Origin: Thermotoga sp. Ku-13t
Lineage (GTDB): Bacteria > Thermotogota > Thermotogae > Thermotogales > DSM-5069
Assembly (NCBI RefSeq): GCF_011057685.1
Contig: NZ_LNFY01000001.1
Coordinates: 744,001-808,000, forward strand
DNA: 64,000 nt
Reading direction: 5' to 3'
Shown: piece by piece, positions 1 through 64,000 of the stretch
Position numbering within the stretch: position 1 is the stretch's first letter
How the letters are laid out: each line of letters opens with the position of its first letter
Position numbers and translations under genes: made by a program
Notes under the pieces: model-generated
Databases searched by the model: none
Told to the model about the DNA's origin: nothing
What the model saw: only the letters and a program-made list of their open reading frames with translations

Positions 1-227
1 ACCAAACCTCTGACAATAACACTGGATTCGATTCGAAGTTTCCCAGCCCTCTCGAACACGTCCTCCGGAACCGTTGAACGTTCCACAATTATTTGGACGA
101 AGCCCGTACCATCTCTGAACTGCAGAAAATGTATTTTACCGCTCGAGCGCAAGTTCCACACCCAGCCGCGAAGTTCTACCTGCTGACCAATGTAATTTTT
201 CAACTCCTCCACATAAACCCACTTCAT
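1..227 (-). CDS. asnS: Asparaginyl-tRNA synthetase, N-terminal part (cut by window edge)
   Basis: Only the first 75 or so codons lie in the window. The protein begins MKWVYVEELKNYIGQQVELR and continues with GWVWNLRSSGKIHFLQFRDG, the anticodon-binding OB fold of class IIb aminoacyl-tRNA synthetases. The RSSGKIHFLQ pattern is the form usually seen in bacterial AsnRS and in archaeal-type AspRS, so AsnRS is my preferred call and AspRS the alternative. The enzyme charges tRNA in the cytoplasm. The ATG at 227 has a good GGGAGG ribosome-binding site just upstream (minus strand). It is divergent from tRNA-Cys, and the catalytic domain is outside the window. Confidence 0.75.
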   Translation of the reverse strand, partial: MKWVYVEELKNYIGQQVELRGWVWNLRSSGKIHFLQFRDGTGFVQIIVERSTVPEDVFERAGKLRIESSVIVRGL

Positions 228-356
228 CGATAGACCTCCCCTGAACGTCGAAAAATTTCGAACCCGAAGGTGGTTACAATTAAAATGATACCATCTGTCT
301 GTGATCCGAATCTGTCGAACAAGAACACAACACGTTGAAGCGGGAGTACCCGAGTC

Positions 357-385
357 TTGAACATGCAAGAACGATGTGTTATAAT
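357..385 (+). promoter_or_regulatory. Sigma-A-type promoter of tRNA-Cys (and probably rtcB)
   Basis: TTGAAC at 357-362 and a perfect TATAAT at 380-385 are separated by 17 bases. Transcription would start near 392, only a few bases before the mature tRNA 5' end at 396. No other promoter is visible before rtcB. Confidence 0.85.
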
Positions 386-395
386 GCGAACGGAA

Positions 396-471
396 GGCGA
401 CGTAGCCAAGCGGTTAAGGCGGGGGTCTGCAAAATCCCTATACGTGGGTTCGAATCCCACCGTCGCCTCCA
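396..471 (+). tRNA. tRNA-Cys (anticodon GCA)
   Basis: The acceptor arm GGCGACG (396-402) pairs with CGTCGCC (461-467). The D arm, a five-pair anticodon stem with loop CTGCAAA (427-433, anticodon GCA at 429-431), and a T arm with GTTCGAAT are all present. The 3' CCA is encoded at 469-471. Confidence 0.96.
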
Positions 472-472
472 G

Positions 473-495
473 GGGAGGGGTTTCCCTCCCTTTTT
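473..495 (+). terminator. Rho-independent terminator after tRNA-Cys
   Basis: GGGAGGG (473-479) pairs with CCCTCCC (484-490) around a four-base loop, followed by five T. It lies only 26 bases before the rtcB start, so rtcB must depend on read-through unless a hidden promoter exists. Confidence 0.85.
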
Positions 496-521
496 GCTCA
501 GCCTTCCTCGGGGTGATCCTT

Positions 522-1919
522 ATGGATATCAAGCGCATCGACAAGTACATCTTCAGCATCAAGGGCAAGAACGTTGACGCCATCGTCTTCACAGATCAAG
601 AAACCATCAACGATCCGGAGTTCAGGGAAGCTCTGCAACAGATCGTGAACGTCACACACATGCCAGGGATCGTGGCCGCACTCGCGATGCCAGACATACA
701 CTGGGGTTATGGTTTCCCCATCGGCGGGGTTGGAGTCTTTGACGCAAAAAACGGAGTCATTTCGCCAGGCGGCATAGGTTTTGACATAAACTGCGGGGTC
801 AGATTGATGCTGACTTCTCTCAGCTTCGAAGAGGTTAAACCACACCTGCGCAAGCTCGTTGAGGCTATCTATGAAAGTGTACCTGTGGGCGTTGGTGCGA
901 GCGGGGCACTCAAAGTGAGTGAAAAGACGTTGCGGAAGGTGTGCATCGAGGGTGCACACTGGGCCGTCGAGAACGGCTACGGTCTGAAAGAAGACCTAGG
1001 ACGAATAGAAGACACGGGCAGACTTTCTCCAGCGAATCCGGACCATGTTTCTTCGAAAGCGTTCGAACGTGGTCTCGACGAACTGAACACGCTCGGGGCA
1101 GGTAATCACTTCATAGAGATACAGAAAGTTGAAAGGATTTACGATCCGACCGTTGCGGAGGCCTTCGGCCTGTTTGAGGGACAGGTGGCGATATCCATAC
1201 ACTGTGGGAGCAGGGGATTCGGCCATCAGATAGCGACCGACTACATACAGATCATGCGAGACAAACTTGCACAGCACAACAAAGATCTTCCGGACAAGCA
1301 ACTCATAAACGCTCCGTTCGATCATCCGATAGGCCAGCAGTACTTCAGTGCGATGAACTGTGCTGCGAACTACGCCTTTGCCAACAGGCAGATGATCGGC
1401 CATGCAGTTGGAACGATCTTTTTGAAGATTTTCCCAACGGCGCGAGTGTGGCTTCTCTACGATGTCGCACACAACATCGCGAAAGTGGAAACATACAATG
1501 GTAGACGATTGATAATACACAGGAAGGGCGCCACGAGGTCTCTGGGCCCGAACAACCCGCTGCTTCAAGTTGTTTATAAATCCATTGGACAACCCGTGCT
1601 CATTCCCGGCAGTATGGGAAGCGCCTCCTATGTGCTGGTCGGCACGAAGAAGGCCGAAGAACTATCCTACGGAAGCACGGCGCACGGTGCGGGCAGAACC
1701 TTGGGGAGAAGAGCCGCGCTGAGGAATTTGAGTTATGAGGAAGTGCTGAAAGAACTGAAGGAAAAAGGCGTAGAAGTGATGAGCAAGGGTAAGAAAACGC
1801 TTGTGGAAGAGGCGCCCGAAACTTACAAAGATGTGGATCGGGTTGTGGAAATCGTCGATCAGGTTGGACTGAGTAAAAAAGTTGCAAGGCTTATACCACT
1901 AGGTGTGGTCAAAGGATGA
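522..1919 (+). CDS. rtcB: RNA-splicing/repair ligase RtcB
   Basis: A 465-residue protein of the RtcB family, which joins RNA 2',3'-cyclic phosphate or 3'-phosphate ends to 5'-OH ends using GTP and Mn2+. Visible motifs are GGIGFDINCG, giving the metal ligands D88 and C91, GAGNHF, HCGSRGFGHQ, GSMGSASYV and STAHGAGRT, whose H388 should be the guanylylated nucleophile. The start was placed at ATG 522 after GGGGTGAT. An in-frame extension to 357 would run through tRNA-Cys and the terminator and is not credible. The stop overlaps the next start as ATGA. No archease gene is seen nearby. The position directly behind a tRNA suggests tRNA or stress RNA repair, which is inference. Confidence 0.95.
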   Translation: MDIKRIDKYIFSIKGKNVDAIVFTDQETINDPEFREALQQIVNVTHMPGIVAALAMPDIHWGYGFPIGGVGVFDAKNGVISPGGIGFDINCGVRLMLTSLSFEEVKPHLRKLVEAIYESVPVGVGASGALKVSEKTLRKVCIEGAHWAVENGYGLKEDLGRIEDTGRLSPANPDHVSSKAFERGLDELNTLGAGNHFIEIQKVERIYDPTVAEAFGLFEGQVAISIHCGSRGFGHQIATDYIQIMRDKLAQHNKDLPDKQLINAPFDHPIGQQYFSAMNCAANYAFANRQMIGHAVGTIFLKIFPTARVWLLYDVAHNIAKVETYNGRRLIIHRKGATRSLGPNNPLLQVVYKSIGQPVLIPGSMGSASYVLVGTKKAEELSYGSTAHGAGRTLGRRAALRNLSYEEVLKELKEKGVEVMSKGKKTLVEEAPETYKDVDRVVEIVDQVGLSKKVARLIPLGVVKG

Positions 1920-3280
1920 AGTTCTATCTGAACCTTGAAGGTGTCGCTTCGACTCTCTACATCCTGCTCACACAGGGTGCGATATTCACAGGCCTCGCTC
2001 TCGCCTTCGGGTTGGACGAGCTCCTGATAGGAGTCACCGCATCTTTTCCAATGATCGCCCAGGTCTTTCAGATTTTCTCCCCCGTGGTTGTGGAGAAAAT
2101 CCCAAAGCGCAGAACCTTGGTCAATCTTTTCAACTTGCTCTCGCGCTTACCATGGGCTTTGCTGATCGTCTTGCTTGCGTTCAAGGATAGAAATCCACTT
2201 TTTTTTGTTTTTGTCTTCGCCGTTTCGCAGATTTTCGGAGCACTGGCGGGAAACGCCTGGACCTCGCTGGTCAGAGATCTGATACCGGAATCGGAAAGAG
2301 GAAGGTTCTTCGGCAGGAGGAACGTCTACATCTCTTTCACTTCGCTCGTGTTCTTCTACGTCTATTCTCTTCTGATAGACAGGTTGAAAGATCCTCTGGG
2401 ATATCAGCTTTCCATAGCGATCGGTATGTTAGGAACGTTGATTTCCTTCTGGTCGATGTTCAAGGTGCCGGAAGTCCCACTGAAAAGTTCGGGTGCACGA
2501 GCGGAGGTCAGCCTCGTTTTCCAGGACAAGAATTTCATGAGACTGTGTGTCTTTTATTTCTTCTGGAACGTGGTGATCGCTTTTACCTCTCCTTTCTTCA
2601 CCTACCACCTTTTGAAGAACCTTCAGGTCCCGTTCTCGTACATAGGTTTGACTGGTGTACTCAACAGTATCACCGCGATGATCTTTTATTTCTTCTGGGG
2701 AAGACTCTCCGACAAGGTGGGACACAAATCCATTGCCGTTGCCGGAGTATTCATTGTGAGCTTTATTCCTCCCATGTGGTTTTTCATGAACACGTTTACT
2801 TACCGCTACCTCATGCTTGCGGACGCGGTGGTGTCGGCCATCGGTTGGTCTGCGATTAACCTTTCGTTCCTCACATTGCCCATGGAAGTTGCACAGAGTT
2901 CTTCGAGTGCTTACTTCGCAACCTATGCAGCCCTCGGTGGCGTTGGTGGTTTGATAGGAGCTGTCGCAGGTGGTGCAACCGCTAAGCTCCTGGCAGGGAG
3001 TCAATTTGGTTCAGACATCTTTCCCATATATGGAGTCCAGTTGATGTTCTTAGCCTCAGGAATTTTGAGAATTTTCACGTTGAAACTGCTCACCAAGGTA
3101 CGGGCGAGGAGGTACGTTCCACTCAGAACTTTGATCGCAAGTACACTCTTTCTTTCCAGAGACAACGCTCTGACAAGATCGAACGGATCGAACGCCTATG
3201 ATATTCTTAAGGTGATCAGGAAAAAACTAGAGGAATGCGAGGAGGATGAAAAACCTTGGCGCGTGAAACGATGGTGGTGA
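1916..3280 (+). CDS. MFS transporter
   Basis: A 454-residue integral membrane protein with about twelve hydrophobic segments and a charged central loop near residues 185-200. The loop after the second helix carries the conserved-type sequence VEKIPKRRTL, and a second such loop, GRLSDKVGHKS, appears near residue 260, as expected of the two six-helix halves of the major facilitator superfamily. The substrate cannot be read from the sequence. It overlaps rtcB by four bases (ATGA), so the two are translationally coupled, and its 3' end overlaps the next gene by about 25 bases. The C-terminal 60 residues are hydrophilic and charged. Confidence 0.85.
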   Translation: MKFYLNLEGVASTLYILLTQGAIFTGLALAFGLDELLIGVTASFPMIAQVFQIFSPVVVEKIPKRRTLVNLFNLLSRLPWALLIVLLAFKDRNPLFFVFVFAVSQIFGALAGNAWTSLVRDLIPESERGRFFGRRNVYISFTSLVFFYVYSLLIDRLKDPLGYQLSIAIGMLGTLISFWSMFKVPEVPLKSSGARAEVSLVFQDKNFMRLCVFYFFWNVVIAFTSPFFTYHLLKNLQVPFSYIGLTGVLNSITAMIFYFFWGRLSDKVGHKSIAVAGVFIVSFIPPMWFFMNTFTYRYLMLADAVVSAIGWSAINLSFLTLPMEVAQSSSSAYFATYAALGGVGGLIGAVAGGATAKLLAGSQFGSDIFPIYGVQLMFLASGILRIFTLKLLTKVRARRYVPLRTLIASTLFLSRDNALTRSNGSNAYDILKVIRKKLEECEEDEKPWRVKRWW

Positions 3281-3705
3281 AAGAAATCCTGCCAGATAGG
3301 ATCGTGCTGGAGAGGGACAGGACTTCTATGTGTGGAAAATGCCCGGCGCACATGATTTGCACGGGCGATGCACAGAAAGTTCAACTCGTGGTTGAGAAAA
3401 GCCATCTTGATCTCGAACCAGGGGATGTCGTTCTCGTCGAGACCCCAGCGGTCAGTGCTACCAGGATTGCGTTCGTTGTTTACACGATCCCGACTCTTCT
3501 GTTCATTGCCATGGTCATAGCGACCGTCAAACTTGCTGGAGAACTCCCTGCGTTCTTACTCGGTCTGATATCGGTAGCGGTTTATTTCTTGGCGCTCAAC
3601 ATTTACGATAGACGGTTCAGAAAAAAGTTCAAGCCGAGAATCCTCAGGATCATTGAGAAAGCAAAGCCAGAAGATCCATCAAATGACGCTTCTCTTCGGA
3701 AATGA
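3256..3705 (+). CDS. RseC/MucC-like (SoxR-reducing system) membrane protein
   Basis: A 149-residue protein whose N-terminal part has CGKCPAHMIC, the cysteine cluster typical of RseC/MucC-family proteins, followed by two hydrophobic helices near residues 70-115 and a basic C-terminus. In other bacteria the family acts in sigma-E signalling or as part of the Rnf-like SoxR-reducing system; here its role is open. TTG 3256 was chosen because GAGGAGG lies ten bases upstream; ATG 3271 is the alternative and would remove five residues. The 3' end overlaps the convergent ferritin-like gene by 56 bases. Confidence 0.7.
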   Translation: MARETMVVKEILPDRIVLERDRTSMCGKCPAHMICTGDAQKVQLVVEKSHLDLEPGDVVLVETPAVSATRIAFVVYTIPTLLFIAMVIATVKLAGELPAFLLGLISVAVYFLALNIYDRRFRKKFKPRILRIIEKAKPEDPSNDASLRK

Positions 3706-4102
3706 CCTTTTTTATCGTTTCCTTCTCCTCACCTGCGTAAGGCAGAAGTTCAGAGTAGAATATAATGCTATCCTTCTCGACTTCCACGGCAAGATGCAGA
3801 CCTTCTTTGAAATTTACCTGCTTCATCTTTGCCATGGCTGGAAATATGGACATGTTCGCATAGCTTTTCAAATAACCCGCCACTTCCTCTGAAACCCAGT
3901 TATCGATAGAAGAACTTTGCTGAGAAACCTCACCTATCAGCTTTTTGAATATTTTCTGATGTTCCCTTTCCTGCTGTGCTAGGTTCTGGAAAAGCTTTTT
4001 TGAAGATTCTTCCGTCTGTACCGCAGCAAGGTTTGTGTAGAAAGCATAGCCTTCCGCTTCGATGTTCAAAGCGATGGAGAGGAGTTCCACAAGGCTCACC
4101 AT
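3650..4102 (-). CDS. Ferritin-like/rubrerythrin-type diiron protein
   Basis: A 150-residue all-helical protein with the four-helix-bundle diiron signature: a glutamate in AEGYAFY, EREHQKI, a second glutamate helix with VEVEKDSIIFY, and EEKRHLMDL. It has no C-terminal rubredoxin domain, so it is a short rubrerythrin-like or erythrin-like protein rather than a classic rubrerythrin. Such proteins usually reduce peroxide or store iron in anaerobes. AAAGGAGG precedes the ATG. It follows korA by 16 bases on the same strand, so it is probably the last gene of that operon and may protect oxygen-sensitive iron-sulfur enzymes (inference). Confidence 0.75.
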   Translation of the reverse strand: MVSLVELLSIALNIEAEGYAFYTNLAAVQTEESSKKLFQNLAQQEREHQKIFKKLIGEVSQQSSSIDNWVSEEVAGYLKSYANMSIFPAMAKMKQVNFKEGLHLAVEVEKDSIIFYSELLPYAGEEKETIKKVISEEKRHLMDLLALLSQ

Positions 4103-4118
4103 GAGATTGATCCTCCTT

Positions 4119-5279
4119 TCAAAGTTCCTTTAATTCTAGATGAAGTTCGTTGATACCGTCCAGAATTTCTTCAGGTGTTATCAGTACACCTCCAACCTTG
4201 GTTACGAGCTTGACTTTCAGACTTTTCTTAGTCAGACTGAGCACTTCCTTGGCATACTGACCAAGGTTCATCTCGGCGAACAACACCGCCTCGACACGGC
4301 CAAGCAGTTCCTTGAGTCTCGTGGCAGGCACGGGCCATATGCTTATGGGCCTGAACAGGCCTACCTTCACTTTGCTGTTTCTCGCGATCTTCACCGCCCT
4401 GATCGCACTCCTCGCCACAGACCCATAGGCGACCACCAGAATTTCCGCATCGTCCGTCATGTACTCATCATACATGGCAATCTCATCGGCGTGCAACCTG
4501 ATCTTGTTCGACAACCTCCTCACAAGCTTGTCGCTCACTTCGAAGCTGGATTGCGGAAAACCGGATTCATCGTGAACCAACCCGGAAACGTGGAATCGGG
4601 CCTTTCCCATCTCAACCAGCGGTACCGGAGTCGGTTCGCCGAAATCTTTTTCAACGAACGGAGTGTATATTTCCTCTTCTTCGAGCTGTTCCTCCTGGAG
4701 TCTCGGCACGATGGTGATTTCCTTCTCATCCGGTAGCTCAAAAGTTTCGCGCATGTGCCCCAGTACCTCATCCATAAGGAAAATGACCGGCGTTCTGTAC
4801 TTTTCGGCGTAGTTGAAAGCCGTTATGATCAGGCGGTACGTTTCTCCGACGCTCCACGGATAAAGAGCTATGATCTCATGATCACCGTGCGTACCCCAGC
4901 GTGCCTGCATGATGTCTCCTTGCGCCGGCTGAGTGGGAAGACCTGTGGATGGACCTCCACGCATCACGTTGACGAAAACGCACGGTGTCTCGGTCATTAC
5001 GGCATAGCCTATAGCTTCCTGCATCAGGCTGAAGCCAGGCCCACTCGTGGCCGTCATGGACTTGACACCTGCAAGGGAAGCGCCGATAATTGCCGCAGCG
5101 CTGGCTATTTCATCTTCCATCTGTATGAAAACACCTCCAACCTTTGGAAGCTCCCGCGCCATGACCTCAGCGATCTCGGATGAAGGAGTGATTGGATAGC
5201 CAGCATAGAAACGACAACCTGCCCTTATGGCACCCAGCGCACACGCTTCGTTTCCCTGCATCAGGACTCGTTCAGCCAT
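4119..5279 (-). CDS. korA: 2-oxoacid:ferredoxin oxidoreductase, alpha subunit (KorA-like)
   Basis: A 386-residue protein. The N-terminal domain has GYPITPSSE at residues 27-35, and MTATSGPGFSLMQEAIGYA and GGPSTGLPTQPAQGD follow, as in the alpha subunit of 2-oxoglutarate or branched-chain 2-oxoacid:ferredoxin oxidoreductases. The C-terminal third (ILVVAYGSVARSA, VGLFRPISIWPVP) is domain II. In the complete enzyme this subunit works with a TPP-binding beta subunit and a gamma subunit to make acyl-CoA, CO2 and reduced ferredoxin. Neither partner is present here: the next gene downstream is the ferritin-like protein. ATG 5279 follows GGGGAGTG and overlaps the ferredoxin stop by eight bases. The 2-oxoacid specificity is not certain. 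Confidence 0.88.
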   Translation of the reverse strand: MAERVLMQGNEACALGAIRAGCRFYAGYPITPSSEIAEVMARELPKVGGVFIQMEDEIASAAAIIGASLAGVKSMTATSGPGFSLMQEAIGYAVMTETPCVFVNVMRGGPSTGLPTQPAQGDIMQARWGTHGDHEIIALYPWSVGETYRLIITAFNYAEKYRTPVIFLMDEVLGHMRETFELPDEKEITIVPRLQEEQLEEEEIYTPFVEKDFGEPTPVPLVEMGKARFHVSGLVHDESGFPQSSFEVSDKLVRRLSNKIRLHADEIAMYDEYMTDDAEILVVAYGSVARSAIRAVKIARNSKVKVGLFRPISIWPVPATRLKELLGRVEAVLFAEMNLGQYAKEVLSLTKKSLKVKLVTKVGGVLITPEEILDGINELHLELKEL

Positions 5280-5499
5280 TTTCAACACTCCCCTGAGCTG
5301 TCTCAAATTGTTTGACTGCTATGGCAAAATCGGGGCAGAGGTTTTCACACATCAAGCATCCTATGCACTTATTTCGATCCGCAACGATTGGCCTGAACAG
5401 CTCACCTTTGGAAAGAGCACCGGTTGGACAGAACGCGTAACAGATCCCACACCTCTTGCACCACTCGTAATTGATGTATATATCGTACTGCTTTTTCAC
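5272..5499 (-). CDS. korD: 2[4Fe-4S] ferredoxin, KorD-type delta subunit
   Basis: A 75-residue protein with two CX2CX2CX3CP clusters: C14, C17, C20, C24 and C45, C48, C51, C55. This binds two [4Fe-4S] centres. Its overlap with korA and its length match the delta (ferredoxin-like) subunit of KOR/VOR enzymes, which passes electrons to free ferredoxin. The GTG start at 5499 has GGAGG nine bases upstream. It sits between the oadB-type gene and korA in one operon. Confidence 0.85.
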   Translation of the reverse strand: MKKQYDIYINYEWCKRCGICYAFCPTGALSKGELFRPIVADRNKCIGCLMCENLCPDFAIAVKQFETAQGSVENG

Positions 5500-5512
5500 A
5501 GCACACGCCTCC

Positions 5513-6631
5513 TCACTTGAGCAACGTCAAAAAGACACCTGCGGCAACCGCTGAACCGATCACTCCTGCCACATTCGGACTCATCGCGTGCATAAGTATG
5601 AAGTTCGTCGGATCGGCCTCGCTCGCAAGCTTCTGTGCCACCCTTGCAGAGTCTGGGACCGCCGACACGCCCGCTGCGCCGATCAACGGGTTGATCTTCT
5701 CCTTCAAGAAGAGATTCATGAACTTGGCGAACAGAATCCCACCTGAGAGAGAACAGACAAAGGCAAAGGCTCCGAAGCCGAATATCTTCAGACTCTCCGG
5801 TTTGAGGAACACATCCGCACGTGCTGAAGCCCCAACGCACACCATGAGTATGATCGTTACGGTGTCGAGAATGAACCTGCTGGCGGCTTCCACAAGTCTT
5901 TTGACGTTCCCAACTTCTCTCAGAAGATTACCGAGCATCAACATGCCCACAAGCGGTAACGACTGAGGTACCAAGGTGGCCGAAACGACCGTGACCAGAA
6001 TGGGAAACATGATCCTTTCGAGCTTTGAAACTTTTCTCGGTGGTCCCATTCTAATCATTCGTTCCTTCTTCGTGGTCAACAATTTGGAAACCGGGGGTTG
6101 CAAGATGGGGATCAACGCTATGTAAGAGTAAGCAGCTATGGCTACTGCCGGGAGTATTTCCGGAGAAAAACGGCTCGCGATGTAAATCGTGGTGGGGCCG
6201 TCCGCGCCTCCGATCACACCTATAGTCGCGGCCTGTTTCAACGTGAACCCCATCGTCCGTGCGAGCATGAAGGCGGTGAATATTCCTATCTGTGCTGCTC
6301 CCCCAAGGAAGATCGTTATGGGGTAAGAAAGCATGAAAGAGAAATCCGTGAGGGCACCTATCCCTAAGAATATTAACGGAGGATAAATACCTTTGATCAC
6401 ACCGTAACTCAGATACCACAGAAGACCACCCTCATCCAGAATCTTGGTGAGCTGGGGTGGAATGTTTCCAAGTACTATGCCGAAAGCTATTGGTACCAGC
6501 AGCAAAGGCTCAGCGTCCTTTTTCACGGCAACGTAGAGCAGAGCGGCAGCCACGCCGAACATTATAAGGTTTCCAACCGTGAAATGTGAAAAGGCCGTTT
6601 GTTGCAACATTTGCAGAATACCTTGTAACAT
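5513..6631 (-). CDS. oadB: Na+-pumping decarboxylase beta subunit (OadB/GcdB family)
   Basis: A 372-residue, very hydrophobic protein with about ten membrane segments. GVIGGADGPTTIYIASRF and the C-terminal SAVPDSARVAQ and HAMSPNVAGVIGSA are hallmark motifs of the beta subunit that moves Na+ across the membrane when biotin-bound carboxyl is decarboxylated (oxaloacetate, methylmalonyl-CoA or glutaconyl-CoA decarboxylase). The alpha carboxyltransferase, gamma subunit and biotin carrier are absent from this window, so the substrate cannot be told. GGGAGG precedes the ATG. It lies 27 bases behind hutU and 13 bases before the ferredoxin gene. Confidence 0.9.
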   Translation of the reverse strand: MLQGILQMLQQTAFSHFTVGNLIMFGVAAALLYVAVKKDAEPLLLVPIAFGIVLGNIPPQLTKILDEGGLLWYLSYGVIKGIYPPLIFLGIGALTDFSFMLSYPITIFLGGAAQIGIFTAFMLARTMGFTLKQAATIGVIGGADGPTTIYIASRFSPEILPAVAIAAYSYIALIPILQPPVSKLLTTKKERMIRMGPPRKVSKLERIMFPILVTVVSATLVPQSLPLVGMLMLGNLLREVGNVKRLVEAASRFILDTVTIILMVCVGASARADVFLKPESLKIFGFGAFAFVCSLSGGILFAKFMNLFLKEKINPLIGAAGVSAVPDSARVAQKLASEADPTNFILMHAMSPNVAGVIGSAVAAGVFLTLLK

Positions 6632-6658
6632 CGCACAGACCTCCCAGGCTCTATAGTT

Positions 6659-8323
6659 TCATTCCATCATTGGATACCTTAAGCCTTTTTTCTTTGCCGT
6701 TTCCAAGGCGATCTCGTAACCTGCATCGAGATGCCTTATAACCCCGATACCCGAATCGTTCGTGAGCACTCTCTCAAGCTTCTGGCGCGCCAGATCGGTG
6801 CCATCGGCAACGATCACCATGCCCGCATGGATCGAATAGCCTATTCCAACTCCACCACCGTGGTGAACACTCACCCACGTGGCTCCGCTGGCGGTGTTAA
6901 GCAAGGCGTTCAGGATGGGCCAATCGGCGATCGCATCGCTGCCATCTTTCATCGCTTCTGTTTCGCGGTATGGTGACGCCACAGAACCTGTATCGTGGTG
7001 GTCTCTACCTATCACGATGGGAGCCTTGAGTTCTCCCTTCTTCACCATCTCGTTCATGGCGAGTCCCATGAGTGTCCTCTGACCCTGACCGAGCCAGCAT
7101 ATCCTTGCCGGAAGTCCCTGACATTTGACTTTCTTCTCGGCCATCTCTATCCACTTGCGCAGGTGTTCATCCTCCGGGAACAGCTCAAGAACTTTCCTGT
7201 CGGTAGCGTAGATATCCTGAGGATCACCAGAAAGGGCAACCCACCTGAAAGGACCGCTACCTTGCGCAAAGAGATCCCTTATGTACTCTGGAACATAGCC
7301 CGGTATTTCGAAAGCATCTTTGACCCCATGCTCGTAAGCGAGCCTTCTGATGTTGTTCCCATATTCGAAGACTTTCGCACCCTGCATCTTCATCTCCAGG
7401 ATCGCGTTCACGTGTTCGACCACCGATTCATAGACTCTCTCGAGATATTCCTGCGGATTCTTCCTCCTCAGCTCCGCAGCTTCTTCGACACTCAAACCCT
7501 TGGGGATGTAACCGTTCAGCGGATCGTGTGCCGCCGTCTGGTCGGTCACGACGTCTGGGATGATCCCCATCTTCACGAGTTTTGGATGAACCTCCGCCGC
7601 GTTCGCGAGTAATGCGACGGAGAGCGGTTTACCGGCCTTGATCGCCTCTTTGACGAGCCTCAAAGCTTCGTCGAGATCGTCCGTCCAGGTATCGAGGTAT
7701 CCAGTATTCAATCTTCTATCTATCATTCTCTTGTCAACCTCGACCGCGAGCACAACACCATCGTTCATAGTCACAGCCAGTGGTTGCGCACCACCCATCT
7801 CACCGAGTCCTGCCGTCAAAACGAACCTTCCTTTGAGCGTTCCATTGAAGTACTTTTTGGCCACCGCGTAGAAAGTCTCGTAAGTACCCTGCAGTATTCC
7901 CTGCGTTCCGATGTAGATCCAGCTACCAGCCGTCATCTGTCCGTACATTATCAATCCGCGCTCTTCGAGTTCTCTGAAATATTCCCACGTGGCCCATTTC
8001 GGCACGAGGAGTGAGTTGGCTATCAGAACCCTCGGTGCCCACTCGTGCGTTTTGAAAACGGCTACCGGCTTTCCACTCTGAACCAGCAACGTTTCATCGT
8101 TCTCGAGTTTCTTCAAAGTTTCCACTATTTTGTAAAAACATTCCCAGTTGCGCGCAGCCTTTCCTGTTCCGCCGTAAACGATCAAATTCGCTGGATCCTT
8201 CGCCACTTCCGGGTCAAGGTTGTTCATCAACATACGCATGGCTGCCTCTGTTTGCCAGCTTTTACACGTCAAGGTTGTGCCCCTCGGTGCTCTGATGACG
8301 GTCCCTTTCGAAATAGTCTCCAT
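6659..8323 (-). CDS. hutU: Urocanate hydratase
   Basis: A 554-residue protein, the usual length for urocanase, which adds water to urocanate to give 4-imidazolone-5-propanoate using tightly bound NAD+ as an electrophile. Family stretches include [58 protein letters not shown] and [17 protein letters not shown], and the C-terminal [15 protein letters not shown]. The cysteine in ARICWLG matches the active-site cysteine region. ATG 8323 was preferred to TTG 8332 because the GGAGG site would touch the TTG. It leads the operon to oadB, ferredoxin and korA. hutH, hutI and the glutamate-forming step are not here. Confidence 0.93.
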
Positions 8324-8348
8324 CTTTGTCAACCTCCTTCACTTTCGT

Positions 8349-8377
8349 ATTGTATCATTTAGGTTGATGCGGCTCAA
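8349..8377 (-). promoter_or_regulatory. Promoter of the hutU operon
   Basis: On the minus strand TTGAGC (8377-8372) and TACAAT (8354-8349) are 17 bases apart, about 26 bases upstream of the hutU start. A plausible plus-strand promoter for fumA, TTGTCA (8326-8331) and TATTGT (8348-8353) with 16-base spacing, overlaps it, so the two divergent operons may compete for polymerase. Confidence 0.75.
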
Positions 8378-8394
8378 AACAGAGGTGAACGTGG

Positions 8395-9243
8395 ATGAAA
8401 CCATCGCTGGTGAACCACGAGGAACTTGTGGAAAAGATTTCCCGTAAGTTAATTGAGGCGAACAGCATCTTGCGGCAAGAGATCTTGCAACAGCTTCTGT
8501 CCTACGATGGCCCTTTCTCCGACGTGCTGCGCCGAAACGCCGAAGTGGCAAAGAACAAAGACCTTCCACTTTGTCAGGACACGGGTTTCGTTGAATTCTT
8601 CATCTTCACGCCTCCCAACGTGGTTTTTGAAAAACCGATTCAAGAGATTTGTGATGAGGCCGTTTTCAGGGCTTACTCTTCTAAACCTTATCGTTTTTCC
8701 ATCGTGAGCGATCCACTCTATGAGCGTAAAAATACCCAGACCAATACCCCCTCGATCTGTCACGTATTTCACTGGAGCCGAGAGAAAGTACAGATAAGAT
8801 TCCTGATCAAAGGTGGGGGCAGCGAGAATTTGACGACGCTCTTCATGCTTTCTCCCACCAGCGGTGAGGAAGAACTCATCGATAAGTTGACCGCCCATGT
8901 GTACATGCATGGCTCGAAGGGTTGTCCTCCTTTGAGGATCGGTGTAGGTATCGGCGGCAGCGCGGATAAGGCTCTGGTACTTTCAAAGCTTGCACTCACG
9001 TATGCCTTTGATGAAGAGATTCCCTACCCGCGCTACGTTGAACTCGAGCAAAAGACTCTGAAAAAACTCAACGAGTTGAGAATAGGTTTTCAGGGTCTCG
9101 GAATCGGACCAACAGTTTTCTCAGTGCGAATCTTGCACTACCCAGTTCACATAGCGAATCTTCCTGTTGCGGTTTCGTTCGATTGTTATCTTTCGAGGAT
9201 AGGAGTGGTGAAATTTGAACCTGTTAGAATTGAAAGTTGGTGA
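8395..9243 (+). CDS. fumA: Class I fumarate hydratase, alpha subunit
   Basis: A 282-residue protein of the two-subunit class I (iron-sulfur) fumarase/tartrate dehydratase family. KGGGSEN and GVGIGGSADKA are family signatures. Cysteines in LCQDTG (C60), SKGCPP (C177) and FDCYLS (C264) are placed to bind the [4Fe-4S] cluster. It interconverts fumarate and malate; L(+)-tartrate dehydratase is the main alternative, since both share this fold. The ATG follows GAGGTGAACGTGG. It overlaps the beta-subunit gene by 29 bases and is divergent from hutU. Confidence 0.9.
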   Translation: MKPSLVNHEELVEKISRKLIEANSILRQEILQQLLSYDGPFSDVLRRNAEVAKNKDLPLCQDTGFVEFFIFTPPNVVFEKPIQEICDEAVFRAYSSKPYRFSIVSDPLYERKNTQTNTPSICHVFHWSREKVQIRFLIKGGGSENLTTLFMLSPTSGEEELIDKLTAHVYMHGSKGCPPLRIGVGIGGSADKALVLSKLALTYAFDEEIPYPRYVELEQKTLKKLNELRIGFQGLGIGPTVFSVRILHYPVHIANLPVAVSFDCYLSRIGVVKFEPVRIESW

Positions 9244-9730
9244 ACGTATCGAATACACAGGTTCCATGATCGTAATGAGGGATGCCGCTCAAAGAAGGAT
9301 CGAAAAGTTACTCAAAGAAGGTTCAAGTTTACCTGTAGATTTGCGGGGGACGATCGTTTTCTATGCAGGACCAACGAGAGTCGTCGATGGGAGGTTCGCC
9401 ATAGGCCCTACCACGAGTGAGCGAATGGATAAGTATTTGAAGATGCTCTTTGAACTCGGGGTGATGGCCACGGTGGGAAAAGGAAAAAGGAGTGAACTGG
9501 CGAAGAAACTCTGCAGGGAGTATCGAAGAATTTACTTCATCGCACCAAGTGGTGCGGCAGCTGCACTCTCAGAACACGTTGAAAGTATAAAACTGCTGGC
9601 TTTCGAAGATCTTGGCACCGAGGCGATGTACGAGATCCGTGTGGAGAACTTTCCACTGATCGTCGCCATTGATAGCGCTGGAAACGATATCTTTTCACAA
9701 ACTCTTCCAAATGGAGGTAGGGACGCATGA
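9215..9730 (+). CDS. fumB: Class I fumarate hydratase, beta subunit
   Basis: A 171-residue protein matching the C-terminal (beta) swivelling domain of class I fumarases: [16 protein letters not shown] near the start, [21 protein letters not shown] and TVGKGKRS. It completes the active site with the alpha subunit encoded just upstream. The TTG start at 9215 is supported by AGGAGTGG nine bases before it. The stop overlaps the chemoreceptor start as ATGA. Confidence 0.9.
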
Positions 9731-11208
9731 AACTCGTGTGGGCAACAGTTGCTGCAGTTGGTGTGGTTTCAGCGGTGTTGGTCTTTCCATTTTCAAAAAT
9801 CGTCACAGTTTGCTGTCTTGTACTTCTGGCGCTTGGATTCTTCTTACCGCGCGGAAAGAAACAGGAAATCGTTGAACATGGAGAAAAAGGTGAAAAACTC
9901 TTCGAAGAGATATTCCTGTCGGCGAACATGTTGAAAGAAGATGCGCAGGAACTGAGCGACGTTTCTAACCAGGCTCAAACCATGTCGATGGATCTGTCTG
10001 AACAATCGAAAAAAATATCCCAGCTGATCCAATCCCTTACGGCAGCACTCGAGGAAACTTCCTCAAGCACGAGTGAGATTGCCAGAACTGCAAAGGCCGT
10101 TGGAGACGATGCGAGGAAAATGCGGAACGATTTTGTTCAGCTCGAGTTCGGGGTGAACGAGATACACGATGCGCTGATGAAGCTTTCAAGAGAGAATGTT
10201 CAGGCATCTCAGAGAGTCGATCAACTCCTCTCATCGATGAAGAATCTCAGAGAAAGGACCGAATCCATAGTACAGGCCGTTCAGCTCATCAGAAACATTG
10301 CAGACCAGACGAACCTCCTCGCCCTCAACGCGGCTATAGAGGCAGCACGCGCAGGTGAACATGGCCGTGGGTTTGCAGTGGTGGCAGAAGAAGTCAGAAA
10401 GCTCGCGGAACAGTCCAAGAGGTTTGCCGATTCAATTGTCGAAAACGTTCATGACGTCGAACAAGCCGTTGTGGAGTCCGTGAAAGAAAACGAGGATGTC
10501 GCCAGGATCGTGAAAGAAACTGCCCAGTACAGCCAAATCTTCGCCGAAAGGTTGGAAAATTTCAAAAACCAGGCAAACAGTTTCGCAAAAACACTAGAAG
10601 AAATGGTGCAGTCCATAGAGAGTCAGGTCAATTCCACCAGAGAGATCGAGCTCGCCGTGAACAGCAACACGAACACCGCGTCACAGTTGATGGAATTTGG
10701 TACAGAAATGGAGAAGAATGCCGTCTCTCTTGAGAAAGTTGCCTCACAGCTCGCAGAGAAATCTCAGATCCTGAGATTGAGATCTCTCAAGCTCAGAGGT
10801 CTGGCTGGTGCGAGGACATGGATCATGGATAGGATAAGGGAGCTTTCTGAATTGTTTGCGAGACCAGAGTGTCAGAATCTCGACTGGCGTTCTTTCGAAC
10901 CTATAGCGAAACGCTTCCTCGAGGAGAAAGGTGGTATATACGAAGCAGTGTTCATAGCAGATAGCGATGGCAACTTCATCACAACCATAGGCACAACGGG
11001 CACGATAAAGGACAGGAATTACTTTCGGCGCTTGAAAAGCGACAACTTGGACTGGACGATCTCCGATCCAATTCGATCTCGCGCTACTGGGAATATGGTA
11101 CTCACAATCGCGTTCACGATCCGTGAGAACGGGAAGTTCAAGGGTGTCGCCGGGGTCAACCTGAACGTCTCCAAGCTGGAAGAACAGATGAATTTCTCGG
11201 TGACTTAA
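9727..11208 (+). CDS. Methyl-accepting chemotaxis protein with C-terminal Cache/PAS-like domain
   Basis: A 493-residue chemoreceptor. Residues 4-20 and 25-41 form a tight membrane hairpin with almost no extracytoplasmic loop. A long coiled coil follows, whose tip [21 protein letters not shown] (about 190-210) is the conserved CheA/CheW-contact region. Residues about 362-493 form a globular domain with [45 protein letters not shown] and [13 protein letters not shown], resembling the ligand-binding half of a Cache domain or a PAS-like fold. That domain is normally N-terminal and extracytoplasmic; here it should be cytoplasmic. The gene is coupled to fumB by ATGA and ends in an interlocked stop with the convergent ATPase gene. 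Confidence 0.9.
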
Positions 11209-12164
11209 CTGCAGAAGTGACACCTGCAAAAGTGACCTGGTGAAACTTCGATGAGATCCGGTTCCACACTTTTGCAGATTTCAACTGCCCGAATGCAGCG
11301 CGTGTGGTAGACACAACCAGATGGAGGGTTCGCCGGGCTCGGTATTTCACCTTTCGGGATCGATCTGATACGTCTACCAGTTCCGAAAGAGGGGATGGAA
11401 TCGAGTAAAGCCCTGGTGTAAGGGTGCGAAGCTCTTTCAAAGATATCCTCTTTCGATCCCATTTCCATGATCTTTCCGAGATACATCACCGCAACGTGCG
11501 TCGCCATGTGATCGACGACAGCAAGATTGTGCGTGATGAACATGTAGGTCAGATTGAACTTCTCCCTGAGCTCTTTCAGAAGCGTAAGCACTCTCGCCTG
11601 AACAGAAACATCCAAAGCGGATGTGGGCTCATCCAGAACGAGGAACTCCGGTCTCAGAACCAAAGCCCTCGCGATGGCGATCCTCTGCCTCTGTCCACCC
11701 GAAAACTCGTGAGGGTATCTGAACATGTGCTCTTCTCTCATACCTACTAACTCCAGCATCTCCTTTATACGAACATATATCTCATCGGACCGCATCCTGA
11801 AATGGATCTTCAAACCCTCGCCGATGATGTCCTTGACAAGTTTGCGAGGGTGCAGAGAATTATAAGGATCCTGCTGAACGATCTGCATACGGCGTCTGTA
11901 TTCGAGAAAACCCTTCTTATCGAGGCGTGTTATGTCACGACCGTCATAAACAATCCTTCCTGAGGTCGGCTCGATAAGTTTTATGATGGTCCTTCCAAGG
12001 GTACTCTTGCCGGAACCGGACTCACCGACCACGGCAAAGATCGTACCTTTCTCGATCTCAAAAGAAACACCGTTCACAGCCTTCACGTAGATGGGTTTTG
12101 AAAAGATGGACTTTCGAATCTCAAAATACTTTTTCAGTGCCTCAACTTTGAGTAACACTGCCAT
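11205..12164 (-). CDS. dppF: Oligopeptide/dipeptide ABC transporter ATPase (OppF/DppF)
   Basis: A 319-residue ATPase with Walker [10 protein letters not shown] near residue 48, [15 protein letters not shown] signature, Walker [11 protein letters not shown] and the switch histidine in ITHNLAV. The C-terminal [16 protein letters not shown] motif with spaced cysteines is the extension that marks the Opp/Dpp subfamily and often binds an iron-sulfur cluster. It pairs with the OppD-type ATPase upstream to drive the two permeases. GGGGGATCGAG precedes ATG 12164, and it overlaps oppD by 23 bases. The substrate may be peptides or, as often in Thermotogales, oligosaccharides. Confidence 0.92.
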
Positions 12165-13134
12165 CTCGATCCCCCGCAGCGTAAAGGTGGCACGCTACAA
12201 AGTGGTTCTTGCTCACCTCGATCAATTCAGGAAGCTCAACCTTACACTTATCGAATGCTTTTTGACACCTCGGATGAAAACGACACCCACTCGGTGGATC
12301 GACCAGATCTGGAACCACACCTGGAATTCCTTTGAGTTCTTTCCTCTGACCCACTAGAGGTATGGAATCGATCAAACCTATTGTGTATGGATGAAACGGC
12401 CGGGTGAAGACTTCTTCACTGCTCGCCACCTCGACAACGTTTCCCGCGTACATCACGGCGACCCTGTCGCAGAATTCGGAAGCCACAGCCAGATCGTGGG
12501 TGATGAAAATGACGGCGTTCCTGCCCACCCGAACTAGTTGGTCAAGCAACTCGAGTATCTGAGCCTGAATCGTCACGTCCAGTGCCGAGGTTGGTTCATC
12601 CGCTATGAGCAGTTTCGGTTTCACAGCCAACGCCATGGCTATCATGACTCTCTGCGCCATTCCACCGCTCAACTCGTGAGCGTAAAGGTTCATCGTTCTT
12701 TTCCAGTCGAGTCCCACCATGGTGAGCGCTTCGGGGACAAATTGATAAGCATCCTTGATCGGTATGTTCTGACTGTGAGCGATCGCCTCAGCGATCTGAA
12801 ACCCCACCTTGAACACAGGGTTCAGCGCCGAAATGGGTTCTTGGAAGATCATCGATATCGACTTTCCTCTGATCTTTTCCATCTCTTCTTCCGGCAATTT
12901 CAACAGGTCCTGGCCGAGGAACTCAACCTTCCCTTCGACGATCTCACCCGGCGGTTCTATCAACCTCATGATTGCCAAGGCTGTCACAGACTTTCCACAG
13001 CCAGTTTCACCAACCACCGCGAGCCTCTCTTCTTCGTTCAGCCACAGTCTGACACCGTTGAGCGCCTTTATCACACCGCGATAGGTGTAGAAGACCACGC
13101 GCAATTTCTCAATATTCAGCAAGGATCCTCGCAC
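12142..13134 (-). CDS. dppD: Oligopeptide/dipeptide ABC transporter ATPase (OppD/DppD)
   Basis: A 330-residue ATPase with Walker A GETGCGKSV, IFQEPISALNP (Q-loop), LSGGMAQRVMIAMAL, Walker [12 protein letters not shown] and ITHDLAV. The C-terminal DPPSGCRFHPRCQ extension is typical of the OppD family. GTG 13134 follows AAGGTGATTAAAG; a TTG at 13122 is a less likely start. It is the fourth gene of the operon binding protein, DppB, DppC, DppD, DppF. Confidence 0.92.
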   Translation of the reverse strand: MRGSLLNIEKLRVVFYTYRGVIKALNGVRLWLNEEERLAVVGETGCGKSVTALAIMRLIEPPGEIVEGKVEFLGQDLLKLPEEEMEKIRGKSISMIFQEPISALNPVFKVGFQIAEAIAHSQNIPIKDAYQFVPEALTMVGLDWKRTMNLYAHELSGGMAQRVMIAMALAVKPKLLIADEPTSALDVTIQAQILELLDQLVRVGRNAVIFITHDLAVASEFCDRVAVMYAGNVVEVASSEEVFTRPFHPYTIGLIDSIPLVGQRKELKGIPGVVPDLVDPPSGCRFHPRCQKAFDKCKVELPELIEVSKNHFVACHLYAAGDRDGSVTQS

Positions 13135-13140
13135 CTTTAA

Positions 13141-14040
13141 TCACCTTCGCAGTCTCGGATCGAGAATGTCCCTGATGCCATCACCCAGCAGGTTGAAACC
13201 CAGAACCGCCACAGCTATGAAGAGACCAGGAAAGGTGGAGATCCACCAGTGGTTTATCAAATAACTCCGTCCATCGCTCACTATGGCGCCCCACTCGGGT
13301 GTTGGAGGTTGCGCGCCGAGTCCGAGAAAACCTAAACCAGCCGCAGTCAGAATGATCGTTCCCATCCTCATGGTCAGTTGCACAAGAATTGGCGAAACGC
13401 ACATGGGGAGCACATGAAGCACCAAAATTCTCAGATCACTCGCCCCGACAGCCTTGGCTGCCTCTATGAACGGCTGAGATTTCACTCGCATGGCTTCAGC
13501 CCTCGCCAGCCTCGCTATGACGGTCCATTCGACGAGAGAAATGGCGATGATCGCGTTTGTCAAGCCACGTCCCAGTACCGCAGAGAGTGCCATGGCGAGT
13601 ATCAATCTTGGAAACGCGAGGAAGATGTCCGTTATTCGCATGAGGATTTCGTCGATCCAGCCACCGAAGTATCCCGCAACGATGCCTATTGCCGTGCCGA
13701 TCGTTCCACTGATCACCGTCACGAGGAATATGATCCACACCTCAACTCTCGCTCCGTAGAGCACCCTGCTCAGTATGTCCCTGCCGAACTGGTCCGTACC
13801 GAAAATGAATTGCTTGCTCGGAGGTTTCAACCTGTTGGCAAGATCGACCTTTATCGGATCGTAAGGCGCAAGAACCGGTGCCAGGAGCGCCACCAGGAGA
13901 AAACCTATGACGATGAACGTACCAACCATGGCAAGTTTTGTCTTTCGCCAGAGGTAGAACGTATGCTTCCAGTCTTCAATCACTGGTTTCCAGCGGGATA
14001 TCGTGCTTTTTTCAACCTGGATGCTGTCCAATTCAACCAC
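13141..14040 (-). CDS. dppC: ABC transporter permease, DppC/OppC family
   Basis: A 299-residue permease with a cytoplasmic N-terminal tail of about 30 residues, then six membrane helices. The EAA loop EAAKAVGASDLRILVLHVLPM and the opening FGTDQFGRDILSRVLYGAR identify the DppC family. It forms a heterodimer with DppB. The GTG at 14040 is used here; TTG 14031 with GAGAGGTGG upstream is an equally plausible start and removes three residues. The gap to dppB is three bases. Confidence 0.9.
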   Translation of the reverse strand: MVELDSIQVEKSTISRWKPVIEDWKHTFYLWRKTKLAMVGTFIVIGFLLVALLAPVLAPYDPIKVDLANRLKPPSKQFIFGTDQFGRDILSRVLYGARVEVWIIFLVTVISGTIGTAIGIVAGYFGGWIDEILMRITDIFLAFPRLILAMALSAVLGRGLTNAIIAISLVEWTVIARLARAEAMRVKSQPFIEAAKAVGASDLRILVLHVLPMCVSPILVQLTMRMGTIILTAAGLGFLGLGAQPPTPEWGAIVSDGRSYLINHWWISTFPGLFIAVAVLGFNLLGDGIRDILDPRLRR

Positions 14041-14043
14041 CTC

Positions 14044-15054
14044 TCAGATCCTCATCCTCGGATCGAGCACAGCGTAGATGATGTCCACCACAAGGTTCAC
14101 GAGCGAGTAAATAACCGCGGCGAAGAGTGTTCCTCCCATGATGGCAGGATAATCGAGTACCAGAAGCGCGTTGACAATGTATCTACCCAAGCCGGGCCAG
14201 CTGAAGATCGTCTCCGTCAAAACCGCTCCCTCGAGCAAACCACCAAACGTGAGTCCGATGATCGTTACGATGGGTATCAGTGCGTTTCTCAAAGCGTGTC
14301 TGTATATAACCAAACGCCTGCCTATACCTTTCGCTTTCGCCGTTCTTATGAAATCCTGTCGCAGAACATCGAGCATACTCGCCCTCGTGATCCTCGCGAT
14401 GGAAGCAGTTGCCGAATATCCCAGAACGATCGTCGGCAAAACGAGGTGGGTCAGTGCATCTTTCAGAGCTTCCGTGTTCCAGGAAAGAAGAGAATCCAGC
14501 ACCAGCAAGCCCGTGTATTTCGTGGGAGGTGTGGTGAAGAGGCTGAGCCTTCCTCCACCGGGCAACCAACCGAGGCGGAAATAGAAAAGTAACAACAGCA
14601 AAAGACCTGTCCAGAAGACAGGCATTGAAACACCAAGGATCGAAAACACACGTGCAAAATGATCTATGAATCTGTTCCTGTAAACGGCCGAGAATATTCC
14701 CAGCAGGATGCCCAACACGATCGAAAATAACGTTGCGGATATCGCCAGTTCGAGAGTTGCTGGAAAAAATTCTGCGATGTCCTTAACCACAGGTCTGTTT
14801 GTCTTCAAAGATTTGCCGAGGTCGCCCTTCAATAGGCCGGACATATAGTCGAGAAACTGATTGATCAAAGGTTTGTCCAGACCAAGCCGCCTTTTTAGAT
14901 CTTCCACCAGCTCAACCGGTGCGTTCCCACCCAGAATGGCTCCAACGGGGTCCGCGGGAATAACTTTGGAGATCACGAACACCAAGACCGAAACACCAAA
15001 AAGTACAAGCAACATCAAAAACAATCTCTTAGCTATGAAAGTTGCGAGTTTCAT
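14044..15054 (-). CDS. dppB: ABC transporter permease, DppB/OppB family
   Basis: A 336-residue permease. It starts with IAKRLFLMLLVLFGVSVLVF, the standard first helix of DppB proteins, and contains the periplasmic-loop sequence GLDKPLINQFLDYMSGLLKGDLG and an EAA loop RTAKAKGIGRRLVIYRHALRNA. Six transmembrane segments are expected. GGAGG lies thirteen bases upstream of the ATG, rather far. A strong stem-loop separates it from the binding-protein gene. Confidence 0.92.
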   Translation of the reverse strand: MKLATFIAKRLFLMLLVLFGVSVLVFVISKVIPADPVGAILGGNAPVELVEDLKRRLGLDKPLINQFLDYMSGLLKGDLGKSLKTNRPVVKDIAEFFPATLELAISATLFSIVLGILLGIFSAVYRNRFIDHFARVFSILGVSMPVFWTGLLLLLLFYFRLGWLPGGGRLSLFTTPPTKYTGLLVLDSLLSWNTEALKDALTHLVLPTIVLGYSATASIARITRASMLDVLRQDFIRTAKAKGIGRRLVIYRHALRNALIPIVTIIGLTFGGLLEGAVLTETIFSWPGLGRYIVNALLVLDYPAIMGGTLFAAVIYSLVNLVVDIIYAVLDPRMRI

Positions 15055-15096
15055 GCAGTTGAGAAAGCCTCCTCGGAAAGAAAGATTGAAAGCAAA

Positions 15097-15118
15097 GCGG
15101 CCAGCAAAAGCTGGCCGC
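15097..15118 (-). terminator. Stem-loop between binding-protein gene and dppB (attenuator or mRNA stabiliser)
   Basis: GCGGCCAGC (15097-15105) pairs perfectly with GCTGGCCGC (15110-15118) around AAAA. On the minus strand it is followed by TTTGCTTT. It lies six bases after the binding-protein stop, so it probably lowers permease expression or protects the upstream message. Confidence 0.75.
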
Positions 15119-15123
15119 CTGTT

Positions 15124-16698
15124 TCATTTTTTGCTTATCTTGGTGAAATCAAAGACCAGCGTGTAACCCTCGCAGGCTTTTTCGAATCCAATTACATCAT
15201 TGCTGACAGCCCAGAAAGCTATCGGTTGATAGAGCATCACGAACGGACTCTTGTAGATCCAGTATTCCTGCAATTCTTTGTAGAGCTGGGCACGCCTTTC
15301 AGGATCTTGCTCAATTCCCGCCCTCTCCGCGAGGTCTGCCGCATAGTCGTCGTACCACATGTTTCGCCAGGCAAGCTGTCTGACTCTGTAGTTCGCGAAC
15401 GGTTTCGCCAGTGCGTCAGGATCCGGATAGTCTATACCCCAACCTGCTATGATCATTTGATGGCCCTGCTGACGGTATTTTTGATACATCTCACCTGAGG
15501 GCATCAACACTATGTTCGCTTTGATGCCTATCTCCGCCAGGTTGGCCTGAACAACCACAGCTTCGTTCCTTCTAATTTCCGTGGTACTCGTTATGAGTTC
15601 AACCTCGAACCCATTCGGATAGCCCGCTTCCGCCAGCAACTGTTTTGCTTTCTCGACATCACGCTTGAACGGGTTGAGTTCGATGTAGCCAAAATAACCT
15701 ATGGGCATGAAATTCTGGTTCAGCACCGCAAAACCTCTCATAACGGAGTTGATGATCGCATCATAATCGATCGCGTACTTGATCGCCAAACGAACCCGTT
15801 CATCTTTGAACGGTCCCCAGCCAGTGTTCATAGCGATGTACTCGTTGCTTTGCCCTGGTGTTGTGACCAGCCTGATGTTAGACGGTTTTGTTTCTCTGAG
15901 TTGTGCAGCCTGTTCCGTTGTGATGTTCCAGGCCACATCCACATCACCTTTTTGGATCAGCAAGAATTGCGTGGTTTCTTCAGGCACATCCCGTATGATG
16001 ATCTTCTTCAAAGGTGGCTGGCCGCGCCAGTAATAGGGATTGGCCTCCATAGTGATGACCTCTCGACGCTTCCATTCAGTTACCACGTAAGGACCTGCTC
16101 CAGCCCCGATCGATTTATCCGTCAAGTAGGCTTCACCAAGATCTCCGTTCACTTCGTTGGCGAGCACGAGCTTCTTGTTCACGATACCTCCCCAAGGTGG
16201 AGCGATGATGGACAGAACTATGTTCGGCGCGAGAGGCTTCGTTTTCAGAACAACCGTTTGATCGTTCTCAGCATATATAGTTTCCTCCATGTTCTGGGCA
16301 TTCAGTCCGAGTTCTTCGAAGAGCCACGCGGGTGATTTCCTGATCTTCAGCACTCTTCTGAATGAGAACACAACGTCTTCTGCAGTGAGAGGATCCCCGT
16401 TCGAGAACTTCAAACCTTTCCTCAAATAGAACTTCCACATCGTGCCATCTGGAGAAACCTCCCAGCGTTCGGCGAGCTCGGGAACGGGTGTCAAAACGCC
16501 GTTAACAGGTTCGATCTTGGTCAGTCCAGAATAAGCGGCGGTAACCACAGCGGCGGCGAAGGTTTCATAACATACAGCAGGATCGAGCGTGATGAATATC
16601 TCCGTGTTGGCGGCGATAACGAGCGTGTCTTTCGGGGTCTTCGCAAACGCGACAAAGAGCAGGATTGTTGCCAGTAAGAGCACCGCTGTTTTTCTCAC
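15124..16698 (-). CDS. dppA: Family 5 extracellular solute-binding protein (DppA/OppA type)
   Basis: A 524-residue secreted protein with a signal peptide (RKTAVLLLATILLFVAFAK) and family 5 features: ITLDPAVCYETFAAAVV, LTPVPELAERWEVSPDG, KGLKFSNGDPLTAEDVVFSF. It captures the transported solute outside the membrane and hands it to the DppB/DppC permeases. GTG 16698 was selected because GGGGGGATTGATT directly precedes it; the in-frame upstream start lacks a site. It is the first gene of the operon and has a strong promoter. Confidence 0.92.
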   Translation of the reverse strand: MRKTAVLLLATILLFVAFAKTPKDTLVIAANTEIFITLDPAVCYETFAAAVVTAAYSGLTKIEPVNGVLTPVPELAERWEVSPDGTMWKFYLRKGLKFSNGDPLTAEDVVFSFRRVLKIRKSPAWLFEELGLNAQNMEETIYAENDQTVVLKTKPLAPNIVLSIIAPPWGGIVNKKLVLANEVNGDLGEAYLTDKSIGAGAGPYVVTEWKRREVITMEANPYYWRGQPPLKKIIIRDVPEETTQFLLIQKGDVDVAWNITTEQAAQLRETKPSNIRLVTTPGQSNEYIAMNTGWGPFKDERVRLAIKYAIDYDAIINSVMRGFAVLNQNFMPIGYFGYIELNPFKRDVEKAKQLLAEAGYPNGFEVELITSTTEIRRNEAVVVQANLAEIGIKANIVLMPSGEMYQKYRQQGHQMIIAGWGIDYPDPDALAKPFANYRVRQLAWRNMWYDDYAADLAERAGIEQDPERRAQLYKELQEYWIYKSPFVMLYQPIAFWAVSNDVIGFEKACEGYTLVFDFTKISKK

Positions 16699-16730
16699 AA
16701 TCAATCCCCCCTTCACATTGGTTTGGTTAA

Positions 16731-16759
16731 ACTATACCACATTCGTCCGTTCTGTTCAA
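16731..16759 (-). promoter_or_regulatory. Promoter of the dppABCDF operon
   Basis: On the minus strand TTGAAC (16759-16754) and TATAGT (16736-16731) are 17 bases apart, about 33 bases before the binding-protein start. Confidence 0.8.
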
Positions 16760-16825
16760 GACAGTTCTCGGAGAGAAGGAACGAAAGAATCGATTCAGGT
16801 TATAATGGTTCTGGGAGGAGGAATT

Positions 16826-17512
16826 TTGCAAAGGATCAGAGTCACGTATGTGATATTGATCATAAACGTGGTGATCACAATTTCAATGATGATCGTGGGG
16901 CTTGGTTCCTTTCGAAACGAGGCCTATCTTTTGTTGAAATTCGGAGCGCAGTACGGCCCACTGGTAGCAAGCGGTGAGTGGTACAGGACGATCACGGCCA
17001 TCTTCGTACATGGAGGGATATTGCACCTTCTTTTCAACTCTTACGCGCTGTTCTACTTCGGCAACGTGGTGGAAACCATTTACGGGTCGGAAAAGTTCAT
17101 CGTTTCATACCTTTTAACAGGGCTCGTTGGTAACATCGCAACACACGTGCTTTATTACAGATCCGTTTCGGTGGGTGCCAGTGGGGCGATATTCGGTCTG
17201 GTCGGTATGCTCTTCATCCTCGGCTTCAAACGGGAAGCTCGCTTTTATGCGAGCACCGTAACTGGCTATGCCCTGCTGCCCATGATAATCTTCAACATCG
17301 TGTACGGTTTCCTGCCGGGCAGTAACATCAACAACGCGGCACACCTCGGGGGGTTTTTCAGCGGTGTTATGCTCGGTTATCTGATCAAACCCGTTCCGTC
17401 GATTTACAGTCGCACGAGATCCGCTTTCCTCGCTTGGAGAGCTGCCTCGATCGCTTTGGGGATCCTCGTTTTGTACAGTTTCATGATGCTCGTTTTCCGA
17501 TCATCTGTATGA
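16826..17512 (+). CDS. Rhomboid family intramembrane serine protease
   Basis: A 228-residue membrane protein with about six helices. HGGILHLLFNSYALFYFG, SVGASGAIFG with the catalytic serine S119, and NNAAHLGGFFSG with the catalytic histidine H173 are the rhomboid signature. It cleaves substrates within or near the membrane; the target is unknown. The start TTG 16826 has GGGAGGAGG six bases upstream. The ATG at 16805 overlaps a TATAAT (16801-16806) that is probably the -10 element, so I reject it. The gene stops two bases short of the convergent PEPCK-like gene. Confidence 0.9.
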   Translation: MQRIRVTYVILIINVVITISMMIVGLGSFRNEAYLLLKFGAQYGPLVASGEWYRTITAIFVHGGILHLLFNSYALFYFGNVVETIYGSEKFIVSYLLTGLVGNIATHVLYYRSVSVGASGAIFGLVGMLFILGFKREARFYASTVTGYALLPMIIFNIVYGFLPGSNINNAAHLGGFFSGVMLGYLIKPVPSIYSRTRSAFLAWRAASIALGILVLYSFMMLVFRSSV

Positions 17513-17514
17513 AC

Positions 17515-19233
17515 TCAAAGTTCTTCGATCAATTTCAGCAACGCTTTTGCTGCAAGCATCGTTCCTTCCTTTTCATAACCTTCAACACCAAGCATGGTCC
17601 TGATTTCACCGACTTTGACACCCGTTTCGAACATCTTTCTCAGATAATACTCGGCGAGTTTGTGGTGCTCTTTCTGCCTCTGCACGGCGCCAAAAGGATT
17701 TGCAAAGTACGAAGTCACCAGTCCACTCTCAGAGGTGGTTCCCTTGCTCATGCGTTTACCCTCTGAGAAGACCCTCAAAGCTTCCTCGACACTGTTAAAG
17801 AAAACGATCCTGTCCTCGTCTCTGTTCACTTCGGTGTAGTTGTTCGCGTAGAAGAAGAAGTCGATGTGCGTGGGTGTTATCACTTCACTGTAATTGTTGA
17901 AAGGTACTATGACGCGGGCGTTGATCTGATCGGGGTTCATGAAGATACTCCTGTCCATCGTCGAATAGGCGTATCCAGGTGGCAGGTCATCGAGCCTGAC
18001 GAAAGCGCCGGTTTCTGTACCGTACGCAACCACATGACCGTCCATGATGGCGAGACTACCCATGTCATCGATTATCGTGTCCACCTGAGCTACTTCTTCG
18101 AGCCTGCTCAGGGCATCGAGTGTCTCACTCTTCCCCGCACCGCTGTCACCAACGAACATCGCAACAGCCATCTTACCGTTCTTCAGAATGATGCGAGCCA
18201 TCGAACCGTGAATGGGCAGTCTTCCCTGATCGATCCTGATCAGATTGTGTATTGTGAGCGTGGTCTTCTTCATGTAACCGAAATAGTCGTTTTCATCGAT
18301 CGCCGGAATGATTCCCACGTACAGCTTCCCATCTTTGAAGATCACGCCGTTTTTCCAGCGTTCGTTGAAGTTTGGAATCCTCTTTGGATCCAGCCCGAAG
18401 ATCAGCATTCCATCGGGCTCTCTATTCTTCAAATCCTTAGGAGTGGCAAGTTCGAACAGGTTCGCCAGGCCAGCACCGTGCGTGAGGTAATCAACATGAA
18501 CTATGTTGTAAAAGAGCAGATCTCCCACAAAGATGGGAAACCTGAACCACTCTTTAGGGTTCAGCTCTACTTTGTCGAGAATCGGTTCTTCTACGACCGG
18601 CAACACACCTTTTCTCTTGTTCGATTTCGTGTAGAAAATCACAGGAGGATCGAACACCGCACCCCAGACCGTGGGAACTTTCCTGAGCCAGGGTAATCTG
18701 TCGAACTTTTCTTCTTCTAGTTCTTCCACGAGAAAGGCTACCTGTGCCCCACTGGGGAGCTGCCTCATCACCGTGGGGAACGAGTTGGAGATGTTCATCA
18801 TCAACTCTCGATACAGATTCTTGATCACGGCTTTGAACTGGTCACTGATCTGTGTAACTGTGTATTCTATACTCGCCCTTCTGATGTGATCGTCGGAGTA
18901 CTTCTCGTAACGCACGATGAACCTGTGCTTGGATCGCCAGAACGAGTAGAACGCTTCGACGAACCGCTCGAGATCCCTGGGGTTGACGTAGTAGATGATG
19001 TTCGTGAGCTCCTTCACATTCCTCATCGTCAACAAATGCAGATATTCGATGAACCTTCGAAGATCGTAATCACCGTCGAGTTTGAACGCATTCAGCGCGT
19101 TCAGGAGGGGACTGCGTTTCTCTTTGAGGATATCTATGAACTCCCTCAACAGAAGTTCGAACTTTTGTTGACCCATTATCTGACTGTAATTCGTATAGAT
19201 GACAGAACCGTCTATGATCACGCTGCGACTCAA
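17515..19233 (-). CDS. PEPCK/HPr-kinase-like P-loop protein of unknown function
   Basis: About 572 residues. The C-terminal half has a P-loop FVGDSGAGKSETLDAL (near 362-375) and downstream IIDDMGSLAI, with YGTETGAFVRLDDL, an arrangement like ATP-dependent PEP carboxykinase (GxSGxGKT then DDEHGW) and HPr kinase (GDSGxGKSE). Upstream PIHGSMARI is also consistent. The N-terminal 200 residues are helical, charged and not recognised. I do not assign PEPCK activity: the classic arginine and lysine substrate motifs are not evident. TTG 19233 has GAGAGG eight bases upstream; GTG 19242 is the alternative. It appears to be transcribed alone, convergent with the rhomboid gene. Confidence 0.65.
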   Translation of the reverse strand: MSRSVIIDGSVIYTNYSQIMGQQKFELLLREFIDILKEKRSPLLNALNAFKLDGDYDLRRFIEYLHLLTMRNVKELTNIIYYVNPRDLERFVEAFYSFWRSKHRFIVRYEKYSDDHIRRASIEYTVTQISDQFKAVIKNLYRELMMNISNSFPTVMRQLPSGAQVAFLVEELEEEKFDRLPWLRKVPTVWGAVFDPPVIFYTKSNKRKGVLPVVEEPILDKVELNPKEWFRFPIFVGDLLFYNIVHVDYLTHGAGLANLFELATPKDLKNREPDGMLIFGLDPKRIPNFNERWKNGVIFKDGKLYVGIIPAIDENDYFGYMKKTTLTIHNLIRIDQGRLPIHGSMARIILKNGKMAVAMFVGDSGAGKSETLDALSRLEEVAQVDTIIDDMGSLAIMDGHVVAYGTETGAFVRLDDLPPGYAYSTMDRSIFMNPDQINARVIVPFNNYSEVITPTHIDFFFYANNYTEVNRDEDRIVFFNSVEEALRVFSEGKRMSKGTTSESGLVTSYFANPFGAVQRQKEHHKLAEYYLRKMFETGVKVGEIRTMLGVEGYEKEGTMLAAKALLKLIEEL

Positions 19234-19344
19234 TATAAACACCTCTCCTGGGCGTTTTATACCGCTTATTCCTTTCAGTGAAAAAAAGGCTTCCTAACGA
19301 AGCAGTTACGTGGCATTTCTGAGGAGAAAACGAAGAGGTCGGTG

Positions 19345-19812
19345 TCAAACCAAACGGCCGGAGGGGAGCAATAGCCCAAGAACTTTCGTGAAAAGGAACC
19401 AAATGATCGTTACCACGAGGAGGGAATAAGCACTACCAGTTAAAAAATCCACTGGTTTGACTCTTTCCTTCAAAAGTAAGTACGTGAGCAACGATACGCC
19501 GATGCTGGGCACGAAGAAACCGAACAGATCGAGCATAACTATGTAAACAATGAAACCGAACAAATAGATTATGATCCTTCTCAAGCCACCAGGTGCAAAC
19601 TCCAAACGTGTCGTTTGCTTTTTCTTCCACATTTTGACCAAATTTGATACCACCCACATGCTCGAGATCACAATGACCATGACGGACAAAAACTTCGGAA
19701 AGAAATCCCCACCGAGTGAACCGCCGAATTTTAGAACTCTGATCTTGTAAGATTCGAAAAGGAAGGCCAGGCCCGTGACGAAAAAGCATATTGCACTCAC
19801 AAGCTCAACCAT
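19345..19812 (-). CDS. tctB: Tripartite tricarboxylate transporter, small membrane subunit TctB
   Basis: A 155-residue protein with four hydrophobic segments and a basic loop KMWKKKQTTRLEF, matching the small TctB subunit of tripartite tricarboxylate transporters. It associates with TctA in the membrane. GGAGGG precedes ATG 19812. It is the last gene of the tctA-tctC-tctB set and sits behind a strong stem-loop. Confidence 0.8.
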   Translation of the reverse strand: MVELVSAICFFVTGLAFLFESYKIRVLKFGGSLGGDFFPKFLSVMVIVISSMWVVSNLVKMWKKKQTTRLEFAPGGLRRIIIYLFGFIVYIVMLDLFGFFVPSIGVSLLTYLLLKERVKPVDFLTGSAYSLLVVTIIWFLFTKVLGLLLPSGRLV

Positions 19813-19830
19813 CGTAACTCACCCTCCGTG

Positions 19831-19852
19831 AAAACGGGGGGCAGTGCCCCCC
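19831..19852 (-). terminator. Stem-loop/attenuator between tctC and tctB
   Basis: GGGGGGC (19836-19842) pairs with GCCCCCC (19846-19852) around a three-base loop; on the minus strand it is followed by GTTTT. It lies ten bases after the tctC stop and should reduce tctB relative to tctC. Confidence 0.75.
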
Positions 19853-19861
19853 ATTCCTAAC

Positions 19862-20809
19862 TCACTTGAGAACTTCAGCGGCTTTCTTGTAAATTTCTTC
19901 CTGACTCTTCCAGAAATCTTCCAGATCTTTACCGGTCTTGAAGAACACGGTTGCATACGCCATTTCCGCGAGTTTTGCCTTGAACTCTGCATCGTTCACG
20001 ATCTTTTCCATGATTTTGTTGAATTCCTCAACGATCCATTTGGGCGTGTTCGGCGGGAAAAAGAACGTGTTCGTCATTGGGAAGACCAGGTCTGGATAAC
20101 CCAGTTCTGCAGCCGAAGGAACATCCGGTATGAACGGATCTCTCTCAACGTCGTGAACGACGAGTGGCTTGATCTGTCCGGACTTTATGTATGAAACAGC
20201 AGAAACGAGTGCCAGTGGCACGATGTCCACGTGGTTACCAAGCAGGGCAACGATCCTTTGCGAGTCACCACCTTCGTTGGGGACAACGCGCCAGCAACCT
20301 CTCGCCGCAATCTCGACTGGTGCGTATTCGAGGTACGCTATACCACCCGCGCCGGTACCGTAGACGTACTTTCGTGGATTCGACTTGGCGTCTTCGATCG
20401 CATCCTTCAAATTCTTCCAAGGCATGTCCACTCTCGTTGCCGTTATCCTCGAGGTCTTGGTAACAACACAGGCAGGTGTGAAATCGTACCAGTTGATGTC
20501 TGCGACACCGAGGTAGTAGTTACCCAGCATTGCTTGATGGTACCACAGTACCGTGTAACCATCTGGCTTGGTTCCCTTGACTTGTCTCGCTGCCACAGCG
20601 CCTTCCGCACCAACGACGTTGGTTACGACCATTTCCTGGCCCGTGTACTTTTTCCAGAACTCGGCCACCAACCTTGCCATGATGTCACTCGCTCCACCCG
20701 CAGAGTAGGGAACTACAACTGTGACGGGCCTCGTTGGGTAACGCTCGGTCTGGGCAAACAAAACCACACAGAATGTCACGAACACCAACGTGAGGAACAA
20801 CCTTTTCAT
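19862..20809 (-). CDS. tctC: Tricarboxylate transporter solute-binding protein TctC (Bug family)
   Basis: A 315-residue secreted protein. The signal peptide MKRLFLTLVFVTFCVVLFAQ is followed by YPTRPVTVVVPYSAGGASDIMAR, the Bug-family opening that binds carboxylates through the P-x(4)-GG loop, and later LGYPDLVF. It delivers tri- or dicarboxylates to TctA/TctB using an ion gradient rather than ATP. ATG 20809 has AAAGGAGG eight bases upstream, so the in-frame extension to 20845 into tctA is rejected. Confidence 0.9.
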   Translation of the reverse strand: MKRLFLTLVFVTFCVVLFAQTERYPTRPVTVVVPYSAGGASDIMARLVAEFWKKYTGQEMVVTNVVGAEGAVAARQVKGTKPDGYTVLWYHQAMLGNYYLGVADINWYDFTPACVVTKTSRITATRVDMPWKNLKDAIEDAKSNPRKYVYGTGAGGIAYLEYAPVEIAARGCWRVVPNEGGDSQRIVALLGNHVDIVPLALVSAVSYIKSGQIKPLVVHDVERDPFIPDVPSAAELGYPDLVFPMTNTFFFPPNTPKWIVEEFNKIMEKIVNDAEFKAKLAEMAYATVFFKTGKDLEDFWKSQEEIYKKAAEVLK

Positions 20810-20822
20810 AAATACACCTCCT

Positions 20823-22337
20823 TTACGCTCTTTCTTTCCTGGCACCCTTCCTGTTTACGTAGATTCCAACTAGGAACAGAACTACGGCTCCGATGAAAAG
20901 CGTCAAGGATATGGGCCTTGTGAACAACGGCATCATGCTTCCGTCTGAAAACGCCAGACCCTGTCTCAGATTCTTTTCCACGATCGGTCCAAGAACGAAC
21001 GCCGTAATGAGTGGTACGAGCGGGAAATCAATCTTTCTCAAAAGATAACCGACGAATCCGAAGAACAAACTTATCCATATGTCGAACACCCTGTTGTAGA
21101 GTCCGAACGCCCCTATGACCATCGACAGAGCGACGATGGGTAGCAAATAGTACGATCTGATACTGAGCGTGTAGATGAAAAACCTCATCAACAGAATTCC
21201 AAGCAGAACCATCGTCAAATTGCCGATGATCTGAGCAGCGAAGATTGTGTAAGCGTATTCGGGACTGTCTCTGAACAGCAGAGGACCAGGAAACAAACCG
21301 TGTATCATGAAACCACCTATCATCATCGCTGTGACAGAATCACCTGGTATACCCAGCGCGAGTAGGGGAACCAGTGCGCCGGCTATTGTCGCATTGTTTG
21401 CAACCTCGGAGGCGATCACACCTTCAGGATTTCCTTTACCGAACTCTTCAGGATGCTTCGAACCACTCCTTGCCAAACCGTAAGCAACAACGCTCGATGT
21501 GGCTCCACCCACACCGGGAAAAACCCCTATCACAAAACCTATAACGAGGGATCTCACGTAGTTCACAGGTTGTGAAAATATCAGGCGAACGGCTTCGGCA
21601 ACAGCCTTGAATCCCATCTTCGCCTTCCTCGCCTCGGGAGGTACCACATTTTGGTATCTTCTTTCTATCGCGACGAATATCTCAGAGATCCCAAACAGGC
21701 CAACCAGCAGTGGCAGAATGTCTATACCTGCAACCAGGTCCGGGACGTTGAACGTGAGCCTCTTGACTCCCGTCAGCATGTCTGAGCCCATCGTCGCCAG
21801 CAACAAGCCAAGAACAACACTGAGACCGCTCTTTATGATGCTACCTCCCATCATTCCTATGCAACCTGCGAAGGCGAGCAGGCCAAGCGCGAAGTATTCG
21901 AATGGCCCAAATTTCAGCGCCAGCTGTGCCAGACCATAGGTCGCAACGATCATGAGAAGAACAGCCACAAGACCACCAAAGAAAGAACTCATCAAACCCA
22001 GAGCGAGTGCCAACGAAGCTTTTCCTTTTTGAGCCATAGGATAAGCGTCAAAAGTCGTGGCTATGGAGGAGGGGGTGCCCGGCATGTTCAGGAGCGCCGC
22101 GGATATGAATCCGCCCGATATGGCACCAATGTAAATGCTGGAAAGGAGTATCAACCCCGAAAAGGGGCTCATTCCGTACGTGAGTGGTATTGCGAGTGCG
22201 ACACCCATGGTGGCTGTCAAACCCGGAATAGAACCGAACACCAAACCCCAGATGGTACCGACAAGTATGAGAAGAAGGTTGAACGGCTGGAGACTGATCC
22301 TCATGCCCACGGTGAAAGTCTGTACCAGCGCTTCCAC
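20823..22337 (-). CDS. tctA: Tripartite tricarboxylate transporter, large membrane subunit TctA
   Basis: A 504-residue membrane protein of about twelve helices with GSIPGLTATMGVALAIPLTYG near the start and FPGVGGATSSVVAYGLA near residue 260, the duplicated TctA motifs. It is the ion-coupled channel subunit for citrate-like carboxylates. The GTG at 22337 follows TTGGAGGG. It heads the operon and has a near-consensus promoter 60 bases upstream. Confidence 0.92.
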   Translation of the reverse strand: MEALVQTFTVGMRISLQPFNLLLILVGTIWGLVFGSIPGLTATMGVALAIPLTYGMSPFSGLILLSSIYIGAISGGFISAALLNMPGTPSSIATTFDAYPMAQKGKASLALALGLMSSFFGGLVAVLLMIVATYGLAQLALKFGPFEYFALGLLAFAGCIGMMGGSIIKSGLSVVLGLLLATMGSDMLTGVKRLTFNVPDLVAGIDILPLLVGLFGISEIFVAIERRYQNVVPPEARKAKMGFKAVAEAVRLIFSQPVNYVRSLVIGFVIGVFPGVGGATSSVVAYGLARSGSKHPEEFGKGNPEGVIASEVANNATIAGALVPLLALGIPGDSVTAMMIGGFMIHGLFPGPLLFRDSPEYAYTIFAAQIIGNLTMVLLGILLMRFFIYTLSIRSYYLLPIVALSMVIGAFGLYNRVFDIWISLFFGFVGYLLRKIDFPLVPLITAFVLGPIVEKNLRQGLAFSDGSMMPLFTRPISLTLFIGAVVLFLVGIYVNRKGARKERA

Positions 22338-22396
22338 GAATTTTTTCCCTCCAATTCGACAGGCGTTGAGAAGTTGAGCAGCTGGACACTGTTTTT

Positions 22397-22425
22397 ATTC
22401 TACACTTTCACACCCTCGCAGTCAA
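22397..22425 (-). promoter_or_regulatory. Promoter of tctACB
   Basis: On the minus strand TTGACT (22425-22420) and TAGAAT (22402-22397) are 17 bases apart, leaving a leader of roughly 50 bases before tctA. Confidence 0.85.
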
Positions 22426-22524
22426 AGGTCTGCTTTCGTTGCTTTTAACCGAAAACCATTTTTTTCATAAATGTGAGTCCAAAAATAGCTAATAGCTCTC
22501 GTGAACACCTTTTTTCTTTTCGTT

Positions 22525-22553
22525 TTTCAGATTTTCTTACCTTCTGGTAAGAT
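22525..22553 (+). promoter_or_regulatory. Candidate promoter with palindromic operator for dppBCDF
   Basis: TTTCAG (22525-22530) and TAAGAT (22548-22553) are 17 bases apart. The spacer and -10 contain a perfect inverted repeat CTTACC-TTCT-GGTAAG (22536-22551), well placed to act as an operator. The -35 is weak, so the assignment is tentative. Confidence 0.45.
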
Positions 22554-22594
22554 ATGTCTTGACAAGGTTACAGTACACCCTGGAGGTGGTTCGA

Positions 22595-23632
22595 TTGCTC
22601 ACTTACATCATCAGAAGGTTGCTTTTGCTGCCGCTGATACTTTTCGGATTATCTTTGATCATTTTTGGAATGATCCAGAGCCTGGGTCCCGACAGACTGC
22701 TGGCAGCCTACGTTAATCCCGGCGTGTTGGACAAGCTGACACCTGTACAACTTGAAAAGATAAAACAGAAATACGGATTGAACGATCCGATGATGATTCG
22801 CTACATCAAGTGGCTCAAGAACACCCTCCAAGGGGATCTCGGCTGGTCCTTGGTTGGCAAACAACCTGTGAAGGACGCGATACTGAGCAGACTTCCGTGG
22901 ACAGTGGAACTGGCCCTTTATTCGATCGTTCCGGTGGTCTTCGTCGGAGTATGGCTCGGCGTGATAGCAGCCGTCAATCGAGACAGGTTCCTGGATCACT
23001 TTGTGAGAATTTTCGCGGTCGTTGGATGGAGCTTTCCGGATTTTGTTTTCGGACTCATCGTGCTCATGATCTTTTACAGCGTGCTTGGTTGGTTTCCACC
23101 AGGTAATCTCAGCTTCTGGGCAGATCAAGTTGTGAAATCTTCCGAATTCAAACGATTCACCTCGCTCGTCACGATAGATGCTCTCCTCAACGGCAGGTTC
23201 GATGTCTTCGTCGATGCGTTGCGTCATCTTGTTGCCCCCATCTTGACGCTGTCTTGGCTGTGGTGGGCGTACTTGCTCAGGATCACACGTTCGAGCATGC
23301 TCGAAGTCCTGACGAAGGAGTACATAAGAACAGCGCGAGCCAAGGGATTGGCAGAGCGGGTGGTGATAAACAAACACGCACGAAGAAATGCAATGATACC
23401 TGTGATCACAGTGGGTGGAGGTATGGTCATACAACTGTTCGCGGGTACTGTCATAGTTGAAATGGTGTTCAACAGGACCGGTATGGGTAGTTTCACAGCG
23501 ACGGCTGCGACGCAGCTCGATTACGCTTCGATCATGGCTTCGGCGCTCTTCTATTCCCTGATATTGGTCATAGGAAACCTCGTTATAGACATACTGTATG
23601 CCACTGTGGACCCACGCGTCAGGCTTGGTTGA
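22595..23632 (+). CDS. dppB: ABC transporter permease, DppB/OppB family
   Basis: A 345-residue permease with six expected helices, starting MLTYIIRRLLLLPLILFGLS. LNDPMMIRYIKWLKNTLQGDLGWS and the EAA loop RTARAKGLAERVVINKHARRNA are characteristic. An extra stretch near residues 170-205 lengthens a loop between helices. TTG 22595 was chosen because GGAGGT lies seven bases upstream; the in-frame TTG at 22559 has no site. First gene of dppBCDF on the plus strand. Confidence 0.9.
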   Translation: MLTYIIRRLLLLPLILFGLSLIIFGMIQSLGPDRLLAAYVNPGVLDKLTPVQLEKIKQKYGLNDPMMIRYIKWLKNTLQGDLGWSLVGKQPVKDAILSRLPWTVELALYSIVPVVFVGVWLGVIAAVNRDRFLDHFVRIFAVVGWSFPDFVFGLIVLMIFYSVLGWFPPGNLSFWADQVVKSSEFKRFTSLVTIDALLNGRFDVFVDALRHLVAPILTLSWLWWAYLLRITRSSMLEVLTKEYIRTARAKGLAERVVINKHARRNAMIPVITVGGGMVIQLFAGTVIVEMVFNRTGMGSFTATAATQLDYASIMASALFYSLILVIGNLVIDILYATVDPRVRLG

Positions 23633-23644
23633 GGGGGAAAGAAC

Positions 23645-24523
23645 ATGAGAGTCGAGACCAAAAGAATGTTGAGGAGAATTTTGAGAAATCCATCAGCCGT
23701 GCTCGGATTTGCACTGCTGATTTTCTTTACGCTGGTCGCAATCTTTGCACCAATTATATGCCCCCCACAATCTTACGATCCGTACATGATACCGATCGTG
23801 ACGTGGGACAAGACACCGCAACCTCCAACGAAAGGGCATCCGTTCGGAATCATAGATGGTCGTGACATTTTCTATGGTGTTGTGTGGGGAACGAGAACAG
23901 CATTCAAAGTCGGTCTGGTGGTGACGCTCACATCAACTCTGGTGGGATTGGTCATAGGTTCGATCGCTGGTTACTTCGGAGGTTGGATCGATGAAGTTCT
24001 GATGAGAATCACAGATGTCTTCTTGTCCATCCCTTACATACTCGCTGCGATCGTCATGACAGCGTTCCTGGGTATGGGTCTCGATAAAGTCATGATCTCG
24101 CTCATAATCTTCGGCTGGATGGGTACAGCGAGGCTCATCAGAGCGAACATACTTCAGGCAAGAGAAGAACAGTACGTGCTCGCCGCCAGGGCCCTCGGAG
24201 TGAGCGACTTCTTCGTTATAACGAAGCACATACTTCCCAACACGATATTTCCTGTACTCATACAGGCCACTATGAGAATAGGTTCCTTGGTCATCACCGC
24301 TGCAGCGCTCAGCTTCCTCGGCCTCGGGGCACCGGTCGGTTACGCCGATTGGGGAGCGCTGTTGAATTTTGCGCGAAACTGGATGCTTGGAGCCTCAGGC
24401 GAGGCTTTGAAGTACTGGTACGCCGTCGTGTATCCAGGCACAGCGATGGTCCTGTTCGTGCTCGCATGGAACCTGGTTGGTGATGCTCTCAGAGACGCGT
24501 TCGATCCACGCTTGAGAGGGTGA
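23645..24523 (+). CDS. dppC: ABC transporter permease, DppC/OppC family
   Basis: A 292-residue permease. After a short basic N-terminus, LRRILRNPSAVLGFALLIFF opens the first helix. PFGIIDGRDIFYGVVWGTRTAFKVG replaces the usual GTDxxGRD motif, and the EAA loop is LAARALGVSDFFVITKHILPN. GAGGGGGAAAGAAC precedes the ATG. It pairs with the DppB encoded twelve bases upstream. Confidence 0.9.
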   Translation: MRVETKRMLRRILRNPSAVLGFALLIFFTLVAIFAPIICPPQSYDPYMIPIVTWDKTPQPPTKGHPFGIIDGRDIFYGVVWGTRTAFKVGLVVTLTSTLVGLVIGSIAGYFGGWIDEVLMRITDVFLSIPYILAAIVMTAFLGMGLDKVMISLIIFGWMGTARLIRANILQAREEQYVLAARALGVSDFFVITKHILPNTIFPVLIQATMRIGSLVITAAALSFLGLGAPVGYADWGALLNFARNWMLGASGEALKYWYAVVYPGTAMVLFVLAWNLVGDALRDAFDPRLRG

Positions 24524-24528
24524 GCGAG

Positions 24529-25539
24529 ATGGAGAGAAAACCGATTCTGAGTGTCAAAGGACTGAAGACCTACTTTTACACGGAAGATGGCATAGTGAAA
24601 GCGGTGGACGGGGTCGATTTCGACGTGTATCAGGGAGAAACGCTCGGAATAGTCGGAGAATCTGGATGTGGGAAGAGCGTAACGGCACTCTCCATTCTGA
24701 GAATACTCGACGAGAAGGGAAGAATCGTTGATGGACAGGTCCTGCTCGACGGAGTCGATCTGACCAAGATAGACGAACAGGAGATGAGGAAAATCAGGGG
24801 AAAAGACATAGCCATCATCTTTCAAGAACCTATGGTGGCTCTGAACCCTGTGTTCACCATCGGTGAACAGATCATGGAAGCGATCATGCTCCATCAGAAA
24901 CTCGATGAGAGAAGTGCAAGGGCCATGGCGATAGATCTGCTGAGAAAGGTGGGTATACCAGAACCGGAAAAGAGGGTGGATCAGTACCCGCACGAACTTT
25001 CTGGAGGCATGAGGCAGCGTGCAATGATAGCGATGGCGCTGTCTTGTAAACCAAAAGTTCTGATCGCGGATGAGCCGACCACGGCACTTGACGTCACGAT
25101 TCAGGCTCAGATCATGGAGCTCATGAAACAGCTTCAAAAAGAATACGGAATGGCGATCATGTTGATCACGCACGACCTGGGACTCATAGCGGAAAACGCT
25201 GACAGAGTTGTGGTCATGTATGCCGGGAAGGTGGTCGAATACGCTGATGTCAGAACACTATTCAACGACCCGAAACATCCGTACACGTGGGGACTGTTGC
25301 ACGCCATTCCAAGACTGGACATAGAACAGACTCGTCTGTACAACATTCCAGGCGTGGTTCCAGATCCCTTGCATTTTCCACCCGGGTGTAAGTTTCATCC
25401 ACGATGTGAATTCAGAGAAGAAAGATGCACAAGGGAAGAACCAGAACTTGTGGAAGTCGGAGAGAACCACACGGTGAGATGTTTCTTCTGGCAGAAAGTG
25501 GACGAGGCGAAAATGAAGAAGGTTGGTGAGTTCGTATGA
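24529..25539 (+). CDS. dppD: ABC transporter ATPase, DppD/OppD family
   Basis: A 336-residue ATPase with Walker [11 protein letters not shown]-loop [11 protein letters not shown], signature [15 protein letters not shown], Walker [11 protein letters not shown] and ITHDLGL. The C-terminal [17 protein letters not shown] extension is that of the Opp/Dpp subfamily. ATG 24529 has GAGAGGG in range; GTG 24520 would overlap the dppC stop but its Shine-Dalgarno would touch the start. The stop overlaps the next start (ATGA). Confidence 0.92.
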
Positions 25540-26699
25540 GCACAATATTGAAGGTGGAAAACCTTGTGAAGTACTTCCCCATAAGGGCTGGCGTCTTCAA
25601 ACGTATCGTGGGTTGGGTTAAGGCTGTAGATGGGGTATCGTTCGAGATCAACGAAGGAGAGACCGTTGGACTGGTGGGAGAATCCGGTTGTGGAAAGACG
25701 ACGATCGGTATGGTCCTGTTGAGACTGTACGAGCCAACTTCGGGCAGAATCATCATCGGCGACGAGGATACGACATATTTCTTCATGCCATCGCTGCGCG
25801 CTCGATCTTACATAAAAAAGACGTACATAGATAAGTTCAAATCCCTGTTGAAAGAACTCGGTTCGAAAGATGCTGTAATAAAATCACTCGATGGTGTGGA
25901 CAGAACCTACGCCCAGCTCTTCTTCGACGAGGCAAAATCTTCGGCTGCTAAATTCTACTCCTTGCTGCTCAGCAACATCGATGAAAAACGCAAGCAGTTC
26001 AGAAAGAACGTTCAGATAGTCTTCCAGGATCCCTACAGCTCGCTCAATCCAAGACTCCGGATAAAGTCGATCGTCGGCGAGGGCCCAGCAGTTCACAGGC
26101 TCGTCAGAAATGAGAAAGAACTCGTGAGCAAAGTGCGTTCAGTTCTCGAGGACGTTGGTATAAGTGGCGATTACATGTACCGATTCCCACACGAATTTTC
26201 CGGTGGCCAAAGACAAAGGATCGGTATCGCCAGAGCACTCGCACTTTCTCCCAAGCTTGTAATCGCCGATGAAGCGGTTTCAGCTCTGGACGTTTCGATA
26301 AGATCACAGATCATCAACTTGATGAAAGACCTTCAGCACGAGCACAAGCTGACGTATCTGTTCATCTCGCACGACCTTGCCGTGATAAAGTACGTGAGTG
26401 ACAGGATCATCGTCATGTACCTCGGAAAGATCGTTGAAATGGCTTCGAAGAAGGACTTGTTTGACAATCCATTGCATCCGTACACGAAAGCACTCATGAG
26501 TGCCATACCGATACCCAATCCCAATATCAAGAAAGAGAGGATCATCTTGAAGGGCGATGTACCAAGTCCCGTTAATCCCCCGTCCGGTTGCAGGTTCCAT
26601 ACACGCTGTTACATAGCCCAGCAGATCTGCTCGCAGCAGGAACCCGAGTTGAGAGAGATCACCCCTGGCCACTGGGTCGCCTGTCATTTTGCAAAATAA
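25536..26699 (+). CDS. dppF: ABC transporter ATPase, DppF/OppF family, with a large internal insertion
   Basis: A 387-residue ATPase. Walker A GESGCGKTT is at 48-56, but the Q-loop VFQDPYSSLNPR is not reached until residue 163. Between them, about 75 residues (78-155) form a charged, probably helical insertion found in neither of the other two ATPases of this type in the window. The signature [15 protein letters not shown], Walker B IADEAVSALD (with A in place of the usual P) and ISHDLAV follow, with the C-terminal PPSGCRFHTRC extension. The insertion should sit at the edge of the RecA-like core. Last gene of dppBCDF. Confidence 0.9.
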   Translation: MSTILKVENLVKYFPIRAGVFKRIVGWVKAVDGVSFEINEGETVGLVGESGCGKTTIGMVLLRLYEPTSGRIIIGDEDTTYFFMPSLRARSYIKKTYIDKFKSLLKELGSKDAVIKSLDGVDRTYAQLFFDEAKSSAAKFYSLLLSNIDEKRKQFRKNVQIVFQDPYSSLNPRLRIKSIVGEGPAVHRLVRNEKELVSKVRSVLEDVGISGDYMYRFPHEFSGGQRQRIGIARALALSPKLVIADEAVSALDVSIRSQIINLMKDLQHEHKLTYLFISHDLAVIKYVSDRIIVMYLGKIVEMASKKDLFDNPLHPYTKALMSAIPIPNPNIKKERIILKGDVPSPVNPPSGCRFHTRCYIAQQICSQQEPELREITPGHWVACHFAK

Positions 26700-26727
26700 A
26701 AAACCCGGGCACAGAGCCCGGGTTTTT
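26697..26727. terminator. Bidirectional terminator between dppF and the convergent binding-protein gene
   Basis: CCCGGGC (26704-26710) pairs with GCCCGGG (26716-26722) around ACAGA. A run of A precedes it and TTTTT follows, so it can end transcription in both directions. Confidence 0.92.
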
Positions 26728-26739
26728 CAATTCCTTCTC

Positions 26740-28593
26740 TTACTCTTCCTTCCAGAGCGAGTAATAATCTGCGGCGCCTGGCATCATCGGGTTGTAGTAC
26801 CAACCTTTGACCCAGCTTCTTCTCACGTTCAAACTCTGAGGTTCGTAGAGAGGCACACCGAGCACGTGGTTGATTGCAAACAGCTGGACTTTCCTGTAGA
26901 TCTCGCTTCTGACCTCTGGATCCGTTTCAATCGCAGCCTGCTCGATCAGTTCGTTACAGCTCTTTCCTCCAAGTTCTGGCGTGGGTGTTGATACGAACTT
27001 CTTGAAGTTTTCACCCTGAGCAAAACCGTACGTTCCGGCCGAATGGTAGTAGGTCTGTATGAAGTTGTGGGGATCTGGATAATCCGCAAGCCAGCCTATG
27101 ATGAACGCCGGCAGATAACCTTGCTTGTAAGACGTCAGATAAGTCGGCCACTGCTCACCGCGCACCTCAATCTTGAACTTCGGGTTGATCATTTCGACGT
27201 AAGTCTTGATCATCTCCGCGACTGTTCTTCTCGCCTCGTTACCCGTGTTGTACAGCAGGGTGAGCTTGAATCCTTTCTTCCACACCTCGCCGTTCCATGC
27301 CTTCTTGAACTCTTCAGCCGCTTTAGCGATACTGAACTCAAACATCGGCAGGTTCGGATCGTAACCCAGCAAACTGCTTGGCAGGTCGGCGGGCACCCTG
27401 CTACCAAGGCCACGGAGAACGTCCTTGATCACGGCGTCGTAGTTTATAACGTAGGCGAACGCCCTTCTGACATGTTCGTCACTGAAGAAGTCTGGTGGTA
27501 TTCCGTTGCCATCCAGTTTTCCAGAGCCAATGTACTTGCTATCAGGTTTCACGTTCCAGTTGAAGTGCAAGGATGTGATGCTTATGACTGGGAGTCCTTT
27601 CGTTATGACAACACCGGGCATGTTCTCAACCTGAGGCAGATACTGTGCGGGCACGGCAGCAAAATCAGCATCACCTTTTTCAAGCATCGCCCTTCTTGTG
27701 GACCATTCTTCGATCGTTTGAATGACTACTCTCTTGATCTTTGCGGGACCTCTCCAGTAGTCATCGAACCTTTCCAGAACGACCCTCATCTGTGCTCTGT
27801 CCCACTCTACGAGCTTGAACGGGCCTGTTCCCATAGCTTTTGCGTAGAGCGGTGATTCTTCTTTTGGAAGGTCCCAGTACTTCCACCAGGTGTCCGGTTT
27901 ACCGTCCCAGCAACCTTGCTGGATCGCCCACTGCTTGTTCAAGATCATGCTCCACGTTGAATAACCACAGAGGATAGACAAGAATGGTCCAAACGGTCTT
28001 GAGAGTTTGAACACCACACTGTCACCATCGACTTCAATCGCTGGATCAATGTAATTGGTGTAAACCTTGATCAGCGCGTCGCGATATTCCGGAAGAGGCT
28101 CCTTCGTTGCAGGATCGAGTATTTCGCTGAGCGGTTTACCCACGATTTTCTCAACAAACTCATCCAGCGAATAGACCTCAAACAGTGCTTCCCATAGCAT
28201 CCACATCGGTCCACCGGCTGGGTCGAACAGCAAACCACGCTCGAAGCTGTACTCTACATCTTCAGGGGTCAGAATCGCACCGTTGTGGAATTTGACACCC
28301 TTCCTGATCGGAAACACGTACGTTTTTCCATCATCTCTGATGAGCCCATTTTCAAGGCTCGGAACAGCTGTGGCAAGTCTTGGCTCCATTTCTATGACGC
28401 TGGAACCAACGTACGCGATCAGACACTCGTAGATCTGCGTCAGTACTTCTCCACTCGCGGTGTCGTAGGCATAGTGTGGATCGAGCGTGTCAGGTTCACC
28501 GATTGTGACCGTGATGATGGTATCAGGGTTCTTGACTTCTGCAAAGATGAGTGTCGCGACAGCCAAAAGCAGTACCAGTAAGACTTTTCTCAT
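26740..28593 (-). CDS. dppA: Family 5 extracellular solute-binding protein, likely partner of dppBCDF
   Basis: A 617-residue secreted protein. The signal peptide MRKVLLVLLLAVATLIFA is followed by ITVTIGEPDTLDPHYAYDTASGEVL, and later GVKFHNGAILTPEDVEYSF, typical of family 5 binding proteins. It is about 90 residues longer than the other two in this window. ATG 28593 was chosen with GGGGGGTGTGAAGGA upstream. It is convergent to dppBCDF and shares the bidirectional terminator, so it probably serves that transporter while having its own promoter, allowing separate control. Confidence 0.9.
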   Translation of the reverse strand: MRKVLLVLLLAVATLIFAEVKNPDTIITVTIGEPDTLDPHYAYDTASGEVLTQIYECLIAYVGSSVIEMEPRLATAVPSLENGLIRDDGKTYVFPIRKGVKFHNGAILTPEDVEYSFERGLLFDPAGGPMWMLWEALFEVYSLDEFVEKIVGKPLSEILDPATKEPLPEYRDALIKVYTNYIDPAIEVDGDSVVFKLSRPFGPFLSILCGYSTWSMILNKQWAIQQGCWDGKPDTWWKYWDLPKEESPLYAKAMGTGPFKLVEWDRAQMRVVLERFDDYWRGPAKIKRVVIQTIEEWSTRRAMLEKGDADFAAVPAQYLPQVENMPGVVITKGLPVISITSLHFNWNVKPDSKYIGSGKLDGNGIPPDFFSDEHVRRAFAYVINYDAVIKDVLRGLGSRVPADLPSSLLGYDPNLPMFEFSIAKAAEEFKKAWNGEVWKKGFKLTLLYNTGNEARRTVAEMIKTYVEMINPKFKIEVRGEQWPTYLTSYKQGYLPAFIIGWLADYPDPHNFIQTYYHSAGTYGFAQGENFKKFVSTPTPELGGKSCNELIEQAAIETDPEVRSEIYRKVQLFAINHVLGVPLYEPQSLNVRRSWVKGWYYNPMMPGAADYYSLWKEE

Positions 28594-28635
28594 TCCTTCA
28601 CACCCCCCAAGCAAGAATGTTCTTACACTCTATAA

Positions 28636-28663
28636 AGTATACTCCAAAATTGACCACGATCAA
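28636..28663 (-). promoter_or_regulatory. Promoter of the 617-residue binding-protein gene
   Basis: On the minus strand TTGATC (28663-28658) and TATACT (28641-28636) are separated by 16 bases. The -35 overlaps the stop codon of the upstream EcfA-type gene. Confidence 0.65.
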
Positions 28664-29283
28664 AGTCTCAACACTACGTCGGCCAGATCGGAAAGATTGC
28701 CAGAGCGATGGCTGGTTACAATGAGAATCTTTCCCTTTCCTTTTTGTTCCTTCAGGATCTTGCGCACAATTTCTTTTCCGACCCTGTCCAGACCTATCAA
28801 CGGTTCATCGAACAACACAAGCAACGGTTCGTGTACTAAGGCACACGCTATCGCAACACGTCTCGCTTCTCCATCTGAAAGTTGAAACGGACTCTTGCTG
28901 AGAACATCTTCCGTTAAACCCACCGAGCGAACAGCTTCTTTCACTCGCTCGGCAATCCTGTCAAGACCAAAATTCCTGGCAGAAAAAGCGATCTCATCGA
29001 AAACTGTTTCGCAAAAAAATTGATCCTCAGCCCTTTGCATGACATAACCGATTCTGCTGAAGCCAGCATCACCCGCGGGAATCCCGTTCAGCAGTATCGA
29101 ACCAGATTGAGGTTTGAGAAGTCCTGCGACGAGTTTCAGTAAGGTAGTCTTGCCACTTCCGTTTGGACCCTGAACGAGCAGAAGCTGACCACTTCTGAGC
29201 CGAACGTTCAGCCGGTCGAAAAGCTTTTTACCATCTTCGTATCCGAACGTTACATCGATCAATCTCAGCTCAGCATTCAACAT
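28660..29283 (-). CDS. ecfA2: Energy-coupling factor transporter ATPase (EcfA-type, second copy)
   Basis: About 207 residues with Walker A GPNGSGKTT, the sequence MQRAEDQFFCETVFDEIAF that marks ECF ATPases at the Q-loop, signature LSDGEARRVAIACAL, and Walker B LVLFDEPLIGLD. It should form a heterodimer with the ATPase encoded just upstream and power an EcfT/S-component vitamin or metal uptake complex. The signature has D in place of the usual G (LSDGE), as often seen in EcfA proteins. ATG 29283 is chosen; no strong ribosome-binding site is visible, so it is probably translated by coupling (14-base overlap). Confidence 0.85.
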   Translation of the reverse strand: MLNAELRLIDVTFGYEDGKKLFDRLNVRLRSGQLLLVQGPNGSGKTTLLKLVAGLLKPQSGSILLNGIPAGDAGFSRIGYVMQRAEDQFFCETVFDEIAFSARNFGLDRIAERVKEAVRSVGLTEDVLSKSPFQLSDGEARRVAIACALVHEPLLVLFDEPLIGLDRVGKEIVRKILKEQKGKGKILIVTSHRSGNLSDLADVVLRL

Positions 29284-29956
29284 CTTCGAATCTTCTCTCG
29301 AGAAATTCATGGATTCCACCGTAAAAATCAATAGTTCCGTCGCTCATGTGTATCACCGACGTGGCAAGACCAAAGAAGATTTTCGGTTCATGCGTCGAAA
29401 CGAAGATCGTCTTGCCGAGTTGCTTCAGTTCGCGAAGAGCTTGCAACAATTCTTCCACACCGGTATCATCCAGCATCGATGTGGGTTCGTCCAGAAGAAA
29501 GATTTCCGGTTTCAACAAGTAAAGAGAAGCTATGACGAGCTTTTGAGCAAGTCCACCTGAAAGTACAAACGGATTTGCGTGCCTCACTTCAGAGAGTTGA
29601 AACATCTTCAACGCTGTTTCTATGTTCTCTTGAATTTCTTCACTTCTCAATCCCAAATTTTCCAGACCGAACGCAAGGTCTTCTTCAACCGTTGAACCCA
29701 CGATCTGTTCGAAGGGATTGTGGAGAACGTAACAGCAAAGTTCTCTCAAATCTGCATCCGTTGCGATCCTTCCATCTATAATTATGGTACCCGACCTGAT
29801 AGGAAGCAATCCAGCCAGTATTTTCAGCAACGTCGTTTTCCCAGATCCGTTGGCTCCCACCAGGAGATTGAAGGAACCTTTTTCCACTGCAAGGGTGAAG
29901 CCTTTCAAAGCAAATCCATCACCGTAACTGAAGTGAATATTTCTGAGCTCGATCAC
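29270..29956 (-). CDS. ecfA1: Energy-coupling factor transporter ATPase (EcfA-type, first copy)
   Basis: A 228-residue ATPase with Walker A GANGSGKTT, NPFEQIVGSTVEEDLAFGLENLGL, which is diagnostic for EcfA/CbiO, then LSGGLAQKLVIASLY and Walker B IFLLDEPTSMLD. The signature uses LSGGLAQ rather than LSGGQ. It overlaps the methyltransferase stop by four bases. No EcfT gene is present beside the pair. Confidence 0.88.
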   Translation of the reverse strand: MIELRNIHFSYGDGFALKGFTLAVEKGSFNLLVGANGSGKTTLLKILAGLLPIRSGTIIIDGRIATDADLRELCCYVLHNPFEQIVGSTVEEDLAFGLENLGLRSEEIQENIETALKMFQLSEVRHANPFVLSGGLAQKLVIASLYLLKPEIFLLDEPTSMLDDTGVEELLQALRELKQLGKTIFVSTHEPKIFFGLATSVIHMSDGTIDFYGGIHEFLERRFEDVEC

Positions 29957-30555
29957 TGTTGTGTCACCTTCACGGATTTGTATATCCTTATGCCGCCTTC
30001 TTTGTAAATGTCTTCGACATTCCCGAAGATTTCTTGCATGGCTCTCTTGACGTAAGAACCACCCTTGTTGTGGTACGCAACTACTTGGAGGGAACCACTG
30101 TAGTTCAAATGTTCGTAGGATTCTCTGATCAACCGGAGGACAACTTCTTTTCCCGCGGCGAGTGGAGGGTTCATCAAAACCACATCGAATTTTTCGTCTT
30201 TCCAGGGCTCAAAGAATGCTCCCTGTTTTATCACGGCATCGACGTTGTTCTTCCTCGCATTTATCTTTGCAAACTCTACAGCCCTTTCGTTGATATCACT
30301 CATGTATACCTCCAGGTCTGGATGTTCCGCCCTCAGAACGATTCCGATCACTCCATAACCACAACCAAGGTCCAGCAACTTCCTGCCATGAAGGTGACAG
30401 TGCTCGATGAGAATGCGCGTAGCCTTATCGATCTCTCCAAAACTGAAAACTCCAGACGGGGTCTGAAATTGATATACCGCTCCATTCTTCAATTTCAATA
30501 TGGCTGTTTTAATTCTCAACTCGCTCTTTGGCTTTTCGGAGTAATAGTGCTCCAT
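29953..30555 (-). CDS. Class I SAM-dependent methyltransferase, RsmC-like
   Basis: A 200-residue protein with LLDLGCGYGVIGIVL (SAM motif I), YMSDINERAVEFAKIN (motif II) and VVLMNPPLAAGKE, the NPP(Y/L) motif of N-methyltransferases acting on bases. The short N-terminal region and overall length match the RsmC/YbiN-type rRNA guanine-N2 methyltransferases found alone in Gram-positives and Thermotogae. No clear Shine-Dalgarno stands before the ATG; a GC-rich hairpin ends twelve bases upstream. It overlaps ecfA1 by four bases. Confidence 0.8.
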   Translation of the reverse strand: MEHYYSEKPKSELRIKTAILKLKNGAVYQFQTPSGVFSFGEIDKATRILIEHCHLHGRKLLDLGCGYGVIGIVLRAEHPDLEVYMSDINERAVEFAKINARKNNVDAVIKQGAFFEPWKDEKFDVVLMNPPLAAGKEVVLRLIRESYEHLNYSGSLQVVAYHNKGGSYVKRAMQEIFGNVEDIYKEGGIRIYKSVKVTQQ

Positions 30556-30566
30556 ACGAATACAAT

Positions 30567-30584
30567 GGGGGCCGTGCGGCCCCC
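30567..30584 (-). terminator. GC-rich stem-loop after ppdK
   Basis: GGGGGCC (30567-30573) pairs with GGCCCCC (30578-30584) around GTGC. On the minus strand the following bases are ATTGTATTC, without a T run, so termination would be weak and read-through into the methyltransferase gene is likely. Confidence 0.55.
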
Positions 30585-30593
30585 CTCAGTCGG

Positions 30594-33260
30594 TCAATCT
30601 GCCTTCTTTGCGAGTTTTTTATCGTAGATGAGGACAGCCTGAGCCGCTGCAAGCCTCGCCACAGGAACCCTGTAAGGCGAACAGCTCACATAGTCGAGAC
30701 CGGCTCTGTGGAAGAAGTGAATCGATCTTGGATCTCCTCCGTGTTCTCCACAAACACCCACTTTGAGGTTGGGTCTTGCCTGCTTTCCTTTCTTCGTAGC
30801 CATCTCAATGAGTGCTCCGACACCTTCATAATCGAGTGTCTTGAACGGATCGTGTTCCAAAATACCTTTTTCCAGATACTCTGGCAAGAATTTACCAACG
30901 TCATCACGGCTGAAGGCAAAAGTCATTTGCGTCAGGTCGTTCGTTCCGAAGCTGAAGAACTCCGCTTCTTTTGCTATCTCGTCGGCCGTAACGCATGCGC
31001 GCGGAACCTCGATCATTGTACCTATTTTGTATTCGATCTTGACGCCGGATTCCTGTATCATCTGGTCGGCAACTTCCTTGATGATCTTCTTCAAGAACGC
31101 GATCTCGTTCACGTGCCCCACGAGGGGAATCATGATCTCCGGGACGACTTCCATACCTGTTTCCTTCTTCAACTCTATCGCGGCACCGATGATGGCTCTG
31201 GTTTGCATGATCGCAATCTCTGGATAAGTGATGGTGAGCCTGCAGCCACGGTGACCAAGCATCGGGTTCAGCTCGCTAAGAGATCTCACGATATCTTTCA
31301 ACTCGCTCGGCGAGATACCAAGTTCCTTCGCGGTTTCTTCGATCTGCTCATCGTCGTGTGGTAAGAACTCGTGGAGTGGCGGGTCTATGAGCCTTATGGT
31401 GACCGGATAGCCAGCCATAGCTTTGAACAAACCTTTGAAGTCTCCTTTCTGCAGTGGCAACAGCTCGTTCAAAGCCTTTTCTCTTTCTTCCTTCGTCTTG
31501 GCTACGATCATCCTGCGCATCTTCGGTATCCTGTCCGCTTCAAAGAACATATGCTCAGTTCTGCACAGACCGATACCTTCCGCTCCAAATTTTCTCGCAA
31601 CTTCTGCATCCCTCGGAATGTCCGCGTTCGCACGCACGCCGAGTCGTCTGATCTCGTCGGCCCACTCGAGCAGTTCAGCCACTTCACCTTCGAGACCCAT
31701 GGGCTTGATCGTTTCAACCTTACCCAGCAGCACTTCTCCCGTGGCACCATCTATGGAGATCCATTCACCCTCTTTCACTACCACGTCGTTCACCCTGAAG
31801 AACCTTTCTTCTTCTTTCACTTCTATCATTTCTGCTCCAACAACTGCAGGCTTACCCATTCCCCTTGCCACAACTGCTGCGTGTGACGTCATTCCACCCC
31901 TCGAGGTGAGGATACCCTGAGCGAAAGCCATGCCACCGACGTCCTCTGGGCTTGTCTCTGGTCTCACAAGAATAACTTTTTCACCGTTTCTTCCCATTTC
32001 TTCGGCTTTCTTTGCGTCGAAGATCACGATACCCGTGGCTGCGCCAGGTGAGGCGGGCAAGCCTTTGGCTATCACTTTTGCTTTTGCTCTCGCCTTCTCA
32101 TCGAAACGAGGATGCAGGACTCGCTCTATATCCTCAGGTTTGACGCGTAGGACTGCTTCTTCTTTGGAGATTATGCCTTCTTTCGCCATATCCACAGCGA
32201 TCTTGATGGCGGCCTTGGAAGTTCTCTTACCGCTTCTGGTTTGCAACATGTAGAGTTTGCCTTCCTCCACAGTGAACTCAATGTCCTGCATATCTTTGTA
32301 ATGCCTCTCGAGCTTTTCCATGATGGTGATGAGTTCCTCATAGACTTCCGGCATCAATCGTTTCAATTCTTCAAGAGGAACCGGCGTTCTGATACCAGCA
32401 ACGACATCCTCACCCTGTGCGTTCTGCAGAAATTCTCCATAGACTTCTTTCTCTCCCGTGTTCGGGTTGCGCGTGAAAGCAACACCTGTTCCAGAGCGTT
32501 CACCCATGTTTCCGAAGACCATCGCGACCACGTTGACCGCCGTTCCGAGCAACTCGTCTTCCCTTATGTTGTTGATCTCTCTGTACTTCACAGCCCTCTC
32601 GCTCATCCAGCTCCTGAACACCGCATCGATGGCGAGCCACAGCTGTTCGTAAACATCCTGTGGGAATTTCTTACCCTCTTCCTCGTATACCTTCTTGTAA
32701 ATCTCAACCAGCTGCTTCAAATCTTCTGCATCGAGTTCGATATCGAGCTTCACTCCTTTCCTTTTCTTTATCTCCTCGAGCGCGTTGTCAAATTTGCTCC
32801 TTGGTATACCGAGTGCGGTATCGCCGAACATCTGCAGGAACCTTCTGTAAGCATCGTAAGCAAATCTGGGGTTGTTCGTCATTTTGATCAGACCGTTCAC
32901 GGTTTCATCGTTCAGACCAAGGTTGAGGATCGTGTCCATCATGCCCGGCATGGATATAGCCGCACCGGACCTGACGGAGACAAGCAGTGGTCGATCTGGA
33001 TCACCGAAGCCTTTGCCTGTGACCTGCTCGAGCCTCTTCATGGCTTGTTCTACTTCTTCCTTCAAACCCTCAGGATAAGTTCGACCATGCTGATAGTAAT
33101 ACCTGCACACCTCGGCAGAAATCGTGAACCCGGGTGGTACTGGTATACCGAGGTTGGTCATCTCGGCGAGGTTTGCACCTTTTCCACCGAGAATGTCCTT
33201 CATCTCGGCGTTCCCTTCTGCCACGCCGTTGGCAAAGAAGTACACGAACTTTTTGCTCAT
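30594..33260 (-). CDS. ppdK: Pyruvate, phosphate dikinase
   Basis: An 888-residue enzyme, normal for the family, that interconverts pyruvate, ATP and Pi with PEP, AMP and PPi. The N-terminal ATP-grasp region has LGGKGANLAEMTNLGIPVPPGFTI, the central phosphohistidine domain has GILTSRGGMTSHAAVVARGMG with the catalytic histidine, and the C-terminal barrel has LCRTEHMF, GHRGCRLTITYPEI and CGEHGGDP. The start ATG 33260 follows GGGAGGTGCGCTG; the in-frame upstream extension overlaps the preceding gene and is rejected. In Thermotogales this gives reversible PEP/pyruvate exchange using pyrophosphate. Confidence 0.96.
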   Translation of the reverse strand: MSKKFVYFFANGVAEGNAEMKDILGGKGANLAEMTNLGIPVPPGFTISAEVCRYYYQHGRTYPEGLKEEVEQAMKRLEQVTGKGFGDPDRPLLVSVRSGAAISMPGMMDTILNLGLNDETVNGLIKMTNNPRFAYDAYRRFLQMFGDTALGIPRSKFDNALEEIKKRKGVKLDIELDAEDLKQLVEIYKKVYEEEGKKFPQDVYEQLWLAIDAVFRSWMSERAVKYREINNIREDELLGTAVNVVAMVFGNMGERSGTGVAFTRNPNTGEKEVYGEFLQNAQGEDVVAGIRTPVPLEELKRLMPEVYEELITIMEKLERHYKDMQDIEFTVEEGKLYMLQTRSGKRTSKAAIKIAVDMAKEGIISKEEAVLRVKPEDIERVLHPRFDEKARAKAKVIAKGLPASPGAATGIVIFDAKKAEEMGRNGEKVILVRPETSPEDVGGMAFAQGILTSRGGMTSHAAVVARGMGKPAVVGAEMIEVKEEERFFRVNDVVVKEGEWISIDGATGEVLLGKVETIKPMGLEGEVAELLEWADEIRRLGVRANADIPRDAEVARKFGAEGIGLCRTEHMFFEADRIPKMRRMIVAKTKEEREKALNELLPLQKGDFKGLFKAMAGYPVTIRLIDPPLHEFLPHDDEQIEETAKELGISPSELKDIVRSLSELNPMLGHRGCRLTITYPEIAIMQTRAIIGAAIELKKETGMEVVPEIMIPLVGHVNEIAFLKKIIKEVADQMIQESGVKIEYKIGTMIEVPRACVTADEIAKEAEFFSFGTNDLTQMTFAFSRDDVGKFLPEYLEKGILEHDPFKTLDYEGVGALIEMATKKGKQARPNLKVGVCGEHGGDPRSIHFFHRAGLDYVSCSPYRVPVARLAAAQAVLIYDKKLAKKAD

Positions 33261-33273
33261 CAGCGCACCTCCC

Positions 33274-34548
33274 TCACTTGATATACCAATCTGTAGTATA
33301 ACTGCTGTCAGTGATCGTACCAACAGCCACAAACACCGACTGCGAACTGACTCCAAGAAGTTTCTCAACGATGGGGGCAAAATCGATGAAGACGAACAGC
33401 GAATGTTTGACTGGATCGAAGAATTTCAAAGCTTTCTCAAGAGATATTCCCTTTTCACCCTTCGCCTGGCTAAAAATCTTGACGTAGTTCCCCTCACATC
33501 TGATGATGAGATTGTCGATCTTTAGTTCTTCACCAGAAACTTCACCGCGCCCGAGAATCTTCGCTATTTCCGAAGGAGTCGTTCGAGCCTCCACCACGGC
33601 GTAGAAAGAAGGCTCCACAGTCACAGTTGCAGACTGCGTTTCGAATAAGCTCTGCAGGAATTGTCCAACACCAATCGACGCAGCCATCTTACCCGAAACC
33701 TTTTCAGAAAGGGCCAGAATTTCCTGTACCACATTTTTGGGCTCAGCCGATATTCCGAAAATCTGCCCGACAGAATTAAATACCGAATCAGCCAGATTGC
33801 TGGACATCTGCTCGAGGACAGCTTTCACAGCCCTGACACTCTGGACGTTGGAAAACACAAAGATTTCACCCGAAAGGTTTGGATCTTCGTGCAAACGGTA
33901 CGATCTGTCCGGTGTCGCTTCCGCGATGATCTTTTTTGCAGCATCGTTTTTCGCCTTCCACTTGAAAGATCCACTCATCCTGTCTGGTTCGACCCTGACG
34001 ACAAGGACCGATTCAAATTCTGCTTCGCCTTGTACGAGCCTGGGTGAATAACCAACCGCCCACACAGTGGCATCATCGAAGTATTTCATTATATCCGCCG
34101 CAATGCTCCCTCCGCCTTTCAGACATTCTCCGGCAAAATCCTTGTTGTTGGAAAAAAATACGTACGACTTTTGAGCGCCCACCCAGACATCTTTTCCAAG
34201 AAGATCACTTATTGCTTTGACCAACTTTTCTGTTTCTTTCGCTGGACCCAAAGCGCCGAAGAAGTTCTCGCCTCTCTGTACCACTAAAACTTGGTTCGAG
34301 AGCAGTTCGTTGAATTGATCCATCTTCACACCGTATTTGACCAGTTGACTCGCCACCATGCCCTGAACCATGGGTTCGATGCCAAGACCATTGATGAAAG
34401 TGTCGAACAGAGGAATCTTCTTAAGTTGGTCGTAATGTTTCGCATTGTCTGTTGCGAGTAGCACAAAATCATAAGTTGCCGGAATGAACTGTGTCACCCC
34501 GAGGAGCAATGTGCCAACCAGGACTGACAGGATTACCAAATATTTCAT
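33274..34548 (-). CDS. Secreted protein of unknown function (424 residues)
   Basis: The protein begins with a signal peptide, MKYLVILSVLVGTLLLGVT. The mature part has no motif I recognise: alternating strands and helices with LLATDNAKHYDQLKKIPLFDTFINGLG near the start, one cysteine in FAGECLKGGGS and another in LIIRCEGNY, and a hydrophobic C-terminal segment VFIDFAPIVEKLL. The general pattern recalls DUF3352-type envelope proteins, but this is weak. GGGGAGGTATCACG precedes the ATG. The stop is only 13 bases before ppdK on the same strand, so they may be co-transcribed. Confidence 0.7.
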   Translation of the reverse strand: MKYLVILSVLVGTLLLGVTQFIPATYDFVLLATDNAKHYDQLKKIPLFDTFINGLGIEPMVQGMVASQLVKYGVKMDQFNELLSNQVLVVQRGENFFGALGPAKETEKLVKAISDLLGKDVWVGAQKSYVFFSNNKDFAGECLKGGGSIAADIMKYFDDATVWAVGYSPRLVQGEAEFESVLVVRVEPDRMSGSFKWKAKNDAAKKIIAEATPDRSYRLHEDPNLSGEIFVFSNVQSVRAVKAVLEQMSSNLADSVFNSVGQIFGISAEPKNVVQEILALSEKVSGKMAASIGVGQFLQSLFETQSATVTVEPSFYAVVEARTTPSEIAKILGRGEVSGEELKIDNLIIRCEGNYVKIFSQAKGEKGISLEKALKFFDPVKHSLFVFIDFAPIVEKLLGVSSQSVFVAVGTITDSSYTTDWYIK

Positions 34549-34729
34549 CGTGATACCTCCCCACGAATTTTTTCACTTAATAATACCATAAAATTGCCAG
34601 ATATCGCTTCAGAATCGCCGATAAGTCAGAAAAATGCTCAAGAGCTTTTAATATCTTTCTCTGATCCTCGTTCATATCGGCTTTCTTTTCGTCTCATCTC
34701 TCTCTTTTTCCCTGTAATCCTGGACCCAC

Positions 34730-34759
34730 TTGAAATGATCCACCGAGAAGTGTTATTAT
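34730..34759 (+). promoter_or_regulatory. Promoter of the HU gene
   Basis: TTGAAA (34730-34735) and TATTAT (34754-34759) are separated by 18 bases, giving a leader of about 50 bases before the HU start. The rest of 34549-34815 shows no gene. Confidence 0.75.
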
Positions 34760-34815
34760 ACAAGCAAGAGGGAGATCTCATCTCCCGAAATTGCTGTAAG
34801 GAGGGGGGTTGAAGG

Positions 34816-35088
34816 ATGAACAAGAAGGAACTTGTCGACAAGGTCGCGAAAAAAGCGGGACTGAAGAAGAAGGATGTCAAGAAAGTAGTTGACACAATGC
34901 TCGATGCTATCACCGAAGCCCTTGCAAAAGGAGAAAAGGTCCAGCTCGTCGGCTTTGGAAGCTTCGAAGTCCGCAAAGCTGCTCAGAGGAAAGGCGTCAA
35001 CCCACAGACGAAGAAGCCGATCACGATTCCTGCAAGAAAAGTTCCAAAGTTCAGACCTGGTAAGGTTCTGAAGGAAAAGGTCAAGTGA
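34816..35088 (+). CDS. hup: DNA-binding protein HU
   Basis: A 90-residue HU/IHF-family protein that bends and compacts DNA as a dimer. MNKKELVDKVAKKAGLKKKD forms the helical body, and VGFGSFEVRKAAQRKGVNPQ followed by TKKPITIPARKVPKFRPGK forms the beta-arm and the conserved proline region. It carries its own promoter and ends in a strong terminator, so it is monocistronic. AAGGAGGGGG precedes the ATG with a spacer of about 9. Confidence 0.97.
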   Translation: MNKKELVDKVAKKAGLKKKDVKKVVDTMLDAITEALAKGEKVQLVGFGSFEVRKAAQRKGVNPQTKKPITIPARKVPKFRPGKVLKEKVK

Positions 35089-35092
35089 GTTC

Positions 35093-35114
35093 AGAGGGGG
35101 CGCAAGCCCCCTCT
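35093..35114. terminator. Terminator between HU and mnmE (convergent)
   Basis: AGAGGGGGC (35093-35101) pairs with GCCCCCTCT (35106-35114) around a GCAA tetraloop. It starts four bases after the HU stop and abuts the mnmE stop, so it can serve both strands, though neither side has a long T run. Confidence 0.8.
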
Positions 35115-36464
35115 TCATTTGCCAACGCAGAAATCGCTAAACATTCGCTCGATGAGATCGATTCTGTACTCTCTCCCAAGCAATGAATCCAGTGCTTCGA
35201 GGCACTTTCTCAATCTCTCGGCAGCTGCGTCGAGTCTTCCTTTTTCCAGTTCTTCAATCGCTCCATTCAGGTTCGATTTGCAGGACAGGAGGAGTTCGTA
35301 CTGTCTGGTCGTTGACACGTAACCGTCGACGTTTTCAAGTAGATCCTGGACCTGCCTTATGATTTCTTCCTCCAGTTTTTCGATGCCCTCTCTTTTCAGT
35401 GCCGAAATCACCAGCACATGCGCGTTTGTCCCCAAAGTACTCTTCAGCCGATCCAAATCTATCCTGTCGATGACATCGACCTTGTTGACAACAACGAGAT
35501 ACCGTTTGTTCTTTATGAGTTGCAGTATTTTCAAATCGTCTTCGTCGAGTGGAGTACTGGCATCCAGAACGAAGAGGATCAGATCCGCCGTACTGGCAGC
35601 GCTTATTGCCCTCTCCACACCGATTTTTTCCACTCTGTCTTGAGTTTCTCTGATGCCGGCAGTGTCTATCAAAGTGAAAGTGATCCCTCTGATCGTTGTG
35701 AAAGCCTCGATGATGTCCCTCGTGGTTCCTGGGATTTCCGTCACGATAGCCCTTTCTTCGTTCAAAAGAGTGTTCAACAGGGTCGATTTACCGACGTTGG
35801 GCTTGCCCACAATGACGATCCTCAATCCTCTGGAAACAGCGAGCCGACTGTCTGCGTTCTTCAGAGAATCGTCAACGCGCTCTAGCAAATTCATCAATTC
35901 CTGTCTCAAGAATTCGGGCTCCGTGAAGACCTCGTCTGGATAGTCGAACTCGACTTCGATGCGTGCCAGAACACGCAACGCATCCTGGCGAAGATTCTCA
36001 ACGAAACTTGCCAACCTTCCCGAAAGGTTCGCCGCCGCGATCTTGACAGCCGTCTTCGACGTGGCTTCTACTATCTGCTTGACCGATTCGGCTTTCGTCA
36101 AATCCATCTTCCCGTTGAAGAAGGCTCTCTTGGTAAATTCACCAGGTTCTGCGAGCCTTGCGCCGAGCTTGATGAACCTCTCTAAAACCATCTGTGTCAC
36201 CATGGGACCTCCATGGCACATCACTTCGACCATGTCTTCGCCGGTGTAAGAGTGGGGGGCCCTGTAGAAGAGAACGAGCACCTCGTCCAGCACTTCGTTG
36301 TCCTCATCCAGAATGAAATTATGATAAGCTCGGCGCGGTTCAACATGGTCTGGAACAGTTTTCAGCGCCCGGAGACAAATCCGCCAGGATTCAGGACCAC
36401 TCAATCGAACGATGGAAATGGCCCCGATGCCCCTCGGACTCGCTATGGCAACGATCGTGTCCAC
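35115..36464 (-). CDS. mnmE: tRNA modification GTPase MnmE
   Basis: A 449-residue protein. The N-terminal folate-binding domain has IVAIASPRGIGAISIVRLSG, a helical domain follows, and the inserted GTPase domain carries GKPNVGKSTLLN (G1), DTAGIRET (G3) and NKVD (G4). The C-terminal CVGK keeps the catalytic cysteine. With MnmG, absent here, it forms the cmnm5 group at U34 of certain tRNAs. GTG 36464 follows GGGAGCTGAGAAATCG. It is the last gene of the minus-strand run from tRNA-Gly. Confidence 0.96.
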   Translation of the reverse strand: MDTIVAIASPRGIGAISIVRLSGPESWRICLRALKTVPDHVEPRRAYHNFILDEDNEVLDEVLVLFYRAPHSYTGEDMVEVMCHGGPMVTQMVLERFIKLGARLAEPGEFTKRAFFNGKMDLTKAESVKQIVEATSKTAVKIAAANLSGRLASFVENLRQDALRVLARIEVEFDYPDEVFTEPEFLRQELMNLLERVDDSLKNADSRLAVSRGLRIVIVGKPNVGKSTLLNTLLNEERAIVTEIPGTTRDIIEAFTTIRGITFTLIDTAGIRETQDRVEKIGVERAISAASTADLILFVLDASTPLDEDDLKILQLIKNKRYLVVVNKVDVIDRIDLDRLKSTLGTNAHVLVISALKREGIEKLEEEIIRQVQDLLENVDGYVSTTRQYELLLSCKSNLNGAIEELEKGRLDAAAERLRKCLEALDSLLGREYRIDLIERMFSDFCVGK

Positions 36465-36471
36465 CGATTTC

Positions 36472-36921
36472 TCAGCTCCCGCCGAGAAGTTCTGAAACTA
36501 TTCTGTTCACGAGTTTTCCATCCGCCCTACCTTTTACGTGTGGCATGATGGCCTTCATGGCTGTACCCACGTCTTTCGGACTGGATAAACCAAGCTCAGT
36601 TATGATCCTTTTCGCAAGTTCTCTTATCTCTTCCTCACTCATCTGTTGAGGCATGTAAGACTGTATGATCTGAACTTCGAGCCTCTCTGCCTGCGCCAGG
36701 TCCTGTCTGTTCCCCTTTTCGTACATCTCAATTGCTTCTTGTCTTTTCTTTATCTCTTTCGACATGATCTGAAGGATCTCTTCGTCCGTGGCTGGACGCA
36801 TCTTTTCAACCTCAAAATTCTTGATCGCAGCCAGAAGCATTCTGATCGTTCTGAGTTTCACTTCATCCTTTGCTTTCATGGCTTCTTTCAGATCCTGATT
36901 CAACTTGCTCTTCAGATCCAC
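36472..36921 (-). CDS. yqeY: GatB/YqeY domain protein
   Basis: A 149-residue protein, the standard YqeY length, rich in helices: LKEAMKAKDEVKLRTIRML, EEILQIMSKEIKKRQEAIEMY, AEIQIIQSYMPQQMSEEEI-like segment and the C-terminal VKGRADGKLVNRIVSELL, the tail domain shared with the tRNA-binding end of GatB. It may bind tRNA, but its role is not established. GTG 36921 has GGGGGTGATTCT upstream; longer starts overlap the HD-GYP gene. Confidence 0.88.
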   Translation of the reverse strand: MDLKSKLNQDLKEAMKAKDEVKLRTIRMLLAAIKNFEVEKMRPATDEEILQIMSKEIKKRQEAIEMYEKGNRQDLAQAERLEVQIIQSYMPQQMSEEEIRELAKRIITELGLSSPKDVGTAMKAIMPHVKGRADGKLVNRIVSELLGGS

Positions 36922-36940
36922 AGAATCACCCCCTGAGTTT

Positions 36941-37999
36941 TCATTCAAGGACCAAGATTACTCTCAAATTTTTCTCTTCCGCCAGATCTATCGTTTCACC
37001 GTTCTCAGTCCGCACAATGGGTCTCAAAGGATTCCTTCTATTCACACCAACAACGATCGCCTTCGTACCTTCGTTCAATGCAACAGTTGTGCCTATTGGA
37101 TAGAGCCCAAACAAAGAGACCATACTCTTCACCACTTTCTCGTCGAGTTTGCCGTGCGAGGCGAGCCTTATGATCTCCGTCATGGCTCTATAAGGCGTCC
37201 AAGAAGGTTTGTAAGATCTGTTCGAAATGAGAGCATCATAAATGTCGACAACACTCACGATGCGAGCAAACAAGCTTACCTGTCGGTCTGACAAACCTTC
37301 GAGGTAACCTGAACCATCGAGTTTTTCATGATGATCTCTCACACTGCTTATAACACGCTCGTCGTTCAAACCAGATTGTCGGCATATCCTTTCACCGTAC
37401 AAAACGTGCCTTTTCATGACTTCGAACTCTTCCGGTGTCAGTTTTCTCGTCGCAAGCAAGATCTCTTTCGGAACCAGTACCTTGCCCACATCGTGGATCA
37501 TCGCGGAAAAAGCAAGATGAGAAAGTTCTTCCAATCTCAGCCCCATCTCTAAACCGACGAGAGAGCTGATCATGCTGACATGAACTTCGTGGGTGTAAGT
37601 GTAATCCTCATCTGTTTGCTGAACGAGGAAAACCAGCGATATTTTTTCACCGTAGTTTCTCACTATATCGTTCAAAACTGTCTGTGAAACTTTCCAGACT
37701 TGTTCTGTTTCTATCTTGAGCTTCGTGACCACAGAATCAAAAACCCGTTGTATTTCTTCCTTTGCTTCATTTATTTTTTTGACATCAACCAGTGGTGGTA
37801 AAACTTCCTCCACTTTCACCCATATTCTGTTCACACCGTTGCTCTTCAAAAGCTCGATCTTCTCTGGCGTGATCCTCTCTCCCGCTCTTACAACGATCGA
37901 GCCATTCCGATCTGTGATCGTTTCAAGTGATATTTCTAAACCTGTGAGGGAGCCAACATTTTTCAGAACACACTGACCTACCTCAGCTTCCAAGCACAT
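36941..37999 (-). CDS. HD-GYP domain protein (putative cyclic-di-GMP phosphodiesterase)
   Basis: A 352-residue cytoplasmic protein. Residues 1-70 look like a small sensory or DUF3391-type domain with ERITPEKIELLKSNGVNRIWV; a linker helix leads to an HD domain with THEVHVS, MIHDVGK (H169, D170) and DHHEKLDGSGYLEGL (about 222-236). The GYP signature reads GYL, while the metal-binding histidines are kept. Predicted activity is hydrolysis of c-di-GMP to pGpG or GMP. The start is uncertain between ATG 37999 and TTG 37993. It overlaps the M16 peptidase gene by 17 bases. Confidence 0.85.
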   Translation of the reverse strand: MCLEAEVGQCVLKNVGSLTGLEISLETITDRNGSIVVRAGERITPEKIELLKSNGVNRIWVKVEEVLPPLVDVKKINEAKEEIQRVFDSVVTKLKIETEQVWKVSQTVLNDIVRNYGEKISLVFLVQQTDEDYTYTHEVHVSMISSLVGLEMGLRLEELSHLAFSAMIHDVGKVLVPKEILLATRKLTPEEFEVMKRHVLYGERICRQSGLNDERVISSVRDHHEKLDGSGYLEGLSDRQVSLFARIVSVVDIYDALISNRSYKPSWTPYRAMTEIIRLASHGKLDEKVVKSMVSLFGLYPIGTTVALNEGTKAIVVGVNRRNPLRPIVRTENGETIDLAEEKNLRVILVLE

Positions 38000-39218
38000 T
38001 CACCACGTCTTTTTTGCTCTCGAAAGGCACCACACACGCCCAGTGCCAGGGCCTCTCGCAGATCCGTTTCCACAGATCTCTCACGCGTCTCAGCGTCACT
38101 GCATCTATCTTTTTCAACATATCGTCCAGAACCACGGGCTTACTCCTCGTGATGAGGAACTCGACAACGTAACCGAAAATGCCCGAAACGCTTTCAGTTA
38201 TCATCTGAAGCTTACCCATCAACCGTTGCTTTCCGTATTCAAATTGATCCTTCGTGATGTCTCCTTTCATTATCTTTCTCAGTTCCTCAACGTACCTTTC
38301 GAGCTTATCCAAACTGGTACACGCATAGATTGCGAAGATACCCACATCGTTCCAAAGATTGTTGAGCAGCTCTATGTCGTACACGAGCCCCTGCTCTTCT
38401 CTGATTTTTGTGAACAGAACAGAACTCATCCCACTTCCAAGCAACGTGCTCAGAACCATGAAAGCAGGATAGTCTTCACTCAGTATTCCGAAGTCAAGGC
38501 GTGTTCCACCGATCAAATGGATCTGTGTCAGATCATTCCTCTCTTCACAGCTGATACTTTCCGACTTGAAACGAACCTTTGGATCTGGCGAATTGACTGC
38601 TTTGTTGTACGATTCAATCACTTTTTTCAATTTTTCCAGAACGCTTTTGGTAACCTTGCCCACCACAATGACGTCGACATTTCCATAATGATTGTTGTGG
38701 AACTCGAGAACTTTCTCTCTGGTCAATTTTTCCACAGTTTCTGTGTAACCGCTGACTGGCCTTGAGTACGGTTCTTCAAGGTAACTTTCAGCGAATAAAT
38801 CCTGAACCCTGCTTTCATGATCCTCGTGGTAAGTCTTTATTTCTTCAATTATAACCGACTGTTCAAGCGCGATAGCCTTTTCCTCAAGAAGAGGCTGGAA
38901 AACGATGTCTGCCAGAACCTCTATTGCTTTCTCGTGATGGCTGTACGGTACCTTCGCTAAGTACACCGTAAAATCTTTTGTGGTGAACGCGTTCAGGCTT
39001 CCTCCTACAACTTCCAAGCTGAATTTCAGGCTGAACTCATCGAAGCGTTTTGTCCCCTTGAACGAAGCATGTTCGATGAGGTGAGCCACACCTGCTTCTT
39101 CAGGTTTTTCGTTCGCGGATCCAACGGGTACGATGAACGCCAATGAAAGAGTCTTGACAGAAGAAACGGGCACAAAATAGATGTGCCCGTTGAGGGTTTG
39201 CAACGTTTCTATTTTCAT
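37983..39218 (-). CDS. M16 family zinc peptidase (processing-peptidase-like)
   Basis: A 411-residue protein with the inverted zinc motif HLIEH at 46-50 and EEAGVAHLIEHASFKGTKRF, then KDFTVYLAKVP and GSGMSSVLFTKIREEQGLVYDI, typical of the M16B subfamily. It lacks a signal peptide, so it acts in the cytoplasm, probably as a dimer degrading peptides. GAGGTAAGCGCG precedes the ATG. The gene sits 16 bases behind pnp, an arrangement common in other bacteria (pnp-yqeY/mlp). Confidence 0.9.
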   Translation of the reverse strand: MKIETLQTLNGHIYFVPVSSVKTLSLAFIVPVGSANEKPEEAGVAHLIEHASFKGTKRFDEFSLKFSLEVVGGSLNAFTTKDFTVYLAKVPYSHHEKAIEVLADIVFQPLLEEKAIALEQSVIIEEIKTYHEDHESRVQDLFAESYLEEPYSRPVSGYTETVEKLTREKVLEFHNNHYGNVDVIVVGKVTKSVLEKLKKVIESYNKAVNSPDPKVRFKSESISCEERNDLTQIHLIGGTRLDFGILSEDYPAFMVLSTLLGSGMSSVLFTKIREEQGLVYDIELLNNLWNDVGIFAIYACTSLDKLERYVEELRKIMKGDITKDQFEYGKQRLMGKLQMITESVSGIFGYVVEFLITRSKPVVLDDMLKKIDAVTLRRVRDLWKRICERPWHWACVVPFESKKDVVNVLGS

Positions 39219-39234
39219 CGCGCTTACCTCCGTT

Positions 39235-41412
39235 TCATTTCACATCTGATTTTGGATTTCTCCCGCTTCGCATGGAATTCTTTTCATCTCTGTGGAAGCT
39301 CTTGGGTTTTTGTTCCTCAGTCTTGGCCTCCTCCTTCCGTTCCGAGGGTAGTTCTTCGAACTGGAGTCTTCCAAGATTGTCGATATTCGACACTTTAACC
39401 TTCAACGTATCACCAATCTTCAGCTTCTTCATGTTGCTCAGGATCTTACTCTGGTGCAACAATCCTATCTTACCTGCTCCGACCTCCAGGAACACACCGA
39501 ACGGTTCTATGCGGGTTATCTTGCCTTCGAAGACATCGCCAACTGCCACTTCCTTAACTATCTCGTTTATCCTGTTGATCGCCGCGTCAACTTTATCCAC
39601 GCTGTGACCGATAACACTGACACGTCCCGTGTCATCGTCCACGGATATCTGAACGTCGTACTCCTTTATGATACCTTTTATCACTCGTCCACCAGGGCCT
39701 ATGATTTCTCCAACTTTCGTCGGATCGACCATAGTCGTCTTGATGATAGGTGCATAGGTTGAAAGGCTCGGTCTGGGTTTATCGATGGTACTGTACATTT
39801 TGTCAAGTACAAACATTCTCGCTTCCTTCGCCTGCATCAAAGCTCTGTACAGAAGTTCCTTTGAGACTCCGGACACCTTGCAATCCATCTGGAAAGCCGT
39901 GATACCATCACGAGTTCCCGCGACTTTGAAATCCATGTCTCCCCAGTGATCCTCGGCACCCATTATGTCCGTCAGTATCACCGAAACATCGGGTTCCAGG
40001 ATCAGTCCCATGGCCACTCCTGCGACGTGTTTCTTCACCGGAACTCCTGCGTCCATCAACGCGAGAGACCCGGAACAAACCGTTGCCATAGACGACGAAC
40101 CGTTCGATTCGAGAATTTCAGAAACGACTCTTATCGTGTAAGGAAATTCATCTTCATCGGGCAGAATGGATTTGAGAGCGCGCTCTGCGAGATGACCGTG
40201 CCCGATTTCCCTCCTGCTGGGACCTCTCAACGGTTTTACCTCACCTGTACAGAACGGTGGGAAATTGTAGTGGAGCATGAAGCGCTTGGTACCTTCCTCG
40301 AGGATCGTGTCGACGATCTGCTCATCCATCGGAGCGCCGAGTGTCACGATGCCGAGGCTCTGCGTTTCACCCCTGGTGAACAGGGCTGAACCGTGTACTC
40401 TCGGTAGCAAACCAACTTCACACGTTATCGGTCTTATGTCCTTAGGTCCTCGTAAGTCCAGCCTTATACCTTCTTCCACAATGATCCTTCTCATTCTGTG
40501 CTTCATCAACTCTTCATACAGGTCTTTCAACTGAGTCGCATACTGGTTCAAAAGCTCTTCCGTGTATTTCTGCTTCAATTGCTCGAGGACAGATTCATAA
40601 TACTCCGATATGGTCTGCGCTCTCGCTTTTTTACCCTGCGTGAGTAATCTTCTTCGCAACTCTTCTCTATCGATGAGAGCACGGAAGTCGTTTTCGATAT
40701 CCTCAGGCAGTTTGACTTCCTCGATCTGAGCCTTGCTCACGTTGAACTCGCCGAGGATATCCTGCTCGAATTCAACGATCTGTCTGATCGCTTCGTGTGC
40801 TTTGAACAAAACTTCAACCATTTGTTCTTCGCTGACTTCTTTCGCCTCACCTTCCACCATCGTTATCGCATCCGCAGTGCCAGCCACGACGATGTCGAGC
40901 ATGCTCCGTTCGAGTTCTTCCTCGCTCGGGAAGAAAACAACCTGGCCATCTACGAGTCCCACTCTGACTGCCGCAACCACACCGTTGAAAGGTATGTCAG
41001 ACACGTTCAACGCGAGAGACGCCGCCATAACACCCACAACATCAGGGGGAGTAGTGGGGTCCACGGATAGAACAGTTACAACGACCTGGACTTCGTTGCG
41101 CAGATGCTTCGGGAACAGGGGCCTTATAGGCCTGTCGATCGTTCGTGCAGAAAGAATTGCAGCTTCGCTCGGTTTACCCTCACGTTTGATGAATCCTCCG
41201 GGTATCTTACCCGCCGCATAAAAGCGTTCCTGAAACTCCACTGTGAGTGGAACAAAATCGACCCCCTCCACCGCCTGGTCAGACATGACAGCGGTGGCAA
41301 GCACCGTGGTGTCTCCAATCCGTGCCAGAACGGCCCCATTGGCCTGTTTGGCCACTCTGCCATGCTCGACGTAGAATTCCTTACCCAGAATGACACGTCG
41401 CCAGTATTTCAA
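39235..41412 (-). CDS. pnp: Polyribonucleotide nucleotidyltransferase (PNPase)
   Basis: A 725-residue enzyme that degrades RNA 3' to 5' by phosphorolysis as a trimer. Two RNase PH domains ([40 protein letters not shown] with [16 protein letters not shown]) are joined by a helical segment, followed by KH ([15 protein letters not shown]) and S1 ([20 protein letters not shown]) domains. A charged tail after residue 690 is specific to this lineage. TTG 41412 is chosen with GGAGGTGATGGGCT upstream. It follows rpsO after an intervening stem-loop, as in many bacteria. Confidence 0.96.
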
Positions 41413-41433
41413 AGCCCATCACCTCCAAGCACG

Positions 41434-41458
41434 AAACTAAAAGCGGGCCAGCGCCCGC
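41434..41458 (-). terminator. Stem-loop with T run between rpsO and pnp
   Basis: GCGGGC (41443-41448) pairs with GCCCGC (41453-41458) around a four-base loop; on the minus strand it is followed by TTTTAGTTT. It fits a partial terminator or RNA-processing site controlling pnp. Confidence 0.8.
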
Positions 41459-41478
41459 CCCGATTTCGATTGACTTTC

Positions 41479-41742
41479 TCATTTCCTCAGACTCAGTTTC
41501 TCGATCAAATTCCTGTAAGACTCAGGGTTCACTCGTTTCAAGTACCTCAACATCTTTCTCCTTCTTCCGACCATCTTCATCAAACCTCGACGCGAGTGGA
41601 AATCTTTCGGGTGCATCTTCAAATGTTCTGTCAAATGGTTGATGCGCGCTGTGAGCAGTGCGATTTGGACTTCCACCGAGCCTGTGTCCTTCTCGTTAAT
41701 CCTGAATTGCTCAATGATCTGTTGCTTCTGCTCTTTGTCCAC
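41479..41742 (-). CDS. rpsO: Ribosomal protein S15
   Basis: An 87-residue protein matching S15: [22 protein letters not shown], the DFHSRRGL loop that contacts 16S rRNA and [21 protein letters not shown]. It binds the central domain of 16S rRNA early in assembly. GTG 41742 has GGAGGTGTGTTTG upstream; an earlier in-frame GTG at 41751 would lie within that site. It is preceded by tRNA-Gly with no promoter in between. Confidence 0.97.
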
Positions 41743-41808
41743 CAAACACACCTCCGTTGGTCAGCCTTCAACCCAGAAGGGGATCACACCCACATCCGAG
41801 TTGAGGTC

Positions 41809-41883
41809 TGGAGCGGGCGACGGGGGTCGAACCCGCGGCCCTCAGCTTGGGAAGCTGATGCTCTACCACTGAGCTACGCCCGC
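41809..41883 (-). tRNA. tRNA-Gly (anticodon CCC)
   Basis: On the minus strand the acceptor GCGGGCG pairs with CGCCCGC; the anticodon stem TCAGC/GCTGA encloses TTCCCAA, giving anticodon CCC; the T arm has GGTTCGACC; CCA is encoded at 41811-41809. It lies directly upstream of rpsO on the same strand. Confidence 0.95.
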
Positions 41884-41895
41884 TCACCAGAACAA

Positions 41896-41924
41896 AGTAT
41901 ACCACAAAACACGTAGTTCATCAA
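41896..41924 (-). promoter_or_regulatory. Promoter of tRNA-Gly(CCC)-rpsO-pnp
   Basis: On the minus strand TTGATG (41924-41919) and TATACT (41901-41896) are 17 bases apart, placing the start a few bases before the tRNA. No further promoter is visible before rpsO. Confidence 0.85.
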
Positions 41925-41954
41925 CGTGTTGAATATTCTGCCGCGAGCGAAACC

Positions 41955-42206
41955 TCAACTCACATGGCGCGTTTCTTCTTCGACCAGTTTCAGAACCTGT
42001 GCCGCGTTGTTGGACTCCAGAATCAACCTGAAGAATTCGTACGCCTGCAGATCGACCTCGTCAGTTTTGTTCAAAAAGTACATCTTCACCTTGACTTTGA
42101 ACGATTCCTTTTCTTCTTCATTCATCGAGGCTACGTGTTTGACAACGGCGAGCAACGATTCGTCCTGGACACAGGCCTTGGCGATCTGCAGGAGCACATC
42201 CGTCAT
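41955..42206 (-). CDS. Small protein of unknown function (83 residues)
   Basis: An 83-residue, predicted all-helical acidic protein beginning MTDVLLQIAKACVQDESLLA with a central basic stretch FKVKVKMYFLNKTDEVDL and AYEFFRLILESNNAAQVLKL. No family is recognised and there is no membrane segment or signal peptide. It starts four bases after the spoVS stop without its own clear ribosome-binding site, so it is probably coupled to spoVS. Confidence 0.65.
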   Translation of the reverse strand: MTDVLLQIAKACVQDESLLAVVKHVASMNEEEKESFKVKVKMYFLNKTDEVDLQAYEFFRLILESNNAAQVLKLVEEETRHVS

Positions 42207-42209
42207 CCA

Positions 42210-42482
42210 TCAGCTTTGCTTCGGGGTCACGAACACTTTGAAGGATATACCCGTGCGCGTTTCGTTTTCGATCTTGGCTTCCATGAACCCAGGTACCATG
42301 TAAATGTCTTTGCCGTTTTCGTTGAGGAATCTCCGTGCCACGGCGATCGCTTTAACAGCTTGGTTCACGGCCCCCGCACCTATTGCCTGGATCTCGACCC
42401 TGTCAGCCTTGGACAGAGCACCTGCTATGGCTCCTGCCACCTTGTTGGGGTTCGAACTCGAACTGACTTTCAGAATCTCCAT
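42210..42482 (-). CDS. spoVS: Stage V sporulation protein S (SpoVS) family, Alba-like
   Basis: A 90-residue protein, MEILKVSSSSNPNKVAGAIA then GAGAVNQAVKAIAVARRFL, with the compact alpha/beta fold of the SpoVS family, which is structurally related to the nucleic-acid-binding Alba/IF3-C group. In Bacillus it affects sporulation, but the family is widespread in non-sporulating thermophiles, where its role is unknown. AAGGAGGATTGGTCGA precedes ATG 42482; the in-frame ATG at 42521 would begin inside the promoter. Confidence 0.93.
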   Translation of the reverse strand: MEILKVSSSSNPNKVAGAIAGALSKADRVEIQAIGAGAVNQAVKAIAVARRFLNENGKDIYMVPGFMEAKIENETRTGISFKVFVTPKQS

Positions 42483-42502
42483 TCGACCAATCCTCCTTGA
42501 TC

Positions 42503-42531
42503 TATAAAGACTCTCGTGCACAGCCTTTCAA
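42503..42531 (-). promoter_or_regulatory. Promoter of spoVS
   Basis: On the minus strand TTGAAA (42531-42526) and TTTATA (42508-42503) are 17 bases apart. Next to the -35 lies a short palindrome AGCAC-T-GTGCT (42533-42543). Confidence 0.7.
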
Positions 42532-42564
42532 CAGCACTGTGCTACGAGTGATTTTACCACATCT

Positions 42565-43566
42565 TTATTTTATTTCAACCGCCCGTAAGTATTTCGCCGC
42601 TTCCTCGGGAGGCATCGGGTTTATGTAGAACCCTGAACCCCATTCGAAACCAGCGACATTAGTCAAACGTGGGACTATCTCAAGGTGCCAGTGATAATAT
42701 TCTTTCCCTTCCCCATCTGTAGGAGCGGTGTGCAACATGAAGTTGTACGGCGGGTTGTCCAGAGCAACATAAATGCGATACAGAGTATTTTTCAGGATCC
42801 TCGCAAAATTCTTTACTTCTTTTTCAGTTATACTTCCAAAGCTGTGCGAATGATGCTTGGGCATTATCCACGTTTCGCAGGGGAACCTCGCCGCGAAAGG
42901 CTCTATCGAAACGAAGTCTTCGTTTTCTTCAACCACTCGTTCCTTTCTTTCGAGCTCCTGATTCACTATATCACAGAACACGCATCTCTCTTTGTACGAG
43001 TAGTATTCCTTTGATCCGGCCAGTTCCTCCTGAACTCTCTTGGGTACTATCGGTAGAGCGATGAGCTGACTGTGTGGATGTTGCAGGGAAGCACCCGCAT
43101 CGCGACCATGGTTCTTGAATATCAAGATGTATTCGACCCTGCTGTCCGACGCGATACTCTCGTAACGCTGTTTGTATGCCCAAACAACCTCTTCCACCTG
43201 TTTGTAATCCATCAGAGCAAGGTGTGTGTCGTGATCAGGAGTTTCAACGATCACCTCGTGATATCCAAAACCGTCCATCGCATCGAACATACCTACACCA
43301 TAGCGCTTCGGAGAAAGGTTTGGATTAACTGCCCCGAACTTGTTCGGTACGACCCTAACCCACCAGCCAGGGGTGTTGGGAGCCGTGTCCGGTGGTCTGA
43401 ATGCCAGTACTTCCGGGGGCGTCGTGTGCTCGTTACCGTAATCGAACGGGCAGAACGCGGGTTTTTCTTCAACTTTTGGACGGGCAAAATCGTGCGGTCG
43501 TTTGGCCCTTTCGGTGGCGATGATCACCCAGCGTTTCAGCACGGGATCTTTCCTGAACTCAGGCAT
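42565..43566 (-). CDS. galT: Galactose-1-phosphate uridylyltransferase
   Basis: A 333-residue enzyme of the Leloir pathway exchanging UMP between UDP-glucose and galactose-1-phosphate. It has ERAKRPHDF, NKFGAVNP and the active-site SLQHPHSQLIALP with the catalytic His-Pro-His, and the second-half WHLEIVPR metal-site motif. Zinc-site cysteines are partly seen (CPFD, CVFCDI). ATG 43566 follows AGGAGGATCAGTG. It is the last gene of the udk-glgA group and links galactose use to glycogen synthesis. Confidence 0.94.
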   Translation of the reverse strand: MPEFRKDPVLKRWVIIATERAKRPHDFARPKVEEKPAFCPFDYGNEHTTPPEVLAFRPPDTAPNTPGWWVRVVPNKFGAVNPNLSPKRYGVGMFDAMDGFGYHEVIVETPDHDTHLALMDYKQVEEVVWAYKQRYESIASDSRVEYILIFKNHGRDAGASLQHPHSQLIALPIVPKRVQEELAGSKEYYSYKERCVFCDIVNQELERKERVVEENEDFVSIEPFAARFPCETWIMPKHHSHSFGSITEKEVKNFARILKNTLYRIYVALDNPPYNFMLHTAPTDGEGKEYYHWHLEIVPRLTNVAGFEWGSGFYINPMPPEEAAKYLRAVEIK

Positions 43567-43578
43567 CACTGATCCTCC

Positions 43579-45039
43579 TCACACTCTTCGCTTTTTCAAA
43601 GCTTCCTGATAAACTCTAAGATAATGCTTCGCGGAACGCTCCCAGGACACGTCGGTTTGCATGGCGTTCTGGACTATCCTTTTCCAGTGCTGCTTCTCGT
43701 TCCCGTAAAAGTACAATGCCTTTGCGATTGCCATCAACAGATGGGCGGGGTCATACTCTCTGAACCCGAATCCGTTCCCAGTTCCAGTTTCCGGGTCGAA
43801 CTCTTTCACCGTGTCGGCAAGACCACCCGTATACCGCACGATGGGTATGGTCCCATACCTGAGACTGTACATCTGTCCCAAACCACACGGTTCGTAGCGG
43901 GAGGGCATCAGGAACATGTCGCAACCTGCGTATATCTTCTGTGCAAGGTCTATGTCGAACTTTATGTTGGCTGATACCTTGTCCGGATACTTCTGCTGAA
44001 GACGCTGGAACATTTCCTCGTACTTTTTCTCACCAGTGCCCAGCACAACAAACTGCAGATCGAAGAGGAACAGATAATCCGCAATTTTCTCGATGAGGTC
44101 CAAACCTTTCTGATCCACGAGCCTGTTGATCATGCCGATCAGCGGTACGTTTTCCTTAACTGGAAGATTGAGCTCTTTCTGCAGCATCTTCTTGTTTTCG
44201 TACTTTTTCTCAAGACTGTTGAGATCGTAATTCACGTATATTCTCCTGTCCGTAGCAGGGTCGAATTCTTCGTAATCTATCCCGTTCAGTATGCCGTACA
44301 GATCATCGGACCTTAGTCTCAGGACACCATCGAGCTTTTCACCGTACTCTTCGGTCTGGATCTCCTGGGCGTAAGTGGGGCTCACGGTCGTGACGATGTC
44401 GCTGAAGAGTATTCCGCCTTTCAGGAAATTGATTTTTCCATAGAATTCGAGCCCATCTATGTTGAACAGGTATCCAGGAAGGCCTGCGAATTTCATGTAG
44501 TTCGGGCTGAAGATGCCCTGATAACCCAGGTTGTGGATCGTGAAGACGATCGCGGTGCGTGTGAAGAACGGGTCCATCCTGTAGAGTGTTTTCAGATAAA
44601 CAGGTACCAATCCTGTTTGCCAGTCGTGCGCGTGAACTATGTCGAACTGCTGCGAAAGATGTTTCATAGCTTGAATGGAAGCTGCACAGAAGAATATGGA
44701 TTGCTCAGCCAGATCCGGTCCCTCGTAGACGTTCTCGGCAGAAAAATAGTACTCGTTCGCGATGAAGTATACTGGCACACTGGAACCTGGCAACTGTGAC
44801 TCGTACAGATCGAACGTCTCTTTTGTCTGCACGTTCTCCACAGGGATAGACTTGGCCACCTCAGTCAACTGATAACCGAACTTCTGGCTGTTCTTCATCA
44901 CGACCTTGTGCAAAGGCATGAATATGGCAACTTTCGCCCCACTTTTTTCTATAGCCTTTGGCAGTGCCCCAAGCACATCCGCGAGTCCTCCAACCTTGGC
45001 GAAGGGATAAACCTCATAAGCGACCATCGCGACTTTCAC
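43579..45039 (-). CDS. glgA: Glycogen synthase (GT5 family)
   Basis: A 486-residue glucosyltransferase with the N-terminal KVGGLADVLGALPKAI, the sugar-nucleotide-binding KxGGL motif, VHAHDWQTGLVP and the C-terminal MPSRYEPCGLGQMYSLRYGT with the catalytic glutamates. It builds alpha-1,4-glucan from ADP- or UDP-glucose. GTG 45039 has GAGGTGAGATTC upstream; GTG 45048 would lie on top of that site. It is six bases downstream of the secreted peptidase gene. Confidence 0.95.
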   Translation of the reverse strand: MKVAMVAYEVYPFAKVGGLADVLGALPKAIEKSGAKVAIFMPLHKVVMKNSQKFGYQLTEVAKSIPVENVQTKETFDLYESQLPGSSVPVYFIANEYYFSAENVYEGPDLAEQSIFFCAASIQAMKHLSQQFDIVHAHDWQTGLVPVYLKTLYRMDPFFTRTAIVFTIHNLGYQGIFSPNYMKFAGLPGYLFNIDGLEFYGKINFLKGGILFSDIVTTVSPTYAQEIQTEEYGEKLDGVLRLRSDDLYGILNGIDYEEFDPATDRRIYVNYDLNSLEKKYENKKMLQKELNLPVKENVPLIGMINRLVDQKGLDLIEKIADYLFLFDLQFVVLGTGEKKYEEMFQRLQQKYPDKVSANIKFDIDLAQKIYAGCDMFLMPSRYEPCGLGQMYSLRYGTIPIVRYTGGLADTVKEFDPETGTGNGFGFREYDPAHLLMAIAKALYFYGNEKQHWKRIVQNAMQTDVSWERSAKHYLRVYQEALKKRRV

Positions 45040-45044
45040 GAATC

Positions 45045-47459
45045 TCACCTCGCTGTCGAAATTATAGCACGGTCCTTCGAAACTCCAAGAATACCGCTCA
45101 AAATGTCGTCAAAACCAAACTGCAGGAACGTTCTTCCATCTCTCAAACCGATCTTTATAAAAGGTTTCAGGGGGATCTGGTATGAAACGTGCACGTTCAT
45201 GTCGACCCTCATCCAGTATTCTTCATGCTGACCGCGCGTCATGCCAAAACTCAAAGCGAAACTTTCAAATCCGACGAATCCATCGAAACTTCCAATGTTC
45301 GTTCTGATCGCTGGCAGAACAGTCTGAGCCGAGAAATTCAGCCCGGAGAGATCGAACCTGCCTCGTACTTCGAACAGGATCTGCCTGAAATTGAACGCTC
45401 TGGAAAGTTCGAAAAACATTTCTGGTAAAACACCCACAGTGAAGGAGAATTCGGGAAATCTTTTCAGGTGAACCAAACCACCAACGCTCCCATACGCATA
45501 ACCGATCGATAGTTTTGGCAGAACCTTTTCAGGTTCGATCGTTACCCCCATCGCCGAGAAAACAGTTCCGGCTTTCAAGGAGCGATCGCTGGTCTCGGAA
45601 ACGAGCATATCGAGTGCAAAATGCTTGTCGTTTGCCGTGACTGAAGCTGCAAATCCTTTTGAAGAGTTGAATGAAAGCTGCAGCCAGCCCGTTTCGAGCG
45701 TTTTTGCAAAGCCCACGACCATCGTGTTGTCCATCAGATCGTCCCAGAAGCCAAGATAAGCCCCAGCACCGAAGTCTTTCTGAGCTAACTCCACGTAAGG
45801 GAACGGCAGAAAGAATCTGAATCTCATGGCATCGCTGTATTTTGTGGAATTGATGCGTGGTTTTTCAGGCTCGGAAACAATCACGAAGACAGTTTCAAAC
45901 CTGACAGAACCTCTCGAAGCAACGTTTGCAGGTTCAGAAAACAGTGCATAACCTCCTGGCAGCGGCTTGATTGAAAAAATCTTTCCATTCCATCCAACGG
46001 CGGCGACGCAGTCCTTCACACCGAATTCGTGAATCTGGTTTGTACGGAGATCCACCGTGCACGCACGGAGCTCGTCTCCCAGCTCAGCCACAAAGTAAAT
46101 TTGATCGTTCAGTATGATTGGAGACAACTTTGTCCCGCCATCGATTGTCAATTTCTCCAGTCGAGCATCTTGCAACATGTAAAGGTCTACGTTCCGAAAT
46201 TTCCTGGCGGTGAAAACGATACGATTCTCATCGGCAGCGATCTGGAGCGGTGCCAGATCGTTGGGGATAGGAATCTCGTTCAGTGAATTCGTTTTCACGT
46301 CGAAAACAGTGATCTTTCTAGCATCGCTTTTCTGAACTATGAGTGCGAGTCTGTCATCGCCAAACCAGGCCACATCGATGACGTGTTCGATCCCGGTGTC
46401 CATCGTAGAACCTTTCCACAGATACAATCTGTTGACGTACCTGCCGTTCTTCAAAACTGTCCTGACGATGGCCAGTTCTCGCCTGGAATTCACTGAAAAA
46501 CTCACGAGGTTCGAAACCTCGATGAGCTTACGGCTTTTTCCCTCAAAGACGTCGTAAAAATAGATCGCTCCAGGCGCATCGTACCCTCCGAAAGCGTAGT
46601 AAATCCTCCACAGTTCGAAATTCAGCTTACTGGGTATCAAAGAAAGCTCTGTGAGCCTTTCCCCTTCAACGAACACCTGAGCGTTCAACCAGCCCTTGAC
46701 CTCTTCCAGCGGTACGAACTTCTTGAGGTGTCTGGAGAAACCGAGCAAGGGATCGTTCGAAAAACTGTCGAGTAATTTCTTGACCGTTCCTTCTTCTCGT
46801 TTCTCGAGCGATTCGAGCAAAGTGTATCCCAGCGTGTAGTTTGCCCCTCCAGGAGTGAAACGGGTTGTATTGATGGAAGAAGCGAACTTCAAGCCTATGT
46901 CGCTGGCCAACGCGTTCCTCCTGTAAAGGTCGAACAGCACGTCGTTCGCCCTTCCTTCGTTTTCAGCAGATTCCTCCATGATCGCCACACCTTCGTGCAA
47001 ATAAAGCGGTGTCAGGGTGTTCTGAACGGCAGCCGCAACGGCGTGGCCGAAGAAGGACAGACCCTCCACCTTCGGTGAGAAACGGTTCGCCAGAAAGATG
47101 TGAGCCAGCTCGTGTCGGAAACAAAATATGACCCAGTCATCGTATCTGGGGGTGAACTGGTACGGGTTCATGTCGCTGACGTAAATGACTATCACGTTGT
47201 TCAAAGGATTCGCATAACCGTTGGAGACGTCCGATCTGAGCAGATAAACCTTTGGCCTAATCTTTGGGGAACTTTCGAAACGCTTTTCCAGCCTTTCAAA
47301 GATTTCGTCGGCTTTTTGATAGAGTCTGTACGCTGCCATTTCAAGACCGTCTTCGTAGAGCACATCAACGTATCGTGTTGTCAACATGTTGAAATTGCCA
47401 ACAGCCCAAACCAGTGAGGTTGACAGGAGAAAAACGAGGATGAACATCGATTTCTTCAT
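45045..47459 (-). CDS. Secreted zinc peptidase-like protein with propeller-like and beta-barrel-like regions
   Basis: An 804-residue protein starting with a signal peptide (MKKSMFILVFLLSTSLVWAV). Residues 30-230 hold a gluzincin-like peptidase core with HELAH at 116-120 and LHEGVAIMEES near 155-164, whose E156 could be the third zinc ligand. Residues about 270-520 have short repeated strands with polar turns, as in TolB/WD40-like propellers. Residues about 540-790 are rich in amphipathic strands (LQLSFNSSKGFAASVTAND, FSFTVGVLPEMFFELS), like an outer-membrane barrel. The protein may be anchored in the toga. It overlaps udk by four bases. Not matched to a named family. Confidence 0.6.
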   Translation of the reverse strand: MKKSMFILVFLLSTSLVWAVGNFNMLTTRYVDVLYEDGLEMAAYRLYQKADEIFERLEKRFESSPKIRPKVYLLRSDVSNGYANPLNNVIVIYVSDMNPYQFTPRYDDWVIFCFRHELAHIFLANRFSPKVEGLSFFGHAVAAAVQNTLTPLYLHEGVAIMEESAENEGRANDVLFDLYRRNALASDIGLKFASSINTTRFTPGGANYTLGYTLLESLEKREEGTVKKLLDSFSNDPLLGFSRHLKKFVPLEEVKGWLNAQVFVEGERLTELSLIPSKLNFELWRIYYAFGGYDAPGAIYFYDVFEGKSRKLIEVSNLVSFSVNSRRELAIVRTVLKNGRYVNRLYLWKGSTMDTGIEHVIDVAWFGDDRLALIVQKSDARKITVFDVKTNSLNEIPIPNDLAPLQIAADENRIVFTARKFRNVDLYMLQDARLEKLTIDGGTKLSPIILNDQIYFVAELGDELRACTVDLRTNQIHEFGVKDCVAAVGWNGKIFSIKPLPGGYALFSEPANVASRGSVRFETVFVIVSEPEKPRINSTKYSDAMRFRFFLPFPYVELAQKDFGAGAYLGFWDDLMDNTMVVGFAKTLETGWLQLSFNSSKGFAASVTANDKHFALDMLVSETSDRSLKAGTVFSAMGVTIEPEKVLPKLSIGYAYGSVGGLVHLKRFPEFSFTVGVLPEMFFELSRAFNFRQILFEVRGRFDLSGLNFSAQTVLPAIRTNIGSFDGFVGFESFALSFGMTRGQHEEYWMRVDMNVHVSYQIPLKPFIKIGLRDGRTFLQFGFDDILSGILGVSKDRAIISTAR

Positions 47460-48073
47460 GCTTCCCTCTCCAACTTCTTAGTTATGTAGTTCACGACCAC
47501 CTCGATCGCCCGATCGTTGTAACCACCTTTCGGCACGATGATATCGGCGTACCTTTTCGTTGGTTCTACATAAGCATCGTGCATGGGCTTGACCGTTCCC
47601 AAATACTGGTTCACAACGCTCTCCACACTTCTTCCTCTTTCGTTTATATCGCGCATGAGTCTTCGAATGAACCGTATGTCACTCTCGGCATCAACGTAGA
47701 TAGAGAGCTCGTAGAGTTTTCTCAACTCTTCGTAGTAGAGGGCGAAAATGCCCTCGATCAGAATCACCTGTTTCGGTGCAAACTCGATCGTTTCGGATCT
47801 CCTCGTGTAAGTCACGAAATCGTATGTAGGAATCCTGACAGTCTCTCCGTGCAACAACCTTCGAACGTGTTCGACGAGCAGTTGATGTTCGATGACGTCC
47901 GGATGGTCGTAGTTCATTTTCCTGCGTTCCTCCAGAGGTAGATGACTCATGTCCTTGTAATAGTTGTCCATCGGTAAGATTGCGCATCTTTCTTCGCCCA
48001 GAGACTGTACGATCCTTCTTGCGACGGTAGTCTTTCCAGATCCGGTTCCTCCACCTATGCCAATGAGGATCAA
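47456..48073 (-). CDS. udk: Uridine kinase
   Basis: A 205-residue kinase that phosphorylates uridine or cytidine. GGGTGSGKTTVAR (P-loop, from residue 7), MDNYYKDMSHLPLEER and YDHPDVIEHQLL, then PTYDFVTYTRR and VILIEGIFAL match the Udk family. TTG 48073 follows GGGGGCGAGACG. A probable promoter lies at 48124-48151. It leads the group of udk, secreted peptidase, glgA and galT; the functional link is unclear. Confidence 0.93.
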   Translation of the reverse strand: MILIGIGGGTGSGKTTVARRIVQSLGEERCAILPMDNYYKDMSHLPLEERRKMNYDHPDVIEHQLLVEHVRRLLHGETVRIPTYDFVTYTRRSETIEFAPKQVILIEGIFALYYEELRKLYELSIYVDAESDIRFIRRLMRDINERGRSVESVVNQYLGTVKPMHDAYVEPTKRYADIIVPKGGYNDRAIEVVVNYITKKLEREA

Positions 48074-48123
48074 CGTCTCGCCCCCATTCAGCTTCCAGTG
48101 TGATGAAAAACCTCCTCATCACA

Positions 48124-48151
48124 AATGTAACATGAAGATCCAAAGGAGCAA
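48124..48151 (-). promoter_or_regulatory. Candidate promoter of udk
   Basis: On the minus strand TTGCTC (48151-48146) and TACATT (48129-48124) are 16 bases apart. Leader length to the udk start would be about 45 bases. On the plus strand a TATAAT at 48175-48180 is a likely -10 for the divergent phosphatase gene, with a poor -35. Confidence 0.55.
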
Positions 48152-48209
48152 CCGTTTATGAGCGATGAAACCCGTATAATTTGATCGTGTGGTCGCTTTT
48201 AGGCAGGTG

Positions 48210-48809
48210 ATGGCTCTGAAGATCTTTCTCGTTCGCCACGCCAAAACCGAGTGGAACGATCGAGGTTTGTGGCAGGGAAACAGCGATATTTCACTGAACC
48301 AAGCTGGGTTCGATCAGGCTCGAAGAATCGCTGAAAGATTATCTACCCAGAACGTGCAGATCGTTTACACCAGTCCCCTTTCGAGGGCTCATCAAACAGC
48401 CAAGGTGATTTCAGATACTCTGAAAGTACCCTTGATCATCGATGAAAGGCTGAGAGAATGTGAGATCTCTCTGTGGAACGGTTTGACCATGGAAGAAACG
48501 CTGCAACGGTTTCAGAAAGAATTCCAGATCTGGTCGAGCCAGCCCGATGCGAAGATAGAGGGAGTAGAATCCCTCGGTAGCGTTCAGAACCGGATCGTTC
48601 AGTTCTTGCAGGAACTGATTCAAAATCCTTTCGAGTCCATCGTTGTGGTGTCGCACGCTTTGTCTCTACGAACTTTGATATGCTGGGTTCTCAAGATACC
48701 CCTGAGTGAACACACGAATTTCAGGCTCGACAACGCCTCGATCACCTTGATCGAATTTCAGAATAGACTCAGACTAGTCTATCTGAACGATACGTGCCAT
48801 CTTGGTTAG
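48210..48809 (+). CDS. Histidine phosphatase family protein (phosphoglycerate mutase-like)
   Basis: A 199-residue protein with the catalytic LVRHAKTEWN (RHG-type motif), SPLSRAHQTAKV, ECEISLWNGLT and VSHALSLRTLI. The nucleophilic histidine is in RHA rather than the usual RHG. Members are phosphoglycerate mutases, CobC or broad phosphatases; the substrate cannot be fixed here. ATG 48210 is used; upstream in-frame GTGs are poorly supported. It ends in an interlocked stop with the convergent 229-residue protein. Confidence 0.88.
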   Translation: MALKIFLVRHAKTEWNDRGLWQGNSDISLNQAGFDQARRIAERLSTQNVQIVYTSPLSRAHQTAKVISDTLKVPLIIDERLRECEISLWNGLTMEETLQRFQKEFQIWSSQPDAKIEGVESLGSVQNRIVQFLQELIQNPFESIVVVSHALSLRTLICWVLKIPLSEHTNFRLDNASITLIEFQNRLRLVYLNDTCHLG

Positions 48810-49495
48810 AAGATCCTGGTGCTTGCCTTTGGGCCCGGTGTTTTGTCGTACGCCTCTACGAGCCAGAATCTGTACACATATTCATATCTGTCAGTCCTCA
48901 CGCTTGGATCTTTCGGCACGTGGAAGAGATCGTGCACAGCTGTGACATAACTGTAAAATGTATCATTTCTCGGCACGAGTTCCACCACGACGTTGAACAT
49001 GACGCTGTAGCCACTCATCTGATCGTAGAAGAGCAGCGTTGCACGTGGATCTTTGAGAACGTTCCTGTAACTCCTTTTGTAAAACATCTCTATACTCGAC
49101 AGAACGTTTCTGTCGAAGATGTCGGGATTCCCATAAAGGTCCAGGAGAAACTTGATTCTCTCGTTCATCGTTTCCTTGATCCCTTTTTGTCTTGCAAGAT
49201 CTATCAGTTCCATCGCCCTGTTCGCGAGTTTTTCAAGGTGTTCCTGTTTCGGCACCAGCCCCAATCCCTTGATGCAACTGTTTATCGGAAATTCCTCTTC
49301 ATCAGAAAACGTGGACATGACGACCGTGTGGGGTGAAAAATTCGGAACACCTTTTTCAAGACCAAGGAAAATCTTCAGACTCTTCGAACGTGTCTGGATC
49401 TGCCATCTGAAAAACTCATCATCCAGTTGATGGAGTCTGTAACTCTTCTCCTGGCCACGCACCACGATGTGAGCCACACCGTTTTCGATTCTCAC
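48806..49495 (-). CDS. Protein of unknown function coupled to a Dpp permease gene
   Basis: A 229-residue cytoplasmic-looking protein: an N-terminal beta region (MRIENGVAHIVVRGQEKSYR), a helical middle (KQEHLEKLANRAMELIDLAR) and a C-terminal mixed region (GYSVMFNVVVELVPRNDTFYSYV). No motif is recognised. The GTG at 49495 follows GGAGGGAATAAC and begins one base after the dppC stop, so it is the last gene of this transporter operon. Its 3' end interlocks with the convergent phosphatase gene. Confidence 0.7.
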   Translation of the reverse strand: MRIENGVAHIVVRGQEKSYRLHQLDDEFFRWQIQTRSKSLKIFLGLEKGVPNFSPHTVVMSTFSDEEEFPINSCIKGLGLVPKQEHLEKLANRAMELIDLARQKGIKETMNERIKFLLDLYGNPDIFDRNVLSSIEMFYKRSYRNVLKDPRATLLFYDQMSGYSVMFNVVVELVPRNDTFYSYVTAVHDLFHVPKDPSVRTDRYEYVYRFWLVEAYDKTPGPKASTRIF

Positions 49496-49496
49496 G

Positions 49497-50357
49497 TTAT
49501 TCCCTCCTGTCCGAAATCTTTGGATTCAATATCCTTTCAACGGCTACACCCAAGGACATGATGGAAAAGGAAGCGAGGAAAATCGCCAACCCCGGAAAAA
49601 CAACCCACCACCAGGCACCGAGCACTAGCGCATTGCACGTTCTTGCCAGACTCAGCATCTTACCCCACGAGATGACCCGTGGGTCTGAAAAGCCTAAGAA
49701 GGACAATCCTGCTTCCGCAAGCATGGCACCGGCAGCCGAAAAGGCGGCGTTCACGACGAGCACGGGGTACGATGCCGGTAGCAAATGTTTCCTCAAGATG
49801 TACCACTTGTTCGCTCCAGCACATATGGCAGCCTCAACGTAGCCTCTCCTCTTCTCCGACAACACTATCGCTCGAACAACCCTTGAGATACCTGCCCAGC
49901 CAAAAACTATCAGCACGAAGACGAGCGTCCAAAAACTACTGCCCAGGTACGTCATAATCATGATCATGATGGGCAATCCTGGAAGTACCATCATGAAGTC
50001 GACCGTTCTCATTATCACAGCATCGATCCTTTTTCCAAAGGTCGCCGCAATCACACCGAGCAAGCCTCCCAACGCACTGACACCAAGTGCTGTCAACGCT
50101 CCCACAGTCAGCGACGTTCTGGCTCCGTAGACGATCTGACTGAATATGTCGACGCCGTACCAGTCTGTGCCGAAGATGTGCTTATAAGAAGGGGGCTGCA
50201 GCCTTCGACTTCTCTGAGTGATGTCGTATGGATCGTAAGGAGCTATCAAAGGAGCGAATATGGTACAGAAAACCATCACACAGAGTGTCACGAATCCCAC
50301 AGTGCCTTCGAAAGATCGAAACAGTTCTCGAAAGAAGCCGGTTCTTTTTTTGATCAT
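49497..50357 (-). CDS. dppC: ABC transporter permease, DppC/OppC family
   Basis: A 286-residue permease with IFGTDWYGVDIFSQIVYGARTSL at the first periplasmic loop and an EAA loop VEAAICAGANKWYILRKHLLPA. Six helices are expected. ATG 50357 overlaps the dppB stop (ATGA). Together with dppB and the binding protein it forms a Dpp cluster that has no ATPase genes. Confidence 0.9.
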   Translation of the reverse strand: MIKKRTGFFRELFRSFEGTVGFVTLCVMVFCTIFAPLIAPYDPYDITQRSRRLQPPSYKHIFGTDWYGVDIFSQIVYGARTSLTVGALTALGVSALGGLLGVIAATFGKRIDAVIMRTVDFMMVLPGLPIMIMIMTYLGSSFWTLVFVLIVFGWAGISRVVRAIVLSEKRRGYVEAAICAGANKWYILRKHLLPASYPVLVVNAAFSAAGAMLAEAGLSFLGFSDPRVISWGKMLSLARTCNALVLGAWWWVVFPGLAIFLASFSIMSLGVAVERILNPKISDRRE

Positions 50358-51316
50358 TCGTACCTCACCCTTGGATCGAAGAGGACTTGCAACACGTCCG
50401 CCAAGAAGTTCGCCACTATCACAGAGACGATCGTTATGATAACAGTTGCCTGCAAAAGTGGATAATCAGAATTTCTGGAAGCCTCCAACACGAGCAAACC
50501 CATACCCTTCCACGAGAAAATGGTTTCGATGAGTACGGCACCTCCAAGCATCCCGGCGATACGTAACGTGAGCATGGAAAAGAGGGGACCGAGCGCGTTC
50601 CTGAGAATGTGTTTCTTTCTTATCTGCCTGTCACTCAAACCCTTGGCCTTCGCTGTGAGAATGAACTCTTCGTTCAGAATTGAGATAACCATGTTTCGCA
50701 CGTACATGGCGAAGCCTGGCACGTTTACCACGAATACGACCAGCCACGGCAAGAACGCGTGCCTCAGAAGACTCAAAAAGCTTGAGAAGCCTTTCGCAGT
50801 TGGATCGATCATACCCTGAAGCGGGAACCAGCCAAGTTTGAAAGAGAACAGCAGTACGAGCAAGAGCGCAAACCAGAACGTTGGAACCGAATGGAGTGCG
50901 AAGGCAACGTAGCGTACCAGTCTGTCAACGAACGAGTTCCTCTTCGTTCCGATGTACACACCGAGTCTCAGTGATGCGATCATTCCCAAAACAGTTGGGA
51001 CCGCGGTGAGCAGAAGGGTCCAAGGAAGCCTTTCCAAGACGACACCGACCACGCGCCTGTTGTAGGTGTAAGAAACCCCAAGGTCTCCTCTGAAGAACTG
51101 TTTCAAAAACATGAGGTACTGTATCAGAACGGGCTTGTCCAGGCCAAACGCAGCTTTTATCTCCTGCTTCACTTCGTCCGGAATCCTCGGATCACCGTAA
51201 AAACGCTCTGCCGGATCTCCCGGCAGAGCCCTTATGAGAACGAAACTCACAGTGAGTGCCAGAAGGATGGTCACGAGCATCTGGATCGTTCTCTTGACGA
51301 GGTAAGAAAAGCTCAT
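50354..51316 (-). CDS. dppB: ABC transporter permease, DppB/OppB family
   Basis: A 320-residue permease beginning YLVKRTIQMLVTILLALTVSFVLIRALPGDP, with FGLDKPVLIQYLMFLKQFFRGDLGVS and the EAA loop LTAKAKGLSDRQIRKKHILRNA. AAGGTGATCTC precedes the ATG. It follows the binding-protein stop by four bases. Confidence 0.92.
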   Translation of the reverse strand: MSFSYLVKRTIQMLVTILLALTVSFVLIRALPGDPAERFYGDPRIPDEVKQEIKAAFGLDKPVLIQYLMFLKQFFRGDLGVSYTYNRRVVGVVLERLPWTLLLTAVPTVLGMIASLRLGVYIGTKRNSFVDRLVRYVAFALHSVPTFWFALLLVLLFSFKLGWFPLQGMIDPTAKGFSSFLSLLRHAFLPWLVVFVVNVPGFAMYVRNMVISILNEEFILTAKAKGLSDRQIRKKHILRNALGPLFSMLTLRIAGMLGGAVLIETIFSWKGMGLLVLEASRNSDYPLLQATVIITIVSVIVANFLADVLQVLFDPRVRYE

Positions 51317-51320
51317 GAGA

Positions 51321-52853
51321 TCACCTTACCGGTTTCAAGGATTTGAACGTTTCTGCGTTCATCACGCCCTCGCCAGGTAACACGACCCATCCTGTGAAAT
51401 TCTTCGTGCTGTACGCTTCGATGTCCACAGGCACGAGGAGGGGTACAACCGGAACGAGTTCCGCGAAAAGTTTTTGCAACCCCATGAAAGCGTCCACACG
51501 GTCTCTTTCCGAAAACGCCATCCATATCGATTCGAGTGCCGCATCCAACTCCGGAATGTTGACACCACCGTAGTTGAACCCGACGACCTGGCCATCCTTC
51601 ATTTCACCCCTTGAAGAATGCAGATGGTAGAACACCATCTCTGGATGGCTTCCGAGGCTGTAAGAGTACAATGCGAGATCGAAGTCAGCTTTCTTGAGTT
51701 TCGTCGTCAAACCTTCTGGACCCTGAACGTCGAGTTCAACCTGGATTCCAACGTCCTTCAGATAGAGCCTTATGTACTCTGCCATGTCCATGGTCTTTCG
51801 ATCAGAAGATACCAGTAAAGTCAGTTTTTTGCCGTCGTAATTGCACTTCTTCAGGAATTCTTTCGCCATAGAAATGTTTCGCTGAACGCATCCCACACTC
51901 TCGTCGAAGACACCTTTTGCCCTTCTCGGAATCAAACCGAGTGAGGCCACATCCGCAAGACCACTGTAGACCTTCTCCACGAGTTCCTGGTAATTCAGCG
52001 CGTAGAGAACGGCCTTTCTGAAGTTCACATCGTTCATGGGCGCTTTTCTGTGGTTGAAGAGAATCACGTTCACGACTCCACCTTCAATGAGCGCTACCTT
52101 CACGTCTGGATACTTTTTAGGATTGTCCATCACATGCTTGGCGAGTTCCGGGTCGAGGTTCCAGAAGAGATAGTCATAGTCACCCTTGACCAAACCCAGG
52201 AATCCCATCGTCTCGTCCTGAACTATGTGGAACACCACACCATCCAGCTGCTTCGGGGCGTCGGGATGATCTTTGAAGAACTTCATAACAACGCTCTGCG
52301 GAGTCAACTTCTCGAACGCAAGCACACCACTCCCTATGGGCTTTTCGATGTTTGGAAATTCCAGAGGTTTGTCTATTTTTTCCCAGATGGACTTTGGAAT
52401 GATCGGGACCGCCATGGGTGCAAAAGACAGCATCGACACATTCACCGTTCTGAATTTCAGCCTCCCAGTCTTTTCGTCTATTTTCTCCGCTCCCGTGAAA
52501 TATGCCAGAATCGGACCGAGTGGTAATCTCTTTTGGAGTATGTAATTGAACGAGAAGACAACGTCATCTGCAGTTACGGGTGAACCGTCGTGGAATTTTC
52601 GATCCTTCAACCTCAATATCAAACTGTTGTTCGAAAAATCAACCTGAAAATCTTCCGCCAAGGCTCCGACAATCTGTCCGGCACTTTCTGTGAGCAACGT
52701 TTCGTAGAGATACCCAACAACGATCCTCTCGGCCGAAGACTTCACTAAGAACGGGTTCAGCGACCTGACATCTCCCAGCACCGCGACGTTCAATTCAGAC
52801 GCGAAGACGAGCGTGAATGCTGATACGAGGAGAAGGAGCCAGAATCTCTTCAT
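51321..52853 (-). CDS. dppA: Family 5 extracellular solute-binding protein
   Basis: A 510-residue secreted protein with a signal peptide ([18 protein letters not shown]) and family 5 features: [42 protein letters not shown]. The start ATG 52853 follows GGGGGTGAGGCAA. A much longer open frame runs upstream to 53366 but lies antisense to the OsmC gene and has no site, so it is rejected. First gene of the ATPase-less Dpp cluster. Confidence 0.9.
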
Positions 52854-52887
52854 TTGCCTCACCCCCAGAAGAAATTTGTTTGCTATT

Positions 52888-52916
52888 ATTATAGGCGGAG
52901 GTGTTCGACTTTGCAA
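52888..52916 (-). promoter_or_regulatory. Promoter of the ATPase-less dpp cluster
   Basis: On the minus strand TTGCAA (52916-52911) and TATAAT (52893-52888) are 17 bases apart. The -35 lies on the first codons of the divergent OsmC gene. Confidence 0.75.
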
Positions 52917-53324
52917 ACCGAATGGCTTGGAAATATGGCTTTTCTGGCTCACACGGATTCTGGAAGGCAGGTGTTGATGGACAGCAGGAAGGACCACGGT
53001 GGACTTTCCGCAGGACCGAGCCCCATGGAACTGGTGCTCGCAGCACTCACGGGCTGCACAGGTATGGATGTCGTCTCCATTCTGGCGAAGATGAAGGTGC
53101 TGGACGAAGTTGAAAGCTTCAGGATGGAAGTTTCCGCCGAGCGGGCGCAGGACCATCCAAAGATATACACCAAGATCCATCTCAAGTACATCTTCAAATT
53201 CAAGAACCAACCGTTCAAAGAGCAGGTCGAAAAGGCCGTCCAGTTGTCCCAGGAAAAGTACTGTAGCGTTGCTGGGATGTTGAAGAAAGCGGCCGAACTC
53301 ACTTACGAGATCGTTTACGAATAG
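52911..53324 (+). CDS. OsmC/Ohr family peroxide-detoxifying protein
   Basis: A 137-residue protein of the OsmC family, closest in look to the YhfA branch. It has the paired redox cysteines in [10 protein letters not shown] and [10 protein letters not shown], and the N-terminal [17 protein letters not shown]. Family members reduce organic hydroperoxides or are small thiol stress proteins. TTG 52911 is chosen: GGAGG stands eight bases upstream; the longer in-frame start is antisense to the binding-protein gene. It precedes the macro-domain gene by eight bases. Confidence 0.92.
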
Positions 53325-53332
53325 GTGGTTCG

Positions 53333-53887
53333 ATGCTCCTGAAAAGTTTTGTCCTGAACAACACAACTATCGAGATCGTTCAGGACGACATAACGAAACA
53401 GGATACAGAAGCAATCGTGAACGCTGCCAATTCTCATTTGAAACACGGCGGAGGTGTGGCAGCAGCCATCGTGCGCGCGGGTGGGGAACAGATTCAGAAA
53501 GAAAGCGATGATTATGTGAAAAAACATGGGCCTCTGGCGGTTTCCGAAGTTGCAGTGACTGGCGCTGGAAAGTTGAAAGCGAAGTACGTGCTTCACGTCG
53601 TTGGACCTCGCTGTGGTGAAGGAAACGAACATGAAAAACTTTACAGGGCGGTTCGAAACGTCCTGGAGAAGGCCGACGAGTTGCAACTAAGTTCGATAAG
53701 CATCCCTGCAGTGAGTAGCGGTATCTTCGGTTTTCCAAAGGATCAGTGTGCCGAGGTTTTCTTCAAGGCTATAACGAATTTTCTCAAAGAACATCCCAGC
53801 ACCACATTGAAGACCATCAGACTCTGCAACATAGATGAAGAAACCAGCAGAATCTTTCTCTCTGTTTTCGAGAAGAACTGGAGGTGA
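53333..53887 (+). CDS. Macro domain protein (ADP-ribose/O-acetyl-ADP-ribose hydrolase)
   Basis: A 184-residue stand-alone macro domain: DAIVNAANSHLKHGGGVAAAI-type motif (with TEAIVNAANS), YVLHVVGPR, and SISIPAVSSGIFGFPKDQCA. It binds ADP-ribose and may deacetylate O-acetyl-ADP-ribose or remove mono-ADP-ribose from proteins. AGGTGGTTCG precedes the ATG. It is the second gene of a plus-strand series that continues to yifB, with four bases before the next gene. Confidence 0.95.
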   Translation: MLLKSFVLNNTTIEIVQDDITKQDTEAIVNAANSHLKHGGGVAAAIVRAGGEQIQKESDDYVKKHGPLAVSEVAVTGAGKLKAKYVLHVVGPRCGEGNEHEKLYRAVRNVLEKADELQLSSISIPAVSSGIFGFPKDQCAEVFFKAITNFLKEHPSTTLKTIRLCNIDEETSRIFLSVFEKNWR

Positions 53888-53891
53888 GAAG

Positions 53892-54185
53892 GTGCAGGAA
53901 GAAGAAAAAACCGTGAAGCTTTCTATGGAAGAGCTCATAATTCTTTTCTTCAACACGATCGCCGCTCGATGCTGGGCGAGGCTCGGTCTCACGAGAGATG
54001 AGTACGGTGAACTGAGGCAGGACCTGAAAGAGGCGAGGTTGGGCATCGATGTGCTCGATGCGGTGCTCAGGGTGATGGAAGACGAGCTGGACGAGGACCT
54101 GAAAAGAGAGCTGGAGGGCGTGGTGGCGAATCTGAAGCTTAACTACGTCAATCAATACAACAAATCGAAAGAGGCGAAAACATGA
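53892..54185 (+). CDS. DUF1844 family protein
   Basis: A 97-residue acidic protein, starting MQEEEKTVKLSMEELIILFF, with ARCWARLGLTRD and DLKEARLGIDVLDAVLRVM and a C-terminal LKRELEGVVANLKLNYVNQY, the pattern of DUF1844 (helical, function unknown). GTG 53892 has GGAGGTGAGAAG upstream; the earlier in-frame ATG lies inside the macro gene. Its stop overlaps the ychF start by four bases. Confidence 0.75.
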   Translation: MQEEEKTVKLSMEELIILFFNTIAARCWARLGLTRDEYGELRQDLKEARLGIDVLDAVLRVMEDELDEDLKRELEGVVANLKLNYVNQYNKSKEAKT

Positions 54186-55267
54186 AAAAAGCTGGCATCG
54201 TGGGACTTCCAAACAGCGGCAAGTCCACACTCTTCAACGCGCTCACGAACCAGAACGTTCCCGCGGAGAAGTATCCTTTTTGCACGATAGAACCGAACGT
54301 AGGAGTTTTGGTCGTCGAAGACGAACGTTTGACCAAACTCGCACAGATGGAAGGCTCCAAGGATCAGATCCATCCTTTCTTCCACATCATCGACATCGCA
54401 GGATTGGTGAAAGGAGCAAGTAAAGGAGAAGGTCTTGGAAATCAGTTTCTCGATCACATAAGCAAGGTGGATATGATTTTCCATGTGGTAAGGTGTTTCA
54501 AGATAGACGACGTCTCACATCCCATGGGTAGCGTGGATCCCGTGAGAGACGTAGAGATCGTCGAGATCGAGCTTATACTGAAAGATCTTGAGACTGTGAA
54601 CAAGAGAATCGAAAAGATCGCCAAACAGGCAAGAACAGGGGAAGAAACTGCTCGCTTTGAGCTCCATTTTCTCGAACGTCTCAAAGCGCACCTCGAATAT
54701 GGAAAGCCCGCGAGAATCTTGCCAAGGAACGAACAGGAGCAAGCGATCCTCGACTCGCTGTTTCTACTATCGGAGAAACCTGTTATCTACGTTGCGAACG
54801 TGGACGAATGGGGATTAGGTCAGGGACTGGATAAAATTGTCGAAAGAATGGCGAAAGAGAGATCGTCCGAATCCATCACAGTGAACGCGCAGATAGAATC
54901 CGAAGCGAGAGAGCTTTCTCCAGAAGAAGCACGCGAACTGTTGCTCGCATACGGGTTCGACACGAACCTCAAAAAGCGATTCCTCGAACACATAAAGCGC
55001 GCGTTGAAGTTGATCTGTTTCCTAACGGCTACGAGGAACGAAGCGAGAAGCTGGCTGGTTCCTGAAGGAATCACAGCGTACGAAGCTGCTGGCCTGATAC
55101 ACTCAGACATACAGAAGGGTTTCATAAAGGCCGAAGTGATTCCCTTCGAGCAGCTTTTGCAGTTTCCCTCCTTCAGGGAAGCACGCGAGGCGGGGGCTGT
55201 GAGGTCGCACGGAAAAGACTACGTGATCAGGGAGGGGAACGTTGTACATTTTCTCTTCCATGCTTGA
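54182..55267 (+). CDS. ychF: Ribosome-binding ATPase/GTPase YchF
   Basis: A 361-residue OBG-family P-loop protein: GLPNSGKSTLFNALTNQNVP (G1), DIAGLVKGASKGEGLGNQFL (G3) and NVDE in place of NKxD, as usual for YchF, which prefers ATP. The C-terminal TGS-like domain has NEARSWLVPEGITAYEAAGLIHSDIQKGFIKAEV. It interacts with ribosomes and affects oxidative-stress tolerance in other bacteria. It overlaps the preceding gene by four bases. Confidence 0.95.
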   Translation: MKKAGIVGLPNSGKSTLFNALTNQNVPAEKYPFCTIEPNVGVLVVEDERLTKLAQMEGSKDQIHPFFHIIDIAGLVKGASKGEGLGNQFLDHISKVDMIFHVVRCFKIDDVSHPMGSVDPVRDVEIVEIELILKDLETVNKRIEKIAKQARTGEETARFELHFLERLKAHLEYGKPARILPRNEQEQAILDSLFLLSEKPVIYVANVDEWGLGQGLDKIVERMAKERSSESITVNAQIESEARELSPEEARELLLAYGFDTNLKKRFLEHIKRALKLICFLTATRNEARSWLVPEGITAYEAAGLIHSDIQKGFIKAEVIPFEQLLQFPSFREAREAGAVRSHGKDYVIREGNVVHFLFHA

Positions 55268-55619
55268 TCTGTTCAGGAACACACCCCTCGTTGCCACGGT
55301 GCTTTCGTTCCTGGTCGCTCAGTTGATAAAGATCGTTACCCACCGGAATTTCAAGGCTTTCAAGAGATACGGTGGAATGCCTTCAGGGCATGCGGCAGCG
55401 ATGTCCGGCCTCGCGTTCACACTCGGCAGATGTTTGGGGTACTCTTCCCCCATAACGGCCGTTGCCGTTGCCCTGCTGATGGTCGTCGTCTCAGATGCGG
55501 TCAACTTGAGGCCATACGTGAGAGAAGACCTCGGACACACGTGGCTAGAAGCGTTCGCCGGAATTGCGGTTGGTTTCGTTGTTTCACATCTTCTTCCAGC
55601 GAGGATTCCACTCTGGTGA
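55242..55619 (+). CDS. Divergent PAP2-family (DUF212) membrane protein
   Basis: A 125-residue membrane protein with KRYGGMPSGHAAAMSGLAFTLG, VVSDAVNLR and EDLGHTWLEAFAGIAVGFV, the phosphatase-like motifs of the divergent PAP2/DUF212 family (YuiD type). About four helices are expected. Such proteins may act on lipid phosphates, but activity is unproven. TTG 55242 is supported by GGGAGGGGAACG; it overlaps ychF by 26 bases. Confidence 0.85.
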   Translation: MYIFSSMLDLFRNTPLVATVLSFLVAQLIKIVTHRNFKAFKRYGGMPSGHAAAMSGLAFTLGRCLGYSSPITAVAVALLMVVVSDAVNLRPYVREDLGHTWLEAFAGIAVGFVVSHLLPARIPLW

Positions 55620-55631
55620 AGGAGGACTCTC

Positions 55632-57137
55632 ATGCCGGCAAGGCTCCTTTCCGCAACGCTCGTGGGATTGAACGTATTCTCAATCGAAGTAGAAGTTGAC
55701 ATCGACAGAAAAAGCGTGATCCACGATGTGGACATAGTTGGTCTGGGAGATACGGCCGTCAAGGAGAGCAAGAAAAGAATAAAGAGCGCACTGAAGAACT
55801 CTGGCTTCGATTTTCCTCATGGCAGAATTGTGGTGAACCTTGCACCTGCCGATTTGAAGAAAGAAGGCTCTTTGCTCGATCTTCCGATCGCCCTAGGTGT
55901 ACTGCAGGCGTGCGGTCATCTGAACAGGTTCGATTTTCTCTGTGTCGGTGAGCTCTCACTCGATGGGCACATCAGAAGGGTCAAGGGCGTTCTGACTATC
56001 CTTGTGCAGCTCTCGAAAGATGGTTTTTCCAAGCCGATCGTTGTACCAAAAGAAAACGAAGCCGAGGCCAGGATGGTGAAAAATCTGAACGTGTATTGCT
56101 TCGAACACATCAAGCAGGTTGTGGAGTTCGCGAATGGCCTTGTGAAGTACGAACCTGTGAGGTTTGAAGGACTACCACCTTTCTCTTACGACGAAGAGCT
56201 TGACTTCGCCGACGTGAAAGGTCAAGCAATGGCTAAACGAGCCCTTGAGATTGCAGCCGCAGGGGTACACAACGTTCTCATGAAGGGCAGTCCGGGTGCG
56301 GGAAAAACTATGCTCGCAAGACGAATAAGCACGATCTTACCACCGCTTTCTGATGAGGAAGCCATAGAAGTGCTCACGATCTACAGTGCGATCGGCCAGG
56401 CCGATATGAAAAAGCTCACGCGACCTTTCCGCGCGCCACACCACACAGCCTCGACGGTGGCCATAATAGGTGGCGGAAATGATGCAAGGCCTGGCGAGAT
56501 AAGCTTGGCACACAACGGCGTTCTTTTTCTGGACGAATTTCCCGAGTTCCGTCACGACGTGATAGAGGCGCTCAGACAACCCATGGAAGAAGGCTTTGTG
56601 ACCGTGGCCAGAGCCAAAGCAACAATCGTGTATCCTGCACGATTCATGCTCATCGCGGCGATGAACCCCTGTCCCTGTGGGAACTATGGTGATCCGAAGG
56701 CGGTGTGCAATTGTTCCCCGTACGACATCGTCAGGTACAACAAGAAAATCTCCGGTCCCATCATGGACAGGATGGACATATTGATTCAGCTTCCGAGGCT
56801 CGAACCGGAAGAGTACTTCTCCAAAAACTCGTCAGAAAGGAGCGAAAAAATAAGAGAAAGGGTGATGAGAGCCCGTGAGATTCAAAAGAGGAGATACAGA
56901 GAAGTCAACATCTCGACGAATTCTCAGCTGAACTCGAAACTGATGAAAAAGTTCATCCAGCTCGACGAGAAGACCGAGGAACTCCTGAAACTCACCGTGT
57001 CGAGATACAACCTCTCCGCAAGATCGATCGACAAAATATTGAAAGTCGCGCGAACCATAGCGGACCTCGAAGGATCACAGGACCTGGATTACAAACACGT
57101 TGCCGAGGCGATCCAGTACAAGCTCCAGATGGACTGA
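55632..57137 (+). CDS. comM: YifB/ComM-family Mg chelatase-like ATPase
   Basis: A 501-residue AAA+ protein. The N-terminal third resembles the Lon protease S5-like domain (MPARLLSATLVGLNVFSIEV, DLPIALGVLQACGHL). The ATPase part has Walker A GSPGAGKTMLARR, Walker B GVLFLDEFPEF, and RQPMEEGFVTVARA. The C-terminal domain has the four-cysteine AMNPCPCGNYGDPKAVCNCS and ARSIDKILKVARTIADLEG. ComM promotes branch migration during natural transformation in other bacteria, so a role in recombination is likely. AAGGAGGACTCTC precedes the ATG. Confidence 0.93.
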   Translation: MPARLLSATLVGLNVFSIEVEVDIDRKSVIHDVDIVGLGDTAVKESKKRIKSALKNSGFDFPHGRIVVNLAPADLKKEGSLLDLPIALGVLQACGHLNRFDFLCVGELSLDGHIRRVKGVLTILVQLSKDGFSKPIVVPKENEAEARMVKNLNVYCFEHIKQVVEFANGLVKYEPVRFEGLPPFSYDEELDFADVKGQAMAKRALEIAAAGVHNVLMKGSPGAGKTMLARRISTILPPLSDEEAIEVLTIYSAIGQADMKKLTRPFRAPHHTASTVAIIGGGNDARPGEISLAHNGVLFLDEFPEFRHDVIEALRQPMEEGFVTVARAKATIVYPARFMLIAAMNPCPCGNYGDPKAVCNCSPYDIVRYNKKISGPIMDRMDILIQLPRLEPEEYFSKNSSERSEKIRERVMRAREIQKRRYREVNISTNSQLNSKLMKKFIQLDEKTEELLKLTVSRYNLSARSIDKILKVARTIADLEGSQDLDYKHVAEAIQYKLQMD

Positions 57138-57227
57138 GTTTCACTCATGGTAAAATTGTTTGGCGGGCAGGAGCGACCACGGCTGACCAACATTGTTCTG
57201 CGGCCGAAACCTGTGGGCGGTGTTCGT

Positions 57228-57671
57228 ATGGGGTGGGCGATCGTCTATTTCACACGCACGGGTAACTGTGAACGCATCGCCAGAAAGCTCTCAGAAATGA
57301 CAGGTTATCCAACAATCAAGCTGGTCGACGATGTCAACTGGTCGGGTTTTCTCGGATTCATCAAGGCGGGTTTCTATGCTCTGACGGGAAAACGAACCAG
57401 GATAAGACTCGAGGGTAAAATCGATGCGGAACGCATCGTTTTAGTCACACCCATCTGGGCAGGTTCCATTACGCCCGCCGCGAGGTCCTTTCTGGATCAC
57501 TTCGATCCATCCAAAGTTTTACTCGTCACAGTCTCTGAGGTGACCACACCGGAGGACGTGCACAGATCACTGAGGCGGAAATACAACCTTCTGGGGATTC
57601 ACGGATTCACACGCAGAACCAACGAGGACGAAACAATAAAACATTTGGCCGAAACGTTGCAGAAACTTTGA
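57228..57671 (+). CDS. Flavodoxin-like protein
   Basis: A 147-residue protein with IVYFTRTGNCERIARKLSEM near its start, the FMN phosphate loop of flavodoxins (T-R-T-G-N-C), followed by VLVTPIWAGSITPAARSFLDH. It probably carries electrons or is an FMN-binding domain of unknown partners. ATG 57228 is used with a weak GGGCGGTG site; a longer start at 57147 has no site and adds residues unlike flavodoxins. Last protein gene before the tRNA cluster. Confidence 0.78.
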   Translation: MGWAIVYFTRTGNCERIARKLSEMTGYPTIKLVDDVNWSGFLGFIKAGFYALTGKRTRIRLEGKIDAERIVLVTPIWAGSITPAARSFLDHFDPSKVLLVTVSEVTTPEDVHRSLRRKYNLLGIHGFTRRTNEDETIKHLAETLQKL

Positions 57672-57687
57672 GACGATCTTTTGGCCC

Positions 57688-57716
57688 TTGAAAAGACTTC
57701 GAGCTTGTGGTAATAT
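57688..57716 (+). promoter_or_regulatory. Promoter of the tRNA-Lys/Leu/Gly cluster
   Basis: TTGAAA (57688-57693) and TAATAT (57711-57716) are 17 bases apart, about 25 bases before tRNA-Lys. Confidence 0.85.
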
Positions 57717-57740
57717 TCTAAATGGCACTGTCGACTGGTT

Positions 57741-57816
57741 GACCCGCTAGCTCAGCAGGCAGAGCACCTGACTTTTAATCAGGGGGTCCTGGGTTCGAGT
57801 CCCAGGCGGGTCACCA
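57741..57816 (+). tRNA. tRNA-Lys (anticodon TTT)
   Basis: Acceptor GACCCGC pairs with GCGGGTC; the stem CCTGA/TCAGG encloses CTTTTAA with anticodon TTT (57774-57776); T arm has GGTTCGAGTCC; CCA is encoded. Confidence 0.96.
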
Positions 57817-57818
57817 GG

Positions 57819-57906
57819 GCGAGAGTGGCGGAACTGGCAGACGCGCTGGACTTAGAATCCAGTGGACGATGAGTCCGTGTGGGTTCAAGTCCCACCTCTC
57901 GCACCA
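57819..57906 (+). tRNA. tRNA-Leu (anticodon TAG)
   Basis: Acceptor GCGAGAG pairs with CTCTCGC; stem CTGGA/TCCAG encloses CTTAGAA, anticodon TAG; a long variable arm (GGACGATGAGTCC) marks it as a class II tRNA; CCA is encoded. Confidence 0.96.
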
Positions 57907-57910
57907 GATT

Positions 57911-57985
57911 GCGGGCGTAGCTCAGCGGTAGAGCGTCTGCTTGCCAAGCAGAAGGTCGCGGGTTCGAAACCCGTCGCCCGCTCCA
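57911..57985 (+). tRNA. tRNA-Gly (anticodon GCC)
   Basis: Acceptor GCGGGCG pairs with CGCCCGC; stem TCTGC/GCAGA encloses TTGCCAA, anticodon GCC; CCA is encoded at 57983-57985. Its acceptor arm is the same as that of tRNA-Gly(CCC) at 41809-41883. Confidence 0.96.
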
Positions 57986-57988
57986 AAT

Positions 57989-58018
57989 AATCCCCCTGTC
58001 GTGCAGGGGGATTTCTTT
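57989..58018 (+). terminator. Terminator of the tRNA cluster
   Basis: AATCCCCCTG (57989-57998) pairs with CAGGGGGATT (58004-58013) around TCGTG, followed by TCTTT. Confidence 0.88.
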
Positions 58019-58117
58019 CATTGTATCCGAAACCGATCCCGTTCTGGCCGGGTCTGCGTTAAAATTTCAGGACGGATCGGTAGTCAAAACAGAATGCCTG
58101 TGCGGAGGTAGAAAGTC

Positions 58118-60904
58118 TTGGATTCCATTAGAATAAAGGGTGCACGCGTTCACAACCTGAAGAACATAGACGTTGAGATCCCAAAGAACACCATCACCGT
58201 GATCACCGGTGTCTCTGGCTCTGGTAAGTCGTCTCTCGCCATGGACACCATATACGCCGAAGGCCAGCGCAGATACTTAGAATCTCTCTCCGCTTACGCC
58301 CGGCAATTCCTTGGAGAACTGAAGAAACCCGATGTTGACAGCATAGAGGGTCTCTCACCGGCCATAGCGATTGACCAGAAGAGTGCGTCACACAACCCGC
58401 GTTCCACCGTTGGTACCACAACGGAAGTGTACGACCATCTCAGAGTATTGTTCGCCAAGATTGGAGAACCTCACTGTCCTTCCTGCGGAAGGCCGGTCGA
58501 AAAGAAGAGTATTGACGAGATCGTCAAGGACGTCTTCTCCAGGTTTCCTGCCTCCTCACGCATTTACGTCCTCTCACCCATCGCGATAGACAAGAAAGGA
58601 ACGTTCAAAAAGGAACTCCAGAATCTCGCCTCCAAAGGTTTCGTTCGCGTTGAGATAGATGGTCAGATCTTCAGAATTGAAGAAGTCGGAGAACTCGATA
58701 AGAACAAGCGGCACACGATCAAACTCGTAGTGGACAGATTGGTGTTGTCAGAAACCGAAAAGCATAGGCTCGCAGATGACATTGAAATTGCCTTCAGAGA
58801 GAGCAACGGTTTTGTCGAGATCAGAAACGTCGATACCAATGAAAGCCTGCTATTCAGCGAACATATGATGTGTCCGGTCTGTGGCATCGGACTTCCCGAG
58901 ATAAACCCCAAGCTCTTCTCTTTCAACAATCCTTACGGAGCGTGTCCAAACTGCCATGGCCTTGGGTACAACCTCCAGATAGATCCTGCACTCGTTGTCA
59001 ACGAGAATCTGAGCATAGAAGAAGGAGCGTTGCTTCCTTTCGGCCACAGTGAATACTACATGCCTATCATCAGGAAGATTGTGAGGATGTTCGGTGCCTC
59101 CACCGAAGTCCCATTCAAAGAATTGCCTGCGATCGTTCAGGAGGCACTCCTTTACGGTTATGGAGACTTCGAAGGCGCGGTCAATTTTCTACAGCGACGC
59201 TACGAGCAAACTGCGTCGGAGGACATAAAAGAGTGGATCGAAAAGAATTTCATCGTTCAGAAAATCTGTCCCGTCTGCAACGGTAAAAGGCTCAAACCCG
59301 AGGCGCTCGCCGTCACCATAAGGGGTCGCAACATCATCGACGTGACGAACCTCACCATAGAGAAGGCTTACAAATTCTTCGAAGACCTCCAGGCCTCTCT
59401 TACGGAGAGAGAAAGCAAGATCGTTGGAGATCTTTTGATCGAGATAAAGAAAAGACTCCAGTTCATGCTCGATGTGGGACTGGGTTACCTCACACTCTCA
59501 CGACCCGTGAACACCCTGTCTGGTGGTGAAGCCCAGAGGATCAGGCTCGCCACGCAGATAGGTTCCGGCCTGACCGGTGTGACGTACGTTCTGGACGAAC
59601 CAACGATTGGATTGCACCAGAGAGACAACATCAGGCTCATCAACACACTCAAGAAATTGAAGGACCTTGGAAACACCGTGATCGTGGTCGAACATGACGA
59701 AGAGATTATAAAGAATGCGGACTACGTAGTCGATCTTGGACCTTTCGGTGGTGAGCGCGGTGGCAGGGTCGTGTTCGCTGGCACGGTACAGAGTTTGATC
59801 GAAAATCCAAACGGATCTCTGACGGGAGAATATCTGGCCGGCATAAAGAAGATAGAATTTCCGAAGGTGCGCAGGAAAGGAAACGGTAAATTCTTGACGA
59901 TCGTGGGTGCCAGACACAACAACTTGAAGAACATCACCGTCAGCTTTCCACTCGGCACTTTCATATGCGTCACGGGCGTATCGGGCTCTGGGAAATCCTC
60001 CTTGATCATCGATACGCTCTATCCCGCACTGATGAACGCGATCTACAGAACGAAGATGTCCGTTGGCGAGCACGACAGGATAGAAGGCCTGGAGAACGTC
60101 GACAAAGTTATCGCCATAGACCAGTCGCCCATAGGAAGAACGCCCCGGAGCAATCCTGCCACCTACACGAAGGTTTTTGATGACATCAGAGAGCTGTTCG
60201 CGATGACACCAGAGGCACGCGCGAGGGGTTACACCAAGAGCAGGTTCAGTTTCAACCTGAAGGGCGGCCGCTGTGAGGCCTGCCAGGGGCACGGACTCGT
60301 GAAAATAGAAATGCTGTTCCTACCAGACGTTTACGTCGAATGCGACGTGTGCAAGGGAAGACGCTACAACGAGGAAACCTTACAGGTCAGGTACAAAGGA
60401 AAAAACATTCACGAAGTGCTCGAAATGTCCGTCGAAGAAGCACTGGAATTCTTCAAGAACGTTCCAACGATTTACAGAACGCTGAGTTTACTCAACGAGG
60501 TAGGACTTGGTTACATCAAGCTTGGTCAACCTGCCACGACGCTCTCGGGCGGGGAAGCCCAGAGGATAAAGCTCGCTTCGGAACTGCGGAAAGTTGCCAC
60601 CGGAAAAACTATCTACATACTCGATGAACCAACGGTGGGCCTACACTTCGAAGATGTGAGAAAACTTATCGGCGTGCTTCACAGACTCGTCGATAAGGGA
60701 AACACCGTCATAGTCATCGAACACAATCTGGACGTGATTAAGAACGCGGACTACATCATCGACCTCGGACCCGAAGGTGGAGATGAAGGGGGTTACGTCG
60801 TGGCGACCGGCACACCCGAAGAGGTGGCAAAAGTTGAACAGTCTCACACCGCGAGATTCTTGAGAGAAGTGCTGAGCAAGAGTTCCAAGTTTGTACACGC
60901 TTGA
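58118..60904 (+). CDS. uvrA: Excinuclease ABC subunit A
   Basis: A 928-residue damage-recognition ATPase of nucleotide excision repair. It has two ABC modules, each with GVSGSGKSS (near 32-40 and about 620), LSGGEAQRI and DEPTIGLH or DEPTVGLH, and zinc-finger cysteines in CPSCGRP, CPVCGIG...CPNCHG, CPVCNGK and CEACQGHG...CDVCKGR. It works with UvrB and UvrC, which are not here. TTG 58118 follows GGAGGTAGAAAGTC. Confidence 0.97.
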
Positions 60905-60916
60905 GGAGGGAACTGG

Positions 60917-62635
60917 ATGCGAAAGGTCCTGCTCCTTTTAGTACTTTTTCTTTACAGCACGAGTTTTTGCTACCAATTTTATTTTGCCAACCTGCACGCG
61001 CACACCGCTTACTCGGACGGTGTTGGAACACCCGAGGAAGCCTTCGAACACGCACGTAGATATGTTCATGTGCAGGCGATAACGGATCATGCAGAATACT
61101 TCAGCCAGAAAATCGACGGTCAGGACAAACTTCTGCTGACAAAAGCCGCTGCGGAGAAAGCTACAACAAGGGATTTTGTCGCACTCTGGGGTTTCGAATG
61201 GACCGGGGGAGTCGGTCATATCAACGTGTACTGCACCGATGAATGGATCGACAGAACCAGAAGTTTACAGGAACTGTACGACTGGATCGTAGAAAAAAGG
61301 GCGCTCGCACAGTTCAACCATCCCATTGCGACGTTCGGTACGTTCTACGACTTCGAATACGATCCCAAGGTCGATGAGTTCATCAATCTGATCGAGGTTG
61401 GCAACGGCAGCTGGCGCGGGAGAATCATCAGCGACGAGATGATCTCCAACTACGTCTTGGCGTTGAAGAAGGGCTGGCACCTTGGTGCAACCGCTGGTCA
61501 GGACAACCACAAGGGTGGCTGGGGTTCAGCGAACGATGCCCGCACGGTGATCCTCGCAGATGAACTGAGCCTGGAATCGATCCTGACCGCGCTCATGCAA
61601 AGACGCACTTATGCGAGCGAAGATAAGAACGCGAAACTCTGGTTCTCGTGTGGCCAATCGGTCATGGGATCGATCGTCGAGACGAGTGAGTCCGTTTCGT
61701 TCGGGATTCGCTACGAGGACGATGAACCACTGGAAAAACTCTGTTTGATCTCAGAGAGCGGAACGGTCACGGAGTGGACAGTGAACAGCAATTACTTTGA
61801 GACAACCCTGGATATGACTCCACCCGACGCGAACGAATGGTACTTTCTCTACGCTGTACAGAAAGACGGCGACAGGATCGTCTCGTCACCCATCTGGGTG
61901 AGGGCGTCCAGGATCTATCCTGTGAACGTGCGATTCTCTTCTTCGCCAAGGACGTTGAATCTCTCTTTCGACCTGGTGAACTTCTCGGATACAGCTTCAG
62001 AGGTGGAAGTGAAGATCGTGGTGGCCAACCAGCCAGAAGAGCTGAGAGTTTTTCTGCAGCCCAAAGCCAAAGTTGTTGTGAACAGATCTTACACCAACCT
62101 GACACCAGGTTCAGCAGAAATACGCGTTGAACTGGCAGGGTTGATCGGTTGGAAAGGGCACGCCGAAGTACTGAGAGATTCCATCCTCCTCGATGTGAGC
62201 CACGAGAACGACGAATCCAGACTCACAGGATGGCTGAACGAAGCCAGCAGGTGTTTTGGAATCGTGGTGGAGAAAAACACAGCTTATTTCAAAAAGATCC
62301 CAAAGAATCGTCTCATCGTCCTGCCGTTACCGAAGAAAGGAAGTTTTCCAGAGACCAGACAGTTGAACGATTTCGAAATCGAGAACATCCTGCGGCACCT
62401 CAAAATGGGTGGCAAAATAGCGCTGGTCTCGTACGATGGATCTATCGTTGACGAAAGCTTTGTGAAACTCGTGAAAGCCATCGATCCAGATCTGAATCTG
62501 TCACAGATCGAGGATCGTATCTTTTTGGAGCTTCGCGGAAAAGAGATGAACAATTACGCTTCAGGTGGTTTCATCTTCGCAAGAGTGAACAGTCTGCAAG
62601 ACGCTATCGAACTGCTGGAGGAATTACTGAAATGA
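60917..62635 (+). CDS. Secreted PHP-domain metallohydrolase (CehA/McbA family)
   Basis: A 572-residue protein with a signal peptide (MRKVLLLLVLFLYSTSFC) and a PHP phosphoesterase domain: ANLHAHTAYSDGVGTPEEAF, AITDHAEYF, and GATAGQDNHKGGW with further metal-binding histidines, like the CehA/McbA family. Residues about 270-400 are beta-rich and the C-terminal 170 residues resemble a Rossmann-like half (LIVLPLPKK, GGKIALVSYDGSIVD). GAGGAGGGAACTGG precedes the ATG. It overlaps tsaB by four bases although the two seem unrelated in function; the substrate is unknown. Confidence 0.82.
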   Translation: MRKVLLLLVLFLYSTSFCYQFYFANLHAHTAYSDGVGTPEEAFEHARRYVHVQAITDHAEYFSQKIDGQDKLLLTKAAAEKATTRDFVALWGFEWTGGVGHINVYCTDEWIDRTRSLQELYDWIVEKRALAQFNHPIATFGTFYDFEYDPKVDEFINLIEVGNGSWRGRIISDEMISNYVLALKKGWHLGATAGQDNHKGGWGSANDARTVILADELSLESILTALMQRRTYASEDKNAKLWFSCGQSVMGSIVETSESVSFGIRYEDDEPLEKLCLISESGTVTEWTVNSNYFETTLDMTPPDANEWYFLYAVQKDGDRIVSSPIWVRASRIYPVNVRFSSSPRTLNLSFDLVNFSDTASEVEVKIVVANQPEELRVFLQPKAKVVVNRSYTNLTPGSAEIRVELAGLIGWKGHAEVLRDSILLDVSHENDESRLTGWLNEASRCFGIVVEKNTAYFKKIPKNRLIVLPLPKKGSFPETRQLNDFEIENILRHLKMGGKIALVSYDGSIVDESFVKLVKAIDPDLNLSQIEDRIFLELRGKEMNNYASGGFIFARVNSLQDAIELLEELLK

Positions 62636-63294
62636 AAATATTCGCGATCGATACGTCCAGTGATCAGATCTGTTTGGCCTACAGCGATGGAAAGAACATC
62701 TACTCTGCCTCCTACGTCGGAGAACAGAGGCACATGGTCAAACTGGCTCCGATGATAGAAGACTTTTCAAGGCTCGCTGGGCTTCGTTTCGAAGAACTCG
62801 ATGCGCTCGCATGCGGTGTGGGACCTGGAAGCTTGACAGCACTCAGGATAGGCATCGCCACCGTTCAGGCCATCGCGTGCGCTCATGGTAAGCGTATCAT
62901 CCCGGTTGTTTCATCGAAGGTCATGGCCATGAACTTTCTTTTCCATGAAGGGCACGTCGTGGTGGTCAAACACGCGCGCGAGCATTTTGTTTATTTCTCG
63001 TGCTATCAGAAGTCAGAGGAGGTTTTATCTCCCAAGGTCCTCAGTCTTCAGGAGGCGTTCGAGCTTGCCCAGGGACTGAGGAATCCCATATTCGCTGGCG
63101 ATGCCAAGCAACTTTTTCAGCGTTACGGGCAGATCAGTCCAGACGAGCTGGAAATGTTGAGGGGAGAACTGTTGATCCGGGAAGCGATGGAAAACCAACA
63201 GCATGGTGTGGTAGTTGAACCACACCGGGTTGAACCTCTGTACCTGCAAAAATCTATCGCCGAGATGAATCTTGAAAAGCGTCTGGGGGTTTAG
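62632..63294 (+). CDS. tsaB: tRNA threonylcarbamoyladenosine biosynthesis protein TsaB
   Basis: A 220-residue ASKHA-family protein: MKIFAIDTSSDQICLAYSDG, then RHMVKLAPMIEDF and ACGVGPGSLTALRIGIATVQ, the TsaB signature (glycoprotease-like without the metal site). It forms TsaBDE to make t6A37 in ANN-decoding tRNAs; tsaD and tsaE are not in the window. Its stop interlocks with the convergent Lon-type gene. Confidence 0.95.
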   Translation: MKIFAIDTSSDQICLAYSDGKNIYSASYVGEQRHMVKLAPMIEDFSRLAGLRFEELDALACGVGPGSLTALRIGIATVQAIACAHGKRIIPVVSSKVMAMNFLFHEGHVVVVKHAREHFVYFSCYQKSEEVLSPKVLSLQEAFELAQGLRNPIFAGDAKQLFQRYGQISPDELEMLRGELLIREAMENQQHGVVVEPHRVEPLYLQKSIAEMNLEKRLGV

Positions 63295-64000
63295 GAACCT
63301 TCCTTTCGCTTCTTAACTTTCGCTCTTTTTTCGGTCTTTCCAGCTTTCTTGAGCGCCTGGACCACCAGGTAATTGACCGATCCTTTTTCGAAGTTTCCAT
63401 CTTTTGTCGCTCGACCGGCCTTCTTACCGGTGAGCAGTTCGATAGCTTCGTCTATGTGTTCTATGGTCCAGATGTGGAACTCTCCTTTTTTGATACTCTC
63501 CAGAACTTCGTCCTTCAGCAGGAGGTTCTTCAAGTTGGCCTTCGGTATCACCACGCCCTGGGTCCCGATGAGCCCCTGAAGCTTGCAGGCCCTGTAAAAG
63601 CCTTCAACTTTTTCTGTGACGCCACCAACGGGCTGGACTTCCCCATGCTGGTTCATTGAACCCGTGACGGCTATGTCCTGTCTCAACGGCACATTGGTGA
63701 TGGCAGAGATCAAGGCGAGCACCTCGGCCACCGAAGCACTGTCTCCTTCGACAACGCTGTAGACCTGTTCGAAGCTCAGCGTCGCGGTGAGACCCAGCCG
63801 AACGTGTCTCGAGTACCTTTCCCTGAAGAAACCTTCGATTGTCAGTACCGCTTTGTTGTGTATGTTGCCACTCAGATCTACCTCTCTCTGGATGTCTATC
63901 AGTCCACCATCTCCCAGATGAACCTTCGCCGTTATCTTGACAGGCACACCGAAAGAATGATCCTTCAGATCTATCACTGTCAAACCGTTGATTTGTCCCA
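63291..64000 (-). CDS. Lon-type (S16) ATP-dependent protease, C-terminal part (cut by window edge)
   Basis: About 236 C-terminal residues of an S16 protease domain; the frame runs on past the window end with GQINGLTVIDLKDHSFGVP. The catalytic dyad is seen: serine in VEGDSASVAEVLALISA and lysine in GGVTEKVEGFYRAC. The C-terminal tail after ELLTGKKAG is long and very basic (KKAGKTEKRAKVKKRKEGS). The lack of the AAA+ part here is due to the window edge. The domain looks more like the LonB-type/archaeal or Thermotoga Lon-like protein than classic LonA. Confidence 0.85.
   Translation of the reverse strand, partial: GQINGLTVIDLKDHSFGVPVKITAKVHLGDGGLIDIQREVDLSGNIHNKAVLTIEGFFRERYSRHVRLGLTATLSFEQVYSVVEGDSASVAEVLALISAITNVPLRQDIAVTGSMNQHGEVQPVGGVTEKVEGFYRACKLQGLIGTQGVVIPKANLKNLLLKDEVLESIKKGEFHIWTIEHIDEAIELLTGKKAGRATKDGNFEKGSVNYLVVQALKKAGKTEKRAKVKKRKEGS

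Follow-up and report, generated by a model that had tools for sequence, protein, structure and literature searches.

We identified an 804-residue protein of Thermotoga sp. Ku-13t in which a predicted gluzincin-type zinc peptidase domain precedes, in structural models, a TolB-like beta-propeller and an Omp85-like C-terminal barrel. Its gene lies in the window, the whole stretch of 64,000 nucleotides that was analysed, and relatives are found in nearly every genome of the Thermotogota. On balance we favor the view that the protein is a zinc peptidase anchored by its Omp85-like barrel in the outer membrane (toga), facing the periplasm and probably serving envelope-protein quality control. Taken alone, the quality-control role is the least certain part of this proposal, and we put it forward tentatively, as possible rather than probable. 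The building and upkeep of the toga are poorly understood, and nearly every member of the Thermotogae gains here a second, cryptic Omp85-like barrel with a predicted zinc peptidase.

The open reading frame occupies positions 45045-47459 on the minus strand, starts with ATG and has a GGAGAGG ribosome site immediately 5' of the start; on the plus strand of this interval, stops break the reading frame. A preliminary description, made from the sequence alone, had the coordinates exactly right, and its account is corrected here in the strand, which is minus. Co-transcription with udk, glgA and galT, which it had also proposed, is likely because of the four-base overlaps with udk and glgA and the short gap to galT (Table 1). 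This gene order is conserved only within the host's own family, and the neighbors therefore carry little functional meaning. A conserved partner gene was sought in the neighborhoods, where neighbors differ elsewhere and none recurs widely outside the host's family, and the idea of a functional partner from gene neighborhood was dropped. In family f5 (L042, L043 and L044), the protein of the upstream gene contains HNHQPVGNF and resembles GH57 glycosidases. Both f5 (this GH57-like gene, upstream) and the host family (glgA, downstream) have a glucan-related neighbor, possibly by chance. All three domains of the protein are under purifying selection, with dN/dS of 0.17-0.22 against the closest relative, which is 89% identical.

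Table 1. Predicted features of the peptidase-barrel gene and its putative operon, in window coordinates
Feature	Residues	Position	Strand	Basis or remark
Signal peptide	1-19	47403..47459	-	MKKSMFILVFLLSTSLVWA/VG; cleavage VWA/VG by eye; AF2 helix 2-17
Gluzincin-type zinc peptidase domain	20-262	46674..47402	-	Alignment; helix-rich in AF2
HELAH	116-120	47100..47114	-	Predicted zinc ligands H116/H120, catalytic E117; AF2 helix 109-124
HEGVAIMEES	155-164	46968..46997	-	E156 = predicted third zinc ligand; AF2 helix 152-163
TolB-like beta-propeller	263-520	45900..46673	-	TolB by profile and fold; PD40 in homologues
C-terminal outer-membrane beta-barrel, about 16 strands	about 540-784	45108..45842	-	AF2, Foldseek, amphipathicity, profile-profile
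Disordered C-terminal tail	785-804	45048..45107	-	Low pLDDT from 787; host genus only
udk (uridine kinase-like)		47456..48073	-	Upstream of peptidase-barrel gene; 4-base overlap, ATGA
glgA (glycogen synthase-like)		43579..45048	-	Downstream of peptidase-barrel gene; 4-base overlap, GTGA
galT-like gene		42565..43569	-	Next in putative operon, after short gap

The preliminary description had read a signal peptide, a HELAH gluzincin site with downstream HEG and EES, a propeller-like region and an outer-membrane-type barrel from the letters, and had proposed AlphaFold-type modelling and a Foldseek search with the C-terminal part; each of these readings is supported by the results that follow. Single-sequence searches of the window protein against Pfam, NCBIfam and PDB gave no match, so an alignment of homologues was needed. 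AlphaFold2 returned a confident three-part model of the 804 residues (pLDDT 88.5, pTM 0.89), in which a helical peptidase is followed by a TolB-type propeller and then by about 16 amphipathic strands at the C-terminus. The signal peptide, recognized by inspection and modelled as a helix, has its counterpart in hydrophobic leaders at the start of the aligned homologues, and inspection found no lipobox in it. The last strand of the window protein is FLQFGF, followed by a 20-residue tail, and its own C-terminus is not aromatic.

Of the three domains, the peptidase varies least: mean pairwise identity is 30% there, 21% in the propeller and 18% in the barrel. The alignment comprises 36 Thermotogota homologues. 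All 36 have E156, E163, G169 and R170, and the 35 that cover H116, E117 and H120 keep all three; the remaining member is truncated at the edge of its contig. Given this invariance, the HELAH motif is not a chance occurrence, and a dead-enzyme reading was rejected since the predicted active site does not vary. HELAH and E156 lie on separate helices of the model (Table 1), with HEG at residues 155-157 and EES at 162-164; an HExxH followed by a conserved glutamate on the next helices is the layout of gluzincins. Furthermore, HExxH followed by EG was present in 18/18 out-of-phylum homologues checked. The family shares the HExxH ... EG ... E layout with the peptidase MA superfamily (PF13485, Peptidase_MA_2), to which the Thermotogota matches all fall below the curated cut-off: 9 of the 36 members match sub-threshold (best E 1.6e-4), and no Thermotogota member reaches 32.4 bits with this gene. 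The sole peptidase of solved structure matched by sequence was the cold-active aminopeptidase 3cia, a weak profile match (E 0.015-0.026). In M1 peptidases the spacing from HExxH to the glutamate is 18, shorter than the roughly 36 residues that separate HExxH from E156 in the window protein.

For the middle domain, the family profile found TolB as its top match among solved structures (best E 3.9e-10), and in relatives both PD40 and the TolB propeller model give strong matches. A Foldseek search with the full-length model gave solved-structure matches that were mostly propellers, TolB being prominent among them and the top bacterial one. Residues 263-520 are therefore TolB-like in both profile and fold. 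Unlike TolB, this propeller is embedded between two other domains and yields no above-cut-off TolB family match (TIGR02800): the window protein has no NCBIfam match, and none lies above the cut-off in 26 Thermotogota genomes. Elsewhere the same genome encodes another TolB-like propeller protein, about 417 aa long (G000:C11:270090-270857) and itself below the TolB cut-off, and similar proteins occur in most relatives.

Because propellers swamped the full-length Foldseek search, the barrel was modelled alone. This model (pLDDT 79.8, pTM 0.69) reproduced the strand set of the full one, in which about 16 strands of 8-14 residues run from 546 to 783. Its best Foldseek matches were of BamA/Omp85 type, namely BamA (8bwc and 4k3c), TamA (4n74) and Sam50, at probability about 1.0 and with modest scores (best E 0.004, TM 0.45); other membrane barrels followed. 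Hydrophobic alternation along the strands is 2.6 in the barrel and 1.3 in the propeller, a twofold difference. PF01103 (Omp85) does not match the window protein, and no Thermotogota member reaches its cut-off of 24 with this gene. Several homologues outside the phylum pass it (L098 at 55.8 bits, L119 at 43.5, L152 at 29.8 and L105 at 28.6), and profile-profile comparison links their C-terminal domains to those of the Thermotogota (global E 1.2e-8, local E 1.9e-6 to 2.3e-5). Like the signal peptide, an aromatic end of the last strand is an outer-membrane-protein feature, and 50 of the 66 complete named homologues have an aromatic C-terminus (F, Y or W), most of them ending in F. The PF01103 matches in this genome and its relatives are separate BamA-sized ORFs, one such in 30 of the 31 genomes searched; since the genome's match is this different gene, the window family is invisible to PF01103. 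No POTRA domain was matched in the window protein or in family members, the N-terminal part being filled by peptidase and propeller.

A single-sequence search recovered homologues from the host genus and family, plus weaker ones farther afield, and iterated profiles gave about 36 distinct homologues in those genomes, mostly of 760-895 aa. The profile matches 102 of 103 Thermotogota genomes at E<=1e-3, of which the weakest could be other propeller proteins, and about 92 at E<=1e-50; the one genome without a match is 60%-complete. With the same profile, ORFs of roughly 850-1150 aa were found in many other phyla, and in these the domain order is unchanged. A named scan included Edwardsbacteria, Nitrospirota, WOR-3, Gallionella, Alcanivorax, Pleionea, Acidobacteria, Myxococcota, Spirochaetes, Desulfurivibrio and others. 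Of 80 named loci, 78 have a frame with the pattern HExxH...EG...[E/H]; among their complete ORFs, the middle half measure 822-853 aa from HExxH to the stop. From this shared pattern and length, the peptidase-propeller-barrel chain appears to have been inherited as one unit. The preliminary description knew of no described Thermotogae protein with this combination and suggested a protease tethered to the toga or passing through it. The architecture is not special to the Thermotogae, and a toga-specific role was rejected because the family is widespread across diderm phyla; of the two suggestions, passage through the toga is the less likely, given the probable periplasmic position of the peptidase. 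The presence of the same chain in many phyla, including the cultivated Alcanivorax, leaves the family open to direct testing. The family is probably a core part of the cell envelope that has been overlooked, since no Pfam or NCBIfam model matches the window protein.

A tree of the peptidase domain divides the Thermotogota members into type A (support 0.97), which comprises the window gene, the host family, f4-f6, f8, f9 and one f2 genome, and type B (0.98), which comprises the Thermotoga-type f2, f3 and f11. One f11 sequence (L205:1660-4182, minus) falls outside both types, and it departs at E163 and GR, positions that do not vary in the other members. Searches with one query per type revealed that most Thermotogota genomes carry one type only and rarely both, while f11 genomes have another, divergent ORF in addition to type B. 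The host genome combines an intact type A gene with a type B remnant on another contig (G000:C9:85183-85809; L110:5208-5834, minus), which runs for about 200 codons to a TAG. The remnant is 86% identical in protein and about 89% in DNA to the L195 gene used as the type B query; the other two thirds were not found nearby. Such a remnant suggests that the genome acquired a copy and later lost it. More generally, types A and B largely replace each other, a pattern suggesting that a distant relative has displaced a core gene. The function is mostly single-copy and is supplied by either of two related proteins, which points to the family having a core role in Thermotogota. Separately, the f3 genome G042 has two intact type B copies close together (L052:4220-6814 and 9453-12110) with a lipoprotein-like gene between them.

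In the mechanism that we propose, the signal peptide would export the chain, the barrel of about 16 strands would insert into the outer membrane, and the propeller and gluzincin peptidase would lie at its periplasmic mouth. The peptidase may then cut envelope proteins that are unfolded, stalled or immature, while the propeller and barrel dock or present them, much as BepA works at BamA. One chain could do the job of BepA, its peptidase joined through a propeller to an Omp85-like barrel. We infer zinc binding, peptidase activity, an outer-membrane location and a periplasmic orientation for the window protein. A broader version, in which protease, substrate-docking propeller and Omp85-type barrel form a near-universal outer-membrane quality-control machine that clears or degrades misfolded barrel proteins in Thermotogota and many diderm phyla, seems to us unlikely.

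The orientation bears on the first alternative, a surface protease whose peptidase and propeller are carried outside the cell by the barrel or by BAM, for example for food proteins. Autotransporters have this layout, an N-terminal passenger followed by a C-terminal barrel, and for a long time PlpD was believed to work in this way, as Heinz & Lithgow 2014 discuss (PMC4104836). However, the N-terminal enzyme domain of PlpD has been demonstrated to be periplasmic (PMC11116518), and by analogy the peptidase and propeller of the window protein more likely face the periplasm, under the barrel. Export through the barrel would also require two domains that are folded in the AF2 model to cross it, and a near-universal, mostly single-copy gene is unlike accessory secreted proteases. 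We consider a surface protease improbable. A second alternative is an assembly or translocation factor of the outer membrane, akin to a BamA-BamB fusion, with the peptidase as a minor addition. Heinz and Lithgow proposed such a role for the WD40-Omp85 subfamily (PMC4104836), and the top solved barrel matches are assembly factors. Nonetheless, the greater conservation of the peptidase, the lack of a detected POTRA domain in the family and the separate BamA-sized Omp85 gene in the genome make this reading decidedly unlikely. Finally, a soluble beta-rich C-terminal domain on a secreted or periplasmic propeller-peptidase, which would accord with the low Foldseek scores, the Omp85 scores of Thermotogota members below the Pfam cut-off and the short genus-specific tail after the last strand, is highly improbable given that the displayed barrel-only matches are membrane barrels, that strand alternation exceeds that of the propeller and that several homologues score above the Omp85 cut-off and most have an aromatic C-terminus.

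A chain of gluzincin, propeller and Omp85 barrel was not described in the literature searched, a limited set of papers. Its parts have counterparts in several known systems. 'Metallo' Omp85 proteins fuse an enzyme domain to an Omp85 barrel, as is predicted for the window protein, and no propeller is described for them in the text examined (PMC4104836). PF00149, which defines this subfamily, is the calcineurin-like metallophosphatase family and not a gluzincin. In PlpD, a patatin-Omp85 protein, the hydrolase is likewise N-terminal and the Omp85 barrel, of 16 strands, C-terminal; its enzyme is patatin-like and lipolytic, and the protein has a POTRA domain and contains neither propeller nor zinc peptidase (PMC11116518). 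BepA, an M48 zinc metallopeptidase of the periplasm, resembles the proposed role of the window protein: it promotes LptD maturation or degrades LptD at the BAM complex (PMC8423444). Unlike the window protein, it is separate from the barrel, carries TPR repeats and belongs to a different sequence family. Heinz & Lithgow 2014 describe non-POTRA Omp85 subfamilies, WD40-Omp85 proteins among them, and state that in early-branching phyla, including Thermotogae, one BamA is often the sole Omp85 protein encoded (PMC4104836). WD40-Omp85 proteins have a TolB-like propeller N-terminal to an Omp85-type barrel, without POTRA, an arrangement that is also predicted for the window protein; in the text examined the propeller alone is described, and a gluzincin peptidase ahead of it is not mentioned (PMC4104836). 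Their WD40-Omp85 cluster may already list some relatives of the window family. The chain of gluzincin, propeller and Omp85-like barrel would be a variant of the non-POTRA Omp85 proteins.
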